DNA of 64,000 bases from Stratiformator vulcanicus (GTDB taxonomy: Bacteria > Planctomycetota > Planctomycetia > Planctomycetales > Planctomycetaceae), in assembly GCF_007744515.1 (NCBI RefSeq), contig NZ_CP036268.1, forward strand, positions 1,002,529 to 1,066,528. The letters run 5' to 3'. Made by a program: the position numbers and the translations under genes. Shown in pieces: positions 1 to 64,000 of the stretch; positions within the stretch are counted from its first letter, which is position 1; each line of letters starts with the position of its first letter. Below the pieces are notes generated by a model. The model was given only the letters and a program-made list of their open reading frames with translations, searched no databases and was not told the DNA's origin.

Positions 1-1
1 T

Positions 2-3000
2 TTTGAACGCGGCGGGCGGTTTAAACCCGAGGTCGGCATTCCGGAACGCCTTGAAGAACCGGGACGGCCGCGGCAACGCGTCAGCAATCGTGGTTTGGGA
101 ACCCTCAACCGGACTGATCCGGTCTTCATCGGTCTTGCGAAGACGCGACTGCTCGACCCGACGCTTAACTTTTTGGGCACCAACGATCATCCGGGCGATT
201 ACCGCTCCAGCGGATGCACTTCGTGCCATATCATCTATGCCAATGACCGCTCGGTCGTGAATTCGGGACCGTACGCTCGGTACGGAAACGACGGCACTCG
301 GGCCGATGCGCCCGATGACATCGTGCAGGTCGTCGATCCGACGATTCCTCCACATGAATCGGGACACCCGATCGAACACCGCTTCACAAGCGGAATCCCC
401 TCCAGCCAGTGCATGGTCTGCCACATTCACCCCGGCACGACCGTCATGAACAGCTATCTGGGCTTCATGTGGTGGGACCTGGAGACCGAAGGCGAGATGA
501 TGTATCCGCACGAGCAACCCCATCTCAGTGCGGAAGAAGTCGTCAACGGACAGATGTCCGACCCCAATGAAGCGACGCTGCGAGGCAAATGGCGCAACCC
601 CGAATTCCTTAAGAATCTTACCGACCTGAACCCCTATCTCGACAAGACACAATTCGGTGACTTCCACGGTCATGGCTGGGTCTTTCGCGCCGTCTATAAA
701 AAAGACCGGCACGGTCGGATGATCGACTACAAGAACGACGCAGTCAGCAATATCTCAGCCGAGAAATTGGGGCTCGCCGTCGAGAAGCCGCTTGAAGTGC
801 GTCAGCTTTATAAAGATGTCCCAGACTTGAATCTCGTCAAGCAAGCCGAGGAGGAATTTAAGAGCGCTTGGCATGATGTCCCGGTCCACCTGCTCGACGT
901 CCACCTTGAAAAAGGCCTCCACTGCGTCGATTGCCACTTCGTTCAGGATATGCACGGCAATACGAAACTCTACGGCGAAGTACGGGCTGCCATTGAAATT
1001 GAGTGCCGCAACTGCCACGGCACTTCACAGGGCCGGGCATATGAACTCGTCGATGGGAAGCCGGCCCGTTGGCCCGAAGGCCAGCGTCCGAAGATATTCA
1101 CGTCCGGCCCCGCTGCGAAAGAACGCCCCGGCATGGTGCCCGATGGCCGGGAGTTGACCGCAATGCGAACTCCCTTCGGGAAGCCTAGATTCGAGGTTCG
1201 CGGCGACGGCAAAGTCGTTCAGAATTCAATGGTTGAACCGGGTTTGAGTTGGGAGATCAGCCAGGTCGTCGACACGCTTGATCCCGCCCATGAAGATTAC
1301 AACGCTCGTTCGGCACTGGCGAAAACCGTGCGATTTGATGAAGGAGGCCGCTTCGCCTGGGGCGACATGCCGAACGATCCCGAGAAGTGTGCGCACAGCA
1401 CCACGCGGATGAGCTGCATCGCGTGCCACTCTTCCTGGAATCCGAGTTGTTACGGCTGCCATCTCCCGCAGCGGGCCAATATTAAGACCCCCGAATTGCA
1501 CAACGAAGGCGACGTCACACGCAACTACGTGTCTTACAACTTCCAGACGCTCCGCGATGATGTCTATATGCTGGCAAAAGACGGGAACGTCACCGGTAAT
1601 CGGATTAATCCGTCGCGGTCTTCCTGTGCCATTCATGTGACTTCTTACAACGACAAACGTGAGGCGATTTACACGCAGCAGCAGACGATCTCATCTGAAG
1701 GCTATAGCGGTATCGCGTTCAGCACGAACGTGCCACACACTGTCCGCGGTAAGGAAGAGACGAAAACCTGCACCGACTGCCATGTTTCGGCAGCCAATGA
1801 CAACAATGCCTTAATGGCTCAGTTGACGATGCAGGGGACGAATTACCTGAATTTCATGGGCCGGTACTGCTGGGTCGCCGCGAAAGATCACGGACTGTTC
1901 GCGGTCATCGCGACCGAGCGTGATGAGCCGCAGGCCGTCTTCGGTAGCAGCCTCCACAAGCTCGCCTTCCCGGAACATTATAAAAAGCACGTCGAGCACG
2001 GCCGCGTGCTTGAAGAAGCCCACGAGCACCCCGGCGTTGACGTGAAGGATGAGTACCTGCGACCGTGGTACGAACCGGAAATTCTCGATGTGCAGCCGCG
2101 AGGGGAATATTGTTACGCCGCGTGCGGCGAAGACGGTGTCCGCTTCTTCGACGTCGCCTTCATTGATAACAAAGGATTTAGCGAGCGGATCACGACCGCT
2201 CCGTTCTCGCCTCTGGGCCAGCGATTCCACGTCGATACAAAATATGCCACCAGCATCGCCGTGCCGACGACTCTGGCTCCTGATCCGACCCGGAACCACT
2301 TCCCGAAGAATTTTGAAGATCCAATCCCGTTGTACTACGGTTTCGTCTACGCGACCGACAAGTACGAAGGGTTAGTCATCATCGGGATCGCAACGTTGAT
2401 CGACGGTGATCCGCTAAACAACTTCGTGAAGAAGGATGCCGTCTTTAATCCGGGCGGACTGCTGTGCGGGGCGAAGTCGGCGACCGTCGTCGGGCACTAC
2501 ATTTATGTGTGCTGCGATGCCGGGATTGTCGTCGTCGATATAGAAGACCCGTTGCACCCGAAGGTCAAGAAGGTGCTCGGCCACGATGTCGTCGAACATC
2601 CGAAGAGCTTTGAGGTCCAGTTCCGCTACGGTTTCGCCGTCGACCACGAAGGATTGAAGGTCTTTGACACGACCTTTATTGATGATCCGAAGCCGGTCGC
2701 GTCGTTGGCACTTCCCCACGCTCATTCCGTCTACGTCGCCCGCAACTACGCTTATGCCGCCTGCGGCAAGCATGGTCTCTATATCATCGATGTGACCAAT
2801 CCAGAGCGACCGTTTGTCGATCAGGTTTATACGGCCGGCGGGTCCATCAACGACCTGCACGACGTGAAGCTCGGCATCACCTATTCGAGTGAATTCGCCT
2901 ATCTCGCCGACGGCAAGAACGGGATGCGAATCGTGCAACTGACGTCGCCGAACACGCCGGGCAATGGCGGGTTTTACGTCCGGCCGACCCCGCAGCTCGT

Positions 3001-3298
3001 TGCCACCTATCCGATTCCCGAAGGCGGGCACGCCTACGCGATCGGTGAGGCGCTCGATCGAGACCGGGCTGTCGACGAATCGGGCAACCAGATTGCCGTG
3101 TTCGGCCGGGTCGGTGCCCGGCCTTTGAACCTGGCCGAGCAACGCAAGCTGTACCTCGGCCCCGACGGTTGGAATGTGTATCGCGTAATCGACGGCGAAC
3201 GTGACTACTCGATCGAAGATTCGCGAAAGCGGGAACTCGACCTGCACTTGCAGCTTGAGGACCACTTCGGCCGCACGCGTCACCCTCGGAGAAAATAA
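2..3298 (+). CDS. Multihaem cytochrome c with C-terminal LVIVD-repeat propeller (5' partial)
   Basis: The reading frame is open to the left window edge, so the true start lies upstream; a TTG at 95 is the first internal start codon but is unlikely to be the real one. Seven canonical CxxCH haem-binding motifs are visible, with cysteines at about bases 215, 410, 923, 1004, 1415, 1448 and 1769. A C-A-I-H stretch near 1626 looks like a degenerate site. From about base 2090 to 2960 come at least five LVIVD-type repeats of the pattern 'YAACG..G..I.DV', which build a beta-propeller. The protein is inferred to be a periplasmic electron carrier or redox enzyme. Large multihaem-LVIVD fusions are known in Planctomycetota, but the partner and substrate cannot be read from sequence. 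No operon partner is evident downstream. Confidence 0.85.
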   Translation, partial: FERGGRFKPEVGIPERLEEPGRPRQRVSNRGLGTLNRTDPVFIGLAKTRLLDPTLNFLGTNDHPGDYRSSGCTSCHIIYANDRSVVNSGPYARYGNDGTRADAPDDIVQVVDPTIPPHESGHPIEHRFTSGIPSSQCMVCHIHPGTTVMNSYLGFMWWDLETEGEMMYPHEQPHLSAEEVVNGQMSDPNEATLRGKWRNPEFLKNLTDLNPYLDKTQFGDFHGHGWVFRAVYKKDRHGRMIDYKNDAVSNISAEKLGLAVEKPLEVRQLYKDVPDLNLVKQAEEEFKSAWHDVPVHLLDVHLEKGLHCVDCHFVQDMHGNTKLYGEVRAAIEIECRNCHGTSQGRAYELVDGKPARWPEGQRPKIFTSGPAAKERPGMVPDGRELTAMRTPFGKPRFEVRGDGKVVQNSMVEPGLSWEISQVVDTLDPAHEDYNARSALAKTVRFDEGGRFAWGDMPNDPEKCAHSTTRMSCIACHSSWNPSCYGCHLPQRANIKTPELHNEGDVTRNYVSYNFQTLRDDVYMLAKDGNVTGNRINPSRSSCAIHVTSYNDKREAIYTQQQTISSEGYSGIAFSTNVPHTVRGKEETKTCTDCHVSAANDNNALMAQLTMQGTNYLNFMGRYCWVAAKDHGLFAVIATERDEPQAVFGSSLHKLAFPEHYKKHVEHGRVLEEAHEHPGVDVKDEYLRPWYEPEILDVQPRGEYCYAACGEDGVRFFDVAFIDNKGFSERITTAPFSPLGQRFHVDTKYATSIAVPTTLAPDPTRNHFPKNFEDPIPLYYGFVYATDKYEGLVIIGIATLIDGDPLNNFVKKDAVFNPGGLLCGAKSATVVGHYIYVCCDAGIVVVDIEDPLHPKVKKVLGHDVVEHPKSFEVQFRYGFAVDHEGLKVFDTTFIDDPKPVASLALPHAHSVYVARNYAYAACGKHGLYIIDVTNPERPFVDQVYTAGGSINDLHDVKLGITYSSEFAYLADGKNGMRIVQLTSPNTPGNGGFYVRPTPQLVATYPIPEGGHAYAIGEALDRDRAVDESGNQIAVFGRVGARPLNLAEQRKLYLGPDGWNVYRVIDGERDYSIEDSRKRELDLHLQLEDHFGRTRHPRRK

Positions 3299-3409
3299 TC
3301 GCTCGACGGCCGCCCTTCACTGCGACCCGCGATCTCCGGCCTTCATCAAATGACGGAAGTTCGAATTCGCCTTCACGTAGATCGCCGAAAGTGCGAAAAA
3401 CCCGGCACG

Positions 3410-3964
3410 ATGGACCGCTCTTTCCTACCGATCGCGCTGCTTTTGTGCCTATGGGGCTCAGGGTGCGCGCTGTTCGATAAAGAGACGGTCTCGAACCCGG
3501 TCTTCGTGCCCTGCGGAAACAGTGAGGTCGCTTGGGAGCGGACCGTCGATGCGATCCATGATTTTCGCTTTCCCGTCGCCCGCGAGAACAAACTCGACGG
3601 CGTGATCGAAACGGAGTATCGCATCGGCTCCGGGTTGCTTGAGCCTTGGAACAAAGACTCGGTCGGCTTCACCAATCGACTCGAAAGCACACTCCAATCG
3701 ATCCGTCGCAAGGCAATTGTGACTGTAGCCCCCACGCAGGGAGGCTATCTGGTCGGGGTCGAATCGATCAAAGAGCTCGAAGACGTTCGTCCCGTCGGGC
3801 GATCGACGGTGGGTGGCGAAACCTTCCAGACTCGCCAGGAACTCCGTCGTGACCTTGATCTCGTCGACGACACGACGGTCCCCCGCGGCTGGATTTACCA
3901 GGGTCGCGACTTCGCGCTGGAGCAAGCCATGCTCCAACGGGTCCGCAAGCGGTTCGGTCGGTAA
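3410..3964 (+). CDS. Putative lipoprotein of unknown function
   Basis: About 184 residues. The longer frame opens at 3350, but the ATG at 3410 is preferred because it places a clean lipoprotein signal at the N terminus: a charged MDR start, a hydrophobic run and the lipobox L-W-G-S-G-C at about residues 14-19. The mature part has mixed alpha/beta composition with no motif I recognise. It would be anchored in a membrane facing the periplasm. It follows the cytochrome gene by about 110 bases on the same strand, so co-transcription is possible but not shown. Function unknown. Confidence 0.6.
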   Translation: MDRSFLPIALLLCLWGSGCALFDKETVSNPVFVPCGNSEVAWERTVDAIHDFRFPVARENKLDGVIETEYRIGSGLLEPWNKDSVGFTNRLESTLQSIRRKAIVTVAPTQGGYLVGVESIKELEDVRPVGRSTVGGETFQTRQELRRDLDLVDDTTVPRGWIYQGRDFALEQAMLQRVRKRFGR

Positions 3965-4363
3965 GCGGTTTCCGCGAACGCCGGTGACCGGACAGATCAA
4001 GCAGCGGCTTGCGACGAGCGTCGCCTCGTCTGCAGTTGGCCGCAGTCATTTTTGCTAGCCCGGCAGCGAGTACCAGCGGAAATCGTCAGAAACCTCGAGG
4101 TCCGAGACCAATGCCCCGCACCCGAACACAATCCCGGTCCCTAAAATGATTTAGAGCATTCGAGAATTGGTAAAGGTGTCCCTTGCTGGCGCTGCGGGCT
4201 TGTTTTCGATATGAGCGGCCACTACCCTACGATTCCTTGAGACTGAGTCTCAATCCTTGCCGAGTTCGCCAGCCTCCCGCCAGCCACACTACTCCGGCCG
4301 TTCCCATACTGACAGTCGATCGATCCGCTCTCCCGGTCGATCGAAGGCCTCCGGAGCCCTGCC
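3965..4363. other. Intergenic stretch without a convincing gene
   Basis: About 400 bases between the lipoprotein gene and the DUF1559 gene. Short open frames here have no family features. The only structure noted is one copy of a 30-base dispersed repeat at 4179-4208, listed separately. The promoter of the downstream gene presumably lies here, but no clear -35/-10 pair is visible. Confidence 0.6.
4179..4208 (+). repeat. Dispersed intergenic repeat, copy 1
   Basis: A 30-base stretch containing the core gctgcgggcttg matches 44588-44617 at 28 of 30 positions. The 12-base core also occurs in reverse orientation at 16287-16298. All copies lie in intergenic DNA. Confidence 0.6.
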
Positions 4364-5395
4364 ATGAAACGTACTGCCTTCACGCTGATCGAATTGCTTG
4401 TGGTCATCGCGATCATTGCGGTGTTGATCGCATTGCTTCTGCCTGCCGTCCAGCAAGCCCGCGAAGCCGCACGGCGGAGCCAGTGCAAAAACAATTTGAA
4501 GCAGATCGGCCTCGCTCTTCACAATTACCTCGACGTCAACTCATACCTGCCGCCGTCGTTTTGCCTGCCGAACGGCACCTCGACAGGTAACGGCGGGCAA
4601 TGGTCGGTCCACGCCCGAATCCTGCCCTTTGTCGAAGAGGCGAATCTCTATCGCTTGGCCGACTTGTCCCTTCCCTACGACGACGCCGCGAATGGAAATA
4701 TCGCGAACACCAAAGTCGGCCTGTTCCAGTGCCCCAGTGATATCGGAGACCGGCCGAGGGGAACCGAGCATTACCCGACCAGCTACGGAGCCAACATGGG
4801 CACGTGGTTCGTATGGGACAACGACAGTTTTGCCAGAGGCAACGGAGCCTTCGCTCCCAACGCGAAGTGGTCGACCGCCGAGTTCACTGACGGGACGAGC
4901 AATACGCTTTGCTTTTCAGAAGTAAAAGCTTGGACCCCTTACCTACGAGACACCGACGCCTTGCCGGAGCCGACGACCCTCCCAGGTACAGGTCCGGCAA
5001 CCTTGAGTCTCGTCTCGGGCCAAACGACCGGAGATGCCACCAAGGTCAAAGGCAGTGAAATCGGCAATGGAACGGGACATACCGAATGGGTTGACGGACG
5101 CGTCCACCAGACCGGCTTCACGGTCGCGCTGCCGCCGAATTCGTTCGTGCCGATTGAAGGGACCGGAAGTGCGGGCAGCCCTGCGATTCGCGACGGCGAC
5201 TTCACGAACTGCCGCGAGGGGAAGTCGTGCGATGAGCCCACGTATGCCGCCGTCACGTCACGTAGTTATCACGTCGGCGGGGTGCAATCGCTGCTGATGG
5301 ACGGCTCGGCCCATTTCATGAGCGAGAACATCGACCTCGGTCTGTGGCGGATCCTCGGTCAGCGAAACGACGGCGACGTCATCGGCGAGTTCTAA
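4364..5395 (+). CDS. DUF1559 domain protein with type II prepilin-like N terminus
   Basis: 343 residues. The N terminus [17 protein letters not shown] is a textbook prepilin/pseudopilin motif ([12 protein letters not shown]), predicted to be processed before the phenylalanine by a prepilin peptidase. It continues as the long amphipathic helix [20 protein letters not shown]. The C terminus carries the DUF1559 (SBP_bac_10) signature Y-H-V-G-G...D-G at about residues 305-320. This family is hugely expanded in Planctomycetota, and its members are thought to form pseudopilus or surface structures. It stands alone between a lipoprotein gene and nadD. The specific function is unknown. Confidence 0.93.
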
Positions 5396-5546
5396 ACTAC
5401 GCAATCGTCAGTAAAGCACTGCCGTGTCAGAAAATACCGAAGAAGGCGGTCCGGTTTCGGCGGCGTGTTCTTGTCGCCTGCAACGGCGTTCGTCAAGATG
5501 ATCGGAATTAACCGGCACTCTTCGACTTCACCCCCTCCGCCACGCG

Positions 5547-6161
5547 ATGAAACTCGGTATCTACGGCGGCACTTTCGATCCGGTCCATTTCGGTCACCTG
5601 CTTCTGGCCGAGCAGTGCCGGGAGCAATTGGAATTGGACGAAGTACGATTTGTGCCGGCGGGCGACCCGCCGCATAAGGATCGGCTCGGGCTGTCGGACG
5701 GGAAGGCCCGGGCTGAAATGCTCGACTTTGCGACCGCGGGAAATCCCGACTTCGTGGTCGATCGCCGAGAACTGAAGCGGGTGGGGCCGAGTTATACGAT
5801 CGAAACATTGCGCGAGATCAAGGCCGAGCAGCCAGATGCATCGCTTTATTTTCTGATGGGGGCCGACTCGCTGGCGTATCTGGCGGCGTGGCGAGAGCCG
5901 CAGGAAATATTGAAATTGGCGACGGTCGCCGCAGTTGGTCGGCCGGGCGGCATATCGCTCGATCGCGACAAGGTGAAGCAGGTTTGGGGCGATGATCTCG
6001 CCGACCGCATTCACATCATCAACATGCCGCAGATCGACCTGTCCGCGACGGACATACGCCGACGGGTACGCGACGGAAGGAGCATCCGGTATATGGTGCC
6101 AGCTTCCGTAGAGGCGTATATTGGGGACCGAGAATTGTTTGGCAACGGAGGAAATCCCTGA
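5547..6161 (+). CDS. nadD: Nicotinate-nucleotide adenylyltransferase
   Basis: 204 residues, the usual length. NadD transfers the adenylyl group of ATP to nicotinate mononucleotide to make deamido-NAD in cytosolic NAD synthesis. The nucleotidyltransferase signature GGTFDPVHFGHL is at residues 7-18, an SxTDIR-type motif (LSATDIRRR) lies near residue 170, and GADSLAYLAAW is in the middle. The stop codon overlaps the ATG of the next small gene (TGATG at 6159-6163), so a toxin-antitoxin-like pair is translationally coupled to this housekeeping gene. No other NAD biosynthesis gene is nearby. Confidence 0.95.
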   Translation: MKLGIYGGTFDPVHFGHLLLAEQCREQLELDEVRFVPAGDPPHKDRLGLSDGKARAEMLDFATAGNPDFVVDRRELKRVGPSYTIETLREIKAEQPDASLYFLMGADSLAYLAAWREPQEILKLATVAAVGRPGGISLDRDKVKQVWGDDLADRIHIINMPQIDLSATDIRRRVRDGRSIRYMVPASVEAYIGDRELFGNGGNP

Positions 6162-6409
6162 TGACAGTCAGCGAAGAACTACGGCAATTTCACGAGTTTG
6201 CCTCGAACCGGCTATTGAACGATTCCGCCGAGCTTTCGTTGGAAGAGTTGCTGGACCAATGGCGCTTCGAGAACCCCAGTTCGATGTCTGTCGGCAAAGA
6301 TGTTAGTGCGGTCAAAGAAGCGATCAAAGACTACAAAGAGGGCGATCGCGGGACAATAGCCGGTGAACACTCCGCGACGCTCCGAGCGGAACTGGGAATC
6401 GGTGAGTGA
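6161..6409 (+). CDS. Putative antitoxin of a ParE-type toxin-antitoxin pair
   Basis: 82 residues, acidic and helical. It starts at an ATG that shares one base with the nadD stop. Its stop (6407-6409) overlaps the GTG/ATG start of the downstream ParE-like toxin. It shares a pattern (FH-[EK]-[FY]-A-S, then a leucine-rich helix and EAI/EGI) with the protein at 19128-19412, so both belong to one antitoxin family. Antitoxin is inferred from size, the overlapping pair architecture and the toxin next door; no DNA-binding fold is obvious by eye. Confidence 0.6.
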   Translation: MTVSEELRQFHEFASNRLLNDSAELSLEELLDQWRFENPSSMSVGKDVSAVKEAIKDYKEGDRGTIAGEHSATLRAELGIGE

Positions 6410-6732
6410 TGGGCCGTCTTCCGGTTGTCGAATTGCGACGTGCGCGAAATGACAAAAGGCAGATTGCCTCATGGATTCATGCAAGGTCACGCCGGGGATC
6501 TGCAGCCTGGCTTCGGGCATATGACGAACTTCTCCGTCGCCTTGGCGACGAAGCGATGTCATTCCCAGTTGTCGATCATGCTGAATTCGAGTTTCAGATT
6601 CGGACGGCTCCGTTTAAGACCCGCCGCGGAAAAATTTACCAAGTTTTTTTCTTTGTCGACGCAGGGATCGTGCATGTCGCTCGGGTGCGGGGACCGGGGC
6701 AGGCACTGCTCGACCCAGACAAACTGAATTGA
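6406..6732 (+). CDS. ParE/RelE-superfamily toxin
   Basis: 108 residues from GTG 6406, or 107 from the adjacent ATG 6409. The arrangement follows RelE/ParE toxins: a basic N-terminal helix pair with SWIHARSRRGSAAW, then the beta-hairpin 'QIRTAPFKTRRGKIYQVFFFVDAGIVHVARVRGPGQ', whose central basic residues and R-x-R-x-P-G-Q end are typical of planctomycete members. It overlaps its antitoxin by 1-4 bases. RelE-type members cleave mRNA on the ribosome and ParE-type members poison gyrase; the sequence does not decide between them. Confidence 0.7.
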   Translation: MMGRLPVVELRRARNDKRQIASWIHARSRRGSAAWLRAYDELLRRLGDEAMSFPVVDHAEFEFQIRTAPFKTRRGKIYQVFFFVDAGIVHVARVRGPGQALLDPDKLN

Positions 6733-6784
6733 TCGCAAATGTCGAACATTTGACTTTCTGAATTAAGAAATACGAGGAATTGAA

Positions 6785-8719
6785 ATGAGTACAGAAACCA
6801 CACAGCCTGAGCAGTTTACATTCCAAGCCGAAGTCAGCCGGTTGTTGCACCTGCTGAGCCATTCGCTTTACCAGAATAAAGAGGTCGCGGTTCGCGAACT
6901 GGTCTCGAATGCATCCGATGCACTCGACAAGTTTCGGCACGTTGCGCTCTCCGATGAAACAGTGCGGGACGAGGCCGAATTGGCCATTCATGTCGAACTC
7001 GATGAAGAAGCCAAAACGCTAACCATCCGCGACAACGGCATCGGGATGACGCGGGACGAATTGGTCGGCAATCTCGGCACGATCGCTCACAGTGGGTCGC
7101 TCGACTTTCTGTCGAAGCTCTCGGGTGATGAAGCGAAAGACGTATCGCTGATCGGGCAGTTCGGGGTCGGGTTTTATTCCGCCTTCATGCTGGCTGACCG
7201 TGTTGAAGTTCGGACGCGTAGTTTTCAGGAAGACTCCGCCGGCGGGCTGCTCTGGGAGAGCGACGGAACGGGCAATTTCACCATCGAGCCGCTCGAAGGC
7301 GAGACCCCGCGCGGCACCGCAATTACATTAAAACTCCGCGAAGACACCGCAGAGTTTCTTAAACCGGAGCACATTAAACACGTCCTCGGCAAGTACAGCA
7401 CTTTCGTGCCCTATCCGATTTATGTCGCCGAAGAACGTGTGAATGAACAGCGACCGATCTGGGTCGAGCCGAAGTCGCAGGTCACCGATGAACAATACGA
7501 AAAGTTCTATCAATACCTGTCGCACCGCAGTGATGAAAAACCGCAGTGGCATTTGCATCTCGCGGCCGACTCGCCGTTTCAGTTTCACGCCGTACTTTAT
7601 GCGCCGCAATCAAATTTTGAGAAACTTGGCTTCGGCAAGAGCGAGCACGGTTTAAGCCTCTGTGCCAAGCGGGTTCTTGTCGAAAGTGATTGTAAGGATT
7701 TATTGCCGGAGTACCTCAGATTTATCTACGGTCTGGTCGACTCGGCCGATTTGCCGCTTAACGTGAGTCGGCAGGCACTGCAGGACGACACCGTCTTCCG
7801 CAAAATACGCAAAGTGCTGGTCAAAAAGGTCTTGGACCACTTGGCCAAGATGGCGAAGTCGGAACCGGAACAGTACTTGGAGTTCTGGGGTGAATTCGGC
7901 TCGATCTTGCGGGAGGGCATCGCGGGTGATTTTGAGAATCGCGACAAACTCGCTTCACTGCTGCGATTCCGGTCCTCACACGATGTCGATGGGAAGCCGA
8001 TCTCTCTCGACGATTACGTGAGCCGCGCCCCGGAAGACCAAGAGCAGATCTACTTCATCGGCGGGGCCGACATGGCGTCGATCCGTAATAGCCCGAGCCT
8101 TGAAATATTTAAGAAGCGAGGTCTGGAAGTTCTATATCTGACCGATCCGGTCGATGAGTTTGTGGCGGCTCATCTCGGTACGTTTCAGGAAAAACGACTC
8201 GTCAGCATTGATTCGGCTGACGTCAAACTACCCGCCGAAAGCGATCAGCAGAAAGCGGAGAGTGAGGAAGGCGACGACGAAGCGCAAAGCAGTGACGGCG
8301 ACGAAAAGAAGCATCCGGCCGGGTTCGAGAAAGTCGTCGAACTCTTCCAAGCGGGGATCGAAAATGAAGTCGAAGATGTCCGGGCGACGGAACTTCTGGC
8401 CGACAGCCCCTGTCGGCTCGTTACGCCCGAAGGTGCGCTTTCGACGCAGATGCAGAAAATCCTGGCGATGTCGAACGCCGACGGAATGCCGCCGATGAAA
8501 AAGATATTGGAGTTAAATCCGAATCATCCGTTAATCGAGCGGCTCAGTGTGCTAGCAGGAAATGAACAGAACGCGGCGTTCGTGAAAGATTGCGGTCGAC
8601 AACTCTATGACAACGCTCTGCTGTTATCGGGGCTTGCTCCGAATCCCGAAACGCTGACCCGACGTACTCAGCAGTTCATGGAAGATCTCGCTGAAAAGCG
8701 GTCGTCCCTCGTGCTATAG
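6785..8719 (+). CDS. htpG: Molecular chaperone HtpG (bacterial Hsp90)
   Basis: 644 residues, a normal HtpG length. The N-terminal GHKL ATPase domain shows LVSNASDALDK, the DNGIGMT motif, the lid sequence GTIAHSGS and IGQFGVGFYSAF. The middle and C-terminal dimerisation domains follow, separated by an acidic low-complexity segment near residues 485-515 (EEGDDEAQSSDGDEKK). HtpG is a cytosolic ATP-dependent chaperone. A good ribosome-binding site (gagg, 8 bases) precedes the ATG. It is read convergently with the NYN gene, and an inverted repeat lies between them. No heat-shock operator was recognised. Confidence 0.97.
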   Translation: MSTETTQPEQFTFQAEVSRLLHLLSHSLYQNKEVAVRELVSNASDALDKFRHVALSDETVRDEAELAIHVELDEEAKTLTIRDNGIGMTRDELVGNLGTIAHSGSLDFLSKLSGDEAKDVSLIGQFGVGFYSAFMLADRVEVRTRSFQEDSAGGLLWESDGTGNFTIEPLEGETPRGTAITLKLREDTAEFLKPEHIKHVLGKYSTFVPYPIYVAEERVNEQRPIWVEPKSQVTDEQYEKFYQYLSHRSDEKPQWHLHLAADSPFQFHAVLYAPQSNFEKLGFGKSEHGLSLCAKRVLVESDCKDLLPEYLRFIYGLVDSADLPLNVSRQALQDDTVFRKIRKVLVKKVLDHLAKMAKSEPEQYLEFWGEFGSILREGIAGDFENRDKLASLLRFRSSHDVDGKPISLDDYVSRAPEDQEQIYFIGGADMASIRNSPSLEIFKKRGLEVLYLTDPVDEFVAAHLGTFQEKRLVSIDSADVKLPAESDQQKAESEEGDDEAQSSDGDEKKHPAGFEKVVELFQAGIENEVEDVRATELLADSPCRLVTPEGALSTQMQKILAMSNADGMPPMKKILELNPNHPLIERLSVLAGNEQNAAFVKDCGRQLYDNALLLSGLAPNPETLTRRTQQFMEDLAEKRSSLVL

Positions 8720-8754
8720 AGATTAATGCCTAAAAAGCATGGGACATCAGGCTG

Positions 8755-8798
8755 AATGTCGGCGATGAGGTTTGCGCGGGCAATTCTCCGCCGACATT
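8755..8798. terminator. Inverted repeat between convergent genes, possible terminator
   Basis: The arms aatgtcggcg (8755-8764) and cgccgacatt (8789-8798) are perfectly complementary over 10 bases with a 24-base loop. It sits between the convergent ends of htpG and the NYN gene and overlaps the latter's stop. There is no T-tract, so termination is an inference from position. Confidence 0.4.
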
Positions 8799-9612
8799 AA
8801 ACTTCGACTTCGACCGGTCGTGGCGTCGGGGCCTGCCGTTGCGGAACGTATTCGACGGCGTCGACCGCGCGAACTTTACCGTCTCCTTGCTCCTCCAGAT
8901 CGAATTCAATAATTGAACGACGGTCGCGAAGCCCGGCAAATCGGGCGTTCGTGGTCGGTTCGCCGTCCTCGCTAAACTCATTGATGTGCAGGAAGACGTC
9001 GTCGCGAAAATCGGTCTTTCCGAAGCCGGTCAGGATCGTCAGAAAGCCGAAGCCTCGTTCTTCATCGACATGGTGCATAAACCCGCGATGGGTGCCCTCA
9101 TCGTCCCGAGGCGGCAGCAAATTCGGGATCAGCGGTCCGGAGTAGAAGTTGTCGGCCTCATCACGCAGTTCGTCACTGCAATTCGAGAATGCCATCACGT
9201 CAACCCGTTTGCCGCGATCCTGCAGGGCGCGCACGAGCCGCAGAAAGTCTCCGTCGCCGCTGCCTAATAAGACATAGTCGAGGTTGTCCGACTGCATCAG
9301 CGCCTCGACGGCCAGTTCGAGGTCAGCGCTCCCCGCGTATCGCTGGTTGCCTTCCGCGTCAAAATATTTCTTGACCGGCTTCAGGACGAGCCGAAACCCC
9401 GTGCGGCGGATGACCTGGTGATACGATACTATTTTTGCCCGGTAACGTTCGTCCTCCTCCATCCGCTGGCGGTCGACCGTCATATAAGCGTTGGCCCGCA
9501 AAATTGAAGTTCCTTGTGCCGCAACCAGATCCATGGCCGCCTCGTAACGCATGCCCCAACCGCCGTTGCGAGTCAGGTTTTCAATATCAAGAAAAATACC
9601 GGCTTTTAACAT
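8797..9612 (-). CDS. NYN-domain (LabA/DUF88-like) ribonuclease fused to a cold-shock domain
   Basis: 271 residues. The N-terminal half is a PIN-like NYN domain: the acidic residues expected for metal binding are D9 (IFLDIENL), D97 (SADLEL) and D120/D122 (GSGDGDF). From about residue 175 comes a cold-shock-like OB fold (RGFMHHVDEERGFGFL, then DDVFLHINEF), with a conserved GFGF and VFLH pair for single-stranded nucleic acid binding. The combination suggests an RNase with its own RNA-binding module acting in the cytosol. It lies at the end of a minus-strand series (hslV to this gene). Target RNAs are unknown. Confidence 0.85.
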   Translation of the reverse strand: MLKAGIFLDIENLTRNGGWGMRYEAAMDLVAAQGTSILRANAYMTVDRQRMEEDERYRAKIVSYHQVIRRTGFRLVLKPVKKYFDAEGNQRYAGSADLELAVEALMQSDNLDYVLLGSGDGDFLRLVRALQDRGKRVDVMAFSNCSDELRDEADNFYSGPLIPNLLPPRDDEGTHRGFMHHVDEERGFGFLTILTGFGKTDFRDDVFLHINEFSEDGEPTTNARFAGLRDRRSIIEFDLEEQGDGKVRAVDAVEYVPQRQAPTPRPVEVEV

Positions 9613-9713
9613 CGTGCTTGAAACTCCAAAATACTAATAAGTTCAATTGAAAATTGGTGATCGTTCCGCCTTACTTCGCGGCGAACTCGTCCGGTTTCAT
9701 CTTTAAGACATGA

Positions 9714-10316
9714 CTAGGTGTCGAAGGCAAACGGGCCGGCCAGAACGAAGTCGCCGATCGGGTTTCGTCCGGAAGGTTCTTCTCGTTCCTGCAACTCGGT
9801 CGGTAAATCGTCCGGGTCACCCGGTCGACCGATCGCGATCATTGCTTCAACCTCGTAGTCGTCGGGAATACTGAGTTGGGCTCGGGCTTTCCCTCGATCG
9901 AATCCGGCCATCGCATGTGCGACGAGATTCATCGAGGCGGCCTGCAGCAGAAGATTCTGCATCGCTGCTCCCGCATCGAGCGTATGGACCGGATTGGGTT
10001 TCCCGTTCTTGGCGAAGGTCTTCTTTGATAAGAGCACAATTAAGTCCGACGCGTTGTCGCACCAAGCCTGGTTGGCTTCCATCAACAAGCCGAAGAAGGT
10101 CTTCCAGTGCTCGGAGTCACGTCTGGCGTAAAGGAATCGCCACTCCTGCTCGTTATAGGTCGAGGGCGCCCAACGGGCTGCCTCGAACAGCGACGCGAGG
10201 TGCTCGTCCGTGACGACGCCGCCGTCCATGGCTCGCGGAGACCAACGCTTGAGCAGCAGTGCTTCGATGGGGTGATCCGCGGTTCTCAACTCGAGCGGAT
10301 CGGGCAATTCAGCCAT
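9714..10316 (-). CDS. Nitroreductase-family flavoprotein
   Basis: 200 residues. Nitroreductase-fold features are the N-terminal 'LLLKRWSPRAMDGGVVTDEHLASLFEAARWAPSTYNEQEW' region, matching the FMN-binding R-x-S-x-R and A-x-x-APS-x-x-N-x-Q motifs, and the helical D-A-G-A-A-M-Q-N-L-L segment. The C-terminal GRPGDPDDLP is the usual FMN phosphate loop. It is probably an NAD(P)H-dependent, FMN-containing reductase of unknown substrate. A good ribosome-binding site (aaggag, about 8 bases before the ATG) supports the start. It lies between two unrelated minus-strand genes. Confidence 0.9.
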   Translation of the reverse strand: MAELPDPLELRTADHPIEALLLKRWSPRAMDGGVVTDEHLASLFEAARWAPSTYNEQEWRFLYARRDSEHWKTFFGLLMEANQAWCDNASDLIVLLSKKTFAKNGKPNPVHTLDAGAAMQNLLLQAASMNLVAHAMAGFDRGKARAQLSIPDDYEVEAMIAIGRPGDPDDLPTELQEREEPSGRNPIGDFVLAGPFAFDT

Positions 10317-10432
10317 GAATCAAACTCCTTATCCAATAATTGATGATCGACCATTTTGCGCCGCGATCTGCCGGTGGGGAAGCGACCCGAAAAAATCGGG
10401 AAAGTAACCAGCATCGCCAGAGCGCTTTGTGT

Positions 10433-10966
10433 TCAGTTAAGAAATCCGCGGTCCCGAAGTTCGCTGAGATTGCCGGGCGCGCTCTCGATCGCCTTTTCGA
10501 CCGCGTATTTCAGCAGCGCAACGCCACCGAGCCCCATCGGAGCGGTGAGAATTGCGACACGATCTTCGTCCTCATCGTCGAGCCGTTGTTTCAGGCGGGC
10601 AACGATCTCGTCGACGCCATCGCCGGAAAGGTCGACGTTGCGAGACTGATTCGAAAATTTGGCATTCGGGAAACTGATCCCGCGTGCCATGAGGAATTCG
10701 ATCATCGAATCGCCCTCCCCTTCCTCGAAGAAGCCTTCGAACTCGGGATCGGCGTTCTCGGGGGTGATGATCGACGGTCGCGTGATCCGGATTTCTCCCC
10801 TTGTCGCGGCGATTGAACCGTCATCGGAGTCGGGGCCGACGATCAGAAAATAAGGCAGATCGGTCGCGCCGAAGGTAAACAGGGTATAGGGCATCGACCG
10901 TTCGACCCGCACGGCGTTCCATAACGCGCCGAGCGGCCCGGGAGGGCGAAAATCAGAAAACGACAT
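10433..10966 (-). CDS. Conserved hypothetical protein
   Basis: 177 residues, acidic, no signal peptide and no transmembrane helix. The visible features are an N-terminal proline-rich SDFRPPGPLGALWNAVRVERSMPY and a C-terminal small-residue helix with a GLGGVALLKYAVEKAI stretch. I do not recognise the family. It lies 67 bases downstream of hslU on the same strand, so it could be the last gene of the hslV-TA-hslU run, but it shows no proteolysis motif. Confidence 0.6.
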   Translation of the reverse strand: MSFSDFRPPGPLGALWNAVRVERSMPYTLFTFGATDLPYFLIVGPDSDDGSIAATRGEIRITRPSIITPENADPEFEGFFEEGEGDSMIEFLMARGISFPNAKFSNQSRNVDLSGDGVDEIVARLKQRLDDEDEDRVAILTAPMGLGGVALLKYAVEKAIESAPGNLSELRDRGFLN

Positions 10967-11033
10967 GGCAAATTGACTGCGTGAAAATTCAAAGTGAGAC
11001 CGGAACCGCTCGGCTGTGCTGGGAAGCGCGGTG

Positions 11034-12419
11034 CTACAAAATAAACTTGGTCAGGTCTTCATCCTCCAACACCGGGGCGAGTCGCTGACGCACATAATCG
11101 ACATCGACCTTTGTTGCTCCAGCTTCCTCCGGTGCGTCGAAACTGACTTGCTCAAGCAACCGCTCCATTACGGTGTGAAGCCGTCGCGCTCCGATGTTCT
11201 GCGTCGACTGGTTCACGCGATGCGCGATCGACGCCAATTCTTCCAGCCCGTCGTCGGTGAACTCAAGCTCCACGCCATCGATCTCCAACAACGCCGCGTA
11301 TTGCCGCGTGAGAGAGTTGCGGGGAACGGTGAGGATACGCAGAAAGTCGTCCCGTGTCAGGTCTGCGAGTTCGACACGAATCGGAAATCGCCCCTGCAAT
11401 TCCGGCATCAGATCGGCCGGTTTCGATTGATGAAACGCTCCCGCGGCGATGAAGAGAATGTCATCCGTTTTCAGCGAGCCGTAGCGGGTCTGCACGGTGG
11501 TCCCTTCGACGATCGGCAGCAAATCTCGCTGCACGCCCTGCCGGGAGACGTCTGATCCACTGCGTCCGCCGTCACTGCCGGTGGCGACCTTATCGATCTC
11601 GTCCACAAATACGATTCCACTCGACTCGGCGAGCTTCACCGCCTCTTCGTGAACTGCGTCGGTATCGGTCAGCGCGTCCAGTTCTTCTTCGAAAAGAATC
11701 TCCTTGGCGTTTTTGACTTCGACTTCCCGGCGCTTCGATTTCTTCGGCATCAGTTGCTCGAACAGATTCTGCAACTCCATCTGATCCATGCCGGCGTTCG
11801 AGAGTACCTGCACGGGCGAGCCTTTTTGCCGGATCGAGATCTCGACCTTGCGTTGATCCAATTCGCCGTTGCGAAGCATCTCCCGAAACTTTTCTCGGGT
11901 CCTGTGCTTCGGAGGTACATCATCGGACGATGTCGGCTCCTGCTCGACGTCGTCGTCCGATGCCGAAAGTGGGCGTGGCTCCATCCCGGGCAGGAGGAGA
12001 TCGAGCAGGCGATCTTCGGCTCTCAAGCGGGCCTCGTCTTCAACTTCAACTCGTTTACTGCGGACCACTAGGTTGACGGCCGCGTCCACGAGATCGCGAA
12101 TCATGCTTTCGACGTCGCGTCCGTAGTAACCGACTTCCGTGTATTTGGTCGCTTCGACCTTCACGAACGGCGCACCGATAATCCGCGCCAGCCGACGGGT
12201 GATTTCGGTCTTGCCGACACCCGTCGGGCCGATCATCAGAATGTTCTTCGGGCCGATTTCCCGCCGCATTTCCGCCGGGAGCTTCGCCCAGCGCCGGCGA
12301 TTGCGCAGCGCGATCGCGACACTCCGCTTTGCATCTTGCTGACCGACGATGTGGCGATCCAACTCGGCGACAATTTGGCGGGGAGTCAGGTCGGATTCAG
12401 AAATTAAATCTTGCGGCAT
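11034..12419 (-). CDS. hslU: ATP-dependent protease ATPase subunit HslU
   Basis: 461 residues, matching ClpY/HslU. It contains LTPRQIVAELDRHIVGQQDAK, Walker A GPTGVGKT (residues 64-71), the pore-loop GYYGRD (VGYYGRDVESM), Walker B GIVFVDEIDK, and the conserved C-terminal tail ending LTKFIL, which inserts into HslV to activate it. The I domain carries a charged insertion (about residues 150-180). HslU unfolds substrates and feeds them to the HslV peptidase in the cytosol. Its partner hslV is upstream on the same strand, but a ParDE-like pair is interposed. Confidence 0.97.
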   Translation of the reverse strand: MPQDLISESDLTPRQIVAELDRHIVGQQDAKRSVAIALRNRRRWAKLPAEMRREIGPKNILMIGPTGVGKTEITRRLARIIGAPFVKVEATKYTEVGYYGRDVESMIRDLVDAAVNLVVRSKRVEVEDEARLRAEDRLLDLLLPGMEPRPLSASDDDVEQEPTSSDDVPPKHRTREKFREMLRNGELDQRKVEISIRQKGSPVQVLSNAGMDQMELQNLFEQLMPKKSKRREVEVKNAKEILFEEELDALTDTDAVHEEAVKLAESSGIVFVDEIDKVATGSDGGRSGSDVSRQGVQRDLLPIVEGTTVQTRYGSLKTDDILFIAAGAFHQSKPADLMPELQGRFPIRVELADLTRDDFLRILTVPRNSLTRQYAALLEIDGVELEFTDDGLEELASIAHRVNQSTQNIGARRLHTVMERLLEQVSFDAPEEAGATKVDVDYVRQRLAPVLEDEDLTKFIL

Positions 12420-12467
12420 AATTGGTCAGTTAAAGTCAGTTTCTTCGATGTCGTCTTGGGCGACGTG

Positions 12468-12749
12468 TCAGATTGAACGAATCAGAACCTCGTCGTCACG
12501 GACGACAAACAGGATCCGGTGCGTCATCCGTTTCCGGTAACCAAAGTGAAGTTCCCGCAGTTCCATTTGCAGGTGATGATCTTCACGCGCATGTGGAAGG
12601 CGGTGCGGGTCGGTCTCCAACGTCGCAATCGATTGCAGTATCGAACGGTACCAGGACTCTGAGAACTGCGGAGCATTGACTTCGTACCATTCGACGGCCT
12701 CAAGCAATTGACGTTCGGCCCGCTGAGAAAGCTTGACCCGATACCTCAT
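12468..12749 (-). CDS. ParE-type toxin
   Basis: 93 residues from the ATG at 12749, chosen because it forms a 4-base ATGA overlap with the antitoxin stop; an upstream GTG-type start at 12761 is also open. The layout is classical ParE/RelE: MRYRVKLSQRAERQLLEAVEWYEVNAPQFSESWYRSI, then DPHRLPHAREDHH, then the hairpin LRELHFGYRKRMTHRILFVVRDDEVLI. Predicted activity is gyrase poisoning or mRNA cleavage. It is inserted between hslV and hslU. Confidence 0.85.
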   Translation of the reverse strand: MRYRVKLSQRAERQLLEAVEWYEVNAPQFSESWYRSILQSIATLETDPHRLPHAREDHHLQMELRELHFGYRKRMTHRILFVVRDDEVLIRSI

Positions 12750-13000
12750 GAAGCCGACCAACCTCGCTGAGACTCGATATCCGCGGTTACTTCATCGAGT
12801 GATCTAGTTCGGCCAGCTGCCTCGTCGGCGAGGCTCGCCTCGACATCTTCCATAACCGCACGAGTTTCGTCGTCAATATCCATACTTCGAAGAGCAGTTC
12901 GGATGACTTGGATCGGGTCGGTGAATGCACCGCTCGCAATCGCTCGATTGATCTGTTCTTCGACATCCGACGGTAATTCGATGGTCATGTATCTATCCAT
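12746..13000 (-). CDS. ParD-like antitoxin
   Basis: 84 residues (a second ATG at 12988 is also possible). The N terminus MTIELPSDVEEQINRAIASGAFTDPIQVIRTAL is a ribbon-helix-helix DNA-binding domain of the ParD type. The acidic, disordered C terminus (DEAAGRTRSLDEVTADIESQRGW) would wrap the toxin. It overlaps the toxin start by ATGA and probably autorepresses the pair. Its upstream neighbour hslV ends 44 bases before it. Confidence 0.8.
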   Translation of the reverse strand: MDRYMTIELPSDVEEQINRAIASGAFTDPIQVIRTALRSMDIDDETRAVMEDVEASLADEAAGRTRSLDEVTADIESQRGWSAS

Positions 13001-13044
13001 AAAGCTTCAGGACCGAAAACAGCGACAGTCGACGGTACTCGAGA

Positions 13045-13632
13045 CTACACAGCCGCATCAGCGGAAGCGCCCAATTCCTCGACCAGAATGTTCTCATTAG
13101 TATACACGTCGATCTCCGCGGCAATCCCCAGCGACTGCCGGACGACCTCGGCCGGCGATAATTCGGTGTTTCGCATCAGAGCCCGTGCGGCTGCCGTCGC
13201 GTAAGAGCCGCCCGAGCCGATGCCAATGATTCCGTCAGTCGGCTGAACGACATCGCCGGTTCCCGAAAGGAGCAGCGTGACCTCCGGGTTGACGACGACC
13301 ATCATCGCTTCGAGCTTCCGTAGCGCTCGGTCGGTTCGCCAGTCGCGGGCCAGCTCCGTCGCGGCCCGCACAATGTTGCCGGGAAAGTCTTTCGCCTTCG
13401 ATTCGAATCGTTCGAGAAGTGCGAACGCGTCCGCCGTCGATCCCGCAAACCCGACGAGGACCTTCCCGTCGAGCATCGGGCGAATCTTTCGCGTGTCCGA
13501 CTTCAGGACCGTGTTGTTGAATGTCACCTGGCCGTCTCCCCCGAGAGCCACGTGATCACCGCGACGCACCGTCAGAATGGTCGTCGAGTGCCAACCCGCA
13601 CGTTCGCGTCGGGAGCAATCAGAGCTTTTCAT
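13045..13632 (-). CDS. hslV: ATP-dependent protease peptidase subunit HslV
   Basis: About 195 residues. The frame is open back to 13728, but the ATG at 13632 is preferred: a ggaaag ribosome-binding site lies 9 bases upstream and it gives a short prosequence of 16 residues before the catalytic threonine in [10 protein letters not shown]. The proteasome beta-type fold shows [32 protein letters not shown] and the [16 protein letters not shown] region. HslV forms the proteolytic dodecamer activated by HslU. The gene order hslV-TA-hslU is broken by the intervening toxin-antitoxin pair. Confidence is lower for the exact start than for the identity. Confidence 0.93.
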
Positions 13633-13794
13633 CAGATCAGGCTTTCCGTCCGACCACGACGACAGCGCAGCGAGCGTTGAGCGTGGCAAAGCGGGTGAAG
13701 TTTTCCGGTCATCTGGCCGATCCACCATCTTAGAGGCCGATGTCGCTTCGAACGAGGCCGCACGCCTCGAATTTAATCCTTAGCATGCCAACGA

Positions 13795-14727
13795 ATGTCC
13801 GATTCGCCCGAAGCCCCCGACCGAGACGCCGACGCCATCGTTGCGGCGTGCCGGGCGAACATCACTGTCATTGCCGAATCGCTCAACCAGTGCTTTGACG
13901 AGGAATGGGCTCTCGAAGTATCCGAGACAGCGAGTTTTACGGAAGGCGCGGAAGCGAACATCCCGGCGGAGGCCGGGTTAGTGGTCACGATCGATCTGTC
14001 GGACGAGACCGTCGTCGCTTTGGTGCCCGCTTCGCTGCCGCTGCCAGACTGGCTGAGCGATCCGGATGAGAGCCAGTCGGCTCGTCTCCAGACGCTGGCG
14101 ATGGAGTGGTCGCTCAACCTGCTTCCGAAGGACGCCGAAGCTGAGGCGTCTCAGGCTGAGTCTGTTGAAGACTTGAGGGCCGCGGTCAATGAACGGGCGG
14201 GCGAGGCCACGATTATTCCGCTGAACATCGAGGGGAATGAGTCGTCGATCGCCATTCTCTACCCGTGCTCGAAGAGCAGCACGCCGTCGTCAGACGGGGA
14301 CGACGAGACGACGGAAGACTCGGAAACCGCCCCGGTGGAAAACCATGACCAATCGGCCGAGGTGGAGGCATCGAGCAGCGATGATCCGGACCCCGACGAT
14401 CAAGCGGCATCTGATCCCGACGAACAGCAATCGGAACCTCCGAAGACACCGGAGCAACTGGCTGGCGAACTGCGCGCAAAACGGCTGCGGAAGCTACCGG
14501 TGCAAGTCATCGTCCGCCTTGCCGAAAAAAAGATCGATTTGAGGCAACTGCTCGCCCTATCGCCCGGCTCACTGATCATGTTCAACAAGAGCTGCGAAGA
14601 CCTGCTCGACTTGTACGTTAACAACCAGCGCTACTGCCGGGGCGAGGCGGTCAAAATCGGCGAAAAGTTCGGCCTGAAGGTCGACGAAGTCGGAATCGTC
14701 GAAAAACGTCAGCAGAAAGTGCTGTAG
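13795..14727 (+). CDS. SpoA-domain protein, FliN/FliM C-terminal-like
   Basis: 310 residues. The N-terminal 140 residues are acidic, followed by a disordered acidic/serine linker (about 155-222). The C-terminal 80 residues fit the SpoA fold of FliN, YscQ and FliM: LRKLPVQVIVRLAEKKIDLRQLLALSPGSLIMF, then VNNQRYCRGEAVKIGEKFGLKVDEVG, matching the L-x-x-LPV...LL-x-LxPGS-x-I...V-N...G-x-x-V...G-x-x-I pattern. SpoA proteins build the flagellar switch C-ring or type III secretion sorting platform. No flagellar or secretion gene is nearby, so the role is open. Confidence 0.75.
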   Translation: MSDSPEAPDRDADAIVAACRANITVIAESLNQCFDEEWALEVSETASFTEGAEANIPAEAGLVVTIDLSDETVVALVPASLPLPDWLSDPDESQSARLQTLAMEWSLNLLPKDAEAEASQAESVEDLRAAVNERAGEATIIPLNIEGNESSIAILYPCSKSSTPSSDGDDETTEDSETAPVENHDQSAEVEASSSDDPDPDDQAASDPDEQQSEPPKTPEQLAGELRAKRLRKLPVQVIVRLAEKKIDLRQLLALSPGSLIMFNKSCEDLLDLYVNNQRYCRGEAVKIGEKFGLKVDEVGIVEKRQQKVL

Positions 14728-14748
14728 CGCGTTGAGTGTTGAGTCGCC

Positions 14749-14785
14749 AAAGGTGAGAGTATTCCCAATCTGGACTCTCAACTTT
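14749..14785. repeat. Purine-rich inverted repeat (hairpin) element
   Basis: aaaggtgagagt (14749-14760) and actctcaacttt (14774-14785) pair at 11 of 12 positions around a 13-base loop. The arm sequence resembles the ends of the elements at 17022-17424 and 29990-30158. It lies 11 bases before the start of the amidotransferase gene. Confidence 0.55.
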
Positions 14786-14795
14786 CGACGCCGCA

Positions 14796-15401
14796 ATGCT
14801 CTATATCCTCGATAATTACGATTCGTTCACGTACAACCTCGTGCAGCGGTTCGGCGAGATCGACCCGGCCATTGAGCTGACCGTCGAGCGAAACGATCAA
14901 ACGTCGATCGAGGCGATCGAACGCCTGGATCCCGATCGGATCGTCATATCGCCCGGCCCCTGCACGCCGGCGGAGGCAGGTCTCTCCAAAGAGATCGTGT
15001 CACACTTCGGTCCGACGATTCCGATCCTGGGCGTCTGTCTGGGGCACCAGTGCATCTCGGAAGCCTTCGGCGGCAAAGTCGTGCGGGCCAATCGTCTGAT
15101 GCACGGGAAAACGTCGCAGATTCATCACGACGGGACGGGCGTATTCGCCGGGCTGCCCAATCCCTTCGAAGCAACTCGCTATCACAGCCTGATCGTGCCG
15201 CCCGATGCGTTGCCCGACGAATTCGAAGTCAACGCCTGGACCAGAGATGACGAATTCGAACGCGAAGTCATGGGCTTTCGACATCGAGCACACCCGGTCC
15301 ACGGCGTGCAATTCCATCCGGAAAGTTTCCTGACGCTCTCGGGATACGACTTGCTGAGAAACTTTCTCAAATTCGGAACGACTGAGCCGGTTGCGACGTA
15401 G
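14796..15401 (+). CDS. trpG: Glutamine amidotransferase, anthranilate synthase II / aminodeoxychorismate synthase II
   Basis: 201 residues. A class I glutamine amidotransferase that supplies ammonia from glutamine for anthranilate or 4-amino-4-deoxychorismate synthesis. The N terminus ILDNYDSFTYNL is diagnostic of TrpG/PabA, the oxyanion motif SPGPCTP is present, the nucleophile is C81 in GVCLGHQ and the catalytic His/Glu are H174 and E176 in FHPES. No TrpE or PabB partner is in the window, so it may serve both tryptophan and folate synthesis, as bifunctional subunits do elsewhere. pabA is the alternative symbol. Confidence 0.93.
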   Translation: MLYILDNYDSFTYNLVQRFGEIDPAIELTVERNDQTSIEAIERLDPDRIVISPGPCTPAEAGLSKEIVSHFGPTIPILGVCLGHQCISEAFGGKVVRANRLMHGKTSQIHHDGTGVFAGLPNPFEATRYHSLIVPPDALPDEFEVNAWTRDDEFEREVMGFRHRAHPVHGVQFHPESFLTLSGYDLLRNFLKFGTTEPVAT

Positions 15402-15553
15402 GAATTCTCGCCCGCGCTGAGAACTCGCTATCCGACGCATGGGAGATTTCTCCGCAACGGTACGGTTAGAGCAACGATTGGTTCAGGATGTCGCTGATTC
15501 ACTCAGAAGGTCGCGATGGCGGCGAAATCCGGCCGCGATGCTACACTTGAGCC

Positions 15554-16231
15554 ATGAGAGGATTGCCCCTAATTCCCGCCATGTTCTCGTTCGCCAATGC
15601 AATTTGCGGCGGGGTTGGCGTTTATCTGCTCTGCGGGCCGGTCTCGGTTCACTACGGCCTGTCGATGGCCGTGCTGCTAGGTTCAGTCTGTGCGATTCTC
15701 GCTTCGGTCTTCGACGGGCTCGACGGTGCGGTTGCCCGCTGGCTCGATCAGGAGTCGGAAGTCGGGCGCCGTCTCGATGCCGGTTGCGATATCGTGTCGT
15801 TCGTCGTCCTGCCGATTGTCGCTTCAGTTTGCGTCTTCATGGTCGCCGCACGCCTGTGGCGTGGCTGGGTCGATCCCTTCAATTGGCTGTTTATTTCGGC
15901 CCTTGTCCTTTATTTGATGAGCGGCGTCGCCCGCTTGATTCGAGCGTCCGTCGGACGACCGCAAGCTGATCAGCGATATTTTATCGGGCTGCCGGTACCT
16001 GCAGCCGCTAACCTTGTCATGGTGGCGGCTCTGTTCATCGCACTGCGATGCGACCCGGTCTATGTCGCGTCGGTCTCGGTCGCTCACGCGCTGCCGATGG
16101 TGACGGATCGAGGGTTGATCCTCCTGCTCGATGCGACACTGTTGCTCACATCGGCGTTCATGGCATTGCCCATTCGCATCCCGCACCCGGTTCGCTGGCT
16201 TCAGGACACGCAACACGCGGCGCAGCGTTAG
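15554..16231 (+). CDS. pssA: CDP-alcohol phosphatidyltransferase, probable phosphatidylserine synthase
   Basis: 225 residues, membrane-embedded with about six hydrophobic segments. The family catalytic motif D-x2-DG-x2-AR-x8-G-x3-D-x3-D is complete as DGLDGAVAR...GRRLDAGCD (about residues 54-79). The N terminus 'LPLIPAMFSFANAICGGVGV' (N-x-x-CG) resembles type II phosphatidylserine synthases, which make phosphatidylserine from CDP-diacylglycerol and serine. A phosphatidylglycerol- or inositol-type substrate cannot be excluded. It stands alone: no decarboxylase (psd) follows. Confidence 0.85.
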   Translation: MRGLPLIPAMFSFANAICGGVGVYLLCGPVSVHYGLSMAVLLGSVCAILASVFDGLDGAVARWLDQESEVGRRLDAGCDIVSFVVLPIVASVCVFMVAARLWRGWVDPFNWLFISALVLYLMSGVARLIRASVGRPQADQRYFIGLPVPAAANLVMVAALFIALRCDPVYVASVSVAHALPMVTDRGLILLLDATLLLTSAFMALPIRIPHPVRWLQDTQHAAQR

Positions 16232-16286
16232 TTGTCGGTCGCCCACTCGCGTTCCAATCCGTGAGCGGTCACAATCACACGTGAAG

Positions 16287-16298
16287 CAAGCCCGCAGC
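16287..16298 (-). repeat. Relic of the dispersed intergenic repeat core
   Basis: caagcccgcagc is the exact reverse complement of the 12-base core shared by the repeats at 4179-4208 and 44588-44617. It lies in the spacer between pssA and ribE. A 12-base match could be chance, hence the low confidence. Confidence 0.3.
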
Positions 16299-16408
16299 AA
16301 GACGGCACGTAGAATTTCATCCAAACTCTGTTGCAACTTCCAATAGTTGTCGGTTCCGATTTGTCCGACCGGCCGCCTGCCGAATTCAAACCTTAATTGC
16401 AAGCATCT

Positions 16409-17020
16409 ATGTTCACAGGTTTAGTGGAAGGCCTGGGCGTCGTTCGCCGACTCGAACGGGGCGGGGAAGACCTTCGCCTCGTCGTCGAATCTCCCGTTTC
16501 GATGGGGAACGACTTTTCGATCGGGGACAGCGTCGCATTCAACGGCTGCTGCCTCACGCTTGTTGAACATCACGCAATGGACTCCGGCGGCATGTCGATC
16601 GTCGTCGAAGCGGGAGCGGAAACGCTCCAGAAGACGAACCTCGGCGATCTCGAAGTGGGGCATGCCGTTAATTTGGAGCGAGCCCTCAAAGCCGATGCCC
16701 GGCTCGGGGGGCATTTCGTCCAAGGACACATCGACGGCGTCGGCACGATTCAAAAGATTGAGCGTCACGGCGAGTGGATCGATATGACGTTCAAAGCAGC
16801 GGAATCTTTAACGCAACTTATGGTGGAGAAAGGCTCCATCGCCGTCGACGGAGTCAGCCTCACCGTCGTTAACGTCGACGCCGATTCCTTCAGCGTTGCT
16901 CTCATCCCTCACACTCTTGAAGAAACCACCCTCGGTGATCGCAAGGTCGGCGACGCGGTCAATCTGGAGACCGACGTGCTGGGTAAATACGTGCAGAAGC
17001 TGCTGGCGCAGCGAGTTTAA
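16409..17020 (+). CDS. ribE: Riboflavin synthase, alpha subunit
   Basis: 203 residues from ATG 16409 (the frame extends to a TTG at 16397 but the family starts MFTGLVEG). Two tandem homologous lumazine-binding barrels are visible: MFTGLVEGLG...FNGCCLTLV...NLERALKADARLGGHFVQGHIDG and its repeat GVGTI...VDGVSLTVV...NLETDVLGKYV. The enzyme dismutates two 6,7-dimethyl-8-ribityllumazines to riboflavin. No FMN riboswitch is visible upstream and no other rib gene is adjacent. The stop is followed two bases later by the left arm of an inverted-repeat cassette. Confidence 0.96.
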   Translation: MFTGLVEGLGVVRRLERGGEDLRLVVESPVSMGNDFSIGDSVAFNGCCLTLVEHHAMDSGGMSIVVEAGAETLQKTNLGDLEVGHAVNLERALKADARLGGHFVQGHIDGVGTIQKIERHGEWIDMTFKAAESLTQLMVEKGSIAVDGVSLTVVNVDADSFSVALIPHTLEETTLGDRKVGDAVNLETDVLGKYVQKLLAQRV

Positions 17021-17021
17021 A

Positions 17022-17424
17022 GTTGAGAGACGAGAGGTGAGAGATGCTTAATTTCGAAAAACTGAAGGCTTGGCAGGACGCGATTCGATTCAGTCGGTCG
17101 ATTTATTCCGTGACACGGACAATCCCCGACGATGAGAAGTACGGGTTGACCAGCCAACTTCGGCGTGCTTCCGTCTCCATTTCGGCGAACATTGCGGAAG
17201 GTAACGGTCGTCGTTCGAAAGCCGACTACCTTCGCTTTGTGGAGATTGCCTACGGCTCGTTGATGGAAACCGTCTCCCATTTGGCAATCGCCGTCGGCGA
17301 AAACTATTTGGCGGAACACGACCATGCTCGACTTTATCGTCAGGCGGAAGAGCTTGCCCGCATGCTAAGCGGCCTGAGATCCAGTCTCAAAGGGTAGTCC
17401 TATCCTAACCTCTCATCTCTAAAC
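17022..17424. mobile_element. Putative inverted-repeat cassette carrying a four-helix-bundle gene
   Basis: The left arm 17022-17041 and the right arm 17405-17424 are complementary at 17 of 20 positions (left core gacgagaggtgag, right core ctaacctctcatctct). Between them lies exactly one gene (17044-17397). Four-helix-bundle proteins of this family are known from intervening sequences of 23S rRNA, which also have paired ends. The mobile nature is inferred from this architecture; no target-site duplication could be fixed. Confidence 0.45.
17044..17397 (+). CDS. Four-helix-bundle protein (23S rRNA intervening-sequence protein family)
   Basis: 117 residues. It has the complete signature of the TIGR02436 / S23 family: FEKLKAWQDAIRFSRSIY at the N terminus, then YGLTSQLRRASVSISANIAEGNGRRSKADYLRFVEIAYGSLMET. 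These are small homopentameric helical proteins, first found in insertions in 23S rRNA genes and widespread as free genes; their function is unknown. The purine-rich left repeat doubles as its ribosome-binding region directly before the ATG. It is inserted between ribE and rsmA and flanked by inverted repeats. Confidence 0.92.
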   Translation: MLNFEKLKAWQDAIRFSRSIYSVTRTIPDDEKYGLTSQLRRASVSISANIAEGNGRRSKADYLRFVEIAYGSLMETVSHLAIAVGENYLAEHDHARLYRQAEELARMLSGLRSSLKG

Positions 17425-17440
17425 CCTAAACTGTCACGAA

Positions 17441-18355
17441 GTGTCCGACCCAATTCGCCAAACTCGTACTCACCTGATGGCGCTGCTAAAGCAGCACGGG
17501 CTGAATCCGCGCTCGGACCTCGGGCAGAATTTTTTAACCGATGTGAACATCATCGATTTCGTGGTGGCGGAAGCTCATCTCGGCCCGAAGGACGTTGTCC
17601 TTGAAGTGGGCGCGGGGACCGGCGGAATGACGGCGTTTATGGCTCAGCAGGCGGGCGCGGTGGTGTCGGTCGAACTCGATCGTCACCTGCACGCGATCGC
17701 CACCGGTGTGATTGAGCCGTACGACAACGTGACGCTGCTGCAATGCGACGCATTAAAGAACAAGAACAATTTTCAACCGATTGTTCTGGAAACCCTTCGC
17801 AATCAATTGGATGCCATCGAAGGCTCGCAATTAAAACTGGTAGCGAATCTACCCTATGCAATCGCGACGCCGGTGATCAGTAACCTAACTTTGACCGGCC
17901 TGCCGTGGACGCGGATGGTCTGCACAATTCAATTGGAGTTGGCGCAGCGGATGACCGCGAGTCCACAAACGGGTAATTACGGTTCGCTCGCCGTCTGGCT
18001 GCAGGCGCAGTCGTTCCCGTCGATCTTAAAAAAGCTTGGCCCGCAGGTCTTCTGGCCCCGCCCGAAGGTTCACAGCGCAGTCATATGTCTTACGCCCGCC
18101 CCCGAGCGGTTTGGCAAAATTGAAGACCTGCTGTTCTTTCAAGACTTCCTGCGCCGGCTGTTTCATCACCGCCGCAAATTAATGCGCGGCGTTTTGAAAG
18201 GCATGTATCGCAAGCAGATGCCGAAAGAACGGGTCGACGACCTCTTCGAAGAATTCGGCTTTGGTGTGAATCAACGCGCTGAGGAGTTAGAGCCGGAAGT
18301 GCTGGTTCGAGTCTCTAACCGATTGTTTGGGATGATGAATGAGGGGACTGATTAA
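17441..18355 (+). CDS. rsmA: 16S rRNA (adenine(1518)-N(6)/adenine(1519)-N(6))-dimethyltransferase
   Basis: 304 residues from GTG 17441. KsgA/RsmA dimethylates two adjacent adenines in the 3' hairpin of 16S rRNA late in 30S assembly. Visible motifs are DLGQNFL (26-32), the SAM-binding LEVGAGTGGMT (54-64), ELDRHL (motif II), and the catalytic N-L-P-Y (136-139). The C-terminal FHHRRKLMRGVLKG helix is also typical. The next gene starts directly after its stop. The length is slightly above the E. coli protein. Confidence 0.96.
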   Translation: MSDPIRQTRTHLMALLKQHGLNPRSDLGQNFLTDVNIIDFVVAEAHLGPKDVVLEVGAGTGGMTAFMAQQAGAVVSVELDRHLHAIATGVIEPYDNVTLLQCDALKNKNNFQPIVLETLRNQLDAIEGSQLKLVANLPYAIATPVISNLTLTGLPWTRMVCTIQLELAQRMTASPQTGNYGSLAVWLQAQSFPSILKKLGPQVFWPRPKVHSAVICLTPAPERFGKIEDLLFFQDFLRRLFHHRRKLMRGVLKGMYRKQMPKERVDDLFEEFGFGVNQRAEELEPEVLVRVSNRLFGMMNEGTD

Positions 18356-19135
18356 TTGAGTGTGGCCGAACGAATTGCCGCCGATGGCTACTTCACTTTG
18401 GCCGGACCGATGAGTTCGAATGACGTCTCTCATTGGAATGACGTCATCGATGCGGTGATGGAAGAAGCGGTAGCAGGTCACCATCAAACAGTCCGCACAC
18501 AGGCAAACACTCCCTACGCGGTGCGGGATGTGTTCTCCTTAATCCCTCAGTTAACGGAATTGGCGGCGATACCGGCACTGTTCGACCTCGCCGCCGAAGT
18601 TCTCGGTCCCGAAACACGTTGTGTGCGGGCGACGATCTTTGAGAAGCCGATTGACCTACCGTGGGGGCTGCCATGGCATCGCGACATGACGATCGGCGTG
18701 CGGCAAAGAGCCGACGTGCCCGGATTTACGGCGTGGTCGGTGAAGTCAGGCATCCCGCATGTCCGTCCGCCACGTGAGGTTCTCGACGGCATGCTCGCGC
18801 TGCGGCTGTCTCTCGATGCGAACGATGACGACAACGGGGCGTTGCGAGTGATCCGCGGATCGCACCGGGACTTCGACGTGTCGGCAGACGCCCCGCCGGA
18901 ATCGGCGATCGTTACCTGTGCGACGGAGGCGGGCGGGGTCGTCGCGATGCGGCCGACGATCATGCATGGTTCGCTGGAGCCGCGCGAGCCGCGACGCAGG
19001 CGGATCGTGCACTTCGAATACGCCGATCGCGATTTACCGCAGCCGCTTGAGTGGCGGCATGACATCCGTCCAAGCAACTCATACGATACTGATACACCGG
19101 ACCCTTTTCCTGTAACGGAGCCGTCTGATGGCTGA
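18356..19135 (+). CDS. Phytanoyl-CoA dioxygenase (PhyH) family protein
   Basis: 259 residues from TTG 18356, immediately after the rsmA stop; GTG 18362 is an alternative start. The double-stranded beta-helix Fe(II)/2-oxoglutarate dioxygenase features are the H-x-D pair in WHRDMTIG, a GSHRDFD loop following LRVIRGS, and the distal iron-binding histidine in TIMHGSLEPREPRRRRIVHFEYA, where arginines would hold 2-oxoglutarate. The substrate is unknown; the family hydroxylates diverse lipids and small molecules. Its 3' end overlaps the next antitoxin gene by 8 bases. Confidence 0.85.
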   Translation: MSVAERIAADGYFTLAGPMSSNDVSHWNDVIDAVMEEAVAGHHQTVRTQANTPYAVRDVFSLIPQLTELAAIPALFDLAAEVLGPETRCVRATIFEKPIDLPWGLPWHRDMTIGVRQRADVPGFTAWSVKSGIPHVRPPREVLDGMLALRLSLDANDDDNGALRVIRGSHRDFDVSADAPPESAIVTCATEAGGVVAMRPTIMHGSLEPREPRRRRIVHFEYADRDLPQPLEWRHDIRPSNSYDTDTPDPFPVTEPSDG

Positions 19136-19412
19136 GCAAATCGCCGAGCAAGCCGCAACTGCCGAAGCGAACACCTCGCTCACGCAGCAATCGCTCGATT
19201 CGTTTCACAAGTACGCATCTCGCCTTCTTGCTGAGGCAGGCGACCCGTTGCATGAGAGCGATTTACCGAAGATCGCCCGAGTGTGGCTTGAGGATTTGGA
19301 GGCAGTTCGCGAAGGGATTTCGAATCGGGTTGCGGGTCGCGGGATTCCGCTGACCGACTTTGACCAGAGGTTCCGCGAGGAGCACGGCCTTTCGCGCAAC
19401 TCAAAGAGTTAA
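19128..19412 (+). CDS. Putative antitoxin, same family as 6161-6409
   Basis: 94 residues, acidic and helical, starting inside the last codons of the PhyH gene (8-base overlap). The central part FHKYASRLLAEAGDPLHESDLPKI is patterned like FHEFASNRLL in the first pair, and LEAVREGISNRVAGRG parallels its VKEAIKDYKEGDRG. The downstream gene is a ParE/RelE-like toxin 11 bases away. Antitoxin is an inference from position and from this similarity. Confidence 0.55.
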   Translation: MAEQIAEQAATAEANTSLTQQSLDSFHKYASRLLAEAGDPLHESDLPKIARVWLEDLEAVREGISNRVAGRGIPLTDFDQRFREEHGLSRNSKS

Positions 19413-19423
19413 GATCAAAATCG

Positions 19424-19747
19424 ATGGATGCTTCCATTCCTGTCGCAATTGATCCTGTAGTGTACGACGAAATCAGCAAGATGTTCTGGTGGTGGTCCGA
19501 GCATCGATCGGCGGAAGCGGCAGCCCAGTGGTACGAGCGGATCATCGCAGAAATCGAGTCGATAGGTTTCGCCCCAGAGTCGTACGCGATCGCGTCCGAG
19601 ATCGATTCTGCGAATGAAGGCATCCGGCAGAAGCTATTCGGTCTAGGGTCGCGACCGACTCATCGCGTGCTGTTTACCGCGACTGCGGAACAGGTCTACG
19701 TTTTCTCCGTCCGGCATGTGGCACAAGATCGGTTGAAGGAACTCTGA
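19424..19747 (+). CDS. ParE/RelE-superfamily toxin
   Basis: 107 residues. The ParE/RelE fold pattern is seen in WWWSEHRSAEAAAQWYERIIAEIESIGFAPESYAIASE, a helical hairpin with the conserved A-x-x-WY, followed by IRQKLFGLGSRPTHRVLFTATAEQVYVFSVRHVAQDRL, where R-x-x-H-R-V-L-F...V-x-x-V-R-H is the toxin beta-sheet. It lies 11 bases after the putative antitoxin. The mode of action (gyrase or ribosome) is not decided by sequence. Confidence 0.8.
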   Translation: MDASIPVAIDPVVYDEISKMFWWWSEHRSAEAAAQWYERIIAEIESIGFAPESYAIASEIDSANEGIRQKLFGLGSRPTHRVLFTATAEQVYVFSVRHVAQDRLKEL

Positions 19748-19864
19748 GAGGTCGGCGAGCGGCGGGTTTGAAGAACTTCCGGCGACGTTGACTTCCACTT
19801 TTCAGCGAGTCGTTATACTGGACGCGAACGGAGTCCTCGCCCCGCTCAAGGTTTATTCACCGTC

Positions 19865-21355
19865 ATGCAAAGTCGCATCGCCTACCAAGGAATTACTTTC
19901 GACGACGTCCTGCTGGAGCCCGCCTACAGCGAAATCATGCCTTCGGAGGTCTCGGTCGCCTCCCGGCTGAGTCGGCACGTACCGCTCAATACGCCGATCG
20001 TCTCCAGCCCGATGGACACCGTCACCGAGGCGGAGATGGCGATCGCGATGGCTCAGGAGGGCGGCATCGGCATGATTCACAAGAACATGCCGGTCGAGGA
20101 GCAGGCGGGGCTGGTCGAACGGGTCAAGCGAAGCGAAAACGGCGTGATCGTCGATCCCGTCACGCTGCCGCCGTCGGCCACGGTCGCCGAGGCTCGAAAA
20201 TTAATGAAAGATCGCAATATCGGCGGGGTGCCGATCACCGAAGGCCGCAAACTCCGCGGAATCCTCACAAGCCGTGATCTGAGGTTCCTCGAACGGCAGG
20301 ATATTCCGGTTGAGCAGGTTATGACGAAGGAGAATCTCGTCACAGCTCCGGAGAATACGACGCTTGAAACGGCTCAACGCATTCTACTGGAAAATAAGGT
20401 CGAGAAGCTCCTGCTGGTTGACGATCGGTATGAACTGAAGGGCTTGATTACGATCAAGGACATCGACAAGAACCTTCAGTTTCCTTCGGCCAGCAAGGAT
20501 GCGCGAGGGAGGCTGCGGGTCGGTGCGGCGATCGGTGTTGGCGACTTCGAGCGCGCCGAAGCACTGATTTCCGCCGGGGTCGACGTCCTGACCGTCGATA
20601 GCGCTCACGGACATTCACGAAACGTCGTCGAGACCGTTCGCGGCATCAAGCAGCGATTCGACATCGACGTGATCGCCGGCAACGTCGCCACCACCGACGG
20701 AGCGGCCGATCTCGTGAAAGCCGGGGCCGACGCGGTCAAGGTCGGTATCGGGCCCGGATCGATCTGCACCACTCGGATCATCTCCGGCGTCGGCGTTCCG
20801 CAACTTTCTGCGATCGCCGCGGCGGCCCGAGCGGTTCAGGACACGGACGTCCCCATAATTGCCGACGGAGGTATCAGATACAGCGGCGACATCGTCAAGG
20901 CCCTCGCCGCCGGGGCTCACATCGTTATGCTCGGCGGACTGCTCGCCGGACTCGATGAATCCCCCGGCGAAATGATTCTGTACCAGGGACGCTCCTTCAA
21001 GCGGTACCGCGGGATGGGATCGATCGGGGCCATGTCGAAAGGTAGTAGCGAACGCTATCGCCAATCGGCACTCGATGACGAAGGTCGTGCCGACGCACGC
21101 AAGCTCGTCCCGGAAGGGGTCGAGGGTCGCGTCCCCTACAAGGGCCACCTCAACGCGCTGCTTTATCAGCTCGTCGGGGGGCTTCGCAGCGGGATGGGTT
21201 ACCTCGGCGTCAAATCGATCGACGAACTGCGAACGGAGGCTCGCTTTATCCAGATCTCCGCGGCTTCGGTTCGGGAGAACCATCCGCATGATATCGCGAT
21301 CACTCAAGAAGCTCCAAATTACTCCGTCGAGCACTCGGGGATGGACTCTCCGTAG
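19865..21355 (+). CDS. guaB: Inosine-5'-monophosphate dehydrogenase
   Basis: 496 residues. It oxidises IMP to XMP with NAD+, the committed step to GMP. The N terminus has [13 protein letters not shown], a CBS pair spans about residues 93-205, the catalytic loop is GPGSICTTR with C301, and the flap shows [19 protein letters not shown]. It is preceded by about 120 bases without a gene. The 3' end overlaps the start of the next exported-protein gene by 68 bases. The C terminus is slightly extended (EHSGMDSP). Confidence 0.97.
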
Positions 21356-22211
21356 TCGTCTGCTCTCGGCAATGACGATCGCGCTGACCTTCGCGCCGGC
21401 CGGAGCGTTTGCCCAGCAGTCTTGGACTCAGCCGCGGACCCTGTCGGACGGCCAGTGGCGTCGGGCCACGCAGGACGAGCCCGCCGTTGGCCGTGTTGCC
21501 CTCGCGGAAGTCTCCGACGCTCAAGTCGCTGACCACGGGGCCGAGAAATTCCAACGGCCGAAGGTCAACCTGTCGGTGGCTAATAAATTTGCTCGCGTTG
21601 GAAGCTCGGTCACGCCTCTGAAGACCGCCTTCCAAAACGACGAGTTCGGACAAGATGCTCCGTACGGATTTGATAGCGAAATCGAAGATGCCGCCCGTGA
21701 CCCGCGTCAGCTCAAGGGAATCGCCGACATCAAACCCTACTGGGACTACGATGCGACGATCCTCGGAGACGACCCGTGCCTGTATCTTTGCCCGCGACCG
21801 GAAGGCATCGCCTGCAAAGAGGGCGAAGAGTTCACCCCGGCCTGCCCGGACGAAGTTGCGATCGGGCAGGACTACTATGGTGAGCGCCTCATGCCCGGTC
21901 TCACGTTTCAGTGGCGGGCATCAAATCTGCATCACAATCCGGCATACTTTAATGACGTCACGCTCGAACGATACGGTCACACCTACGGCGACATTGCCCA
22001 GCCGATCGTTTCGCTCGGACTGTTCAGCACCCAGTTGATCGGGTTGCCCTATCAGATGGGTCTCGATCCGGTCTACAAGAAGATGTACACGCTCGGCTAT
22101 CACCAGCCGGGTGATCCTGTGCCTCACAAGACCTATCAGATTCCGCTGAACGCTCGGGCCGCGGCGACGCAGGCAGCGACGGTTTCAGCGATTGGCGTCA
22201 TCCTACCGTAG
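21288..22211 (+). CDS. Exported protein of unknown function
   Basis: 307 residues from ATG 21288, inside the end of guaB; ATG 21372 is an alternative that removes the overlap but leaves a very short signal. The 21288 start gives a long basic n-region, then [18 protein letters not shown] with cleavage before QQSW, typical of planctomycete signal peptides. The mature part has paired cysteines ([17 protein letters not shown]...PACPDE), a YWDYD segment and many aromatic residues. It is presumably secreted or cell-surface. I do not recognise the family. Confidence 0.65.
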
Positions 22212-22217
22212 CGCGAC

Positions 22218-24344
22218 TCACGACGTGGCGGGGGTGTTGATCGAGTCGAGATGCTGCCGCAGTACGGGTCGGAACCGGTCCAACTCCCGTCGGACGGCGT
22301 CTCGTAGTGCCGGCAGTTCATCGACGGCTTCATCACCTGCTTTGCGTTCCAATTCGAACGCCGTTTCGTAAGTCGCTTGGCCGCCGACGTTGTCAGCGCT
22401 GTTCTTTAAGGTGTGCGCAGCCCGCTTGAGCGTCGCGAGATCGCCAGACGCAAGGGAGGAATCAATTTCGTCCATCCATTCGGTGCTGTACTCAAGAAAG
22501 ACTTCACCAATATCGACCAGCAAATCGGCTTCCCCCGCCACCCGCTCGAGGGCGGTTTTTTCGTTGAATACAGGATGCGAACCGCTGCCTGACGCCGTTT
22601 CGTCCGCTCTTTCGTCCGAGGATGTCGACGGTTGGTCGGCCATTGCATCTTCCTCCGAGGATGTCGTCAGGTCGCCGTCGCGTTTCGGCAATTGGGCCTG
22701 AATTTGTCCGATCAGTTCGTCCCGCCGAATCGGCTTGGTCGCGTAGTCGTTGCAGCCGACTTCGAGGCAGCGTTCGCGGTCACTGCCCATTGCGTTGGCG
22801 GTCAGTGCGATGATGGCCCGCTGGTAGCTGTATTCTCGTAATTTCTTCGTGGCGTCGTAGCCGTCCAGGATGGGCATCTGCATGTCCATCAGGATCAGAT
22901 CGAACGGTCGTCCGTCCTGTTCGTGCATCAGGGCGAGGTCGACGGCTTGCTCGCCATTTTCGCAGACGACGACTTCGGCACCACACTTTCGCAGGAATCC
23001 GGCGATGAGAATCTGATTGTCGGGGCTGTCTTCGGCGAGCAGCAGACTGCAGTTGAGAATTCCGCTCCCGGAATTGATCGAAGGTGTCTCATCGGCCTCG
23101 CCGAGTGCTTCGAGCGGGTCACTGAGCATCGTGGCACTGGGGACCAGTTCCGTTTTGACGCGCACGGTAAATGTGCTGCCCGATCCGTAGTTGCTTTCGA
23201 CGCCTACGTCACCGCCGAGCATCCGAGCAAGACGCCGCGAGATCGTCAGCCCGAGGCCGGTCCCGCCGTATTGTCGCGTCGTCGAGGCATCGCCCTGCGC
23301 GAACGCATTGAAGAGCTTGCCCAATTGCTCCGGCGTAAGACCGATGCCGGTATCGACGATGTCGAATCGCAATTCGGGACCGCCGCGAGCGCGCGGGTCG
23401 AACGACGAATGCAGCGTCACGCTGCCTTCCCCCGTAAATTTGACGGCATTACCCACGAGGTTGAGGAGAATTTGCCGTAATCGGGTCGGATCGCTCCGGA
23501 TCATCGACGGCATGGCTGAGCCGAAGGTCAATTTCAGCGGAAGGTGCTTGGCATCCGCCCGCACCCGCATGATCGAGACGACATCGGCGGCGACCTGCAC
23601 CGGGCTGCATTCGATCTGCTCAACCTCCAGCCGGCCCGCTTCAATCTTCGACAGGTCCAGGACGTCGTTGATGATTTCGAGCAAATGCTCGCCGTTGCGA
23701 AGGACCGTCTTGACGGCCATCCGGCGGTCCTCGTCGCCCAGTGCCGGGTCGAGGAGATTCTCCGCGAACCCGATGATTGCGGTCAGCGGCGTGCGGATTT
23801 CGTGACTCATGTTGGCCAGAAACTGACTCTTCGCGACGTTGGCCGCTTCGGCAGACTGCTTCTGTTTTTGAATCGTTTCATTGGCGAGCGCGAGCAGACC
23901 CGACTGTGCGATCAGCAACGTGTGGATGTCGAGCAGCCGAAGGATCGAGGGGTCATCCGGATCGGCAATGACGATCGGCTCGTAGAACGTATCAGCGGCG
24001 CGAGAAAGGGCGGCCGCGGCCGCCTCCGGAATGCTGCATTCGCGGGACAGAACCATCGGCTGAATGCCGATGTGCTCGAGCATCACGCGGATCGGTCGAC
24101 GCAGAAAAACCTCGACGCCGAAGGGGCGGCCTAGTTGTTCCAGGAACTTCCCACGCGACACGACCCCGACAAGTTTATCTTGCGATGTCACGATCGCGCC
24201 CGGCAAGTCCTGCTGCGCGTCGAACTCATCGGCGACGACTTGAGCCGGCGTCTCCAGCGACACGACGACATCGTGAAGCGACAACCCCGACAGTGTCATG
24301 TCGTGCGTCAGCTTCGACGGAAGAGAGCGAACGTTTATCGACAT
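22218..24344 (-). CDS. Hybrid sensor histidine kinase with N-terminal CBS pair, receiver and Hpt domains
   Basis: 708 residues, soluble. Two CBS-like modules occupy about residues 15-145 ([44 protein letters not shown]). A short coiled linker leads to HisKA with H181 in [13 protein letters not shown], then the HATPase boxes [16 protein letters not shown] and GGTGLGL. A receiver domain (about 432-552) has the acidic pair in [10 protein letters not shown] and phospho-acceptor D487 in LILMDMQMP. The C-terminal Hpt has H644 in [13 protein letters not shown]. All parts for an internal His-Asp-His phosphorelay are intact; the signal is probably an adenylate-type ligand bound by CBS. Confidence 0.92.
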
Positions 24345-24743
24345 GGGTTCGAATCACAGAAACGGACGTTTCGCCGGACGCGAGAAGACTCAGAGAATCC
24401 AGGACGCGCGGCGAGCAAAATGCGAACGAAAGCCGAAACCGGGGCAAGCTCTTCGATTGTGAGACTGTCAGTCTCTCGACTCAAATTAAGAATTGATGAA
24501 GAACCCGATTCTTCGAACGGCGGGCCGGAAAAACGCCCGTGAGATCGACAGCGCAAACCCGGTCGGTCGTGCCGGATTGGCAACGTCACGACGACCCGCT
24601 AACTTGGCATTGTGTTGAGCGTCGGCCGATGAGGACCTCGTACAGAACTGGCTCGGCGATGCGGTCGTTAGCCGGATCGATCGGCAGCCGGATTGTTCGA
24701 CAGCTCAGCGGGTTCGCAGTTCCCTCAATGATCGACATCCTGG
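24345..24743. other. Intergenic region between divergent genes
   Basis: About 400 bases between the divergently read histidine kinase and glgA. The short open frames here show no family features. Both promoters should lie here; no clear operator or riboswitch was recognised. Confidence 0.55.
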
Positions 24744-26288
24744 ATGAGAATCGTACTGGCCGCTTCCGAGGCGGTGCCCTTTGCCAAGACCGGTGGATTG
24801 GCTGATGTGACGACGGCGCTCGCCAAGGCGCTGACGGATGCGGGGCACCAGGTTTGGATCATTCTCCCCAATTATGAGCGGATCATCCGACGCAGTGTGG
24901 CCGGGCCGTTCGAGTCGACGGGAATTCGCCTGGAGATACCGGTCGGCCAGAATCTGGTCGAAGGCAGCGTCGTTTGGTCGACCGTGCCGGATACCGACAT
25001 CCCGGTCCTCCTGATCGATCAGCCCGAATATTTCGACCGCGACGGACTCTACGGCGACAAAACCGGCGAATTCACCGACAACAGTGCCCGCTTCATTTTC
25101 TTCAGCCGCGCTGTACTCGAAACCTGTCGAATGATGGCTCTGCGTCCCGACATCGTCCACGCCAACGACTGGCAGACGGGGCTGGTACCGGCGCTACTGG
25201 CGACGGAATTCGGGGACCGTCCCGGCTTCGACAAGACCGGCAGCGTCTTCACGATTCACAATCTGGCGTATCAGGGGAACTTCGCCCACTGGGATATGCA
25301 GATGACCGGCCTGAGTTGGGAGTACTTCAACTGGCGGCAGATGGAACACTTCGGCGGTCTGAATCTCCTGAAGACGGGGATCGTGTTTGGCGATGTCGTC
25401 ACGACCGTCAGCCCGACCTACGCGTGGGAGATCACGACGCCCGAAGGTGGGTGCGGCCTGGACGGCGTTCTGGACGAACGAGGTGACGACCTCGTCGGCA
25501 TTCTCAACGGCATTGACGAGACGATCTGGAACCCGGAAACCGATCCCCACCTGCCGGCAAACTTCGACGCAAAGACGTGGCACGTCGGCAAAGGCACCTG
25601 CAAGACGGCATTGCAGCGGGAATTTGGCCTGCCCGAACGATCCGATGTGCCGCTGTTCGGGATGATTTCGCGAATGGCAGACCAAAAAGGGTTCGATTTA
25701 ATCGCCGGAGCGGCCGAGGAGTTGGTCGAACTCGATTTGCAAATGTGCTTCTTGGGTACGGGTGACCCGCGCTACGAAACGCTCGTGCGACATCTGTCGA
25801 ACTCTTATCCGGACAAAGTCGCCGCGACTGTCGGCTTCAATGAGGCCCTCGCGCACCGGATCGAAGCCGGATGTGACGCCTATTTGATGCCCAGCCGGTA
25901 CGAACCCTGCGGCCTCAACCAGATTTACAGCCTCGCTTACGGAACGATCCCGATCGTGCGGGCGGTCGGGGGGCTCAAAGACACCGTGGTCGATGCAACT
26001 CCGGAGGCGCTGCGGAACGGCACGGCGACAGGTTTCCGCTTCAATGATTACACCAGTGCGGGACTTCTTGACGCGGTGACTCGGGCGGTTGCCGCCTTCA
26101 GCAAGCCCGAGGCCTGGCGACAACTCGTGCAGAACGCGATGGGACGCGACTTCACTTGGAGCCGCAGTGCGCAGGAGTATGTCGGCGTTTACCAACGGGC
26201 CCTCGCCGCGGCGACCGGGCAGGAAGCGGCTGCACCGTTCACACCGTCGGCGGGCACCACGTCGACCCGACCGGCATCGGCCAATTAA
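24744..26288 (+). CDS. glgA: Glycogen (starch) synthase, ADP-glucose type
   Basis: 514 residues, a normal GlgA length. A GT5 retaining glycosyltransferase that extends alpha-1,4-glucan from ADP-glucose. The N-terminal signature [16 protein letters not shown] is present as [17 protein letters not shown], where K-T-G-G-L binds the nucleotide sugar. [11 protein letters not shown] and the C-terminal GT-B motif [34 protein letters not shown] are complete. The C terminus has a short low-complexity tail rich in Ala/Thr/Pro. A GalT-like gene follows by about 60 bases and is probably co-transcribed. Confidence 0.96.
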
Positions 26289-26355
26289 ACACTCTTTTTA
26301 CAGGTCGGCCGTCGCTCGCTGCCGATGATCAGGTACCGGCGGCGGAGTGTCAGAT

Positions 26356-27354
26356 ATGCCGGAATTTCGAAAGGATCCGCTGCTCGATCGCTGGGTCATT
26401 ATTGCCCCGGAGCGATCGCAGCGCCCGATCGAATTTGAGCACGAGACGTATCGTCCCGATGGTTTTGATCCGTTTGCCGAAGGCAATGAAAGTTCGACAC
26501 CGTCGGAATTACTTGCCGTGAGGTCGCACGACTCTTCGCCTGACGGTCCCGGCTGGCGAGTCCGTGTCGTCCCCAATAAGTTCGGTGCACTCGATCCGGC
26601 AGGCGACCCCGTCATTCGCAATGACGGCCTCTATTCGGCAGTGGATGCGGTCGGCTCGCACGAGGTCGTCATCGAGTGCCCCCACTTCGAAGTGAATCTG
26701 TCGCGGCTGAGTGCAAAAAATGTCGAAGAAGTGCTGGGCGTGTACCGAGACCGACTGCTGACGCACGAACGTGACCCCCGGCTCAAGTACACCGTCATAT
26801 TCAAGAATAAGGGACCGGCCGCCGGGGCGAGTCTTGCGCACGCTCATTCGCAAATTATGGCGATCGGCTTCGTCCCCAAGGACCTCAGCGACGAACTCGC
26901 CTCCGCTCGGCATCACTTCGAAACGACCGGGCAGTGTCCCTACGCCGAAGTATTGGCGCAAGAACTCACAACCGCATCGCGGATCGTGTTCGAGACACCG
27001 CACTTCGTCGTCTATTGCCCGTACGCGAGTCGATTCGCCTACGAGATGAAGATCGTCCCGCGGAGACCGGGCAGCCACTTCGGGCAAATTCAGCCGGAGC
27101 AGATTCAGGATCTGGCCGAAGTGCTCAAAAAGGCGCTGCAGAAGATTGAGTCGGCACTGAGCGATCCTCCCTACAACTTCGTTCTGCGGACGGCCCCGTT
27201 CCGAACCGGTTCGTTGCCTTACTTCCGATGGCACATCGAAATTTACCCTCGCATCGCCCGGGCCGCCGGTTTTGAATGGGGCACGGGATGCTTCATCAAT
27301 ATCGCCGCTCCGGAAGACGCGGCGGAAACGCTCCGCTCACAGGCCGTCGACTGA
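26356..27354 (+). CDS. galT: GalT-family nucleotidylyltransferase (galactose-1-phosphate uridylyltransferase or ADP-glucose phosphorylase)
   Basis: 332 residues from ATG 26356, which has a ggag site 8 bases upstream; GTG 26347 is also open. The N terminus EFRKDPLLDRWVIIAPERSQRP is the GalT signature. The catalytic histidine motif is H-A-H-S-Q (from about residue 162) within AGASLAHAHSQIM, instead of the H-P-H-G-Q of E. coli GalT. The C-terminal domain repeats the HIT-like fold. HxHSQ is also used by plant ADP-glucose phosphorylases, and the position directly after glgA makes an adenylyl-sugar substrate plausible. A GalT role in galactose metabolism remains the default. Confidence 0.85.
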   Translation: MPEFRKDPLLDRWVIIAPERSQRPIEFEHETYRPDGFDPFAEGNESSTPSELLAVRSHDSSPDGPGWRVRVVPNKFGALDPAGDPVIRNDGLYSAVDAVGSHEVVIECPHFEVNLSRLSAKNVEEVLGVYRDRLLTHERDPRLKYTVIFKNKGPAAGASLAHAHSQIMAIGFVPKDLSDELASARHHFETTGQCPYAEVLAQELTTASRIVFETPHFVVYCPYASRFAYEMKIVPRRPGSHFGQIQPEQIQDLAEVLKKALQKIESALSDPPYNFVLRTAPFRTGSLPYFRWHIEIYPRIARAAGFEWGTGCFINIAAPEDAAETLRSQAVD

Positions 27355-27444
27355 GCGAAGACGGTTCAGTACTGCCGGTGATTTGAGCTTCGCGCCGGTC
27401 GACCTCATGATTGCAGGCGAAACAAATTCTCGCGGAGGTACTTA

Positions 27445-28458
27445 ATGCGCGCTCACTTTCGACCTGCGGCCTTGATGGCGGCAATGACAATTTGCCTCGG
27501 AATGGTGGACGACTCAAACGCCCAAGAGACCACCGAAACGTCCGCGTCCAAAGAGATCGTCGTTCCGGAGATTGAATCGACGCCGTTTGACGACAGTCAG
27601 CAGAAGTCAAAGCTCTATCGCGAAGGATTCGCGACCGGCTATCACTGGGCATTCAGCAAAGGCCATCAAGGCTGTCCGACGCATCCCAGCTTGCGCAATC
27701 TCGCCTTTATTCGAGGCTGGGTCGAGGGTTGGCAGGCGGCGATCGCCGATGGCGGAACTCGGTCACTGCCGGGCTTGTACGCTAAGTACTTGAAATGGGA
27801 CGACGAAGTCAGGCCGGAGGAAACTGGTTTCCGCTCGCTGTTCGACGGCACCTCGACCGACGGTTGGCTGGTCGCACCCAACAAGCCGTATGCGGGCCCG
27901 CTCGAAGAAGGTGCGATTCAGCCTCACAAGGCGGGCGGAAGATACGTTTATCACGACGATGTATTTGAGAACTTCGAACTGCGGCTCGAAGTCAAACAGT
28001 CGAGCGAGAAAACGAACTCGGGCATCTTCATCCGGCTCGTCGACCCCACAAAGCACTTTGGAAACCCGAAGAAAAACCCTCGCAGCGGTTTCGAAATTCA
28101 AGTCGGCCCCGGAGGAACGGGGAACCACGACTTCGGCGCGATTTATGATCTCGTGCCCGCGGCGGAGAACGTGCAGCGGCCCGTCGGCGAGTGGAACGAG
28201 GTTCAAGTTTACGCGAACGGTCCCCGCATTGTTGTGACCGTCAACGGCCTTCGCACGGCGACTCTGAATGCCGACGAATGGGCCGAGCCGGGCAAGCGAC
28301 CGGATGGCACCAATCACAAATTTCTCGCCGCGATCGCCGAATTGCCGCGCCGCGGGCACATCGGCTTTCAGGATCATGGCAGCAAAGCCTGGTTTCGGAA
28401 CGTGCGTATCCGTGAGTTGCCGAGTTCTGAGCGATCGGAACTGGGCGGTGAAAACTAG
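27445..28458 (+). CDS. Exported DUF1080 (3-keto-disaccharide hydrolase-like) protein
   Basis: 337 residues with an ideal ggagg ribosome-binding site 7 bases before the ATG. A signal peptide (MRAHFRPAALMAAMTICLG, cleavage near SNAQE) is followed by a unique region of about 90 residues and then a DUF1080 domain: FRSLFDGTSTDGWLV, FENFELRLEVKQSSEKTNSGIFIR, the DLVPAAENVQRPVGEWNEVQV centre and a C-terminal GHIGFQDHGSKAWFRNVRIREL. The family is a concanavalin-like fold, very numerous in planctomycetes, some members acting on 3-keto-glycosides. Probably periplasmic; substrate unknown. Confidence 0.9.
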   Translation: MRAHFRPAALMAAMTICLGMVDDSNAQETTETSASKEIVVPEIESTPFDDSQQKSKLYREGFATGYHWAFSKGHQGCPTHPSLRNLAFIRGWVEGWQAAIADGGTRSLPGLYAKYLKWDDEVRPEETGFRSLFDGTSTDGWLVAPNKPYAGPLEEGAIQPHKAGGRYVYHDDVFENFELRLEVKQSSEKTNSGIFIRLVDPTKHFGNPKKNPRSGFEIQVGPGGTGNHDFGAIYDLVPAAENVQRPVGEWNEVQVYANGPRIVVTVNGLRTATLNADEWAEPGKRPDGTNHKFLAAIAELPRRGHIGFQDHGSKAWFRNVRIRELPSSERSELGGEN

Positions 28459-28669
28459 CACGGCCGCTGGGTGGCCGGGGACGACGCTTTCGCCGCCCCC
28501 GGAACGCGTATCTCGGACGGGCGACTGCTCGTCAAAGACGCTTCACCGCACCCATTCGAGTTTCCGAATCGTTCAGTCAGGTTTGCGACCCGCGTCTACG
28601 GCAGGTGGAAGTTAGACGAGGGGCGGTCTAACATTTCGCGAACCGCTTCCTCTCCACACCAAGTCGCAA

Positions 28670-29986
28670 ATGCTCCTGTTCGCACTCCGTAATCTCTGGT
28701 CTCGTCCCGCGCGAACCATCTTGGCTCTGTTGGGACTGACGGTCGCCATTGCCGGGATGGTGGGCCTGTTCAGCGTGGCACACGGGCTCGACGCGACGGT
28801 CAAAGACACGTTCGCCCGCGTTCCGGGACTCGTGGCGATGCAGCCGGGGGCGCCGATCCCGCTGTTTTCGACCCTTCCCTCCGACTGGCAGCAGGAAATT
28901 GAGCAGGTCGACGGGGTTGGCGTCGTCAACACGGAAGTTTGGCAACGCGTGAACATGATCAACGGGAAGGCGATTATCTCGCCGCCGCGATTGTTCTGCG
29001 GGACCGACATCCCCTCGCGACTCCAACTCTCAACCGATCTGTTTGGCGACTCGATCATCGAAGGCCGGTACCTCACGCTCGAAGATCGAGGCACGACCAA
29101 TTGCGTGGTCAGCAACTTCATCGCCGAAGAGTTCGGGGCGACGGTCGGCGACGTGCTGACACCGAACGGGGTCGAATGCAAAATCGTCGGCATCTATTCC
29201 GTCGGGTCGATTCTGGTCGATGTGGCTATTGTGCTCGATGTCGACATGGTCCGGCAGATTACCCGCTACGACCCGGAAACCGTTTCGGCCTTCTACATCG
29301 AAGCCGCACCCGGAGCGGAGCCAAAGGCCGTCGCCGAACGAATTTCCGATAACTTTGCCGATCGCGCCATCGAACCGTGGCGTCCGAGCGAGTTGTTACT
29401 GCTGTCCGATAAAAATCCGGTCGAATCGTTATTCGAGTCGATCGATCAGCTTCTCAGCGGCGAGTTAAAACCTGCTCCCGCGCCGCCTTCTCTGGGAGCA
29501 GGATCGCCGACCGGTTCGGGGGGAGAGCCGAAGTCCGGGGTTGATGTCCGCACCATGGATGATTGGTCGGCTCAATTCGATCAGCTCACGGGCGACCTTG
29601 ATTTGTTTCTATCGATCTTGACGAGCATCGGCCTGACGATCGCGGTCTTAAGTGTGATTAATACGATGTTGATGAGTGTGAGCGAACGGATTATCGAATT
29701 CGGCATCCTCAAAGCCAACGGGTGGAGTCGCCTCGACGTTGTGAAACTCATTACGGCCGAAAGCGGACTGATCGGCCTCGGCGGTGGAGTATTGGGAACC
29801 TCCATCGGCTGGGCGGCGACGCTGATTCTTAACGCCTATTTCCCGGACCGACTGAATCTCTATGCCAGCCCTGAGCTCATCGGTTTCGCATTAATCTTCA
29901 GCTCTCTGCTCGGCGTTGTGGGAGGCCTCTATCCGGCATTGTGGGCGATGAGGATGGCTCCAATGGAAGCGATCCGCAGAGGCTAA
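28670..29986 (+). CDS. ABC transporter permease, MacB/LolC (FtsX) type
   Basis: 438 residues. An N-terminal transmembrane helix (ARTILALLGLTVAIAGMVGLF) is followed by a periplasmic MacB-PCD-like region (about residues 45-280), a Pro/Gly/Ser-rich loop, then three C-terminal helices of the FtsX domain with SIGLTIAVLSVINTMLMSVSERIIEFGILKANGWSR, whose E-R-x-x-E-x-G-x-L/x-K-A-x-G is the coupling motif. It should pair with the ATPase at 30169-30831 in an efflux or lipoprotein-release system. The two are separated by an unusual 180-base repeat element. The substrate is unknown. Confidence 0.9.
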   Translation: MLLFALRNLWSRPARTILALLGLTVAIAGMVGLFSVAHGLDATVKDTFARVPGLVAMQPGAPIPLFSTLPSDWQQEIEQVDGVGVVNTEVWQRVNMINGKAIISPPRLFCGTDIPSRLQLSTDLFGDSIIEGRYLTLEDRGTTNCVVSNFIAEEFGATVGDVLTPNGVECKIVGIYSVGSILVDVAIVLDVDMVRQITRYDPETVSAFYIEAAPGAEPKAVAERISDNFADRAIEPWRPSELLLLSDKNPVESLFESIDQLLSGELKPAPAPPSLGAGSPTGSGGEPKSGVDVRTMDDWSAQFDQLTGDLDLFLSILTSIGLTIAVLSVINTMLMSVSERIIEFGILKANGWSRLDVVKLITAESGLIGLGGGVLGTSIGWAATLILNAYFPDRLNLYASPELIGFALIFSSLLGVVGGLYPALWAMRMAPMEAIRRG

Positions 29987-29989
29987 GTA

Positions 29990-30021
29990 GAGGTGAGGGG
30001 TTAGAGGTTAGAGGTGAGAGG
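29990..30021 (+). repeat. Purine-rich repeat, left part of a composite element
   Basis: A 32-base G/A/T-only run built of gaggtgag/gttagag units, starting 4 bases after the permease stop. The same word family forms the arms of the elements at 14749-14785 and 17022-17424. Confidence 0.55.
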
Positions 30022-30071
30022 AAATTGAGTACTTTGTTGCCGAATTGGTTGAATTTGCGGGATTTTCAAAC

Positions 30072-30092
30072 TTCTATTCTTAAAGAATAGAA
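30072..30092. repeat. AT-rich perfect palindrome
   Basis: ttctattctt (30072-30081) and aagaatagaa (30083-30092) pair perfectly over 10 bases around one central A. It lies between the permease and ATPase genes, just before the heptamer array. It could be a protein-binding site or transcript hairpin; no T-tract follows. Confidence 0.6.
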
Positions 30093-30094
30093 TC

Positions 30095-30157
30095 CACTCA
30101 CCACTCACCACTCACCACTCACCACTCACCACTCACCACTCACCACTCACCACTCAC
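30095..30157 (+). repeat. Nine perfect tandem copies of CACTCAC
   Basis: The 7-base unit cactcac is repeated nine times without error from 30095 to 30157, ending 11 bases before the ATG of the ABC ATPase gene. Such heptameric arrays change length by replication slippage. The position means length changes would alter the leader of the ATPase gene, not its coding frame. Confidence 0.95.
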
Positions 30158-30168
30158 CTTTTTCAATC

Positions 30169-30831
30169 ATGATCGAACTGCAAGACGTTGCCAAAACGCA
30201 TCACCGCGGGGAGACGGCCGTGCATGCGCTGCGGGGCGTGACGGCGACGATTCCGGAAGGTTCCTTCACCTTTATTCTGGGACCATCCGGCAGCGGTAAG
30301 AGCACGCTGCTCTATTTAATGGGTGCGCTCGATGCACCGACGGCCGGGGACATCGTCGTTGACGGGCACTCGATCAATGAAATGCCCGACTCTGCGAAGG
30401 ACTCTTACCGTCGCGACGACGTCGGCTTTATATTTCAGAGCTTTAACCTGCTCAAGAATTTAAACGCCGTCGACAACGCGCTCGTGCCCTATCTGCCGCG
30501 GGGAGTGAACGGTGAGTTGAAATCGCGGGCGGTCGAATTGCTGAAACGAGTCGGACTGGAAAACCGGATCGATCACACACCCAATCAACTATCCGGGGGT
30601 GAACAGCAACGGGTGGCGATTGCTCGAGCGCTGCTCAAAGATCCGAAGTTGATCCTCGCCGATGAACCGACGGGCGAACTCGACAGCAAGACCGGGGCGG
30701 AGGTGTTCGGCTATTTGCGGGACCTCCACGCCGAACGCAAGTCGACTGTCGTCGTTGTGACGCACGATCAAAGTCATCTGACGTCGGGTGACACGGTCTT
30801 GCGGATGCGCGATGGGCGGATCGAGGAGTGA
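30169..30831 (+). CDS. ABC transporter ATP-binding protein, LolD/MacB type
   Basis: 220 residues. All ABC nucleotide-binding motifs are intact: Walker [10 protein letters not shown] (residues about 44-52), Q-loop FIFQSFNLL, the signature [15 protein letters not shown], Walker [17 protein letters not shown] and the switch histidine in VVTHDQ. The MacB/LolD subclass is indicated by [15 protein letters not shown] and GELDSKTG. Its permease partner is the gene at 28670-29986. The array of nine CACTCAC heptamers ends 11 bases before the start codon, and the Shine-Dalgarno region is unusually poor (cctttttcaatc). Confidence 0.94.
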
Positions 30832-30975
30832 TCCTTAACACGTTGCGTACGTGGTGCTTCGCTTTTATCCGCTTACTTCGTGCGCGGCTTGTTGACCTTG
30901 TGCGTGGCTTGTCGGGTTTTGAAAAGTTGACTCTGGGGGCGTCCCGGCAAATCATTGCGGATCGAAGGGAGAGTT

Positions 30976-32928
30976 ATGCCGGGAATTATTCGGACCAGTC
31001 GTGATCGTTTTCGCGACTACTCGCAGAATCTGTTTCAGAGAAAATCGAAGGACGACAAGCCCGATGATCCACTCGCGTGGTATCGCGGACGACATCGCTC
31101 GTCATGGCAGTTGCTGCGCGAGTTTTTTGGGTTGATCGACGGTTACTGGCCCAGCGTCGCATTCGCCCTGGTGATGCTGACGTTGTCGACCGGTCTTGGG
31201 CTCATCCCGCCGGCGGCGACCAAACTGGTTGTTGACAACGTGCTGGGCGACCAGCCGATGCCGGAGTGGATCGCCGCTGCGATTCCGCTGCCCGAAGAAC
31301 GCGGAGCGCTGCTCGCACTCATCATCGGTGTCGTAGTCGCGATCTCGTTTGTGAAGGTCGGGTTCGGGCTGTGGGGCCGTTGGCGGGCGACGCTGACGAC
31401 CAAACGCGTGCAGATGAGCGTTCGCAAGCGGGTGTTCGCTCACGCCGTTCGGCTGCCAATGCACCGGGTTCACGATCTTAAGTCGGGGGGAATTGCGAGC
31501 ATCCTGCGGAACGATTCCGGAAGTGTCGGAGATCTCGTCTTCGGCCTGATCTACAATCCGTGGCGGGCCGCGGTGCAGTTGATCGGGAGCCTCTTGATTC
31601 TTGCCTTCGTCGACTGGCGACTGCTCGTCGGGGCGATCGCGATGCTGCCGGTCGTGTACGTGACGCATCGGACTTGGATCAATCGCATTCGGCCCCAGTT
31701 CAAAGCGGTCCGGGCCACGCGGGAAGAGGTCGACGCTCAAGCGACGGAGTCATTCGGCGGGATGCGCGTCGTCAGGGCCTTCGCCCGGGAACGCAGCGAA
31801 GGAACACGCAACATGAAGTCTCAGCACTTCATGGGGCGACAGGAGCTCTACGCGTGGTGGTGGGTGCGAATCGTTGAATCGATTTGGGAAACGGTGATTC
31901 CACTCGCCAGCGCCGGTTTGCTGCTCTATGGCGGCTGGCAGGTACTCGAAGGAAGCCTCACGCTCGGCGATCTGATGATGTTCCTCGTTTACCTGCTCAT
32001 GTTGTTGGAGCCGATCGCAGTGCTTGCGCAGAGTGCGGCTCAGTTCCAGAACAGCCTGTCCGGGCTGGATCGCATCCTTGATGTGCTGGCTGAGCCGACC
32101 GAGATGCCTCGGCCGGAAGACTGTCGGCCGCTTGATCGCAGTGCGGTCGCCGGGCGGGTCACCTTCGACAATGTCGACTTTCGATACGACACATCAGAGG
32201 ACGACGCCGGCTTCTCGTTGCGGGAAGTCTCGTTCGAAGCCGAACCGGGCGAAGTCATCGCACTGGTCGGTCGCAGCGGCGCGGGTAAGACAACCCTCTG
32301 CAACTTGGTCGCGAGGTTTTACGACGCTACCGGTGGTCAGATTCTGCTTGATGACGTCGACGTTAGAGAATACGACGTCGAGCAATATCGCCGGCTGCTC
32401 GGCGTTGTTGAGCAGGATGTGTTTCTGTTCGACGGAACCGTCACCGAAAATATCGCCTACGCAAACCGCGCGGCTGATTTGACGGACATCATCCGGGCCG
32501 CCCGCGCGGCGAATGCCCACGAGTTCGTTGAGCGATTGCCGCAGGGATATGAGACGGTGATCGGTGAACGGGGCGTGAAGCTCTCCGGCGGGCAACGTCA
32601 GCGACTGGCCATCGCCCGGGCGGTGCTGGCCGAGCCGAAACTGCTCATTCTCGACGAGGCGACGAGCAATCTCGACACCGAGAGCGAGCGGCTCATTCAG
32701 GACGCTCTGCAGAACCTGATGGCTGATCGGACGAGTTTTGTGATTGCCCACCGGCTCAGCACGATCCGGCACGCCCATCTGATCCTGGTCATCGAAGACG
32801 GCCGGATCGTTGAACGTGGCACCCATGACGAGTTGGTGCGCACGGGAACGATCTATCCTGAAATGGTGGCGCTGCAAACCGGCCGGAACTTCGATGTCGA
32901 ATCATCGGTATCCCAACCGATCGGCTGA
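30976..32928 (+). CDS. ABC exporter, MsbA-like half-transporter
   Basis: 650 residues from ATG 30976, with a strong gggaga site; a TTG at 30955 in the same frame is less likely. An N-terminal cytosolic tail of about 60 residues precedes six transmembrane helices (about 70-370; for example SVAFALVMLTLSTGLGLIPPAATKLVVDNVLGD) and a C-terminal ATPase with Walker A GRSGAGKTT, Q-loop VEQDVFLFDGTV, signature LSGGQRQRLAIARA, Walker B LLILDEATSNLD and switch His in IAHRLST. Dimeric exporters of this group move lipids, drugs or peptides. It is independent of the MacB-like pair upstream. Confidence 0.93.
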   Translation: MPGIIRTSRDRFRDYSQNLFQRKSKDDKPDDPLAWYRGRHRSSWQLLREFFGLIDGYWPSVAFALVMLTLSTGLGLIPPAATKLVVDNVLGDQPMPEWIAAAIPLPEERGALLALIIGVVVAISFVKVGFGLWGRWRATLTTKRVQMSVRKRVFAHAVRLPMHRVHDLKSGGIASILRNDSGSVGDLVFGLIYNPWRAAVQLIGSLLILAFVDWRLLVGAIAMLPVVYVTHRTWINRIRPQFKAVRATREEVDAQATESFGGMRVVRAFARERSEGTRNMKSQHFMGRQELYAWWWVRIVESIWETVIPLASAGLLLYGGWQVLEGSLTLGDLMMFLVYLLMLLEPIAVLAQSAAQFQNSLSGLDRILDVLAEPTEMPRPEDCRPLDRSAVAGRVTFDNVDFRYDTSEDDAGFSLREVSFEAEPGEVIALVGRSGAGKTTLCNLVARFYDATGGQILLDDVDVREYDVEQYRRLLGVVEQDVFLFDGTVTENIAYANRAADLTDIIRAARAANAHEFVERLPQGYETVIGERGVKLSGGQRQRLAIARAVLAEPKLLILDEATSNLDTESERLIQDALQNLMADRTSFVIAHRLSTIRHAHLILVIEDGRIVERGTHDELVRTGTIYPEMVALQTGRNFDVESSVSQPIG

Positions 32929-33090
32929 TGACTTCGAGTCAGTTCGGGTAATTGGCGCAGAGTGATCGGAGCACTGAGCGGTCCGGTTGGTCCAGCCGGA
33001 CCGATTGTCCGGCCCCCATGCAGTTTCGGTGTAGAAATCGCCGACTTTCGAACTGGTGGATTTTCTCGGTGCAGGGAGGCACGGGGTTTG

Positions 33091-34755
33091 ATGACTCGGT
33101 TCGGTAAAAAATTTGTTGTGTTGGCCTGCCTCTGTGCGGTGGGGCTGACCGCCTCGGCCGATGAGCCTTCTCCCTGGGTCTCTTACGAGTCGCAGATCGA
33201 TCGATTCGCCGCGAGCTTTCCGACGACACCCGAGATCGAAGTCCTTTCAGAAACGGGCGAGCCGCGCCGGGCGACCTATCGTTCGGTCAGTTCGGACCGG
33301 CTGGCGCACTATCGACTGACGGTGCACGATCTGGTCGGTCCCGATACCGGCGCCGCTCAAGAAGGGTTGATCCTCGGAACGAGCGAGGCCATCCGCTCGG
33401 AATTGAGCGGGGCGATCCTTCGGAAAAAGATGATTCGAGGTCCGCTCGACGCGATCGATGAGAAATCTGGAACGGAGTTAACGTCATCTTGGAAGGAAGC
33501 GAATTCCGACAAGACGCTCTACAGTCTTTTTCGCTTCCTGCCGGTCGGCTCGCGATGCTACGAACTACAGGTGATCTTCGTCGGAGATTCGAGTTGGAGC
33601 GACGCGGACAAAGACCGGTTCTTCAAGTCATTTCGCCCGTCTGAACCGGAGGTCGCTGTTCGTGGATGGCGGACGGTCACGCCGTCGGGCGCGGGCTTCT
33701 CCGCGCAGTTCCCCGCACGACCAACCGTCGTCTCAAGCCGTGCCGGCAGTTCGCCATATAAGGCGTATACGACGACAGGTCCGCTCAACCGCGGCGAGTT
33801 CCGGATCAGTTACTTTGATTTAAAGCAGACACCGTCGACCGAACAGATTCCGCTCATTTTCGACAATGTTCGCAACACATACGCGAAGCGATTTGAAGCG
33901 ACGGCTTCCAATGAAAAGTCGGTCGTGATCGACGGGTCGCCGTCGCGACAATTTGTGCTCAAGGGCACATTCGAAGACAAACCGATTACGGTCTCGGCCT
34001 GCCTCGTAACGACCGGCTCTCGATTCTTCGAGGTCAAAGTCGTCGACCGCGATCAGCAACGACCTGTCGATGCAGCCGACATCGATCGATTTTTGAAGAG
34101 CCTCAAAATCACCGGCGATCTGACGCCGATTGAAGCGGCCGGAGATGACGATGCGAACCTCCAGGTGACGGCCGCTCCGGCGCCGCTCGAAGACCGGCCC
34201 GCTCTTGACGATCTGAAGGCCGACGACTCGACATCGCTCGATGGAAAACCCGAACTCGACGTACCTCCCGACCAGTGGCGTTGGTTCCGATCGGAGCAGG
34301 GTCGGTTCCAGGTCATGCTTCCACAGGAACCCCGCTTGACGACCGGATCGGTTAACAACTGCGACCGCGTTTGCGCCCACGCACTCAGCGCGCAGGGAGC
34401 GATCAGTTTTGCGGTGTCGAGTGTCGATCACGACAGCCCGATCAGTCAAAAAGATGCCGTGAAAATTTTCAATTCGACCCGCGATCGTTCCATCAAGGAA
34501 TTCGGGGCCGAGATCAAGCACGACCAGTTAATTCGCTACCGCAGCTATCTCGGGCGAGACCTGCTGCTCGAAGCGGACGTTGATGGTCGCGCCTACTTTT
34601 TTCGAGAGCGGAACGTTGTCGTCGGCGATCGAAGTTATATCTTGCAGATGGTGTGGACCGCGGACCAACCGGTGCATCCGCCCGCGGCGAATCAATTTTT
34701 AAACTCCTTAGTGCCAATGCAAGACGTTAAACGCACGGCTTCGGCTCAACGATAA
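33091..34755 (+). CDS. Large exported protein of unknown function
   Basis: 554 residues from ATG 33091, chosen because a gggagg site precedes it and a clean signal peptide follows (MTRFGKKFVVLACLCAVGLTASA, cleavage before DEPS). The frame is open upstream to 32962. The mature protein contains three similar modules, each beginning with a pattern like '...F.A.FP..P.V', 'GFSAQFPARPTV' and 'RFQVMLPQEPRL', and each with a 'F..SL' end (KSFRPSEPE, FLKSLKITG, FLNSLVPM). This suggests a triplicated fold. Periplasmic or surface location is likely; the function is unknown. Confidence 0.75.
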   Translation: MTRFGKKFVVLACLCAVGLTASADEPSPWVSYESQIDRFAASFPTTPEIEVLSETGEPRRATYRSVSSDRLAHYRLTVHDLVGPDTGAAQEGLILGTSEAIRSELSGAILRKKMIRGPLDAIDEKSGTELTSSWKEANSDKTLYSLFRFLPVGSRCYELQVIFVGDSSWSDADKDRFFKSFRPSEPEVAVRGWRTVTPSGAGFSAQFPARPTVVSSRAGSSPYKAYTTTGPLNRGEFRISYFDLKQTPSTEQIPLIFDNVRNTYAKRFEATASNEKSVVIDGSPSRQFVLKGTFEDKPITVSACLVTTGSRFFEVKVVDRDQQRPVDAADIDRFLKSLKITGDLTPIEAAGDDDANLQVTAAPAPLEDRPALDDLKADDSTSLDGKPELDVPPDQWRWFRSEQGRFQVMLPQEPRLTTGSVNNCDRVCAHALSAQGAISFAVSSVDHDSPISQKDAVKIFNSTRDRSIKEFGAEIKHDQLIRYRSYLGRDLLLEADVDGRAYFFRERNVVVGDRSYILQMVWTADQPVHPPAANQFLNSLVPMQDVKRTASAQR

Positions 34756-34762
34756 TTACGTC

Positions 34763-35254
34763 ATGAAAGTTGCAGTTCTCAGCGACACTCACGGGCAGAT
34801 CTCCAATACGACCGAGGCGATTCGACAGATCGAGCGGTATCAGCCAGATGCAGTGCTGCATTGCGGCGATATCGGTCGTCCCGACATCGTTCCACTATTT
34901 CGCGGTCGCCCGACGCACTTTGTCTTCGGAAACGTCGACCGGGACGAGGCCCTGTTCGCGCCCATGTTCGACGGAACCGAACTGATTGGTCACGGCCGCT
35001 TTGCCGATCTAACCCTCGGCACCGTTCGCATCGCGATGACCCACGGAGACGACCCGAAACTGCTTCGCAAAGCGATTCGATCCGGCGACTACGATCTCGT
35101 TTGCCACGGACACACGCACGTCCGGCGGCTTGAAACAATCAGTTCGACGCTCGTGCTCAATCCGGGAGCGATGCATCGGGCGGCTGAGTATTCGATCGCG
35201 ATTGTCGAACTTCCGTCTCTTAACGTCGAATTTGTGACCGTCAATCACAATTAA
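34763..35254 (+). CDS. YfcE/MJ0936-type metallophosphoesterase
   Basis: 163 residues, the usual length of single-domain calcineurin-like phosphodiesterases. Metal ligands are visible in order: D8 and H10 (LSDTHGQ), D in HCGDIG, N in FGNVDRD, H in THGDD and the G-H-T-H pair (CHGHTHV). The typical ending NPGAMHR is also present. These enzymes hydrolyse phosphodiesters in vitro; the physiological substrate is unknown. It starts 7 bases after the preceding stop, so it is probably co-transcribed with the exported protein gene. Confidence 0.93.
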   Translation: MKVAVLSDTHGQISNTTEAIRQIERYQPDAVLHCGDIGRPDIVPLFRGRPTHFVFGNVDRDEALFAPMFDGTELIGHGRFADLTLGTVRIAMTHGDDPKLLRKAIRSGDYDLVCHGHTHVRRLETISSTLVLNPGAMHRAAEYSIAIVELPSLNVEFVTVNHN

Positions 35255-35275
35255 GCGGGTCTTGCGATTGCGACG

Positions 35276-36688
35276 TTATTGAAAGATATATCCGTCCTCG
35301 CCGTGTTCGGTCAGGTCGAGTCCTCGTTGTTCGTTCTCGCGAGTGACGCGGAAGCCCATCACGAGGTCGATCCCCTTAAACAGGACTGCCGATGCGATCG
35401 CGGCATATCCCGCAGCGGCGAGTACGCCGATGAATTGGTTGAGGAGCTGATTCGCATTACCTTCAACGAGTCCGACGACTTCCGGGTCGCCGGTGATCGC
35501 CGCTGTCGCGAACACACCGGTGAGCAGCGCTCCGACGGCACCGCCAACGCCATGGACGCCGAAGGCGTCGAGCGAGTCGTCATAGCCGAGGGCGTTCTTC
35601 AATTTAATACATGCCAGATAGCAGGCGACGCCGCAGATTAAACCGATCGCGATTCCTCGGATCGGATCGACCGCCCCGGCGGCCGGGGTGATGCCGACGA
35701 GTCCGGCCACGCCGCCGGAGCAGGCTCCGAGAACGGTCGGCTTCTTAAACGCGATCCACTCTGCGACCGACCAGCCGATGACCCCGGCCGCTGCGGCAAG
35801 GTGGGTGGCGACGAATGCATTCACGGCCGTGGCATTCGCGGCGAGTGCGCTTCCGGCATTAAAGCCGAACCAGCCGACCCACAGCAGAGCCGTTCCGATC
35901 GCGGTGTAAGTCATATTGTGCGGCGGCATCGGCTCAACACGGTGCCCGTACCGCGGCCCGAGCAATAGACAGCAAATGAGGGCCGTCACACCGGAGCTGA
36001 CATGCACGACGGTTCCGCCGGCGAAGTCGAGCGCGGCGAATCGACCTTCGAGCAGCCAGCCGCCGTCGCCCCAGACCCAGTGCGCGATCGGGCAATACAC
36101 GAGCGTGCCCCACAGTACGAGGAACAGGCACAGCGGCGCAAACCGGACCCGTTCGGCAATCGCCCCGCAGATCAGTGCGGGCGTAATGATGAAGAACATT
36201 CCTTGAAAGGCCATAAAAAGCGACGCCGGAATCGTTCCGCTCATCGGAACGACCGCCTCACCCGCTTCGGCATTCCAAGTCGGGATGACGCCCCGGAGCA
36301 GCACGTGATCGAGGTTTCCGATGAAGCCGCCGCTGCCGCCGAAGGCGAGGCTGTAGCCCCATAGCGCCCACACGATGCTCATCAGCCCCATCATCGTGAT
36401 GCACTGCATGACGACCGAGAGCACGTTCTTGCGTCGGACGAGGCCGCCGTAAAATAGGGCCAGCCCCGGCGCGGTCATCATCAAGACCAGTGCGGTCGAC
36501 ACGAGCATCCAGGCGGTGTCGCCGGTGTCGAGTTCCGGGACGACCTCGGCCGTATCCTCCGCCGCACCCCCCTCGGTGGGAGCAGCCTCAGACGTTACCG
36601 AGTCGTCTTGGGCGAAGCAGTGGACCGGCGCGGACAGCGAAAGCAACAGGACCGCCAAGACGGCGACCCCTCGAATCATGATGTGCAT
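35276..36688 (-). CDS. amtB: Ammonium transporter
   Basis: 470 residues. A cleavable signal peptide (about residues 1-26, ending CFAQ) and an acidic periplasmic stretch precede the eleven-helix Amt core starting TAWMLVSTALVLMMTAPGLALFYGGLVR. Pore residues include the twin histidines (one in CPIAHWVWGDGGW, one in DAFGVHGVGGAVG) and the signature DFAGGTVVHVSSGVTAL. The C-terminal tail ends with the conserved GLDLTEHGEDGY motif that docks GlnK. The transporter conducts ammonium through the inner membrane. No glnK is adjacent, unlike in many bacteria. Confidence 0.97.
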   Translation of the reverse strand: MHIMIRGVAVLAVLLLSLSAPVHCFAQDDSVTSEAAPTEGGAAEDTAEVVPELDTGDTAWMLVSTALVLMMTAPGLALFYGGLVRRKNVLSVVMQCITMMGLMSIVWALWGYSLAFGGSGGFIGNLDHVLLRGVIPTWNAEAGEAVVPMSGTIPASLFMAFQGMFFIITPALICGAIAERVRFAPLCLFLVLWGTLVYCPIAHWVWGDGGWLLEGRFAALDFAGGTVVHVSSGVTALICCLLLGPRYGHRVEPMPPHNMTYTAIGTALLWVGWFGFNAGSALAANATAVNAFVATHLAAAAGVIGWSVAEWIAFKKPTVLGACSGGVAGLVGITPAAGAVDPIRGIAIGLICGVACYLACIKLKNALGYDDSLDAFGVHGVGGAVGALLTGVFATAAITGDPEVVGLVEGNANQLLNQFIGVLAAAGYAAIASAVLFKGIDLVMGFRVTRENEQRGLDLTEHGEDGYIFQ

Positions 36689-36762
36689 TGGAAAGCCCCG
36701 GAGCGCAGGGGAAAGTCAAAACGCTGCTGAGAATAGCGAGTCTGCTATGTCCCGCAAGTCGA

Positions 36763-37074
36763 TTAGGGGTCAGTCTTCGGCCTGCCGATTCGGATCGAAA
36801 CCCGAAAGACATATACAATGCGATCTTCCTCGAATACGCGGAAGTTAATTGAGGCAACCGCGCCACTGCTTCGGAATTCGAATCGAAAGACGCTGTCATC
36901 GTCTTCGAAGGCCAAAGCAGAGGAGAACTCACCCGCACCGAGCTTCAATTCAATCGCATGAGACAATTCAGTTAAGGTTTGCCGGACGGTCGCATTTCCG
37001 TCGACCCAGCGTTCCGTCATGTGCTCGACCAGTACATCATCCCAAATGACTTGGTAACGGCGGGCCGGGATCAT
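36763..37074 (-). CDS. RelE-like toxin candidate
   Basis: 103 residues. It begins MIPARRYQVIWDDVLVEHMTERWVDG and ends with a beta-sheet INFRVFEEDRIVYVFRVSIR, a pattern shared by short planctomycete RelE-like toxins (core: FRV...DDRIV.V..V). Its ATG shares the 4-base ATGA with the stop of the upstream small gene, the usual toxin-antitoxin arrangement. The similarity is judged by eye only. Confidence 0.5.
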   Translation of the reverse strand: MIPARRYQVIWDDVLVEHMTERWVDGNATVRQTLTELSHAIELKLGAGEFSSALAFEDDDSVFRFEFRSSGAVASINFRVFEEDRIVYVFRVSIRIGRPKTDP

Positions 37075-37343
37075 TGGGACGACGCTTTCGACTCAAGGTG
37101 GGCCAGCATATCTGCTGTCGTCATTCCGGTTCGCCAATCCTTGTGCGATCGCTCGCGAACTGCCTGCAGTTCTTCGGCCGACGGTGGCTCCGAAGGTATC
37201 CCCACCATAAATGTTGGTCGCCGAATTGTTGCGATAGATAGACCGTCAGAGTCTTGAATGACGAGGACGTCGTCCTCCAACCCGGCCAGCACTTCCCCGA
37301 TCGGCGTCTTGGCCGACTCTTCATTGAGAATGAACTCCGCCAT
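37071..37343 (-). CDS. Antitoxin candidate
   Basis: 90 residues, acidic. It has an N-terminal beta-rich part containing GEVLAGLEDDVLVIQDSDGLSIATIRRPTF, resembling Phd-like or short regulatory antitoxins, and a helical tail TTADMLAHLESK. It overlaps the toxin candidate by four bases and is followed by it in the same direction. It lies 20 bases downstream of the ClpP-like gene, so the three may be one transcript. Confidence 0.5.
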   Translation of the reverse strand: MAEFILNEESAKTPIGEVLAGLEDDVLVIQDSDGLSIATIRRPTFMVGIPSEPPSAEELQAVRERSHKDWRTGMTTADMLAHLESKASSQ

Positions 37344-37363
37344 CCGACCCTCCTTTCGATGAG

Positions 37364-37987
37364 CTATCGATTCGTATCAACCATTCTCGCACTGCTTCGC
37401 ATCTGCGTCCACACGTCACCTGAGAAGAGGTCAACCATCGTCGCCAGGCCGGCTGCAACCACTTCCTCGCCGGTGACAAAACGTCCGGGGCGGGTCCAGT
37501 CTTGAAGCAGCTTGTCGTCCATCGGCAGCATTCGGCTGAGCAGGCGGTCCATGTCCCCTTCCATGACCTGAAAATGGCGGGCCCATTCGGCGGCTTCTTC
37601 CATCCGCACGTCCTCGTCGCTTTGCCAGCGGACGGGATGGAACAGCATTGTCGAATGGCGGGTGACGTACCGCTCTTTGCAGGCGGCAAAGGGCATGATC
37701 GCGGCGCTGCTGCACTCACCGGTCACGACGGCGACGGCGTTCAATCCTCGCAGGCGAATCAATGACGCCATGGCCAGCCCGACGTAAGCGCTGCCGCCGC
37801 AGGAATCGAACCAGATCGTGCCTTTCGAGTTCCGCGGCACCTCGACGAGTTGTTGCTCGATTTCGAGCTGCTTGTCGGTTAGCTCCCCGCAGATGATCAG
37901 TTCCCAGTCATTTTCAGCCATCCGAGCAGGCGGGGGCGGCGGTGACACGCTGGGATAGGGATGAAGTCGTTTCTTGACAGCGTTCAT
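37364..37987 (-). CDS. ClpP-like serine protease (divergent)
   Basis: 207 residues with an N-terminal proline-rich extension (SPPPPPARM) not found in canonical ClpP. The crotonase/ClpP fold is suggested by 'GTIWFDSCGGSAYVGLAMASLIR' (oxyanion helix), the nucleophile candidate S94 in GECSSAAIMPFAA, matching the GxxASxA pattern, and the catalytic histidine H117 in STMLFHPVR. The rest of the sequence is far from housekeeping ClpP, so ATPase partner and substrate are unclear. It is possibly transcribed with the toxin-antitoxin candidates downstream. No ClpX or ClpA is in the window. Confidence 0.75.
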   Translation of the reverse strand: MNAVKKRLHPYPSVSPPPPPARMAENDWELIICGELTDKQLEIEQQLVEVPRNSKGTIWFDSCGGSAYVGLAMASLIRLRGLNAVAVVTGECSSAAIMPFAACKERYVTRHSTMLFHPVRWQSDEDVRMEEAAEWARHFQVMEGDMDRLLSRMLPMDDKLLQDWTRPGRFVTGEEVVAAGLATMVDLFSGDVWTQMRSSARMVDTNR

Positions 37988-38125
37988 GAATCAGTCCACT
38001 GTGGCTTAGAGATATACCGCGAAGTCGGTCACGTTGACTGATGTCTTGATCGCGGGCAACGGTCAGTCGAAAGAGGCGGCCTCACGGGGCGTCACGTCAA
38101 TCTTAATATTTGAACGGTCAATCGA

Positions 38126-39109
38126 ATGCTTGCGCGTGTTTCGCCTACCTATTGGCAACTGCTTTACATTGTGCCGACCCTCTTTTTTGCTTTGCCTTTC
38201 GCTCCGGCGGGTGCAGGCGACGCACCTCACTCGCGCGACGTGATCGTAGGTGCGGTTCGCTGGCTTCCTTACGAGGAAATTCATGTCTTGATCGACTCCG
38301 ACCCGTTTACCAAATTTCATTACGGAGAAGACTTCGAAAAGCCGTTCTTCCATCCGATCAAAGGGCCGTTCGGGCAGCCGCTGACCCGCGGACTCGACAA
38401 ACAAGATGTCTCCGACCATCCGCACCACAAAGGTCTTTGGGTCGCCCTTGAGAAAGTCAATGGCGGTGATCATTGGCTCGAAAAAGATCCGATCAAACAT
38501 ATCAGTGCGAAAATCGATCGGAGCGAAACGGCCAAGAATGGATCGCTTCGACTTCGCACAGTGAATCACTGGCTCGGCAGCGAAGGCAAACCGGTGCTGG
38601 TCGAGAAAACGGACATCAGGCTGACCCCGGACCGACTCATCGGCTACGACATCACCCTCGAACCCGCCGGCACCGAACCGGTCTCCTTCGCCGACACCAA
38701 GGAAGGCTTCTTCGCCTTCCGCGTCGCCAACGAACTGCGAGCCAAAGGCGGCACCGGCAAAATCAGCGACTCTGAAGGGCGCTCCGGTGAGTCGGACGTT
38801 TGGGGGCAGACCGCGAAATGGGTCGACTACTCCGGCACCGTCGGCGGCAACGATGTCGGCGTTGCGATCTTCGATCACCCTGAGAACTTCCGCCCGGCCC
38901 GTTACCACGTACGCGGCTACGGACTGTTCGCCGCCAGCCCCTTCGGCGAGAAGGCTTATACCAAAGGGAAAAGCGAAGCTCAGCCCGTCATACTCCAGCC
39001 CGGCGAATCGCTCCGCCTTCGTTATGCCCTCTACGTCCACCCCGGCAACGCGAAAACAGGAAACGTCAACGAACGCTACCGCCAATACGTCCGCGCAACG
39101 TCAGAGTGA
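38126..39109 (+). CDS. Exported DUF6807 (PmoA-like) family protein
   Basis: 327 residues. An N-terminal hydrophobic segment (YWQLLYIVPTLFFALPFAPAGAGD) acts as a signal peptide. The mature part has the DUF6807 hallmarks: KPFFHPIKGPFGQPLTRGL, the histidine cluster DHPHHKGLWVALEKVNGGDHW, and a C-terminal GVAIFDHPENFRPARYHVRGYGLFAASPFG. The family is frequent in Planctomycetota and often annotated as 'methane oxygenase PmoA', a name inherited without evidence of methane oxidation. It is probably a periplasmic carbohydrate-related enzyme with an uncertain reaction. Confidence 0.9.
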   Translation: MLARVSPTYWQLLYIVPTLFFALPFAPAGAGDAPHSRDVIVGAVRWLPYEEIHVLIDSDPFTKFHYGEDFEKPFFHPIKGPFGQPLTRGLDKQDVSDHPHHKGLWVALEKVNGGDHWLEKDPIKHISAKIDRSETAKNGSLRLRTVNHWLGSEGKPVLVEKTDIRLTPDRLIGYDITLEPAGTEPVSFADTKEGFFAFRVANELRAKGGTGKISDSEGRSGESDVWGQTAKWVDYSGTVGGNDVGVAIFDHPENFRPARYHVRGYGLFAASPFGEKAYTKGKSEAQPVILQPGESLRLRYALYVHPGNAKTGNVNERYRQYVRATSE

Positions 39110-39233
39110 GGAGTTCGTTTAGCCGCGACCGATAGGGAGCGCTCCGCCGCCGCCGCGTTGCCGATCTCAGCCAACGTGATCATACTGGAGCGTTCCAAAA
39201 ACACGCTCCGCAAATTGCTCGAATGGACTCGCC

Positions 39234-40478
39234 ATGCCGGATCCTGAAGTCCGGACACACACCTACGACAACGGCCTCACGCTGCTCGTCGAGCCGATGG
39301 CTGACGTCAAGTCGGCGTCGTTTTCGATCATGGTTCCGGCAGGCAGCGTGTACGACCCGCCCGGCGAGAGCGGCTCCGCAGCCGTTCTCACGGAATTGAT
39401 CACACGCGGTGCGGGCCCTCGAAACTCACGCGAACTCTCTTCAGACCTGGATGACCTCGGCACGCGCCGCTCCGAGTCGACCGGCACATCCCATTTGACG
39501 TTCGGCGTCGCCACGCTGGCCGAGAACATCCCGGCCACGCTCCGAATTTATCGCGACATCTTGCTCAGCCCACGTTTGCCGGAGGCCGAATTCGACGCGT
39601 CGCGAGCGGGGGTGGTCCAATCGGTTCTCGCCAACGAAGACGAGCCTCGCAGTAGGACCATGAGCGAACTGCGTCGCCGCTGCTATGACGTCCCGTGGGG
39701 ACTGCCGACCGACGGGACGCTCGCGGGTCTCGAAGCGCTGTCGCATCAGACCGTCGCAGACCACTACCGCACCTGCTTCCGTCCCAACGGCGCGATCGTT
39801 GGTGTTGCTGGGCACGTCGACTTTGAGGGACTCAAAGACCTCGTCGACGAACTGCTGGGCGACTGGCCGCAGCAGCCCGAGCCTTCGATCGAGACAGGCC
39901 CCCGAGGATCGAAGCACGATCACATCACGCAGGATTTGACGCAAACGCATATCGGCATCTCGTTCGATTCGATCCCATATTCCCATCCGCAATACTTCGC
40001 CGCGTGGGCTGCGGCGAGTGTTTTATCCGGGGGAATGAGCTCGCGTCTGTTCACGGAAGTCCGCGAGCGTCGCGGCCTTTGCTATGCGATCAGCGCATCT
40101 CTGCGGGGAACTAAAGCCGAAGGCCGGCTAATGTGTTACGCAGGCACGACGAACGAGCGGGCGCAGGAGACGCTTGACGTGACGCTCGGCGAGTTCGGTC
40201 GACTGGCCGAGGGCATCGAGCAGAATGAACTCGATCGCTGCCGCAGCCGGGCGAAGAGCGGCCTCGTCATGCAGCAGGAGTCGACGATCTCCCGCGCCGG
40301 CTCAATCGCCAAAGACTGGTACCACCTCGGCCGCGTGCGGACGCTCGACGAAGTGCAAAGCGCGATCGATGCCCTCACCGTCGATGACGTACTCAACTTC
40401 GTTCGCAATCACCCCCCTGAAGACCCAACGATCCTGACGTTGGGACCGGATGCGTTGGAATTGAATAAAGAAAGTTAA
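39234..40478 (+). CDS. M16-family peptidase-like protein lacking the zinc motif
   Basis: 414 residues with the two-domain M16 (insulinase/PqqL/MPP-type) layout: an N-terminal TYDNGLTLLVEPMADVKSASFSIMVPAGSVYDPPGESGSAAVLTELITRGAG and a C-terminal half with HPQYFAAWAAASVLSGGMSSRLFTEVRERRGLCYAISA. The inverted zinc motif H-x-x-E-H, expected where S-G-S-A-A-V-L-T-E-L is found, is missing, so it should be catalytically inactive. Such proteins normally pair with an active M16 subunit, but none lies beside it. Probably cytosolic (no signal peptide). Confidence 0.85.
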   Translation: MPDPEVRTHTYDNGLTLLVEPMADVKSASFSIMVPAGSVYDPPGESGSAAVLTELITRGAGPRNSRELSSDLDDLGTRRSESTGTSHLTFGVATLAENIPATLRIYRDILLSPRLPEAEFDASRAGVVQSVLANEDEPRSRTMSELRRRCYDVPWGLPTDGTLAGLEALSHQTVADHYRTCFRPNGAIVGVAGHVDFEGLKDLVDELLGDWPQQPEPSIETGPRGSKHDHITQDLTQTHIGISFDSIPYSHPQYFAAWAAASVLSGGMSSRLFTEVRERRGLCYAISASLRGTKAEGRLMCYAGTTNERAQETLDVTLGEFGRLAEGIEQNELDRCRSRAKSGLVMQQESTISRAGSIAKDWYHLGRVRTLDEVQSAIDALTVDDVLNFVRNHPPEDPTILTLGPDALELNKES

Positions 40479-40626
40479 GTTTGGGAAGTGTTAGAGGCCG
40501 CGCAATTGACGATGGTAACGGCCGAGCCATCGAAGTCTGTCCCAATGCAATTCGGTTGATCGTAGCAACCGCACGCATATGCCCAACTGAGGGTGGCATG
40601 TCACCCGCCGAGCCCATGGAGCGGGA

Positions 40627-41742
40627 TTAGAACGGTTCCAAAGTCGGCTTACGACCCCAACGTATCCGAAATTGCGGGTGCAAGCGGTCGGCTTCGTAAA
40701 ACCACACATCAGCAGTCGACGAAATCTCCGGCTTACAAACCACCACTTTTCCGGAGGAGCCTGCAAAGAGTTGCGAATAAATACGGCCACGATCTTCAGT
40801 CGAGTTTTCTTGCGGAAAAACCGGTTGCCTATGTAATACCGCGCCGGTATCCGAATCGATCAAGACAAATTCAGAACCGTCGATGGCAACCAATCGAGAT
40901 TCTGATAAAAAACTGAATCCCCGCAAATGCGCGCTCTTCGCAGAATAGTCGAAACTAGCTTTAAAGTTATTTGCAAATTTAAATACACGTATTGCGTGTC
41001 TTCCATCTTCTTGCTGCAGGTGCAGCGCTAAAAGTTTGTTGGCGAAGTCGCAAGCAATGACGTTGGTTCGAACGTCATGCCGAAATCGAAATGGAATATC
41101 GCGACTTGAAACGGGAACTGTATTACGAAGTAGCCGCGTACGAAGATCTAACAGTATGATCTCGTTCGGCTTGTAGATAACGAGACCGTTATCGCCCCAA
41201 ATTTCGCAATCCAGCAGCGGCGAATTTCGAATTTCCTCTTGCCAAAGAAGCTCCTGCTCGCTCACGTCAAATACGCCGTATTCGCCCCGTGTCGCGAAGG
41301 CAAGCATTTTGCCGGTCCGGGTGGCCTCTAAATCGGTCGGCGCTTCGGCGACCGCAGAAGCAAATTCCCACGGCCCCTTACCTGGACGCCAACCCTCTCG
41401 ATTCTTCTTCAGCTGATTGACCGCGGAAAAAACCATTGAATCGGCACAGGCAAGCGCTACCTCAAAGTCGTCAACTCCCACATCCAGAGCAACCGTGGTT
41501 GAGCTTCTTTCGAAAACTTCAATCACTGTAAGGTTCGACGAACCACGGCCAAAACGAATAGTTCGATCGAAGCCAGCGATCGCTACAGTATCACCGCGCT
41601 CCGAAATCGTAACGCCTCGGATCAAAGGCGGCGAAGATGGAAATAGCATTTCGAGGGCAATCACGATGACCGCGACGCCAATCGCAACAGCTATGCAGTA
41701 GTTCGCCACCCGTCGAGCATAAAATAGTTTGAGTTTCATCAT
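40627..41742 (-). CDS. Membrane-anchored protein with propeller-like region
   Basis: 371 residues. One N-terminal transmembrane helix (YCIAVAIGVAVIVIALEMLF) is followed by repeated beta strands in the style of a WD40/quinoprotein propeller (for example DTVAIAGFDRTIRFG, SVIYKPNE-like strands, RLVAIDGSEFVLIDSDTGAVL). No enzymatic motif is visible. The base composition is clearly more AT-rich than the neighbours. The next gene upstream on the same strand, also AT-rich in its 3' half, is an exported repeat protein. Function unknown. Confidence 0.6.
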   Translation of the reverse strand: MMKLKLFYARRVANYCIAVAIGVAVIVIALEMLFPSSPPLIRGVTISERGDTVAIAGFDRTIRFGRGSSNLTVIEVFERSSTTVALDVGVDDFEVALACADSMVFSAVNQLKKNREGWRPGKGPWEFASAVAEAPTDLEATRTGKMLAFATRGEYGVFDVSEQELLWQEEIRNSPLLDCEIWGDNGLVIYKPNEIILLDLRTRLLRNTVPVSSRDIPFRFRHDVRTNVIACDFANKLLALHLQQEDGRHAIRVFKFANNFKASFDYSAKSAHLRGFSFLSESRLVAIDGSEFVLIDSDTGAVLHRQPVFPQENSTEDRGRIYSQLFAGSSGKVVVCKPEISSTADVWFYEADRLHPQFRIRWGRKPTLEPF

Positions 41743-41786
41743 CTATCTTTAGGGCGACTCTAGAGTCATTTCGGTCGATACGCGAT

Positions 41787-43832
41787 CTAAAAGTGATAAA
41801 TGTCGTAGGCGTAATAACCCGGTGGAAGAGGATCTCCCGGATAGCTGAGTCTGATAGGCCAATCACCATCGTACGTGGTGTGCCAGAGAGGGTTTAGGCC
41901 GGACCCGACGTGGAAGATGACCGTCGGGGTATCAGGCTTTCTTGATTCATCATAGATCGTGGCGTCCGCTATGTATACGCCCCAGTGTGAGAACCCGACG
42001 CTACGATTACGCAAAATATAGCGATCACTATTCAAGAGAAATGGCGACGCTGCGTCATACATCGTTGCTGAGTAAGAGTGGCAAAGGCTATCCCCCGACG
42101 TCGACTGCCATAAGCCGTACGCTGCTCCTGTCATTGCGAGCCAAGCTCGCATGAGTTCTGGGCGTATTTCAAGCTCCTTGGAAACAAACTCTACGTCCGT
42201 CGTAGACATTTGCCAGGTAACGGCTGCAAAACGCCGGACGGCCGCACGAAGCGAACCAGCCTGCTCGTCAATCGGCTTGTCCGACGTAAAGAAGGTGCCA
42301 GTGCCAATATCAACCGTTATGGTTTTTCCAAGTACATCAAGCCCGTAAGCCTCCCAAAATTTTGCTTCGGGGTCATCAGGGTCGCCCATGTCTGGCAAAT
42401 CTTGCATTGCGAGCGTGTAGCCCGCCCCGACCATGTAATCAAACATCGGTGCATAATGGGGATGCAATTCCCGAAATCGTTGGACGAGAACATGATTCGA
42501 ATATGCAACAACATTAATATACACGTTGGCAACGTCGGACAATTCACCGTCAGAAATTTCGTAAGTGAATCTATCTTCGCCGGCGAAGTCCGGATTCGGC
42601 GTATATGTAAATTCTCCGGTCACGCTATCAAACGATAAAATCCCGTTTGATGGGCCGCTTACAATTGTCGCAGCGAACATCCCCGGAGGTGAACTAAAAT
42701 CAAAGTCGTTTTCTGTCGGTAGCAAAAGCAATGAACTGCGATCGACTTCAAGTGTTTCGTTCATTTCGATGGTGTAGAAGTCGGTGTTTGCATACGGTTT
42801 TAAATTCTTAATTGTTACCACAACCCGCCCGCTCGCTACCGCAAAGCCAGTCGCGGCACCTTGTGTTGCAGTCACTTCAAACGCTTCGGTGAAGCCGACG
42901 CCTTTCCAGGATTTGCCGTCGATGTAGCCGGTCGATTCATAGTCGAGCTGCTTAATTAATTTCAGCTTGTGCTCGCCGTCGATCTCTTCGATTTCGAAAT
43001 ATTCGCTATTGCTGAGCGAGACCGAGAACGGATCGGACGCCCATTCGGCGGGGAGGGTAGCGACATAGGTGCCGACGGCCGTGTCTTCGCTCAACGTAAT
43101 ATTAATGTCGCCGACGACCGCGATCTTAACGTCCGCGGAGTCGCTCGAAACGCCATCGGTGACGGTGTAAGACAATTCGTCGACGCCGAGATAGTCGGCG
43201 TCGGGTTTATAGAACAGGCCGCCGCGTTTGCTTAGCCATTTCGCGACACCGCCGTCGGTCGAGACGTCGCGCTGCGTCGTCGTGGTGAGGTCATCGCCGT
43301 CCGAGTCGTTATCGTTATCGAATAACGGCCCGCGCCAGCCGGTGTAAATGTCGTCTTCATTGTTAATGACGAATGCGTCGTCGGCCGCTGTAACGGCGCT
43401 ATTGTTAAGTTTAATATTGACCGTCGCGTCGTAGGTGTCGGTGCCGTTGTCGACGGTGATATCAAAGGACGCGACGAGCTCATCGTCCGCGTTGGTGCTG
43501 AAATTCGTGGGCGCGATCCAGTCAATGCCGCCCCACTTGCTGACCCATTCTAATTGTCCACCGTCGACACCGTTGGCGGGCGTGAAATTACTGTGACCGG
43601 TAATTTGGGCCGACGGGTCGTTTAATTCATCGAGCAGTAACGAGTCGCGCCAGCCGGTCGAGATCCGCTTTTGGGTTTGGTGCCAGTCAATGTCGATCGT
43701 CTGCGGGTCGGTCGCGGTGCCCGAGAGCATCACCCGCTGCTCCAGCGGTTCGATTGCCGTGAACCCGCGTCGTCGGCGTCGCGGGCGAAAGGAGTCGGCG
43801 TAAAGGGAGCGCAGCCATTTCGTGACGACCAT
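41787..43832 (-). CDS. Exported repeat protein with planctomycete IEPLEQR-type N-terminal motif
   Basis: 681 residues. The N terminus has a basic run (RPRRRRRGF) followed by AIEPLEQRVMLSG (about residues 26-38), the signal-associated LEPR-like motif of large planctomycete secreted proteins. Two homologous segments follow, each starting TGWR (near residues 59 and 169) and each containing a K-x-GG-I/L-F/D pattern, then cadherin-like/Ig-like beta modules (VSGPSNGILSFDSVTGEFTYTPNPDFAGEDRFTYEISDG). The last 230 residues form a non-repeated domain with SHWGVYIADATIYDE and no known motif. A large secreted or surface protein; its partner is unknown. Confidence 0.7.
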   Translation of the reverse strand: MVVTKWLRSLYADSFRPRRRRRGFTAIEPLEQRVMLSGTATDPQTIDIDWHQTQKRISTGWRDSLLLDELNDPSAQITGHSNFTPANGVDGGQLEWVSKWGGIDWIAPTNFSTNADDELVASFDITVDNGTDTYDATVNIKLNNSAVTAADDAFVINNEDDIYTGWRGPLFDNDNDSDGDDLTTTTQRDVSTDGGVAKWLSKRGGLFYKPDADYLGVDELSYTVTDGVSSDSADVKIAVVGDINITLSEDTAVGTYVATLPAEWASDPFSVSLSNSEYFEIEEIDGEHKLKLIKQLDYESTGYIDGKSWKGVGFTEAFEVTATQGAATGFAVASGRVVVTIKNLKPYANTDFYTIEMNETLEVDRSSLLLLPTENDFDFSSPPGMFAATIVSGPSNGILSFDSVTGEFTYTPNPDFAGEDRFTYEISDGELSDVANVYINVVAYSNHVLVQRFRELHPHYAPMFDYMVGAGYTLAMQDLPDMGDPDDPEAKFWEAYGLDVLGKTITVDIGTGTFFTSDKPIDEQAGSLRAAVRRFAAVTWQMSTTDVEFVSKELEIRPELMRAWLAMTGAAYGLWQSTSGDSLCHSYSATMYDAASPFLLNSDRYILRNRSVGFSHWGVYIADATIYDESRKPDTPTVIFHVGSGLNPLWHTTYDGDWPIRLSYPGDPLPPGYYAYDIYHF

Positions 43833-44186
43833 CGGGGGAATTCCTTCGGCAGGGAGGGCAGATGCGCCACAGCCGCGGCTGGGATTAAAAGCGCGTTCAG
43901 TAGTCCCGTAGTGGACTGTAGATCGCTGGGATTTTATCGACAGCTTTCGGGAACGCGATCTCAGTTGCGAAAAATTTTCACATGCAGGCCGCCGTGGTCG
44001 AACTGCTGGTGTCGAAGTGACGTGTTGACACCGGATTGTGATTGATAGTCCGGCTTGCTTGCCTCAAGTCGAGGCTTTGGTTCTCTGCTAATTATCGCTT
44101 GGCGCGAACATTTTGCTCGATGGCTTGTCGGAACGGTACACGGACTTACCGTCCCGTCAGTTCTTCGCCGACCAGGTTCCCCGCCG
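43833..44186. other. Intergenic stretch without a clear gene
   Basis: About 350 bases upstream of the exported repeat protein gene. Short frames here are shadows or random. It should contain the minus-strand promoter for that gene; no convincing box was identified. Confidence 0.5.
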
Positions 44187-44450
44187 ATGCTCATCGACAG
44201 CCTCCATTCGACAGAATTCAATCCGCACGCCGCAAGCGAACAGATTGACCAGAGTGTCCGCAACGTGCCGGAGCGGCCCCCCGTCATCACGCCGTGTCGG
44301 GGCGAGACGTCAGCCTACGGGGCGGGGTTCCCGTCGTGGTTCAGCGGGCTTGTGGCGAGGCTGCTGTTGGAAGAGTCACCGCAGCCGTTGGACGTTCAGC
44401 CGCAGCTTCGTTGCGGCGAGGGCTTGCCAGAAGGCGGCCGCCCGCGATAA
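44187..44450 (+). CDS. Possible small hypothetical protein
   Basis: 87 residues from ATG 44187. Third codon positions are strongly G/C-biased, like the surrounding genes, which is the main reason to list it; the protein has no recognisable motif. The frame extends upstream to 44055 but with poorer codon bias. It ends 23 bases before tRNA-Val. It could be a remnant of an integrated element at the tRNA or a non-coding stretch. Confidence 0.3.
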   Translation: MLIDSLHSTEFNPHAASEQIDQSVRNVPERPPVITPCRGETSAYGAGFPSWFSGLVARLLLEESPQPLDVQPQLRCGEGLPEGGRPR

Positions 44451-44473
44451 AACCTGCATGGTCTCGCGTATTC

Positions 44474-44547
44474 GGACCTGTAGCTCAGTTGGTTAGAGCG
44501 CCATCTTCACACGGTGGAAGTCCCCAGTTCGAGTCTGGGCAGGTCCA
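44474..44547 (+). tRNA. tRNA-Val (anticodon CAC)
   Basis: A complete 74-base cloverleaf: acceptor ggacctg/caggtcc, D-arm gctc...gagc, anticodon stem ccatc/ggtgg with the seven-base loop ttcacac (anticodon cac, reading GUG valine codons), a five-base variable loop, and T-arm cccag-ttcgagt-ctggg. The discriminator base is A and CCA is not encoded. All stems are paired apart from one G-U type pair in the anticodon stem. Confidence 0.95.
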
Positions 44548-44587
44548 TTTTCTTTGATCGCCAAGCAAGGGGGATCGCTCGGTTGCG

Positions 44588-44617
44588 TCCCTTGCTCGCG
44601 CTGCGGGCTTGTCTTCG
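44588..44617 (+). repeat. Dispersed intergenic repeat, copy 2
   Basis: Matches 4179-4208 at 28 of 30 positions, with the core gctgcgggcttg. It lies between tRNA-Val and the end of the GNAT gene. Confidence 0.6.
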
Positions 44618-44626
44618 GTCGCGGCG

Positions 44627-45706
44627 TTACTCGGCTTGCTTTCGATAGACGACGCCGGTGTCGATCTTTTCGAAGCCGCTGTACTCGAAGACCTTCAGCG
44701 CCGCCGTATTCGACTCGCTGACGTGGGCTTCGACGAGCGTGACCATTTCGTCGCGGAGCCGTTTGCAGAGCTCCGTCAGAAGGGTCTGGGCGTAGCCTTT
44801 GCGTCGACTGTCCTCGTTCACATTGAGATCGATCAGTCCGACGACGCGCTGGTGCCACTTCTGCAGATACAAATCGAGGCCGATCACCGTAACGGACGCT
44901 ACGGACTCTCCGCCCGACTTCGGTTCGAGCAGGAATCGCAGCGTTTCGAGTCGGCCGTAGCGGGTCATCCACCACCAGTCGCTGCGTGGAGAGCCGGCGG
45001 CGATGCTCAGCTTCATCTTTCGGCGGACGTTGACGAGCCGAAAATTCAGCGGATCGCGCGTGTTGACGATGTCGCGCTGCAGCACAAAGTAGCGCTCGGC
45101 CGGTTCGTAACCGAGTTTTGTCAGAAACGGCTCCGCATCGGGATCGCTTTCGAGGAATCCCGTCGGGCGGCTGCCGCCGTAGAGCCCGATGTAGAATGGA
45201 TCAAACGGAGGAGCCGGCCCCGCGATCAGTTCGGTTGCCCCGTTGTCGCGGAGGTAGGCCTCAGCGCGCGACAGCAATTCGCGACCGACGCCGAGTCCGC
45301 GGAACTGCGGGCGGACCATGATTGCGCAAATTGCTCCCCGCTCTTTGGTAAGGGCCGAGAAATCTTCGTTGGGGCCGAAGCCCGCGTGGACAAAACCCAC
45401 GATGTCGTCGCTGCCCTCTTCAACCGCAACGATAAACCCGTTCGGGTCAAAGTACCGCTGCGAAAAGTTGAGGAACTCCAGCGCGTCATAGGAGAATCCC
45501 GAGGCCGCACCTCGACCGAGTTCGCAGTCGTGCCACAACGCGACGAGAGCGGGTGGGTCGCTGTTGCGAAACGACCGATAGGTGATTGCGGAAGTTTCTG
45601 CCACGTGCTGCACGGGAGGGTATCGAGCCGGGGGAGTCGGCGACCGGCGGCGCAAGCGGTCGATCCGAATTGGCTGGCGGTCGGCCCAAACCGCCAGCAA
45701 GTCCAT
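44627..45706 (-). CDS. GNAT acetyltransferase with two GNAT domains
   Basis: 359 residues from ATG 45706; the frame is open to 45790 but the upstream part lacks domain character. Two tandem acetyl-CoA-binding folds are visible, with the R-x-x-G-x-G/A loops at VRPQFRGLGVGRELL (first) and NEDSRRKGYAQTLL (second), each preceded by a valine-rich strand and followed by the N-T/A-A-A-L-K-V-F-E-Y-S-G-F-E element in the second. The substrate (small molecule or protein) cannot be deduced. It lies beside tRNA-Val, convergent with it. Confidence 0.87.
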   Translation of the reverse strand: MDLLAVWADRQPIRIDRLRRRSPTPPARYPPVQHVAETSAITYRSFRNSDPPALVALWHDCELGRGAASGFSYDALEFLNFSQRYFDPNGFIVAVEEGSDDIVGFVHAGFGPNEDFSALTKERGAICAIMVRPQFRGLGVGRELLSRAEAYLRDNGATELIAGPAPPFDPFYIGLYGGSRPTGFLESDPDAEPFLTKLGYEPAERYFVLQRDIVNTRDPLNFRLVNVRRKMKLSIAAGSPRSDWWWMTRYGRLETLRFLLEPKSGGESVASVTVIGLDLYLQKWHQRVVGLIDLNVNEDSRRKGYAQTLLTELCKRLRDEMVTLVEAHVSESNTAALKVFEYSGFEKIDTGVVYRKQAE

Positions 45707-45914
45707 CGTGGCGATCAACCCGAGAAATTGCCACAGTAGTTCGCTCTGGTTCCCAACGAGAATTCCAAAATTGTGTGAATGACGAACCAATTATTCCGAT
45801 CTGTCGCCGATGGCTGAATTCCGGGCCATGATCGGATCACTTTCTCTATGATAAAGATCGAAGCGGCTCCGCTGTGAGCTGCGAACCGACCATGGCTCTG
45901 TAAATCTGGCTCCG

Positions 45915-46331
45915 ATGCCCTCCGCCGACTTGATTGCCGATTCGACTCTCGAAGCGTACCTGTCTGAGCAACTTCCGTCGGCGAATGCGGCGGAGATCGA
46001 GAGTCAGTTACGCAACTCCGAATCGCTGCGCGAGCGATTGGCTGTGATCATTGCGCGGCGAGATGTCGGGCAACACGGCGTGGGGGATATCTGGCGGACC
46101 GCTCGATTGAGTTGCCCCACCCGCGTCGACGTCGGTCGGTTCCTTGAGGGAAGCGGCGAAGTCGAAGAACGCGACTACATCCGTTTTCACTTGGAGCGGG
46201 TGGGCTGCCGCTACTGTCAGGCAAATGTCGATGATCTTCGCAATAGCGATCGATCGGAAACCGATACGAGCAAGCGACGCAAACGCTATTTCGAAACCTC
46301 GGTCGGCCGCCTCGGGCATCGCCCTGAGTGA
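45915..46331 (+). CDS. Small zinc-binding protein, possible anti-sigma-type factor
   Basis: 138 residues. The visible features are an acidic N-terminal helix (DSTLEAYLSEQLPSANAAEIESQL), a central segment WRTARLSCPTRVDVGRFLEGSGEVEERDYIRFHLERVGCRYCQANVDDL with a histidine followed by C-x-x-C, the arrangement of zf-HC2 anti-sigma domains, and a basic tail. No sigma factor gene is adjacent. If an anti-sigma factor, it lacks a transmembrane helix. The assignment is tentative. Confidence 0.55.
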   Translation: MPSADLIADSTLEAYLSEQLPSANAAEIESQLRNSESLRERLAVIIARRDVGQHGVGDIWRTARLSCPTRVDVGRFLEGSGEVEERDYIRFHLERVGCRYCQANVDDLRNSDRSETDTSKRRKRYFETSVGRLGHRPE

Positions 46332-46547
46332 TTCCCCTCCCGGCCATCGGAAGTCGCTTCTCGATGGGTTAAACGGAGCCGCCGCGTTGAGGGTGCAATC
46401 GGCTTTCCGATTGATGGAGAGTCTATTCTCAAATGCCGGGTAACAATTCTTGTCGTGACTCCGAAGTTGCTTGCGTTTCGACCATAAAGGTGACATTGTG
46501 TCCACATCCGATTCGGTCCGTTGAACTTCATGGGGAGGGAACAGCAA

Positions 46548-47339
46548 ATGGGGCTTCGAACACAATTTGATGCAGGAATCTTCTGCTGGATCGACCTCAT
46601 GGCTCATGAGATCGAAGGAGCCAAACGGTTTTATTCGGAGGTCTTCGGGTGGTCGGCCGAAGACCAGGACACACAGGGCGGACCGCCCTACGTGATGTTC
46701 CGGCATGGCGAGCACAGCGTAGCCGGGCTCGGTGAAATGCCTGAAGAAATGAAGTCGGGAGGAATGCCGCCGGTTTGGAACAGCTATATCAGCGTTGGCG
46801 ATGCCGAAGCGGTCGCAGCCAAAGCAACGGAATTGGGCGGTACCGTCACAATGCCATTGATGCAGGTTATGACGGCCGGACGCATGGCGGGCATTCAGGA
46901 TCCTACGGGCGCCTATTTCTTTATCTGGGAACCTCAGGAACACTTCGGTGCCGAGCTGGTCAACCAAACCGGGGCATGGGGCTGGAACGAACTGGCAACC
47001 CGCGACATCGAAACCGCGTTGAAGTTTTACGGCGAACTGTTCGGTTGGACGTACGAATCAAGTTCTGGAGCGATGTCACGATATGAAATCATTCATCACG
47101 CCGGTCGAATGAACGGCGGCATCATGGCAATGACTGAAGCGTGGGGCGACGCCCCTCCGAACTGGAGCGTGTACGTGACGGTCGATGATGTGCCGTCCGT
47201 CGTGGCGAAAGTGCGGGAGGCCGGCGGCGGAGTAATCGCGGAACCGTTCGATATGGATGTCGGAACGATTGCCGTCGTTACGGACCCCCAAGGAGCTGCC
47301 TTCAACGTGATCCGCACCAATGAGGAACCGGACGAGTAG
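46548..47339 (+). CDS. VOC-superfamily (glyoxalase/bleomycin resistance-like) protein with two domains
   Basis: 263 residues from ATG 46548, which has a gggagg site 10 bases upstream; earlier starts at 46521 and 46530 are in frame but poorly placed. Two similar halves are seen: 'FCWIDLMAHEIEGAKRFYSEVFGW' and 'WNELATRDIETALKFYGELFGWTYE', each with the VOC beta-alpha-beta-beta-beta module and an E in the C-terminal FFIWEPQE and AFNVIR strands. It could bind a metal and a small substrate. Homologues include '27 kDa antigen'-like proteins; the reaction is unknown. Confidence 0.88.
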   Translation: MGLRTQFDAGIFCWIDLMAHEIEGAKRFYSEVFGWSAEDQDTQGGPPYVMFRHGEHSVAGLGEMPEEMKSGGMPPVWNSYISVGDAEAVAAKATELGGTVTMPLMQVMTAGRMAGIQDPTGAYFFIWEPQEHFGAELVNQTGAWGWNELATRDIETALKFYGELFGWTYESSSGAMSRYEIIHHAGRMNGGIMAMTEAWGDAPPNWSVYVTVDDVPSVVAKVREAGGGVIAEPFDMDVGTIAVVTDPQGAAFNVIRTNEEPDE

Positions 47340-47604
47340 AGGGTCGACTTGCGGCCCTGACATCCCAATACGTACCCCTCGATAGCGAGTTAGATTGAAA
47401 GAAACAGTCATTCAAATGGGTGGCTGTGGACGGCATCTTTACGACGCCCACAGTGATCGTGTCTTTGGTGGCACCATTTTCGAACAGTTCTGATTTTGAG
47501 AGTTCGCGTTCCGGGGGCGGCGAAAGCGCCGTATCCGGCCACCCGACGTTATTGTGTTAATATTGAAGAAGAGCGAATCCAGGTGACGGCGCGGGGCGAA
47601 GCGA

Positions 47605-48540
47605 ATGAGCGATCGGACATACGGAATTGTCGGAACCGGAGCGCTGGGAGGCTATTACGGTGGTCTGCTGGCCCGGTCGGGGTGCGAAGTTCACTTTCTG
47701 GCTCACAGTGACGTCGACCACATTCGCGACAACGGGCTGAAGGTCGAATCAAAGGCGGGTGACTTTCATTTAAGCGATGTCTCCGTCTTCGGCACGCCCG
47801 AAGAAATGCCGGCTTGCGACGTCGTCATCGTCGCACTGAAGACAACTCAAAACCACTTGCTTGCCGAGTTGCTGCCGCCGATCGTGAAAGCGGACGGGTG
47901 CGTTCTGGTTCTGCAGAACGGGCTCGACATCGAACAGGAAGCCACCGCCGTCGTCGGTGCGGATCGGACACTCAGCGGGTGTTGTTTCCTGTGCAGCAAC
48001 AAAGTCGGACCCGGACACATCCGACATCTCGACTACGGGCGAATCGAGTTCGGCGAGTTCTTAGGCAATGGGGTATCGGAGCGCGTGGGGGACATCGGGC
48101 AGGATTTTGCTTCCGCCACAATATCGGTCACGCCCAGCCCAGACATCCGGCTCACCCGCTGGAGAAAGCTCGTCTGGAATATTCCGTTTAACGGCCTGTC
48201 CGTGGCGCTCGACGCATCGACGGCGGACATCATGGAGTGCTTCGACGGGACCGAGATGGCGAAAACGCTGATGGAAGAAGTCGTCGCATCGGCTGCCGCC
48301 GAAGGGTACTCGATCGATGAGTCCTTCGTTGAAAAGATGCTGGAGGACACCCGTAAGATGGTGCCTTACGACAGCAGCATGAGGGTCGACCACAAACTCG
48401 GGCGGCCGATGGAAGTCGAGGCGATCTTCGGCAATCCCGTGCGGGCGGCAGCGGCGGCAGGACACGATGCCCGTCGGATGGAGATGCTTTACCGACACCT
48501 GAAGTTCGTCGATGCCCGCAATGTCCGCAATCTCAAATGA
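47605..48540 (+). CDS. panE: 2-dehydropantoate 2-reductase (ketopantoate reductase family)
   Basis: 311 residues. The N-terminal Rossmann motif G-x-G-x-x-G-G is GTGALGGYYGG (about residues 10-20). The ALKTTQN loop contacts NADPH and the catalytic/substrate residues lie in WRKLVWNIPFNGLS (K-x-x-x-N-x4-N). The reduction of ketopantoate to pantoate in coenzyme A synthesis is the family role; paralogues with other substrates are common, so panE is likely but not certain. There is an intergenic gap of about 260 bases upstream with no gene. Confidence 0.88.
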   Translation: MSDRTYGIVGTGALGGYYGGLLARSGCEVHFLAHSDVDHIRDNGLKVESKAGDFHLSDVSVFGTPEEMPACDVVIVALKTTQNHLLAELLPPIVKADGCVLVLQNGLDIEQEATAVVGADRTLSGCCFLCSNKVGPGHIRHLDYGRIEFGEFLGNGVSERVGDIGQDFASATISVTPSPDIRLTRWRKLVWNIPFNGLSVALDASTADIMECFDGTEMAKTLMEEVVASAAAEGYSIDESFVEKMLEDTRKMVPYDSSMRVDHKLGRPMEVEAIFGNPVRAAAAAGHDARRMEMLYRHLKFVDARNVRNLK

Positions 48541-48722
48541 CGCGGATCGATGGCTTTGTGTCCGCGTGGGTCCGGGCACTACGATAGCGACGGCGTTGAG
48601 TGAAATATGACTGCGGCGCCGACACCTCGCATCGGGCCACGATCGTTTGAAAGTGGACGGCAGTGTTCGGTAAGACGCTTTGAGTCGCAGATGGCGAACG
48701 GAATCGTTGGGTTAAGTCGGGC

Positions 48723-50063
48723 ATGAATATTGTCATTCTGGGTGGCGGCACGGTCGGAACGTCGATCGCGCGAACGCTCTGCAATAACGGACACGATGTC
48801 TGTCTGGTCGACAGCTCGCGCGACGTACTCGACCGGCTCGAGGAAAGCCTCGATATTCAAACGGTCCGCGGGAACGGCTGCGATGCCGTCACTTTGTTTC
48901 AAGCGGGCGTACAGAGTGCCGACCTTTATCTCGGCGTGACCAACCTCGATGAGGTCAACCTGATCGGGTCGAGTCTCGCGAAGCAGATGGGAGCCGCTCG
49001 CAGCGTCGCCCGTATCTACAACGAGGCCTACCGCGACGCGAGCACGTTCGACTATCGCCGTCACTTCGGTGTCGATCGGCTGCTCAGCCTTGAGTTTCTG
49101 ACCGCGCTCGAACTGGCGAAGAGCATTCGCGCTCGGGGATTATTCACGATCGAGAACTTTCTGCGCGGTGGCGTCGAGGTCCAGGAAGTCGCGGTGGAAC
49201 CGCACAGCCGGGCGGCCGGCAAGAAACTCTTCGAGCTGAAGATGCGCAAGGGCGTGCGGATCGGCTTTATCACGCGGGACCGACAAACCCGCATCGCGAC
49301 GGCCGAAGACTTACTTGAGCCGGGAATCTTCGTCACTTTAATGGGAACGAGTGATTCGATTGCGAAAGTAAAATCACTGTTCGAAAGCGGGACTCCCGAA
49401 AGGATGCGGGTGGTCATCGGGGGAGGCGGGGAGATCGGCTACAACCTGGCCCGCGTACTCGAACGCGGACGGTTCGAAACGGTCATCCTCGAATCGGACG
49501 CGCAACGATGTGAAGAACTCGCGTCGAAACTTGATCACGCCACAGTTCTCAATGCCGACGTCACGCGACGGGCCGAGATGGAAGACGCCCGCGTCGGAAA
49601 GTGCGATGCGTTCGTCGCGGCGACCGGTCGCGATGAAGACAACATCATTTGCGGCGTCGAAGCGCGGGAGTTGGGCGCCAAAAAAATTATGAGCGTCGTC
49701 CGCCGACCCGATTACGCGAACGTACTCGGTAAGTTGGGCATCGACGCGGCGGTCAGCCCAAGGCAGGTGATGGCGCGGCAGGTCCTCGGCATGGTGCAGT
49801 CGGGCGTGGTGATGAGCCGCTACGACGTGGCCGGCGGTGAGGCCGAGGTCTACGAGGTCGAAGTCGTCGCCGGCAGCCCGATCACGGAATCACCGCTGAA
49901 GGAACAGGACCTCTCTCACGGCATTATCGCGGCGATTGAACGCGAAAACTTCGTCAAAGTGCCCGGTGCGGATGACACGCTGAAGGCGGGAGATATCGCG
50001 TTGGTGCTGGCGCAGAGTGCGACGGCAGAAGACACGCTGAAACCGTTTCAACCGGTCCGCTGA
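48723..50063 (+). CDS. trkA: Trk system potassium uptake regulatory subunit TrkA
   Basis: 446 residues, two tandem RCK units. Each begins with an NAD(H)-binding Rossmann motif ([18 protein letters not shown] and [20 protein letters not shown]) and continues with the RCK_N/RCK_C pattern ([47 protein letters not shown]). TrkA is the cytosolic gating ring of TrkH/TrkG-type K+ channels. No trkH or trkG lies in the window, which is common for this gene in this phylum. Confidence 0.93.
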
Positions 50064-50258
50064 CCATTCCGGCTGTCCTCCGAACGACCGATGAGCGCGA
50101 TCATGACGGTCGCGTTGATCGCACGGCCGTAAATTGTCCCGATGAGCCAATCACGCCGTGTCGGGTGTCCGTGTGCGGGCTAAGTATCGATAGGCGGCGA
50201 CTCGCGCTTGCGCGAAAACGTTGCTCTCGCCAAGTCGATCTCTGTTCGCGGATAGCCG

Positions 50259-50627
50259 ATGATACTCAACTCTACTGATCGTCGTTCCAAAGACGATCGC
50301 CGGGCCGAACCCCGCCCGGCCCAAGACGTATCGATCCGATTTCTGGCCGGCGACGGAACGGCGGGCGCATTGTGCGATGCCCGTCTTGCGGACGCATCGA
50401 CGTCGGGTGTCCGGATTGCGAGCGAACGCCCGGTCGAAAATGGAACGGCCTTGCTGATCGAGGCCCATCACGGCCCTCAGCGATTGAACCTCTCTGCCAA
50501 AGTGATGTGGTGCCGGGAAAAGGACGACTGGCACCTCATTGGCTGCCGACTGAATGCGCCGCTCACCCATCGCCAAGCCGGGCTTCTCCGCTCGATCGCG
50601 GAAGCAACCGCGCCCGACGCTTCGTAA
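50259..50627 (+). CDS. PilZ domain protein
   Basis: 122 residues, a single PilZ domain. The c-di-GMP-binding R-x-x-x-R motif is in DRRAEPRPAQDVSIRF and the D/N-x-S-x-x-G motif is DASTSGVRI; the following beta barrel (ALLIEAHHGPQRLNLSAKVMWCREKDDWHLIGCRLN) is typical. It should bind cyclic di-GMP and influence motility or surface behaviour through a partner that is not apparent here. Confidence 0.85.
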   Translation: MILNSTDRRSKDDRRAEPRPAQDVSIRFLAGDGTAGALCDARLADASTSGVRIASERPVENGTALLIEAHHGPQRLNLSAKVMWCREKDDWHLIGCRLNAPLTHRQAGLLRSIAEATAPDAS

Positions 50628-50804
50628 TGTAAGGGTGATTCACTCACTCATCCGGGCTTTTGAAGCCGTTACGGACGTGAGCCTTCAGGGTTCTGCCGAT
50701 TCTAACTAAGTCGTTCGGTCGATCGTGCCGATGAATTAAGCAGGTCGTGCGGTTTATCAATTCGCGCGCGCATTCTGCCTGCCGCCCCGACGGACAAAGC
50801 CGAC

Positions 50805-51062
50805 ATGGATACTCCCGCCCCCCATCAGGCGACCGACGCCGACGCGATCTCATTGCTGATTACGCCGGACGGCGAAATCTACGGTGAAGATTCTTCGGCG
50901 AATCAGGAGATCGTCCGCCGCATTCAGGCGTGCGTGAATGCCTGCGACGGGATCACGACCGAAGAGCTCGAGAACGGCATCGTCGCCGATATGCGGAGCG
51001 TCATCGGTCAGGTGGCTCCTCTGCTGGAGCAAGCGACGGCGAACGGAAAAAAATCGGCCTGA
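50805..51062 (+). CDS. Small conserved hypothetical protein
   Basis: 85 residues. The segment QEIVRRIQACVNACDGITTEELENG is the only recognisable piece: a similar R-I-x-A-C-V-N-A-C-x-G-I-x-T-E-x-L-E pattern occurs in small proteins from phages and bacterial chromosomes of unknown function. No signal peptide. It lies between the PilZ gene and the TIM-barrel protein gene. The molecular role is unknown. Confidence 0.55.
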   Translation: MDTPAPHQATDADAISLLITPDGEIYGEDSSANQEIVRRIQACVNACDGITTEELENGIVADMRSVIGQVAPLLEQATANGKKSA

Positions 51063-51169
51063 GTCGATTTCGCTGGGGTGATGTTCGCTTGTAGGATTGC
51101 GCTTGTCGGAGACGGGGTGCTGCTGCGAAGCTGGGATGCCCTATTCCCAGCCGAACGAAGCAGTCATCA

Positions 51170-52102
51170 ATGCAGCGTCGAGAATTCTTGAAGGCCGCCA
51201 CCGCCACAACCGCCGCCGGTGCGCTGGCCTCGATTTCGAACTGGAGCTTTGCGGACCAAGGTCCGCGCGGGCCGGTGGTCGGCACGCAGCAGTACCCGTG
51301 GTCGACGTTTTTTCGTCGCCAGGGCCGCAAGTGGGGTGAGGACCTCGATCGCGATCTCGCCGATGTCGCTGCGTCGGGCATTGAACTCTTCGAGCCGGTA
51401 TTCGAGTCCGCCGACGATGTCGCGCGTTACGAACCACTGCTGAAGAAGCACGGGCTCTCAGTAAAGTCCTTTTACGTCAACAGCGTGCTGCACGAACCGC
51501 GGGCGGCGGTTCGCAGTGTGGACGCCGTCGCGGAGATCGCTTCGGCTGCTGACACGCTCGGCGCTTCGATCGTCGTGACCAATCCGAGTCCGATCGACTG
51601 GAACGGCCCTCAACTCAAGTGCGATCGACAACTGACGGTGCAGCGCGATGCTCTCGACGACTTAGGAAAGGCATTGAGCAAATCAGAAATGACGCTCGCC
51701 TATCACAATCATGACAAAGAGTTGAAAGCGGGCGCCCGCGAGTTTCATCATATGCTCTCGGCAACGGATCCTGAATACGTCGCGTTCTGCCTCGATAGCC
51801 ATTGGATTTACCGCGGCTGTGGCGATTCGCAGGTCGCCCTGTTCGACGCGGTCCGGCTCTACGGTCGCCGCATCGCCGAGCTGCATTTGCGCCAGTCAAA
51901 GCGAGGCATTTGGACCGAAGCGTTCTCAGTGGACGGCGACATCGATTATCGCCGATTGAAAACCAAACTCGACGACCTCAACATCGATCCGCTGGTGATC
52001 TTGGAACAGGCCGTCGAAAAGGGATCGCCCGAAACGATGGACGCCGTCAAAGCTCATCGCATGGGGGCCGAGCAATGCCGGTCGCTCTTTGCGGCGAAGT
52101 GA
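51170..52102 (+). CDS. Exported sugar phosphate isomerase/epimerase-like TIM-barrel protein
   Basis: 310 residues. The N terminus MQRREFLKAATATTAAGALA fits a twin-arginine signal (R-R-E-F-L-K). The AP endonuclease-2/xylose isomerase-like TIM barrel follows, with metal-binding candidates in GIELFEPVFE, YHNHDKEL, DSHWIYRGCGD and EQAVEKG. Such enzymes interconvert or dehydrate sugars and inositols and are abundant in planctomycetes; many are exported by Tat. The substrate is unknown. The following gene is convergent. Confidence 0.86.
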   Translation: MQRREFLKAATATTAAGALASISNWSFADQGPRGPVVGTQQYPWSTFFRRQGRKWGEDLDRDLADVAASGIELFEPVFESADDVARYEPLLKKHGLSVKSFYVNSVLHEPRAAVRSVDAVAEIASAADTLGASIVVTNPSPIDWNGPQLKCDRQLTVQRDALDDLGKALSKSEMTLAYHNHDKELKAGAREFHHMLSATDPEYVAFCLDSHWIYRGCGDSQVALFDAVRLYGRRIAELHLRQSKRGIWTEAFSVDGDIDYRRLKTKLDDLNIDPLVILEQAVEKGSPETMDAVKAHRMGAEQCRSLFAAK

Positions 52103-52126
52103 AGACGAACCTTCGCGATACGTTGA

Positions 52127-53101
52127 TCAGCTCGAGAAGATCGACTCCGTCTCGGTCTCGGGTTTCGGCAACCGTTTGGGATGAAGCCCTTTGTTGGCCA
52201 GCGAGTAGGTTAGCGCGGCGTCGACGCCGTGCAGCGTGATGATCATGAATAGCGCCACCAAGGCTGCTCCGCCATCGGCTTCGTTAATCGCGACGGTGAT
52301 GAGACCGACGGCGATGAACCACGTCATCGCCATGCCGATGAGTTCGAAAAAACCGAGCAGGTGGTGCCCCATCAGCCAGTCGCCCCATGAGGGGAACACG
52401 AGACTCCGCAGGGCTAACTGCTTCGGCGGCCAAAACGTCGCCCCGCAACGCTCGCAGTCATATTCCCCGAGCGGTACGACGGTGAAGCAGGCCGAGCACA
52501 GGTTTTCGCGCGACTGCGTTACTTCGGGATCGAAATTCCGTTCCCGATAGGTCTCCAGCAGTTCCTCGAAGATGCGCGGCATCTCCTGCCGGTCTTTTTT
52601 CGGAAAGCCGGTAAACTTCAGCTTTTTGCCGTCCTTCAGTTTCAGGACGACCACACCGTTCCAACTCGATTTGAGCTGTTCGATCTGGCTGTAATAGATC
52701 ATCCAGAACGTCTTTTTCGGCTTACCCTTCGCATCGCACCGCATCAACAGCAGGCGGGCATTTGTGAGCACGAAGACGGTCTGATTCACGTGGGCCGCCC
52801 AAATGCCCATAAAATATTGCTCCAACAGGGAATACTGAGCCCCCTTCGCGACGTAACAAATTTCTTCGCCCTCGATGCGGGCGTCGAGCAGTGTCGGCTC
52901 AACTTTCTTCAGCAATTTATGCTTGGCTTTGAAGTTGCCCCTCCAGCCGAAGCCCTCCACTTTGGGGAAGATCGTCGATAGTCGGTAGTTGATTTCGGGA
53001 CTGAGGGACAGTCGCAATTCGTTGAGCCGCTTCTCCGCGGTCACGGGCTCATCGCCGGGCGTAAATTGGTCAGCCTCGGCATGGGGAGCGACGTCTGACA
53101 T
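52127..53101 (-). CDS. PH-like domain, zinc-ribbon membrane protein
   Basis: 324 residues. A bacterial-PH-like beta region (about 90-195: VNQTVFVLTNARLLLMRC...FWMIYYSQIEQLKSSWNGVVVLKLKDGKKLKFTG) is followed by a zinc ribbon with two C-x-x-C knuckles (NLCSACF...CERCGATFWPP) and two or three hydrophobic segments (FELIGMAMTWFIAVGLITVAI, ALVALFMIITLHGVDAAL). It is probably an inner-membrane protein with its N-terminal domain in the cytosol. Its role is unknown. The family looks planctomycete-restricted, judged by eye only. Confidence 0.65.
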   Translation of the reverse strand: MSDVAPHAEADQFTPGDEPVTAEKRLNELRLSLSPEINYRLSTIFPKVEGFGWRGNFKAKHKLLKKVEPTLLDARIEGEEICYVAKGAQYSLLEQYFMGIWAAHVNQTVFVLTNARLLLMRCDAKGKPKKTFWMIYYSQIEQLKSSWNGVVVLKLKDGKKLKFTGFPKKDRQEMPRIFEELLETYRERNFDPEVTQSRENLCSACFTVVPLGEYDCERCGATFWPPKQLALRSLVFPSWGDWLMGHHLLGFFELIGMAMTWFIAVGLITVAINEADGGAALVALFMIITLHGVDAALTYSLANKGLHPKRLPKPETETESIFSS

Positions 53102-53402
53102 CAGCGGCCCTTGTTTTCGGTCGAAAAATTTAGAAAGAGATGTGACGAACCAGCCCAGAATGGGTGAACGTGCGGAGTGTACAGTTTCGCCAATCGTTCC
53201 GGAATGCCCCGGATCGTCGAAATTCGTGGCGGAACAGGCGAATATCGCTTGGCATCGCGTCGCGCTCGCGGTGACATATCCTCGATAAGCCTTACAGCCG
53301 GTACGACCTGTGGCCGATATTCATCTAAGCCCGTCTCGTTTCCGGTCAGATTTGCTCAAGACGCACCGCGCAGCTTAGCGCTGCAGCCCTACGGAGTTAC
53401 CG
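53102..53402. other. Divergent intergenic region, nothing recognised
   Basis: About 300 bases between the divergently read PH-like protein gene and the GH57 gene. No ORF with family features, no RNA motif and no clear hairpin was found. Confidence 0.6.
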
Positions 53403-55631
53403 ATGTCCTGCCGTATCCGACTCGTGCTGGCCCTGCACGATCACCAGCCGATCGGCAACTTCGACGGAGTGTTCGAGGAAGCCTTCGAAGACAGCTATCG
53501 GCCGATGATCGACACGCTTGCCGAATATCCCGATATCGCGATCGTACTGCATACGTCCGGCAGCCTGCTGGAGTGGCTCGTCGAGCGGAAACCTGAATAC
53601 ATCGACAAGGTCCGCGGGCTCGTCGAGCGCGGCCAGATCGAGATTCTCGGTGGACCGTTCTACGAACCGATCCTCGCCAACATCCCGTCGCGCGACCGGG
53701 TCGGTCAGATCCAGGCCTACTCGAAATATCTGGAGAACCTGTTCGGCCAGCCGATCCGGGGCATGTGGCTGCCGGAGCGAGTCTGGGAACAGGGCTTCAC
53801 GCGGGACATCATCGCCGGCGGCATCGAGTACACGATCCTCGACGATTATCATTTCAAGAATGCCGGGCTGCGAAATGAGGAGCTGTTCGACTACTACCTC
53901 ACCGAGGACGAAGGCAAGCTCCTCTCCTTGTTCCCCGGAGACGAGACCCTTCGCTACCTGATTCCGTTCCAGAAGCCGGAAAAGACGATCGACTACCTGC
54001 GGCAACTCGCCGACCGGCGGCCCGGCTGCGTCGTGACGTTCGGAGACGACGGCGAGAAGTTCGGCACGTGGCCCGGAACGAAGTCGCTCGTGTACGAGAG
54101 GGGTTGGCTTCGCCGATTCTTCGACGCGTTGCGGGCGAACAACGACTGGCTGAAGGTGACGACACTCGGCGAGGCGATTGAAAATGTCGCCCCGGTCGGG
54201 AAGTTCTACGTGTCCGACTGCAGCTATCGCGAGATGACCGAATGGGCCCTGCCGACACCGCGTCAGCAGGAGTTCCATGACCTGACTCACAATCTGGAAC
54301 ACATCGAAGAGTGGCCGTCGCTGAAGCAATTCCTCCGCGGCGGGTTCTGGCGGAACTTCCGCGTGAAATACCCGGAAGTCAATGAGATGTATTGCCGGAT
54401 GCTGCAGGTCAGCGAGCGGTTGGAGAAGTTCACCAGCGGTGAGCACCTGACCGACCGCGCCGATCTTGTGCATCAGGCCCGAACCGATCTCTACAAGGCG
54501 CAGTGTAATTGCTCGTACTGGCACGGGGCGTTCGGAGGGCTGTACCTGCCGCACCTGCGGAACGCGGTGTTTCAACATCTGATCTCCGCCGACACCGCTC
54601 TCGACGTCGCCGACGGTCGCCAAGCCGAGTCACTCACAGCCGATGTCGCCGACTTCGATTTGGACGCTCGCAAGGAAGTACGGGTGACCGGTGAGTCATT
54701 CGTCGCGCTGCTCAAGCCGAGTCGCGGCGGGCATTTGTACGAGTACGACATTCGAGCGATTAATCACAACTTGCTCGCCACGCTCGACCGCCGTCCGGAG
54801 CGCTATCACGAGACGATTCGCCAGCACGCCGCCAGGCTGAAACACGAAGCTGAGCACGGTTCCGCCGAACAGCATCACCACGGGGGTCATGATGAGGACG
54901 AGGGGGTCAGCATTCACGACCTCGTCCACTTCAAGCAGCCCGACCTTGATCAAAAACTGATTTATGATCGCTGGCCGCGCAAGAGCCTTGTCGACCACTT
55001 CCTCCAGCCGGGGTTGTCGCTCGAGGACTTCCGCCGCGGCGAAGGAGTGATCGGCGACTTCGAGACCGGCGTGTACGAGACGGCGCTCCGCGAACGTCCC
55101 GACCGCGTCGAAGTGGCGATGGCTCGGCAAGGACACGTCAATCGTTACTCGGTTGAAGCCGAGAAGACGGTCGCGTTCGATCAGGCCGCGCCCGATACGA
55201 TGAGTGTCACCTATCGATTCAGCGAACTCCCCGCCGGGCTGCCGATCCACTTCGGGGTCGAGTTCAATTTTGCCGGGATGCCCGCCGGAGCCGACGATCG
55301 CTTCTTCTCGCTGTCCGGCGGCGAGCGGATCGGCCAGTTGGGCACCGTTCAAGGCATCGAAGAGACTGGTGAGATCACACTGACCGATGAATGGCTCGGC
55401 ATCTCTGCGGGACTTGAAGTCTCCGAGCCGGCGTCTGTGTGGGCCTTCCCGATCGAGACGATCAGCCAGTCGGAAGCCGGGTTCGAAGCGGTGCATCAGT
55501 CGGTGATGGTCATGCCGCGCTGGGAATTCCTCGTTCCCGACGACGGCACGTGGGAAGTCACGATTACCATGCGGGTCGATACCTCGATGGCCGAAGCACG
55601 CAAGGACGAAGCCGAAGTCGTTGCGGTGTGA
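53403..55631 (+). CDS. GH57 4-alpha-glucanotransferase/alpha-amylase
   Basis: 742 residues. GH57 motifs are present in order: LHDHQPIGNF (with His at about residue 14), GGPFYEPIL, the catalytic nucleophile Glu125 in WLPERVWE, and the general acid/base Asp215/216 in FGDDGEKFG. The middle DUF1925 and C-terminal DUF1926 beta-sandwich domains follow (VTYRFSELPAGLPIHFGVEFNFAGMPAG). The family transfers or hydrolyses alpha-1,4-glucan chains in the cytosol. The length exceeds the archaeal type enzyme by about 80 residues because of a His/acidic-rich insertion near residues 485-505. A convergent terminator follows. Confidence 0.9.
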   Translation: MSCRIRLVLALHDHQPIGNFDGVFEEAFEDSYRPMIDTLAEYPDIAIVLHTSGSLLEWLVERKPEYIDKVRGLVERGQIEILGGPFYEPILANIPSRDRVGQIQAYSKYLENLFGQPIRGMWLPERVWEQGFTRDIIAGGIEYTILDDYHFKNAGLRNEELFDYYLTEDEGKLLSLFPGDETLRYLIPFQKPEKTIDYLRQLADRRPGCVVTFGDDGEKFGTWPGTKSLVYERGWLRRFFDALRANNDWLKVTTLGEAIENVAPVGKFYVSDCSYREMTEWALPTPRQQEFHDLTHNLEHIEEWPSLKQFLRGGFWRNFRVKYPEVNEMYCRMLQVSERLEKFTSGEHLTDRADLVHQARTDLYKAQCNCSYWHGAFGGLYLPHLRNAVFQHLISADTALDVADGRQAESLTADVADFDLDARKEVRVTGESFVALLKPSRGGHLYEYDIRAINHNLLATLDRRPERYHETIRQHAARLKHEAEHGSAEQHHHGGHDEDEGVSIHDLVHFKQPDLDQKLIYDRWPRKSLVDHFLQPGLSLEDFRRGEGVIGDFETGVYETALRERPDRVEVAMARQGHVNRYSVEAEKTVAFDQAAPDTMSVTYRFSELPAGLPIHFGVEFNFAGMPAGADDRFFSLSGGERIGQLGTVQGIEETGEITLTDEWLGISAGLEVSEPASVWAFPIETISQSEAGFEAVHQSVMVMPRWEFLVPDDGTWEVTITMRVDTSMAEARKDEAEVVAV

Positions 55632-55639
55632 ATTTGCAA

Positions 55640-55669
55640 AAAGCCCACGAGTCGCCACTCGTGGGCTTT
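55640..55669. terminator. Bidirectional intrinsic terminator
   Basis: aaagcccacgag (55640-55651) and ctcgtgggcttt (55658-55669) pair perfectly over 12 bases with a six-base loop. The A-rich and T-rich flanks allow termination from both sides, in keeping with the convergent GH57 and DUF1573 genes. Confidence 0.88.
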
Positions 55670-55694
55670 AAAGCATTGCTAATCTCGATTCATT

Positions 55695-56714
55695 TCAAGA
55701 CCCGGCAATCTCGCCGACGGCTTCGAAGGTGATCGGTTCGTCGCGACCCGGGATCGTAACCGTGAATTTTTCGACGTACTCGCCGGGGACGTTCGGTGCG
55801 GTCACCGCCAGCGGCAGCACGTGAACCGAGCGGGTCGTCTTAGGAAGCCGAACCTTGAAGGCTTCGGTCTCCGACTCACATTCGATCTTCTCGATTTCGA
55901 ACGGCTTCTTGCCACGCAAGACGACGTTGACCATCCGAGTTTGACCGGGCGTCAGTTTGCCCAACGGCACCGTCGACGGCGTGACCGTGATATCGGCTTC
56001 GACACGTCCCTCGATCAGCACGGGCACGTTCGGGTTGGCCGAGTCATTGGTAATCAACGTCATTCGCTCGCGAATCGGACCGACGGGGGCATCCGAACTG
56101 AGCGTCACTCGCAGGTCGTAAGTCGCCTTGCCGGTTCCGCGATTCCGCTCGACGACTTCGGCATCAAGAATGTCGGAGTCTTCTTCGACCCGCTCGATCT
56201 TCCAGTCGTTGCGACCGGCATAGGCAACTTCCACGCCGCGCTCCGCCCCAGAACCGACGTCGACGGCGCCGAAATTGACCGACCCCGGCGAGAGGACGAC
56301 GTCGGTCCGCACATACATCTTCACGGGGATCGTGACCTTGGCGTATTGCGGTCGGTCGAACGTGACGATGACGCTCGAATCTTTGTGGCGGGTGAACTTG
56401 CGGGTGTCCATTTCGATTGTCACATAGGCCGTCTCGTAAGTTTTGAGAAACGTACGATCGGGCTTAGCGGCCGTGCAGCCACACGAAGTGTCGACGTTCA
56501 AAATGTGAACGTCTTCCTCGTAAATGTTCTTGATCGCGATTCGAGTCTTCGTCTCCGCACCACGTGCGACGACGCCGAAGTCGTGCTTCAGTTCGCTGAA
56601 CATCTCTTCTGCCCACCCGGCGCCCGATACCTGGGCCGAGGCTGAAGCCGGTAAGCACAGACCGGCGGAGAGTCCGGCAAATAGACAGAAATAGAAACGC
56701 GCTCGAATGATCAT
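55695..56714 (-). CDS. Exported DUF1573 domain protein
   Basis: 339 residues from ATG 56714; the frame extends upstream to 56840 but the ATG gives a proper signal peptide (MIIRARFYFCLFAGLSAGL, cleavage near ASAQ). The DUF1573 hallmark S-C-G-C-T (VDTSCGCTAAKPDR) sits in the first of three immunoglobulin-like beta modules (KHDFGVVARG...; SPGSVNFGAVDVG...; TPSTVPLGKLTPG...). The fold resembles ASPM/SPD-2/hydin-type Ig domains. Extracytoplasmic; function unknown. It ends at the shared terminator with the GH57 gene. Confidence 0.9.
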   Translation of the reverse strand: MIIRARFYFCLFAGLSAGLCLPASASAQVSGAGWAEEMFSELKHDFGVVARGAETKTRIAIKNIYEEDVHILNVDTSCGCTAAKPDRTFLKTYETAYVTIEMDTRKFTRHKDSSVIVTFDRPQYAKVTIPVKMYVRTDVVLSPGSVNFGAVDVGSGAERGVEVAYAGRNDWKIERVEEDSDILDAEVVERNRGTGKATYDLRVTLSSDAPVGPIRERMTLITNDSANPNVPVLIEGRVEADITVTPSTVPLGKLTPGQTRMVNVVLRGKKPFEIEKIECESETEAFKVRLPKTTRSVHVLPLAVTAPNVPGEYVEKFTVTIPGRDEPITFEAVGEIAGS

Positions 56715-57195
56715 CGCTGGACCTCGGCACTCGGTAGGTGAGATCGTGGTGGGCGGAAGGCACATGACGGTCCAGACGATATTCGTCAGACCCGCTGCCT
56801 CCCTGATCGGCAATCCGTCGCGCCCGAAGTGAATGAACAACGGCGAACCTTGTTATCTTTGCGCGCGAGGGACCGCAGGGTCAACCTGACCCTACCGAGC
56901 CGGTGCCGCATTCCGGTAATAATTCGGGTGAGAAAAGCCTGACGGGTTACGCCGGTTGCCAATTTTGCGGCCTTGCGGCGACTCGTCGCGAAACCGAGCC
57001 GCTCCCGCGCCAACTCGTCCGCAGACGCCAAATCGCGCAACCGACTTCGGTAGGTTGATGGGGTAGTGCCTATGATTTGTGTCCCGGTTGATCGGTTTAG
57101 GAACTGGACTACGATGACGGGGCAGGGAAGGTCGGTCCCCCGATCGTCCCCAGCGATGCGTTCTGGATTCAGGCTGGCTCTCGGAGATCGACGCC
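56715..57195. other. Divergent intergenic region
   Basis: About 480 bases between the divergent DUF1573 and thioredoxin-NHL genes. Short frames here have no family features. The region should carry both promoters; no clear boxes or RNA element were seen. Confidence 0.55.
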
Positions 57196-58905
57196 GTGAA
57201 ACGACAAATCAGCAGCATGACCGGCGGCTTTCGCAATCATGTCGTCCCGATCGCCCTTGCAGCGGCCCTCGCCGTCGCCGGGCTGCTGGCATTCGGCTAT
57301 CTCCGATCGAATGTCGGTTTCGCCCAGCAGGCGACGGACGACTCATCAGTCGAAAATGCGGCGGGAGAGACACTCCAAAACCCGTTCCCGAATGCCGAAC
57401 CGGCCCCAAGCCTCGAAGGCGGCAAAGCCTGGCTCAACACCAACGAGCCGCTCTCGCTGGAGAAGTTGAAGGGGAAGGTTGTTTTGCTCGATTTCTGGAC
57501 GTATTGCTGCATAAATTGCATTCATGTACTGCCCGACCTGGAATACCTTGAGAAAAAATACGCCCAGGAATTGGTCGTCGTCGGCGTTCACTCCGCCAAG
57601 TTCGAGAACGAAAAAGAAACCGACGCCATTCGCGATGCCATCCTCCGCTATGAAATCGAACACCCCGTCATTAACGACGCCGACATGAAAGTCTGGCGCA
57701 AGTTCGGTGCTCGGTCGTGGCCCACACTCGTGCTGCTCGACCCCGAAGGCAACTACTGCGGCTACCTCTCCGGCGAAGGCAACCGAAAACTACTCGATAA
57801 CATCATCGGCAAACTGGTCGCCTACCACGACGCCAACGGCACCCTCAAACGCAGCAAGCCCGACTTCGGACTCGAACGCGAAGACGTCGAACCCACCCCG
57901 CTTCGCTTCCCCGGCAAAGTCCTCGCCGACCAATCGACCGACCGACTCTTCATCGCCGACAGCAACCACAATCGCATCGTCGTCACGACGCTGGCCGGCA
58001 AACTGCTCCACGTCATCGGCACGGGCGAACGCGGGGCGGACGACGGTTCGTATGAAAAGTCGTCCTTCTTCCGCCCGCAGGGCATGGCCCTCGTCGGCGA
58101 GACGCTCTATGTCGCCGACACCGAAAACCACCTGATCCGCAGCATCAATCTGGAAGACCAAACCGTCGCAACGCTCGCCGGCACCGGCAAACAGGCCGCC
58201 TTCCGCGCCAAGGGTGGTCCGCTCAAATACACGGCCCTCAACAGCCCTTGGGACCTCCTCCAGCACGACGGAACCCTCCACATCGCCATGGCGGGGCCGC
58301 ATCAAATGTGGTCCCACGAACTCGGGACCGACTACATCGGCGTCTTCGCCGGATCGGGTCGAGAGGACGTGATCGACGGCACCCATCCTGATTCCGCGCT
58401 CGCCCAACCCTCCGGCATCGCCTCCGATGGCGAGGCGATGTACGTCTGCGATAGCGAGGGATCCGCGATCCGCCGCGTCCCGTTCGACACGTCGAAGAAA
58501 GTCACGACACCCGCCGGCCCCCACGACCTGCCCCGCGGGGCAACGCTGTTTGAATTCGGCGATCGAGACGGCCTCGGCAGCGATGCCCGGTTTCAGCACC
58601 CCCTCGGCATCGCCTATAAAGACGGCTTCCTCTACGTCGCCGACAGCTACAACCATAAGCTGCGAAAAGTCGAACTGCTGAAAACCGGCAAGGGTGACAC
58701 CACCTCGTGGCTCGGCACCGGCGATCAGGGGGACGACCTCGATCCGCCGCAATTCGACGAACCCGCCGGACTCTCCATCGCCGGCGAGACCCTCTTCGTC
58801 GCCGATACCAACAACCACCGCATCCTCGCGATCGACCTGGCCACTCGTCGTCCACGCCTCGTCTCGATCGAAGGCCTGGAGCCGCCCGCCTCTTCCAAGG
58901 AGTAA
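57196..58905 (+). CDS. Thioredoxin-fold protein with NHL-repeat propeller (NHLRC2-like)
   Basis: 569 residues from GTG 57196; ATG 57217 is an alternative. An N-terminal membrane anchor or signal segment (VVPIALAAALAVAGLLAFGYL) is followed by a TlpA-like thioredoxin domain with the redox motif C105-I-N-C108 (FWTYCCINCIHVLPDLEYLEKKY), then an NHL propeller of about five repeats (GKVLADQSTDRLFIADSNHNRIVV; FFRPQGMALVGETLYVADTENHLIRSI; DEPAGLSIAGETLFVADTNNHRILAI). It resembles NHLRC2 in domain order. Probably periplasmic, perhaps a disulfide or redox sensor; partner unknown. Confidence 0.92.
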   Translation: MKRQISSMTGGFRNHVVPIALAAALAVAGLLAFGYLRSNVGFAQQATDDSSVENAAGETLQNPFPNAEPAPSLEGGKAWLNTNEPLSLEKLKGKVVLLDFWTYCCINCIHVLPDLEYLEKKYAQELVVVGVHSAKFENEKETDAIRDAILRYEIEHPVINDADMKVWRKFGARSWPTLVLLDPEGNYCGYLSGEGNRKLLDNIIGKLVAYHDANGTLKRSKPDFGLEREDVEPTPLRFPGKVLADQSTDRLFIADSNHNRIVVTTLAGKLLHVIGTGERGADDGSYEKSSFFRPQGMALVGETLYVADTENHLIRSINLEDQTVATLAGTGKQAAFRAKGGPLKYTALNSPWDLLQHDGTLHIAMAGPHQMWSHELGTDYIGVFAGSGREDVIDGTHPDSALAQPSGIASDGEAMYVCDSEGSAIRRVPFDTSKKVTTPAGPHDLPRGATLFEFGDRDGLGSDARFQHPLGIAYKDGFLYVADSYNHKLRKVELLKTGKGDTTSWLGTGDQGDDLDPPQFDEPAGLSIAGETLFVADTNNHRILAIDLATRRPRLVSIEGLEPPASSKE

Positions 58906-59383
58906 GCGGTCAACGCCCGCCTTGCTTCGAGTTTGATCTCGAAAAAACGGGGCATCAGATATTGACGTTCCCCGATGCGAGCGGTATCAAAGAACTCGAT
59001 TCCCGTCGGCTTTCTCATTCTTCATCGGTCGACGGTCGTCGCTGAATTCGACGCGGGCCTTTCATTTCAGTCAATTCACTGACTCTTATTTCGCCCCAGT
59101 GCGAAGCCTGCCCGGTCGACGACGGCGTTATTGTAGTCGCCCCGTTCATTTCACTGTCATTTCGACTCTCTTAACCTCTGACGATCGCCTCGCGCCCTCC
59201 TAAGTCGCGTGTGCGCTTCCGTCGCGCCTCCACCAGCATTTCGCCGTCACCTCAGCGGTGACGATTTCCGTGGTCGGCCGTATCTCACGCGGCTCGGCTC
59301 ACTGTCTGGCGCTGTGACTTCACATGCGATGGCCATCGCTGCCGCATTTGAGGTCGCCGCGCCCCAAATTGTTGGAGGTTCCC
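58906..59383. other. Intergenic stretch, nothing convincing
   Basis: About 480 bases between the thioredoxin-NHL gene and the small protein at 59384. Short frames are shadows. No RNA gene or strong hairpin was found. Confidence 0.6.
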
Positions 59384-59734
59384 ATGGTCGGACGCGTTCT
59401 TTCAGCCGGCGAGAAGATGGCCGAGTTCTGGGCAATGAAGGGCTACAACAAGCGGATGAAAGCCGAAGCCGGGTTCCACCGCACCGGCGACGGCACCCGC
59501 CTGATCATCTTCAGTTCCGACCCCGCCGCCGACCGCGTCCGGAAATACACCTGGTTCCGCGCCTGGCTTGAAGAAAATCGCTTTAAGGAAATCGCCCTCG
59601 CCGCCCACCCGACCGAAGGCCACGAATCAGGCCGCACCTTCGCCGTCGTCATCGACTGCCCCACCCGAGAACACCTCACGCAAGCCGTCAGTAAATTCGA
59701 GACAACCTTCGACCTAAAACTGGCGACCTATTAA
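59384..59734 (+). CDS. Small conserved hypothetical protein
   Basis: 116 residues from ATG 59384; the frame starts at 59324 but the N terminus MVGRVLSAGEKMAEFWAMKGYNKRMKAEAGFHRTG is the natural start. The central GTRLIIFSSDPAADRVRKYTWFRAWLEENRFKEIALAAHPTEGHESGRTFAVVIDCPTREHLTQAV alternates strands and helices like a small alpha/beta sandwich. I do not recognise a family. It is free-standing. Confidence 0.6.
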   Translation: MVGRVLSAGEKMAEFWAMKGYNKRMKAEAGFHRTGDGTRLIIFSSDPAADRVRKYTWFRAWLEENRFKEIALAAHPTEGHESGRTFAVVIDCPTREHLTQAVSKFETTFDLKLATY

Positions 59735-59810
59735 TTGACGACACGCGTTGCGATCCGGGGGATCGGAAGACAATACGATCCCCCATCCCCAGCTTCACCC
59801 GCCTCGATCA

Positions 59811-59843
59811 TGGCGAAAGCGTGGCGAAAGCGTGGCGAAAGCG
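59811..59843 (+). repeat. Three tandem copies of an 11-base unit
   Basis: tggcgaaagcg is repeated three times from 59811 to 59843, followed by a fourth partial copy that runs into the hairpin at 59847-59869. Confidence 0.9.
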
Positions 59844-59846
59844 TGG

Positions 59847-59869
59847 CATGCCCACGGCACGTGGGCATG
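59847..59869. repeat. REP-like hairpin 1
   Basis: catgcccacg (59847-59856) and cgtgggcatg (59860-59869) pair perfectly over 10 bases with a 3-base loop, and tggc/gcca extends the outer flank. Part of a repetitive, gene-poor stretch of about 690 bases. Confidence 0.8.
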
Positions 59870-59937
59870 AGTGCCAAGCGTCCAAGTTCTCACGGCTCCG
59901 AACGACCTGAAGGCGCCACGCCATGCCCACGGGGTGG

Positions 59938-59958
59938 CCCGGACGCTACACGTCCGGG
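59938..59958. repeat. REP-like hairpin 2
   Basis: cccggacg (59938-59945) and cgtccggg (59951-59958) pair perfectly with loop ctaca. The preceding bases repeat the word ccatgcccac from hairpin 1, suggesting both belong to one palindromic repeat family. Confidence 0.75.
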
Positions 59959-60424
59959 TCGCGAAGCGACAAGAGGTCTCAGAGGGAACCCGGCCTTACA
60001 TCCCCAGCCCCAACCTCGTACCCACCGCCGCCCGATTCGATAGAAACTGAGCCACCCCATGAGTCGATAATTGGGCCAATGCGGAATATAAAAACATTCG
60101 ATATCAAACAGTCGACGTTCATAGCCAAATCTGCTCTCAGGCTTTCGAAATTGAAGAAGAGAGCACCCGCGGCAGCACTCCTAAACCGCCTCCCACCTCT
60201 CTCGCCTCCCCCCGATACCGCGCCTCCCCCACTTTCCGAAGGCGTTTCACCACCGCGAGCGCAACTTTGAAACAGAGAAATCGTTTGCGTGCGAAATTGT
60301 CGGCGAAGTCTCAAGCCCAACGCATGCCGTAAGCAGCGCGACTCTACTGAAAGGAAATTTCGAAGTGTGCGACTCGCATGGTCGAGCGGTCGTTTCTCGG
60401 GTGCCGTCCGTCACTATCGAGAGT

Positions 60425-61660
60425 TCATTCGAAATCTTGCCCTAGGGCACTACTCCATCTTCTAAGAGGTTCGGAATACTTCTCTTCCTGCAGTTCGCCA
60501 AACATTTTTACCCTGTCAGCTGCATCCAACAGCGATGCCGATATGTCGGATCGATGATGAGTACTAACGAAAGCAATCTCGCGTTCCCGACACTCTACAA
60601 AGTGGTCTAAAGCCACTTGCGGATCAATTTCGTCGAGAGGCCGGCCGGACGAAAGTTCATGTCGCATTATCTCAGTATCAGAGCCGAAGTTCGCAGGGTC
60701 CGTGGTGGCGAACAACTGATACTCGGACGCCTCCAAGAACCGATGAAGTTTCAATGAGTATAGCCTTACGGCGGCACTACCTCCCCGATGGTATCCGCTG
60801 TCACGCCACTCTCCGTATCCTGCTCCATTGGCGAATCCGGACAGACCATCCCGATACAAAGCAACTGCAAAAAAACCACCATGCCACGCAAAGGGAAGAA
60901 TCCCCTCCGACGACAAGCACGAAACGGACGTTCTGTAATCAAGTAGTTCTTCCGTCGACGCTTCGAGTTCTTTGAAATTGTTCGGATAAATCGAAACGGA
61001 CGTGATACCCGACTCAACATATGACCGAGCGACTTTCACCCAATCTCGCGACGCCTCGTGCGGAAGTCGTTTCAAATGCAAAACGGGTCTAACTGCGGAG
61101 GGTGGATGGCTCGCCAACGTAAAATCTATTGCGCTGCTGTTTAACTCCCACCATTCGTCACCAAAGACCTCGCATTCAAAGTAGGGCGGTACTACCACTT
61201 GAGGCTGTCGCATTTCATCTAATTCAGACACGCCCAGCAACTTTTTGTACTTCTGAAGCTTTCGCACATCTTCATCTCGCGCGCGAAAGTTCTGCTGGAA
61301 CGACAAGCAATTCTGGACGACTGAACCTAACAAATCCGTGGTAAAATCACGCGGACTTAATGCGCGAGAAAGACCTACTGTGCTGAACGGCGGCCCGAAT
61401 ATCTCCGCAACTTTTATGTGTGGTGGGCGAACATTGCTTCGATCCCACGCCTTCTGAAAGAGTGGAGTTCGTGGGTCGAATAGATATGTCTTATCCTGCG
61501 AGTGGCTAAGGAGCGCTCGAATAAATCCATACGTTCCTGTCGGGAACGCTGACGCAATCGAGAAGGGGATAACAATGCCCGAATATTTCTCGGTATGCTC
61601 ACGGAAGACTCTCTGCACGTTGTGCTGGTAAATGAGCAAGTGTTCAAAATGTTGAGCCAT
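60425..61660 (-). CDS. Barrel-like protein of unknown function, last gene of a four-gene cluster
   Basis: 411 residues from ATG 61660, which shares one base with the preceding stop (TAATG); the frame opens at 61696. The strand-helix alternation resembles a TIM barrel: strands GIVIPFS, KTYLFDP, QVVVPPYFE, RPVLHLKR, GITSVSIYPNN and GILPFAWHGGFFAVALY. Strongly patterned motifs, which could mark an active site, are AWHGGFFA (258-265), GAGYGEWRDSGYHRGG (279-294) and FDPRTPLFQ (61-69). It is not recognised as a known family. AT-richer than the chromosome. Upstream partners are a PD-(D/E)xK protein, a membrane protein and a Panacea-like protein. Confidence 0.65.
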   Translation of the reverse strand: MAQHFEHLLIYQHNVQRVFREHTEKYSGIVIPFSIASAFPTGTYGFIRALLSHSQDKTYLFDPRTPLFQKAWDRSNVRPPHIKVAEIFGPPFSTVGLSRALSPRDFTTDLLGSVVQNCLSFQQNFRARDEDVRKLQKYKKLLGVSELDEMRQPQVVVPPYFECEVFGDEWWELNSSAIDFTLASHPPSAVRPVLHLKRLPHEASRDWVKVARSYVESGITSVSIYPNNFKELEASTEELLDYRTSVSCLSSEGILPFAWHGGFFAVALYRDGLSGFANGAGYGEWRDSGYHRGGSAAVRLYSLKLHRFLEASEYQLFATTDPANFGSDTEIMRHELSSGRPLDEIDPQVALDHFVECREREIAFVSTHHRSDISASLLDAADRVKMFGELQEEKYSEPLRRWSSALGQDFE

Positions 61661-62067
61661 TAGATTGCCGACAGACTTGAAAGTCGTTCGTACCAAGCGT
61701 GCTTAAGAGAAGATGGAATTTTTGCGAGCGAAATAGCCTCGAATTCGATTACAGCGTGTGTCTCAAAAACCACAATCAGCCCCACCCCGTAACTGCTGAA
61801 TAGTTCGCGTTGGTTGATGCAGGGACGTGAGTAGTCATGCCAAATTGCAACGTAGGACAGTCCTCCGATCGTCCGATTCTGTTGAGCTTGCCATAATGCC
61901 CGACGCCAATCGCGAAGTTTCATCTCGACCGTTATTGTATCCAGGTCAGGAGATTCAGGGACGAATGCGAGGTCTATAGACTTTCGTCCGAAACGAACTT
62001 GCTCGATAGTTCGAAAATCGTTCGCGAACAATTCCTTCACTGCTGGCGCCATCTCGTTTTCGGTCAT
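61660..62067 (-). CDS. PD-(D/E)xK nuclease-like protein
   Basis: 135 residues. The likely nuclease core is D32 (RKSIDLAF), then E48-x-K50 in TITVEMKLRDWRRALWQAQQN, with the trailing R-x-x-L-x-Q-A-Q helix that often follows E-x-K in this superfamily. This D-(15)-E-x-K spacing is typical of restriction-endonuclease-like folds found in resolvases, repair and defence proteins. It overlaps the downstream gene by one base and follows the membrane protein gene by 7 bases. Nuclease activity is inferred. Confidence 0.65.
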   Translation of the reverse strand: MTENEMAPAVKELFANDFRTIEQVRFGRKSIDLAFVPESPDLDTITVEMKLRDWRRALWQAQQNRTIGGLSYVAIWHDYSRPCINQRELFSSYGVGLIVVFETHAVIEFEAISLAKIPSSLKHAWYERLSSLSAI

Positions 62068-62074
62068 CAGGGGG

Positions 62075-62707
62075 CTACCTCGTGTGATCGGTCTCGAGCA
62101 GGGCGGTCAGAGTCCCAATTAACTGCCGGTACCTGATGAGCCAACCGACAGTCAAGATCAATGTGCCGAGCCAGAGAAGCGAGAAGATAACAATGGCGAG
62201 CACTGAGAGACTCCACTTAAGACGGTCCATTGCCGAAATCATCGCAAAGAACGGCAGCATCAAAAGAAGCGATGCGAGAACGTGACTGGCCGCGCTGTAC
62301 CATAAAACCGAACATGCTAACCGCAACTTGATTCGAAAACGTTCCAAATTATTGATGGACGACATTGCCGCTTGCGCCTGCTCGAAATCTTCTAAGAAAT
62401 CAACGTCTTGGAGTAGCTGGAGCGCCGTATCGAAGTCTATTTTTGATCGGCCCCGGTGTGCTTGATAAGCTTGCGCGAGGATTCGTGCCAGCGGGGGTAT
62501 TAGCCTGTTACTCTCTATAGCAGCCACGGCATTCGGAAATTCTGACGAGAAGAATTGGTTGTGCAGTTCTTCTCTACGACTGAAAAAAGGCAATAGCACG
62601 AGTTGCATCCATGCGGTGGCCCAAATTCCGATTGCAGTGAACCCACCGAAAAAGATGCGCCAGTCGAATTCGGCAGCAACAATCGATGCTTCTGCAAAAT
62701 ACCACAA
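62075..62707 (-). CDS. Membrane protein of unknown function
   Basis: 210 residues from TTG 62707, since no ATG suits the N-terminal helix. Three hydrophobic segments are visible: FGGFTAIGIWATAWMQLVLLPFF near the N terminus and two in the C-terminal third (VLASLLLMLPFFAMISAM, VLAIVIFSLLWLGTLILTVGWLI). The soluble middle part (about residues 50-135) is helical and charged. It may be a membrane effector or anchor of the cluster. It lies 12 bases after the Panacea-like gene stop. Confidence 0.55.
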   Translation of the reverse strand: MWYFAEASIVAAEFDWRIFFGGFTAIGIWATAWMQLVLLPFFSRREELHNQFFSSEFPNAVAAIESNRLIPPLARILAQAYQAHRGRSKIDFDTALQLLQDVDFLEDFEQAQAAMSSINNLERFRIKLRLACSVLWYSAASHVLASLLLMLPFFAMISAMDRLKWSLSVLAIVIFSLLWLGTLILTVGWLIRYRQLIGTLTALLETDHTR

Positions 62708-62719
62708 AGTACGGCCCCG

Positions 62720-63337
62720 TCAGTCTAAGTCTGAAGACGACGATGAAACGCGTTTTGCTTCAGGATGAATGCTGTTTGTCGTCATAAGCGGATACCGGTG
62801 ATAGACGTAACGAATGATTTGGCCGAGCGGTTTCGCACCAAACCGACTGACGACTGAGTCGATTGCTTCGCAATCGGCAGGTTTTTTTTGAAACAGCAAC
62901 TCTCGCAACTTCGATGCAACCACCTTGCCGTCATCAGTCAACGTGAATACTTTCTCCCGGACTGGAATCGCTTGGTTCTCATTGGTGTCTCGGTCTGAGT
63001 CGGTGGCAATGTCTTCAAGAAGAAGAGCCTCTTCCCGTGTCGCGTAGACAGACTCGACTTCCCGCTCCTCAATTTCAACCAGCCCACATCCGTCAAGAAA
63101 GTCAACGGCTTCGTGAACTCCCTTCGAGAATGGGCCGAAGTTCCAAGGGACGAAGTCGAACATTCTCCCAATGCCCTCAAAGGGCGTTTCTTCTTCAAGA
63201 ATGAAAACAAGCTTCTGTAGTCGTGTGACGCCAGCGAGACTCCTCCGCCGAAGTAGCCTTTCATTTGCCTCGAGTATCAGCAACACGACATCCTCTGGGT
63301 CGAATTGGATATCTATTACTTTATGTGTCGCGTCCAT
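62720..63337 (-). CDS. Panacea/SocA-like (DUF4065-related) protein
   Basis: 205 residues from ATG 63337 (an aaggg site lies upstream; the frame is open to 63520). Family-like motifs are GVTRLQKLVFILEEE, FDFVPWNFGPFSKGVHEAVDFLDGCGLV and the C-terminal VSRFGAKPLGQIIRYVYHRYP. The pattern T-x-L-Q-K-L-x-F...F-x-x-G-P-F/Y-S resembles Panacea/SocA-type antitoxins and related prokaryotic regulators. It is the first gene of the tight four-gene cluster. The match is by eye, so a distinct family is possible. Confidence 0.55.
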   Translation of the reverse strand: MDATHKVIDIQFDPEDVVLLILEANERLLRRRSLAGVTRLQKLVFILEEETPFEGIGRMFDFVPWNFGPFSKGVHEAVDFLDGCGLVEIEEREVESVYATREEALLLEDIATDSDRDTNENQAIPVREKVFTLTDDGKVVASKLRELLFQKKPADCEAIDSVVSRFGAKPLGQIIRYVYHRYPLMTTNSIHPEAKRVSSSSSDLD

Positions 63338-63430
63338 ATCGGCCGAACCCTTCGTAGGGCACCTTGTGTTCAGATATCGTATCAGTGTTGACCCAAGTAT
63401 CGCAACACTGGCGGCTACCGCCGGGTGCCC

Positions 63431-63449
63431 CTGCGGGCTAGTCCCGCAG
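63431..63449. repeat. Perfect 7-base hairpin at the island border
   Basis: ctgcggg (63431-63437) and cccgcag (63443-63449) pair perfectly around loop ctagt. It lies about 95 bases upstream of the first gene of the four-gene island and shares the word ctgcggg with the dispersed repeat. Confidence 0.7.
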
Positions 63450-63583
63450 TGCGGCTGACTCGGACGGATGGAATTCCCGTTGCACGGCTTTCGTCCCGCC
63501 CAGAGGTTGAATCGATGCAACGTGGTGGCAGCCGATGGTCTCGATCCGAGCTGCCGGACAAGCCGGGCAGTGGCACCCTGTCG

Positions 63584-64000
63584 TCAACCTCCCGCGGCCT
63601 GACGTCTTCTTAACAACTCCTTTCGAATCGCCTCATCACTGATGTGGGCGTATTTTTCTTCGAGGGTTTGCGGTGGCGACGGTGTGGGTATTGGTGGCGG
63701 TGGGTTGGTCGGGTCCATCAGGCGTTCGGGGACGGGGTCGGCGAGCCAGGGGAGGGGTTCCTGGGGGAGCAGTGGTGGCAGCGGGGGGAAGTCGTAGAGG
63801 TTGTGGTTCGGTTTGATCTTTTCGGGGGGCGGTTCGAGCAGCGGGTCGGGGACTTTGCCGGTGCGGTCGTAGGCTTCCCAGTTGATGTGCAGCTTCTCGA
63901 TTGAGCCGAAGTGCTTGTAGATCGTGGCGAGCGAGAACCCGGCGTGGCGGTCGAGTTGCGTCGTCGTCACACGCACGTTGCCGAGATAGCGACGGACGTC
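63584..64000 (-). CDS. Partial protein with proline-rich middle (5' end beyond window)
   Basis: The frame is open to the right window edge, so the N terminus is missing (139 visible residues). The visible N-terminal part DVRRYLGNVRVTTTQLDRHAGFSLATIYKHFGSIEKLHINWEAY resembles a helix-turn-helix-like region (T-x-x-Q-L-x-x...F-S-x-A-T-I-Y-K-H-F), perhaps of a phage or DNA-binding protein. A proline-rich stretch (LLEPPPEK...PPPPIPTPSPP) and a short basic tail follow. The product is not identified. Confidence 0.45.
   Translation of the reverse strand, partial: DVRRYLGNVRVTTTQLDRHAGFSLATIYKHFGSIEKLHINWEAYDRTGKVPDPLLEPPPEKIKPNHNLYDFPPLPPLLPQEPLPWLADPVPERLMDPTNPPPPIPTPSPPQTLEEKYAHISDEAIRKELLRRRQAAGG

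What the first reader, a model, noticed from the sequence alone, without database searches (positions are those of the whole stretch)
41787..43832. Exported protein with planctomycete LEPR-type motif, internal duplication and a novel C-terminal domain
The N-terminal IEPLEQRVMLSG motif suggests a phylum-specific sorting signal. Two homologous TGWR-starting segments (about residues 59 and 169) form a repeat not typical of cadherins, and the last 230 residues have no recognisable family.
Basis: partly seen in the sequence, partly recalled or inferred. Interest (0 to 1): 0.5.

Follow-up and report, generated by a model that had tools for sequence, protein, structure and literature searches.

The report
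Polymorphic toxin with LEPR tag
This gene looks like one of a set of bacterial weapon proteins that keep the same front half but swap the probably toxic tip, along with a neighbouring gene that may protect the producer.

Summary
The ORF, the LEPR tag (just over its cut-off), the repeat and the unmatched C-terminus are real, but the protein is best read as a polymorphic toxin. One paralogue shares the whole front half and a second its rear part (each about 93% on DNA); both matches end at window 42817 (residue 339). Beyond it the three C-termini are unrelated and poorer in G+C, each with a different downstream gene. The second paralogue, an N-truncated cassette, ends in an AHH nuclease. The window's C-terminal domain has one convincing relative, in another genus of the family: the tip of an RHS-repeat protein, again with a single-membrane-helix gene behind it. 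Two other LEPR-tagged giants of this genome end in pretoxin-HINT plus AHH or GH-E nuclease. The domain matches no Pfam, NCBIfam, PADLOC or PDB sequence; conserved C584, H616, H641 and HTTxDGDxPI suggest a Cys-His enzyme (inferred). Gene 40627-41742, membrane-anchored, is the immunity candidate (inferred; homology to the gene behind the RHS relative not shown). Toxicity is untested. New variant of a known kind: polymorphic toxin with an unlisted LEPR/cadherin carrier and a new tip domain.

The parts
41787..43832 (-). LEPR-tagged polymorphic-toxin-like protein, 681 aa
43710..43754 (-). LEPR-XLL tag, residues 27-41 (IEPLEQRVMLSG...)
   Evidence: NCBIfam NF012209, 17.6 bits, cut-off 17; genome scan 21.8 bits
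42817..43904 (-). constant region: leader plus residues 1-339; about 93% DNA identity with C1:241098-242189; its 3' part (window 42817-43301) with C1:4539748-4540235
   Evidence: NG86 dS 0.20-0.24, dN 0.014-0.026
43413..43664 (-). first TGWR repeat (residues 57-140)
   Evidence: self-alignment
43122..43349 (-). second TGWR repeat (residues 162-237), within the Cadherin_5 match at 144-239
42516..42803 (-). Big_9 domain, residues 344-439, on the variable side of the junction (G+C 0.43 for residues 340-442)
41790..42506 (-). variable C-terminal domain, residues 443-681: proposed toxin module
   Evidence: relative on the tip of an RHS protein, E 4.8e-9
41832..42083 (-). core shared with the RHS-borne relative, residues 584-667: C584, H616, FHVGSG (H641), HTT[YW]DGD[WF]PI
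   Evidence: alignment A4 of the two sequences
40627..41742 (-). immunity candidate, 371 aa, one N-terminal membrane helix, 44 nt downstream, GC3 0.49

Best explanation
The protein is a polymorphic toxin. The constant half (LEPR-XLL tag plus Ig/cadherin-like repeats) would be the export and presentation carrier. The last ~240 residues are a toxin module that recombination can replace from residue ~339 onward together with the gene behind it, which is the probable immunity gene. Shown here by sequence: a constant front with three unrelated tips, the DNA homology ending at one point; one of those tips is an AHH nuclease; the window's tip also sits on an RHS carrier in another genus. Inferred: that the tip is toxic; that it works as an enzyme with a Cys-His centre (C584, H616, H641); that it acts in the envelope or periplasm, because the putative immunity protein has an N-terminal membrane helix and a large soluble part; and that the LEPR tag directs export.
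For: One paralogue shares residues 1-344 at 95% and then has another C-terminus; a third, truncated copy shares a later part. DNA matches to both copies end at the same query base. The variable parts show no similarity to one another (best E 4.1) and have lower GC3 than their fronts (window 0.73 to 0.52, z 5.65; L005 z 5.71; L006 z 3.83). The L006 tip is an AHH nuclease, 37.2 bits against cut-off 22.3; behind it is a weak Imm11 match (12 bits, below 22.1), a family listed with Tox-AHH in planctomycetes (PMC3482391, passages). L005 has its tip followed by a signal-peptide gene overlapping it at TGATG, then a partial second tip (52% identical) with a second such gene (28% identical; BLASTP E 8e-27). 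The window tip has a relative in G011 (E 4.8e-9; local alignment z 19.6, 0 of 1000 shuffles) at the end of a protein with RHS repeats (PF05593, 46.5 bits, 5 stretches), followed by a 373-aa frame with one membrane helix. Two further LEPR proteins in the genome end in PT-HINT plus AHH or GH-E. The definition used (constant 5' body, swapped 3' toxin-immunity cassettes) was read in passages of PMC3482391.
Against: The window tip has no recognised toxin or enzyme family, and only one credible relative came from 392 phylum and 397 class genomes (both include the own genome and overlap). AlphaFold models of the tip were useless (pLDDT 36.5 and 35.9). The window's and G011's downstream genes are not demonstrably homologous (local z 0.6, 256 of 1000 shuffles as high; global z 1.9, 40 of 1000), and G011 gave no match when the 371-aa gene was searched. 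That search of 197 genomes gave, besides the own gene, only two weak matches (E 5e-4 and 0.008, not read). The L005 tip has no match outside its own genome among 247 and is not a known toxin. L006 lacks the LEPR part and has no ATG before residue 484 (GTG/TTG codons from residue 42 on), so the nuclease copy looks like a cassette, not an intact protein. Outside this genome the front half is matched only as Big_9-type repeats (12 of 196 other genomes at E up to 1e-10, most of them residues ~311-448, three reaching forward to residue 72, 131 or 137); the genome-contig scan found none.
Confidence: 0.82

Rival explanations
1. A family of surface adhesins or display proteins with exchangeable binding domains; variation serves attachment or antigenic change, and the downstream genes are accessory surface proteins.
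For: Ig/cadherin-like front; the L005 tip is unclassified and looks beta-rich by eye; its neighbours, LRR-like by eye, have export signals.
Against: One tip is an AHH nuclease; the window tip sits on an RHS carrier in another genus; two other LEPR giants of this genome end in PT-HINT plus nucleases.
Confidence: 0.12
2. Toxin family, but gene 40627-41742 is a bystander and immunity lies elsewhere or is absent.
For: 44-nt gap rather than an overlap; no sequence similarity shown to the gene behind the RHS relative.
Against: Same strand, low GC3 like the tip (0.49; the lowest of 32 non-overlapping window ORFs of 250+ aa), and the same single-helix layout and near-identical length (371, 373 aa) as the frame behind the RHS relative.
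Confidence: 0.2
3. The C-terminal domain is a self-processing cysteine peptidase that releases part of the protein, not the toxin itself.
For: The single Cys of the protein is conserved with two His in the one relative; HINT-type processing precedes toxins in two other LEPR proteins of the genome.
Against: It is the last domain in both carriers, whereas PT-HINT precedes the toxin.
Confidence: 0.1

Closest known systems
Polymorphic toxin systems (CdiA, RHS, MafB types; PMC3482391)
   Same: Constant 5' body, variable 3' tip with its own neighbour gene, an N-truncated cassette and a partial second tip elsewhere in the genome
   Different: Carrier is a compact LEPR-XLL plus Ig/cadherin protein without RHS or HINT; 'LEPR' and 'cadherin' occur 0 times in the part held of that review (300,000 of 357,715 characters)
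RHS-repeat polymorphic toxins
   Same: The window's tip occurs on one (G011)
   Different: No RHS repeats in the window protein
LEPR-XLL proteins (NF012209)
   Same: Tag at the N-terminus
   Different: 681 aa against 4102, 5921 and 9375 aa for three others in this genome; one print report joins LEPR-XLL with RTX and seralysin domains in Vibrio (PMC10868602, passage), not with swapped tips
NlpC/P60 and other papain-like Cys-His hydrolases
   Same: Cys before a predicted helix, then an HWGVYI-like strand (recalled resemblance, seen by eye)
   Different: No Pfam match at E up to 10, no PDB sequence match

Membership tests
Polymorphic toxin system | Same carrier with different C-termini, breaking at one point | tested here: met
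   window gene plus one full and one truncated paralogue; both DNA matches end at query base 1084 (identity already falls over the last ~50 nt)
Polymorphic toxin system | Tip shared with a different carrier | tested here: met
   RHS protein of G011; one case
Polymorphic toxin system | Recognised toxin domain in the window protein | tested here: not met
   a recognised toxin is present in the sister cassette L006
Polymorphic toxin system | Recognised immunity gene directly downstream | tested here: inconclusive
   an ORF follows in each of the 3 copies; the window gene has no family; L006 Imm11 12 bits, below cut-off
Polymorphic toxin system | Toxicity and neutralisation | not testable with these tools
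   bench assay needed
LEPR-XLL domain protein | N-terminal match over the NF012209 cut-off | tested here: met
   17.6 bits against 17, marginal; paralogue L005 16.2 in the protein scan, below the cut-off, 20.7 in the genome scan
RHS or PT-HINT toxin | RHS repeats or PT-HINT domain | tested here: not met
   none in the window protein
Cadherin-like / Big_9 (tandem-95) | Pfam match over cut-off | tested here: met
   Big_9 80.2 bits, Cadherin_5 62.6 bits; NCBIfam tandem-95 76.7 bits, below its cut-off of 90
NlpC/P60 papain-like peptidase | Profile match or fold match | tested here: not met
   no Pfam match at E up to 10; fold could not be tested, models at pLDDT 36

The most novel reading that the evidence does not exclude
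LEPR-XLL marks an undescribed delivery route for polymorphic toxins in this phylum, used by compact and giant cadherin-like carriers. The window tip with its membrane-anchored neighbour is a new toxin-immunity pair, a Cys-His enzyme acting in the envelope, that moves between LEPR and RHS carriers.
Probability: 0.4. Interest if true: 0.72.

Novelty: new variant of a known kind. Interest (0 to 1): 0.58.

Why it matters
The LEPR tag has a family model, but the paper searches made here (listings, with passages of three papers) showed no link to polymorphic toxins. If it is a toxin delivery tag, a class of unexplained compact and giant proteins of this phylum gains a testable role in competition between bacteria, and a new toxin-immunity family can be assayed directly.

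Tried and rejected
Weak relatives of the tip: G251 and G282 (E 0.003 and 0.005) lie in a response-regulator-like ORF and opposite an aconitase-like ORF (both by eye), so chance. Of the 21 non-own matches, only G011 is credible; four more that I fetched (L141-L144) align poorly inside unrelated ORFs, and the other 16 (E 0.017 and weaker) were not read. Plasmids, phages, viral contigs and genome contigs gave no relatives of the tip, and genome contigs none of the constant region.

Structure: two AlphaFold jobs without an alignment gave no model worth a fold search, so none was run.

NlpC/P60 profile comparison: only 1 of 59 relatives has a member at E up to 1e-8, so no profile was built.

LEPR as a general toxin tag: only 2 of 31 AHH matches, or 2 of the 3 in frames over 1000 aa (the third, G122, has a LEPR-like motif by eye only), and 3 of 11 PT-HINT matches in frames over 1000 aa share the reading frame with a LEPR match. 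So it is one carrier among several. AHH was found in 23 of 297 genomes; of the 22 besides the own genome, 6 have no LEPR match at E up to 1 and 11 have one over the cut-off. The LEPR model also rings in 7 of 14 control genomes, over the cut-off in 1.

Terminator and promoter scans were at chance level. One paper search was badly built (the word stem 'planctomycet' as a whole word) and told nothing.

Full report
Observation. The ORF at 41787-43832(-) encodes 681 aa. NCBIfam places LEPR-XLL at residues 27-41, just above its cut-off (17.6 against 17 bits). There is no hydrophobic signal peptide, so 'exported' rests on the tag and the domain content. The TGWR segments (residues 59 and 164) are a weak but real repeat (score 69; 0 of 1000 shuffles as high, best 66). 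The second lies in the best Cadherin_5 match (144-239), and the best Big_9 match is at 344-439. The last 240 residues match nothing in Pfam, NCBIfam, PADLOC or PDB sequences.

Constant front, variable tip. In the single-contig genome (5.23 Mb) residues 1-344 recur at 95% identity at C1:241082-242122 (L005) with a different C-terminus, and a third place, C1:4539727-4540494 (L006), carries only the rear part of the front half. On DNA the matches to both (93% identity each) end at the same base, window 42817, residue 339, after some loss of identity over the last ~50 nt. A leader of 72 nt is shared with L005. The front halves are under purifying selection (dS 0.20-0.24, dN 0.014-0.026). The three tips show no similarity to each other (best E 4.1) and have clearly lower GC3 than their fronts. 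In the window the downstream gene has the lowest GC3 (0.49) of 32 non-overlapping ORFs of 250 aa or more.

The other two tips. L006 ends in an AHH nuclease (37.2 bits, cut-off 22.3), followed by a 213-aa gene with a sub-threshold Imm11 match (12 against 22.1 bits). The polymorphic-toxin review lists Imm11 with Tox-AHH in planctomycetes (PMC3482391, passages read). L006 has no LEPR part and no ATG before residue 484, only GTG/TTG codons from residue 42 on, so it looks like a silent cassette. The L005 tip is followed by a gene with a signal-peptide-like start whose ATG overlaps the stop, then by a partial second copy of the tip (52% identical) and a second version of that gene (28% identical). 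These neighbours look LRR-like by eye, but Pfam has no match. The L005 tip has no relatives outside its own genome among 247 genomes.

The window tip on another carrier. Among 392 phylum genomes no credible relative was found; among 397 class genomes there is one: G011, C154:1968-2381, same family and another genus, E 4.8e-9, 32% identity over residues 97-227 of the 239-aa query. Its best BLASTP piece is 19 of 31 identical, E 3e-10 in a two-protein search; local alignment z is 19.6, 0 of 1000 shuffles. It is the C-terminus of a protein with five RHS-repeat stretches (PF05593). A 373-aa frame opens at its stop codon (first possible start TTG; the true start is not known) and has one strong membrane helix, like the 371-aa gene behind the window tip. 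The two downstream genes are alike in length and layout only; homology is not shown (local z 0.6; global z 1.9; G011 not hit). Residues shared by the two tips include C584 (the only Cys of the 681 aa), H616, FHVGSG with H641, and HTT[YW]DGD[WF]PI.

LEPR and toxins elsewhere. The own genome has 11 LEPR matches at E up to 10, 7 over the cut-off. Two of the 7 are giants with recognised toxins: a 4102-aa frame with cadherins, Big_9, PT-HINT and AHH, and a 5921-aa frame whose last part has PT-HINT and GH-E (the two ends of the second were assigned to one frame by coordinates and frame length, its middle was not read). Two are the window gene and L005. The others are 902 aa (glycine-rich repeats by eye), 649 and 9375 aa, not resolved further. 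Behind the 5921-aa gene lie more PT-HINT cassettes with AHH and MafB19-type deaminase tips and an ankyrin gene. In G155 LEPR shares frames with AHH (5477 aa) and with PT-HINT (4551 aa). But LEPR is not the rule: 2 of 31 AHH matches, and 3 of 11 PT-HINT matches in frames over 1000 aa, share a frame with it.

Mechanism. I read the protein as a carrier plus exchangeable toxin-immunity cassette, as defined in PMC3482391 (passages). The neighbour of the nuclease tip (L006) has no hydrophobic start, fitting a cytoplasmic target; the window and L005 neighbours carry a membrane helix or signal-peptide-like start, fitting an envelope target. This, and the Cys-His enzyme idea, are inferences. AlphaFold did not resolve the fold.

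Novelty. The kind is known; the carrier and the tip are not in what I could search. 'LEPR-XLL' occurs in 2 papers of the library: one in passing (PMC9611531, passage), one reporting a Vibrio giant with RTX and seralysin domains (PMC10868602, passage). Searches joining planctomycetes with polymorphic toxin (13 of 13 papers listed), contact-dependent toxin terms (20 of 21 listed) or RHS and cadherin terms (12 of 34 listed) showed no title or abstract start that describes this; apart from passages of PMC3482391 these papers were not opened. Subscription journals are mostly missing from that library.

Noticed in passing
G000 C1:520000-535500 (L126, L078): Array of PT-HINT toxin cassettes (GH-E, AHH, MafB19-type deaminase and others) with an ankyrin gene behind the 5921-aa LEPR protein.
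   Followed up: partly
G000 C1:4430500-4447500 (L077): 4102-aa LEPR/cadherin/PT-HINT/AHH protein, followed by two more PT-HINT-bearing ORFs.
   Followed up: partly
window 44474-44547: tRNA-Val (cac) about 640 bases upstream of the gene start, on the other strand; the only tRNA found in the window.
   Followed up: no
window 60428-61702 and 62723-63583: Two further ORFs with low GC3 (0.51 and 0.56) against a median of 0.70.
   Followed up: no
G136 (search rows): 45 PT-HINT matches at E up to 1e-5 in one 6.7-Mb genome of the same class, many close together: large cassette arrays.
   Followed up: no
L006 2845-3792 and 4053-4742: Two unclassified ORFs just upstream of the truncated cassette; the second ends a few bases before the constant-region homology begins.
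   Followed up: no
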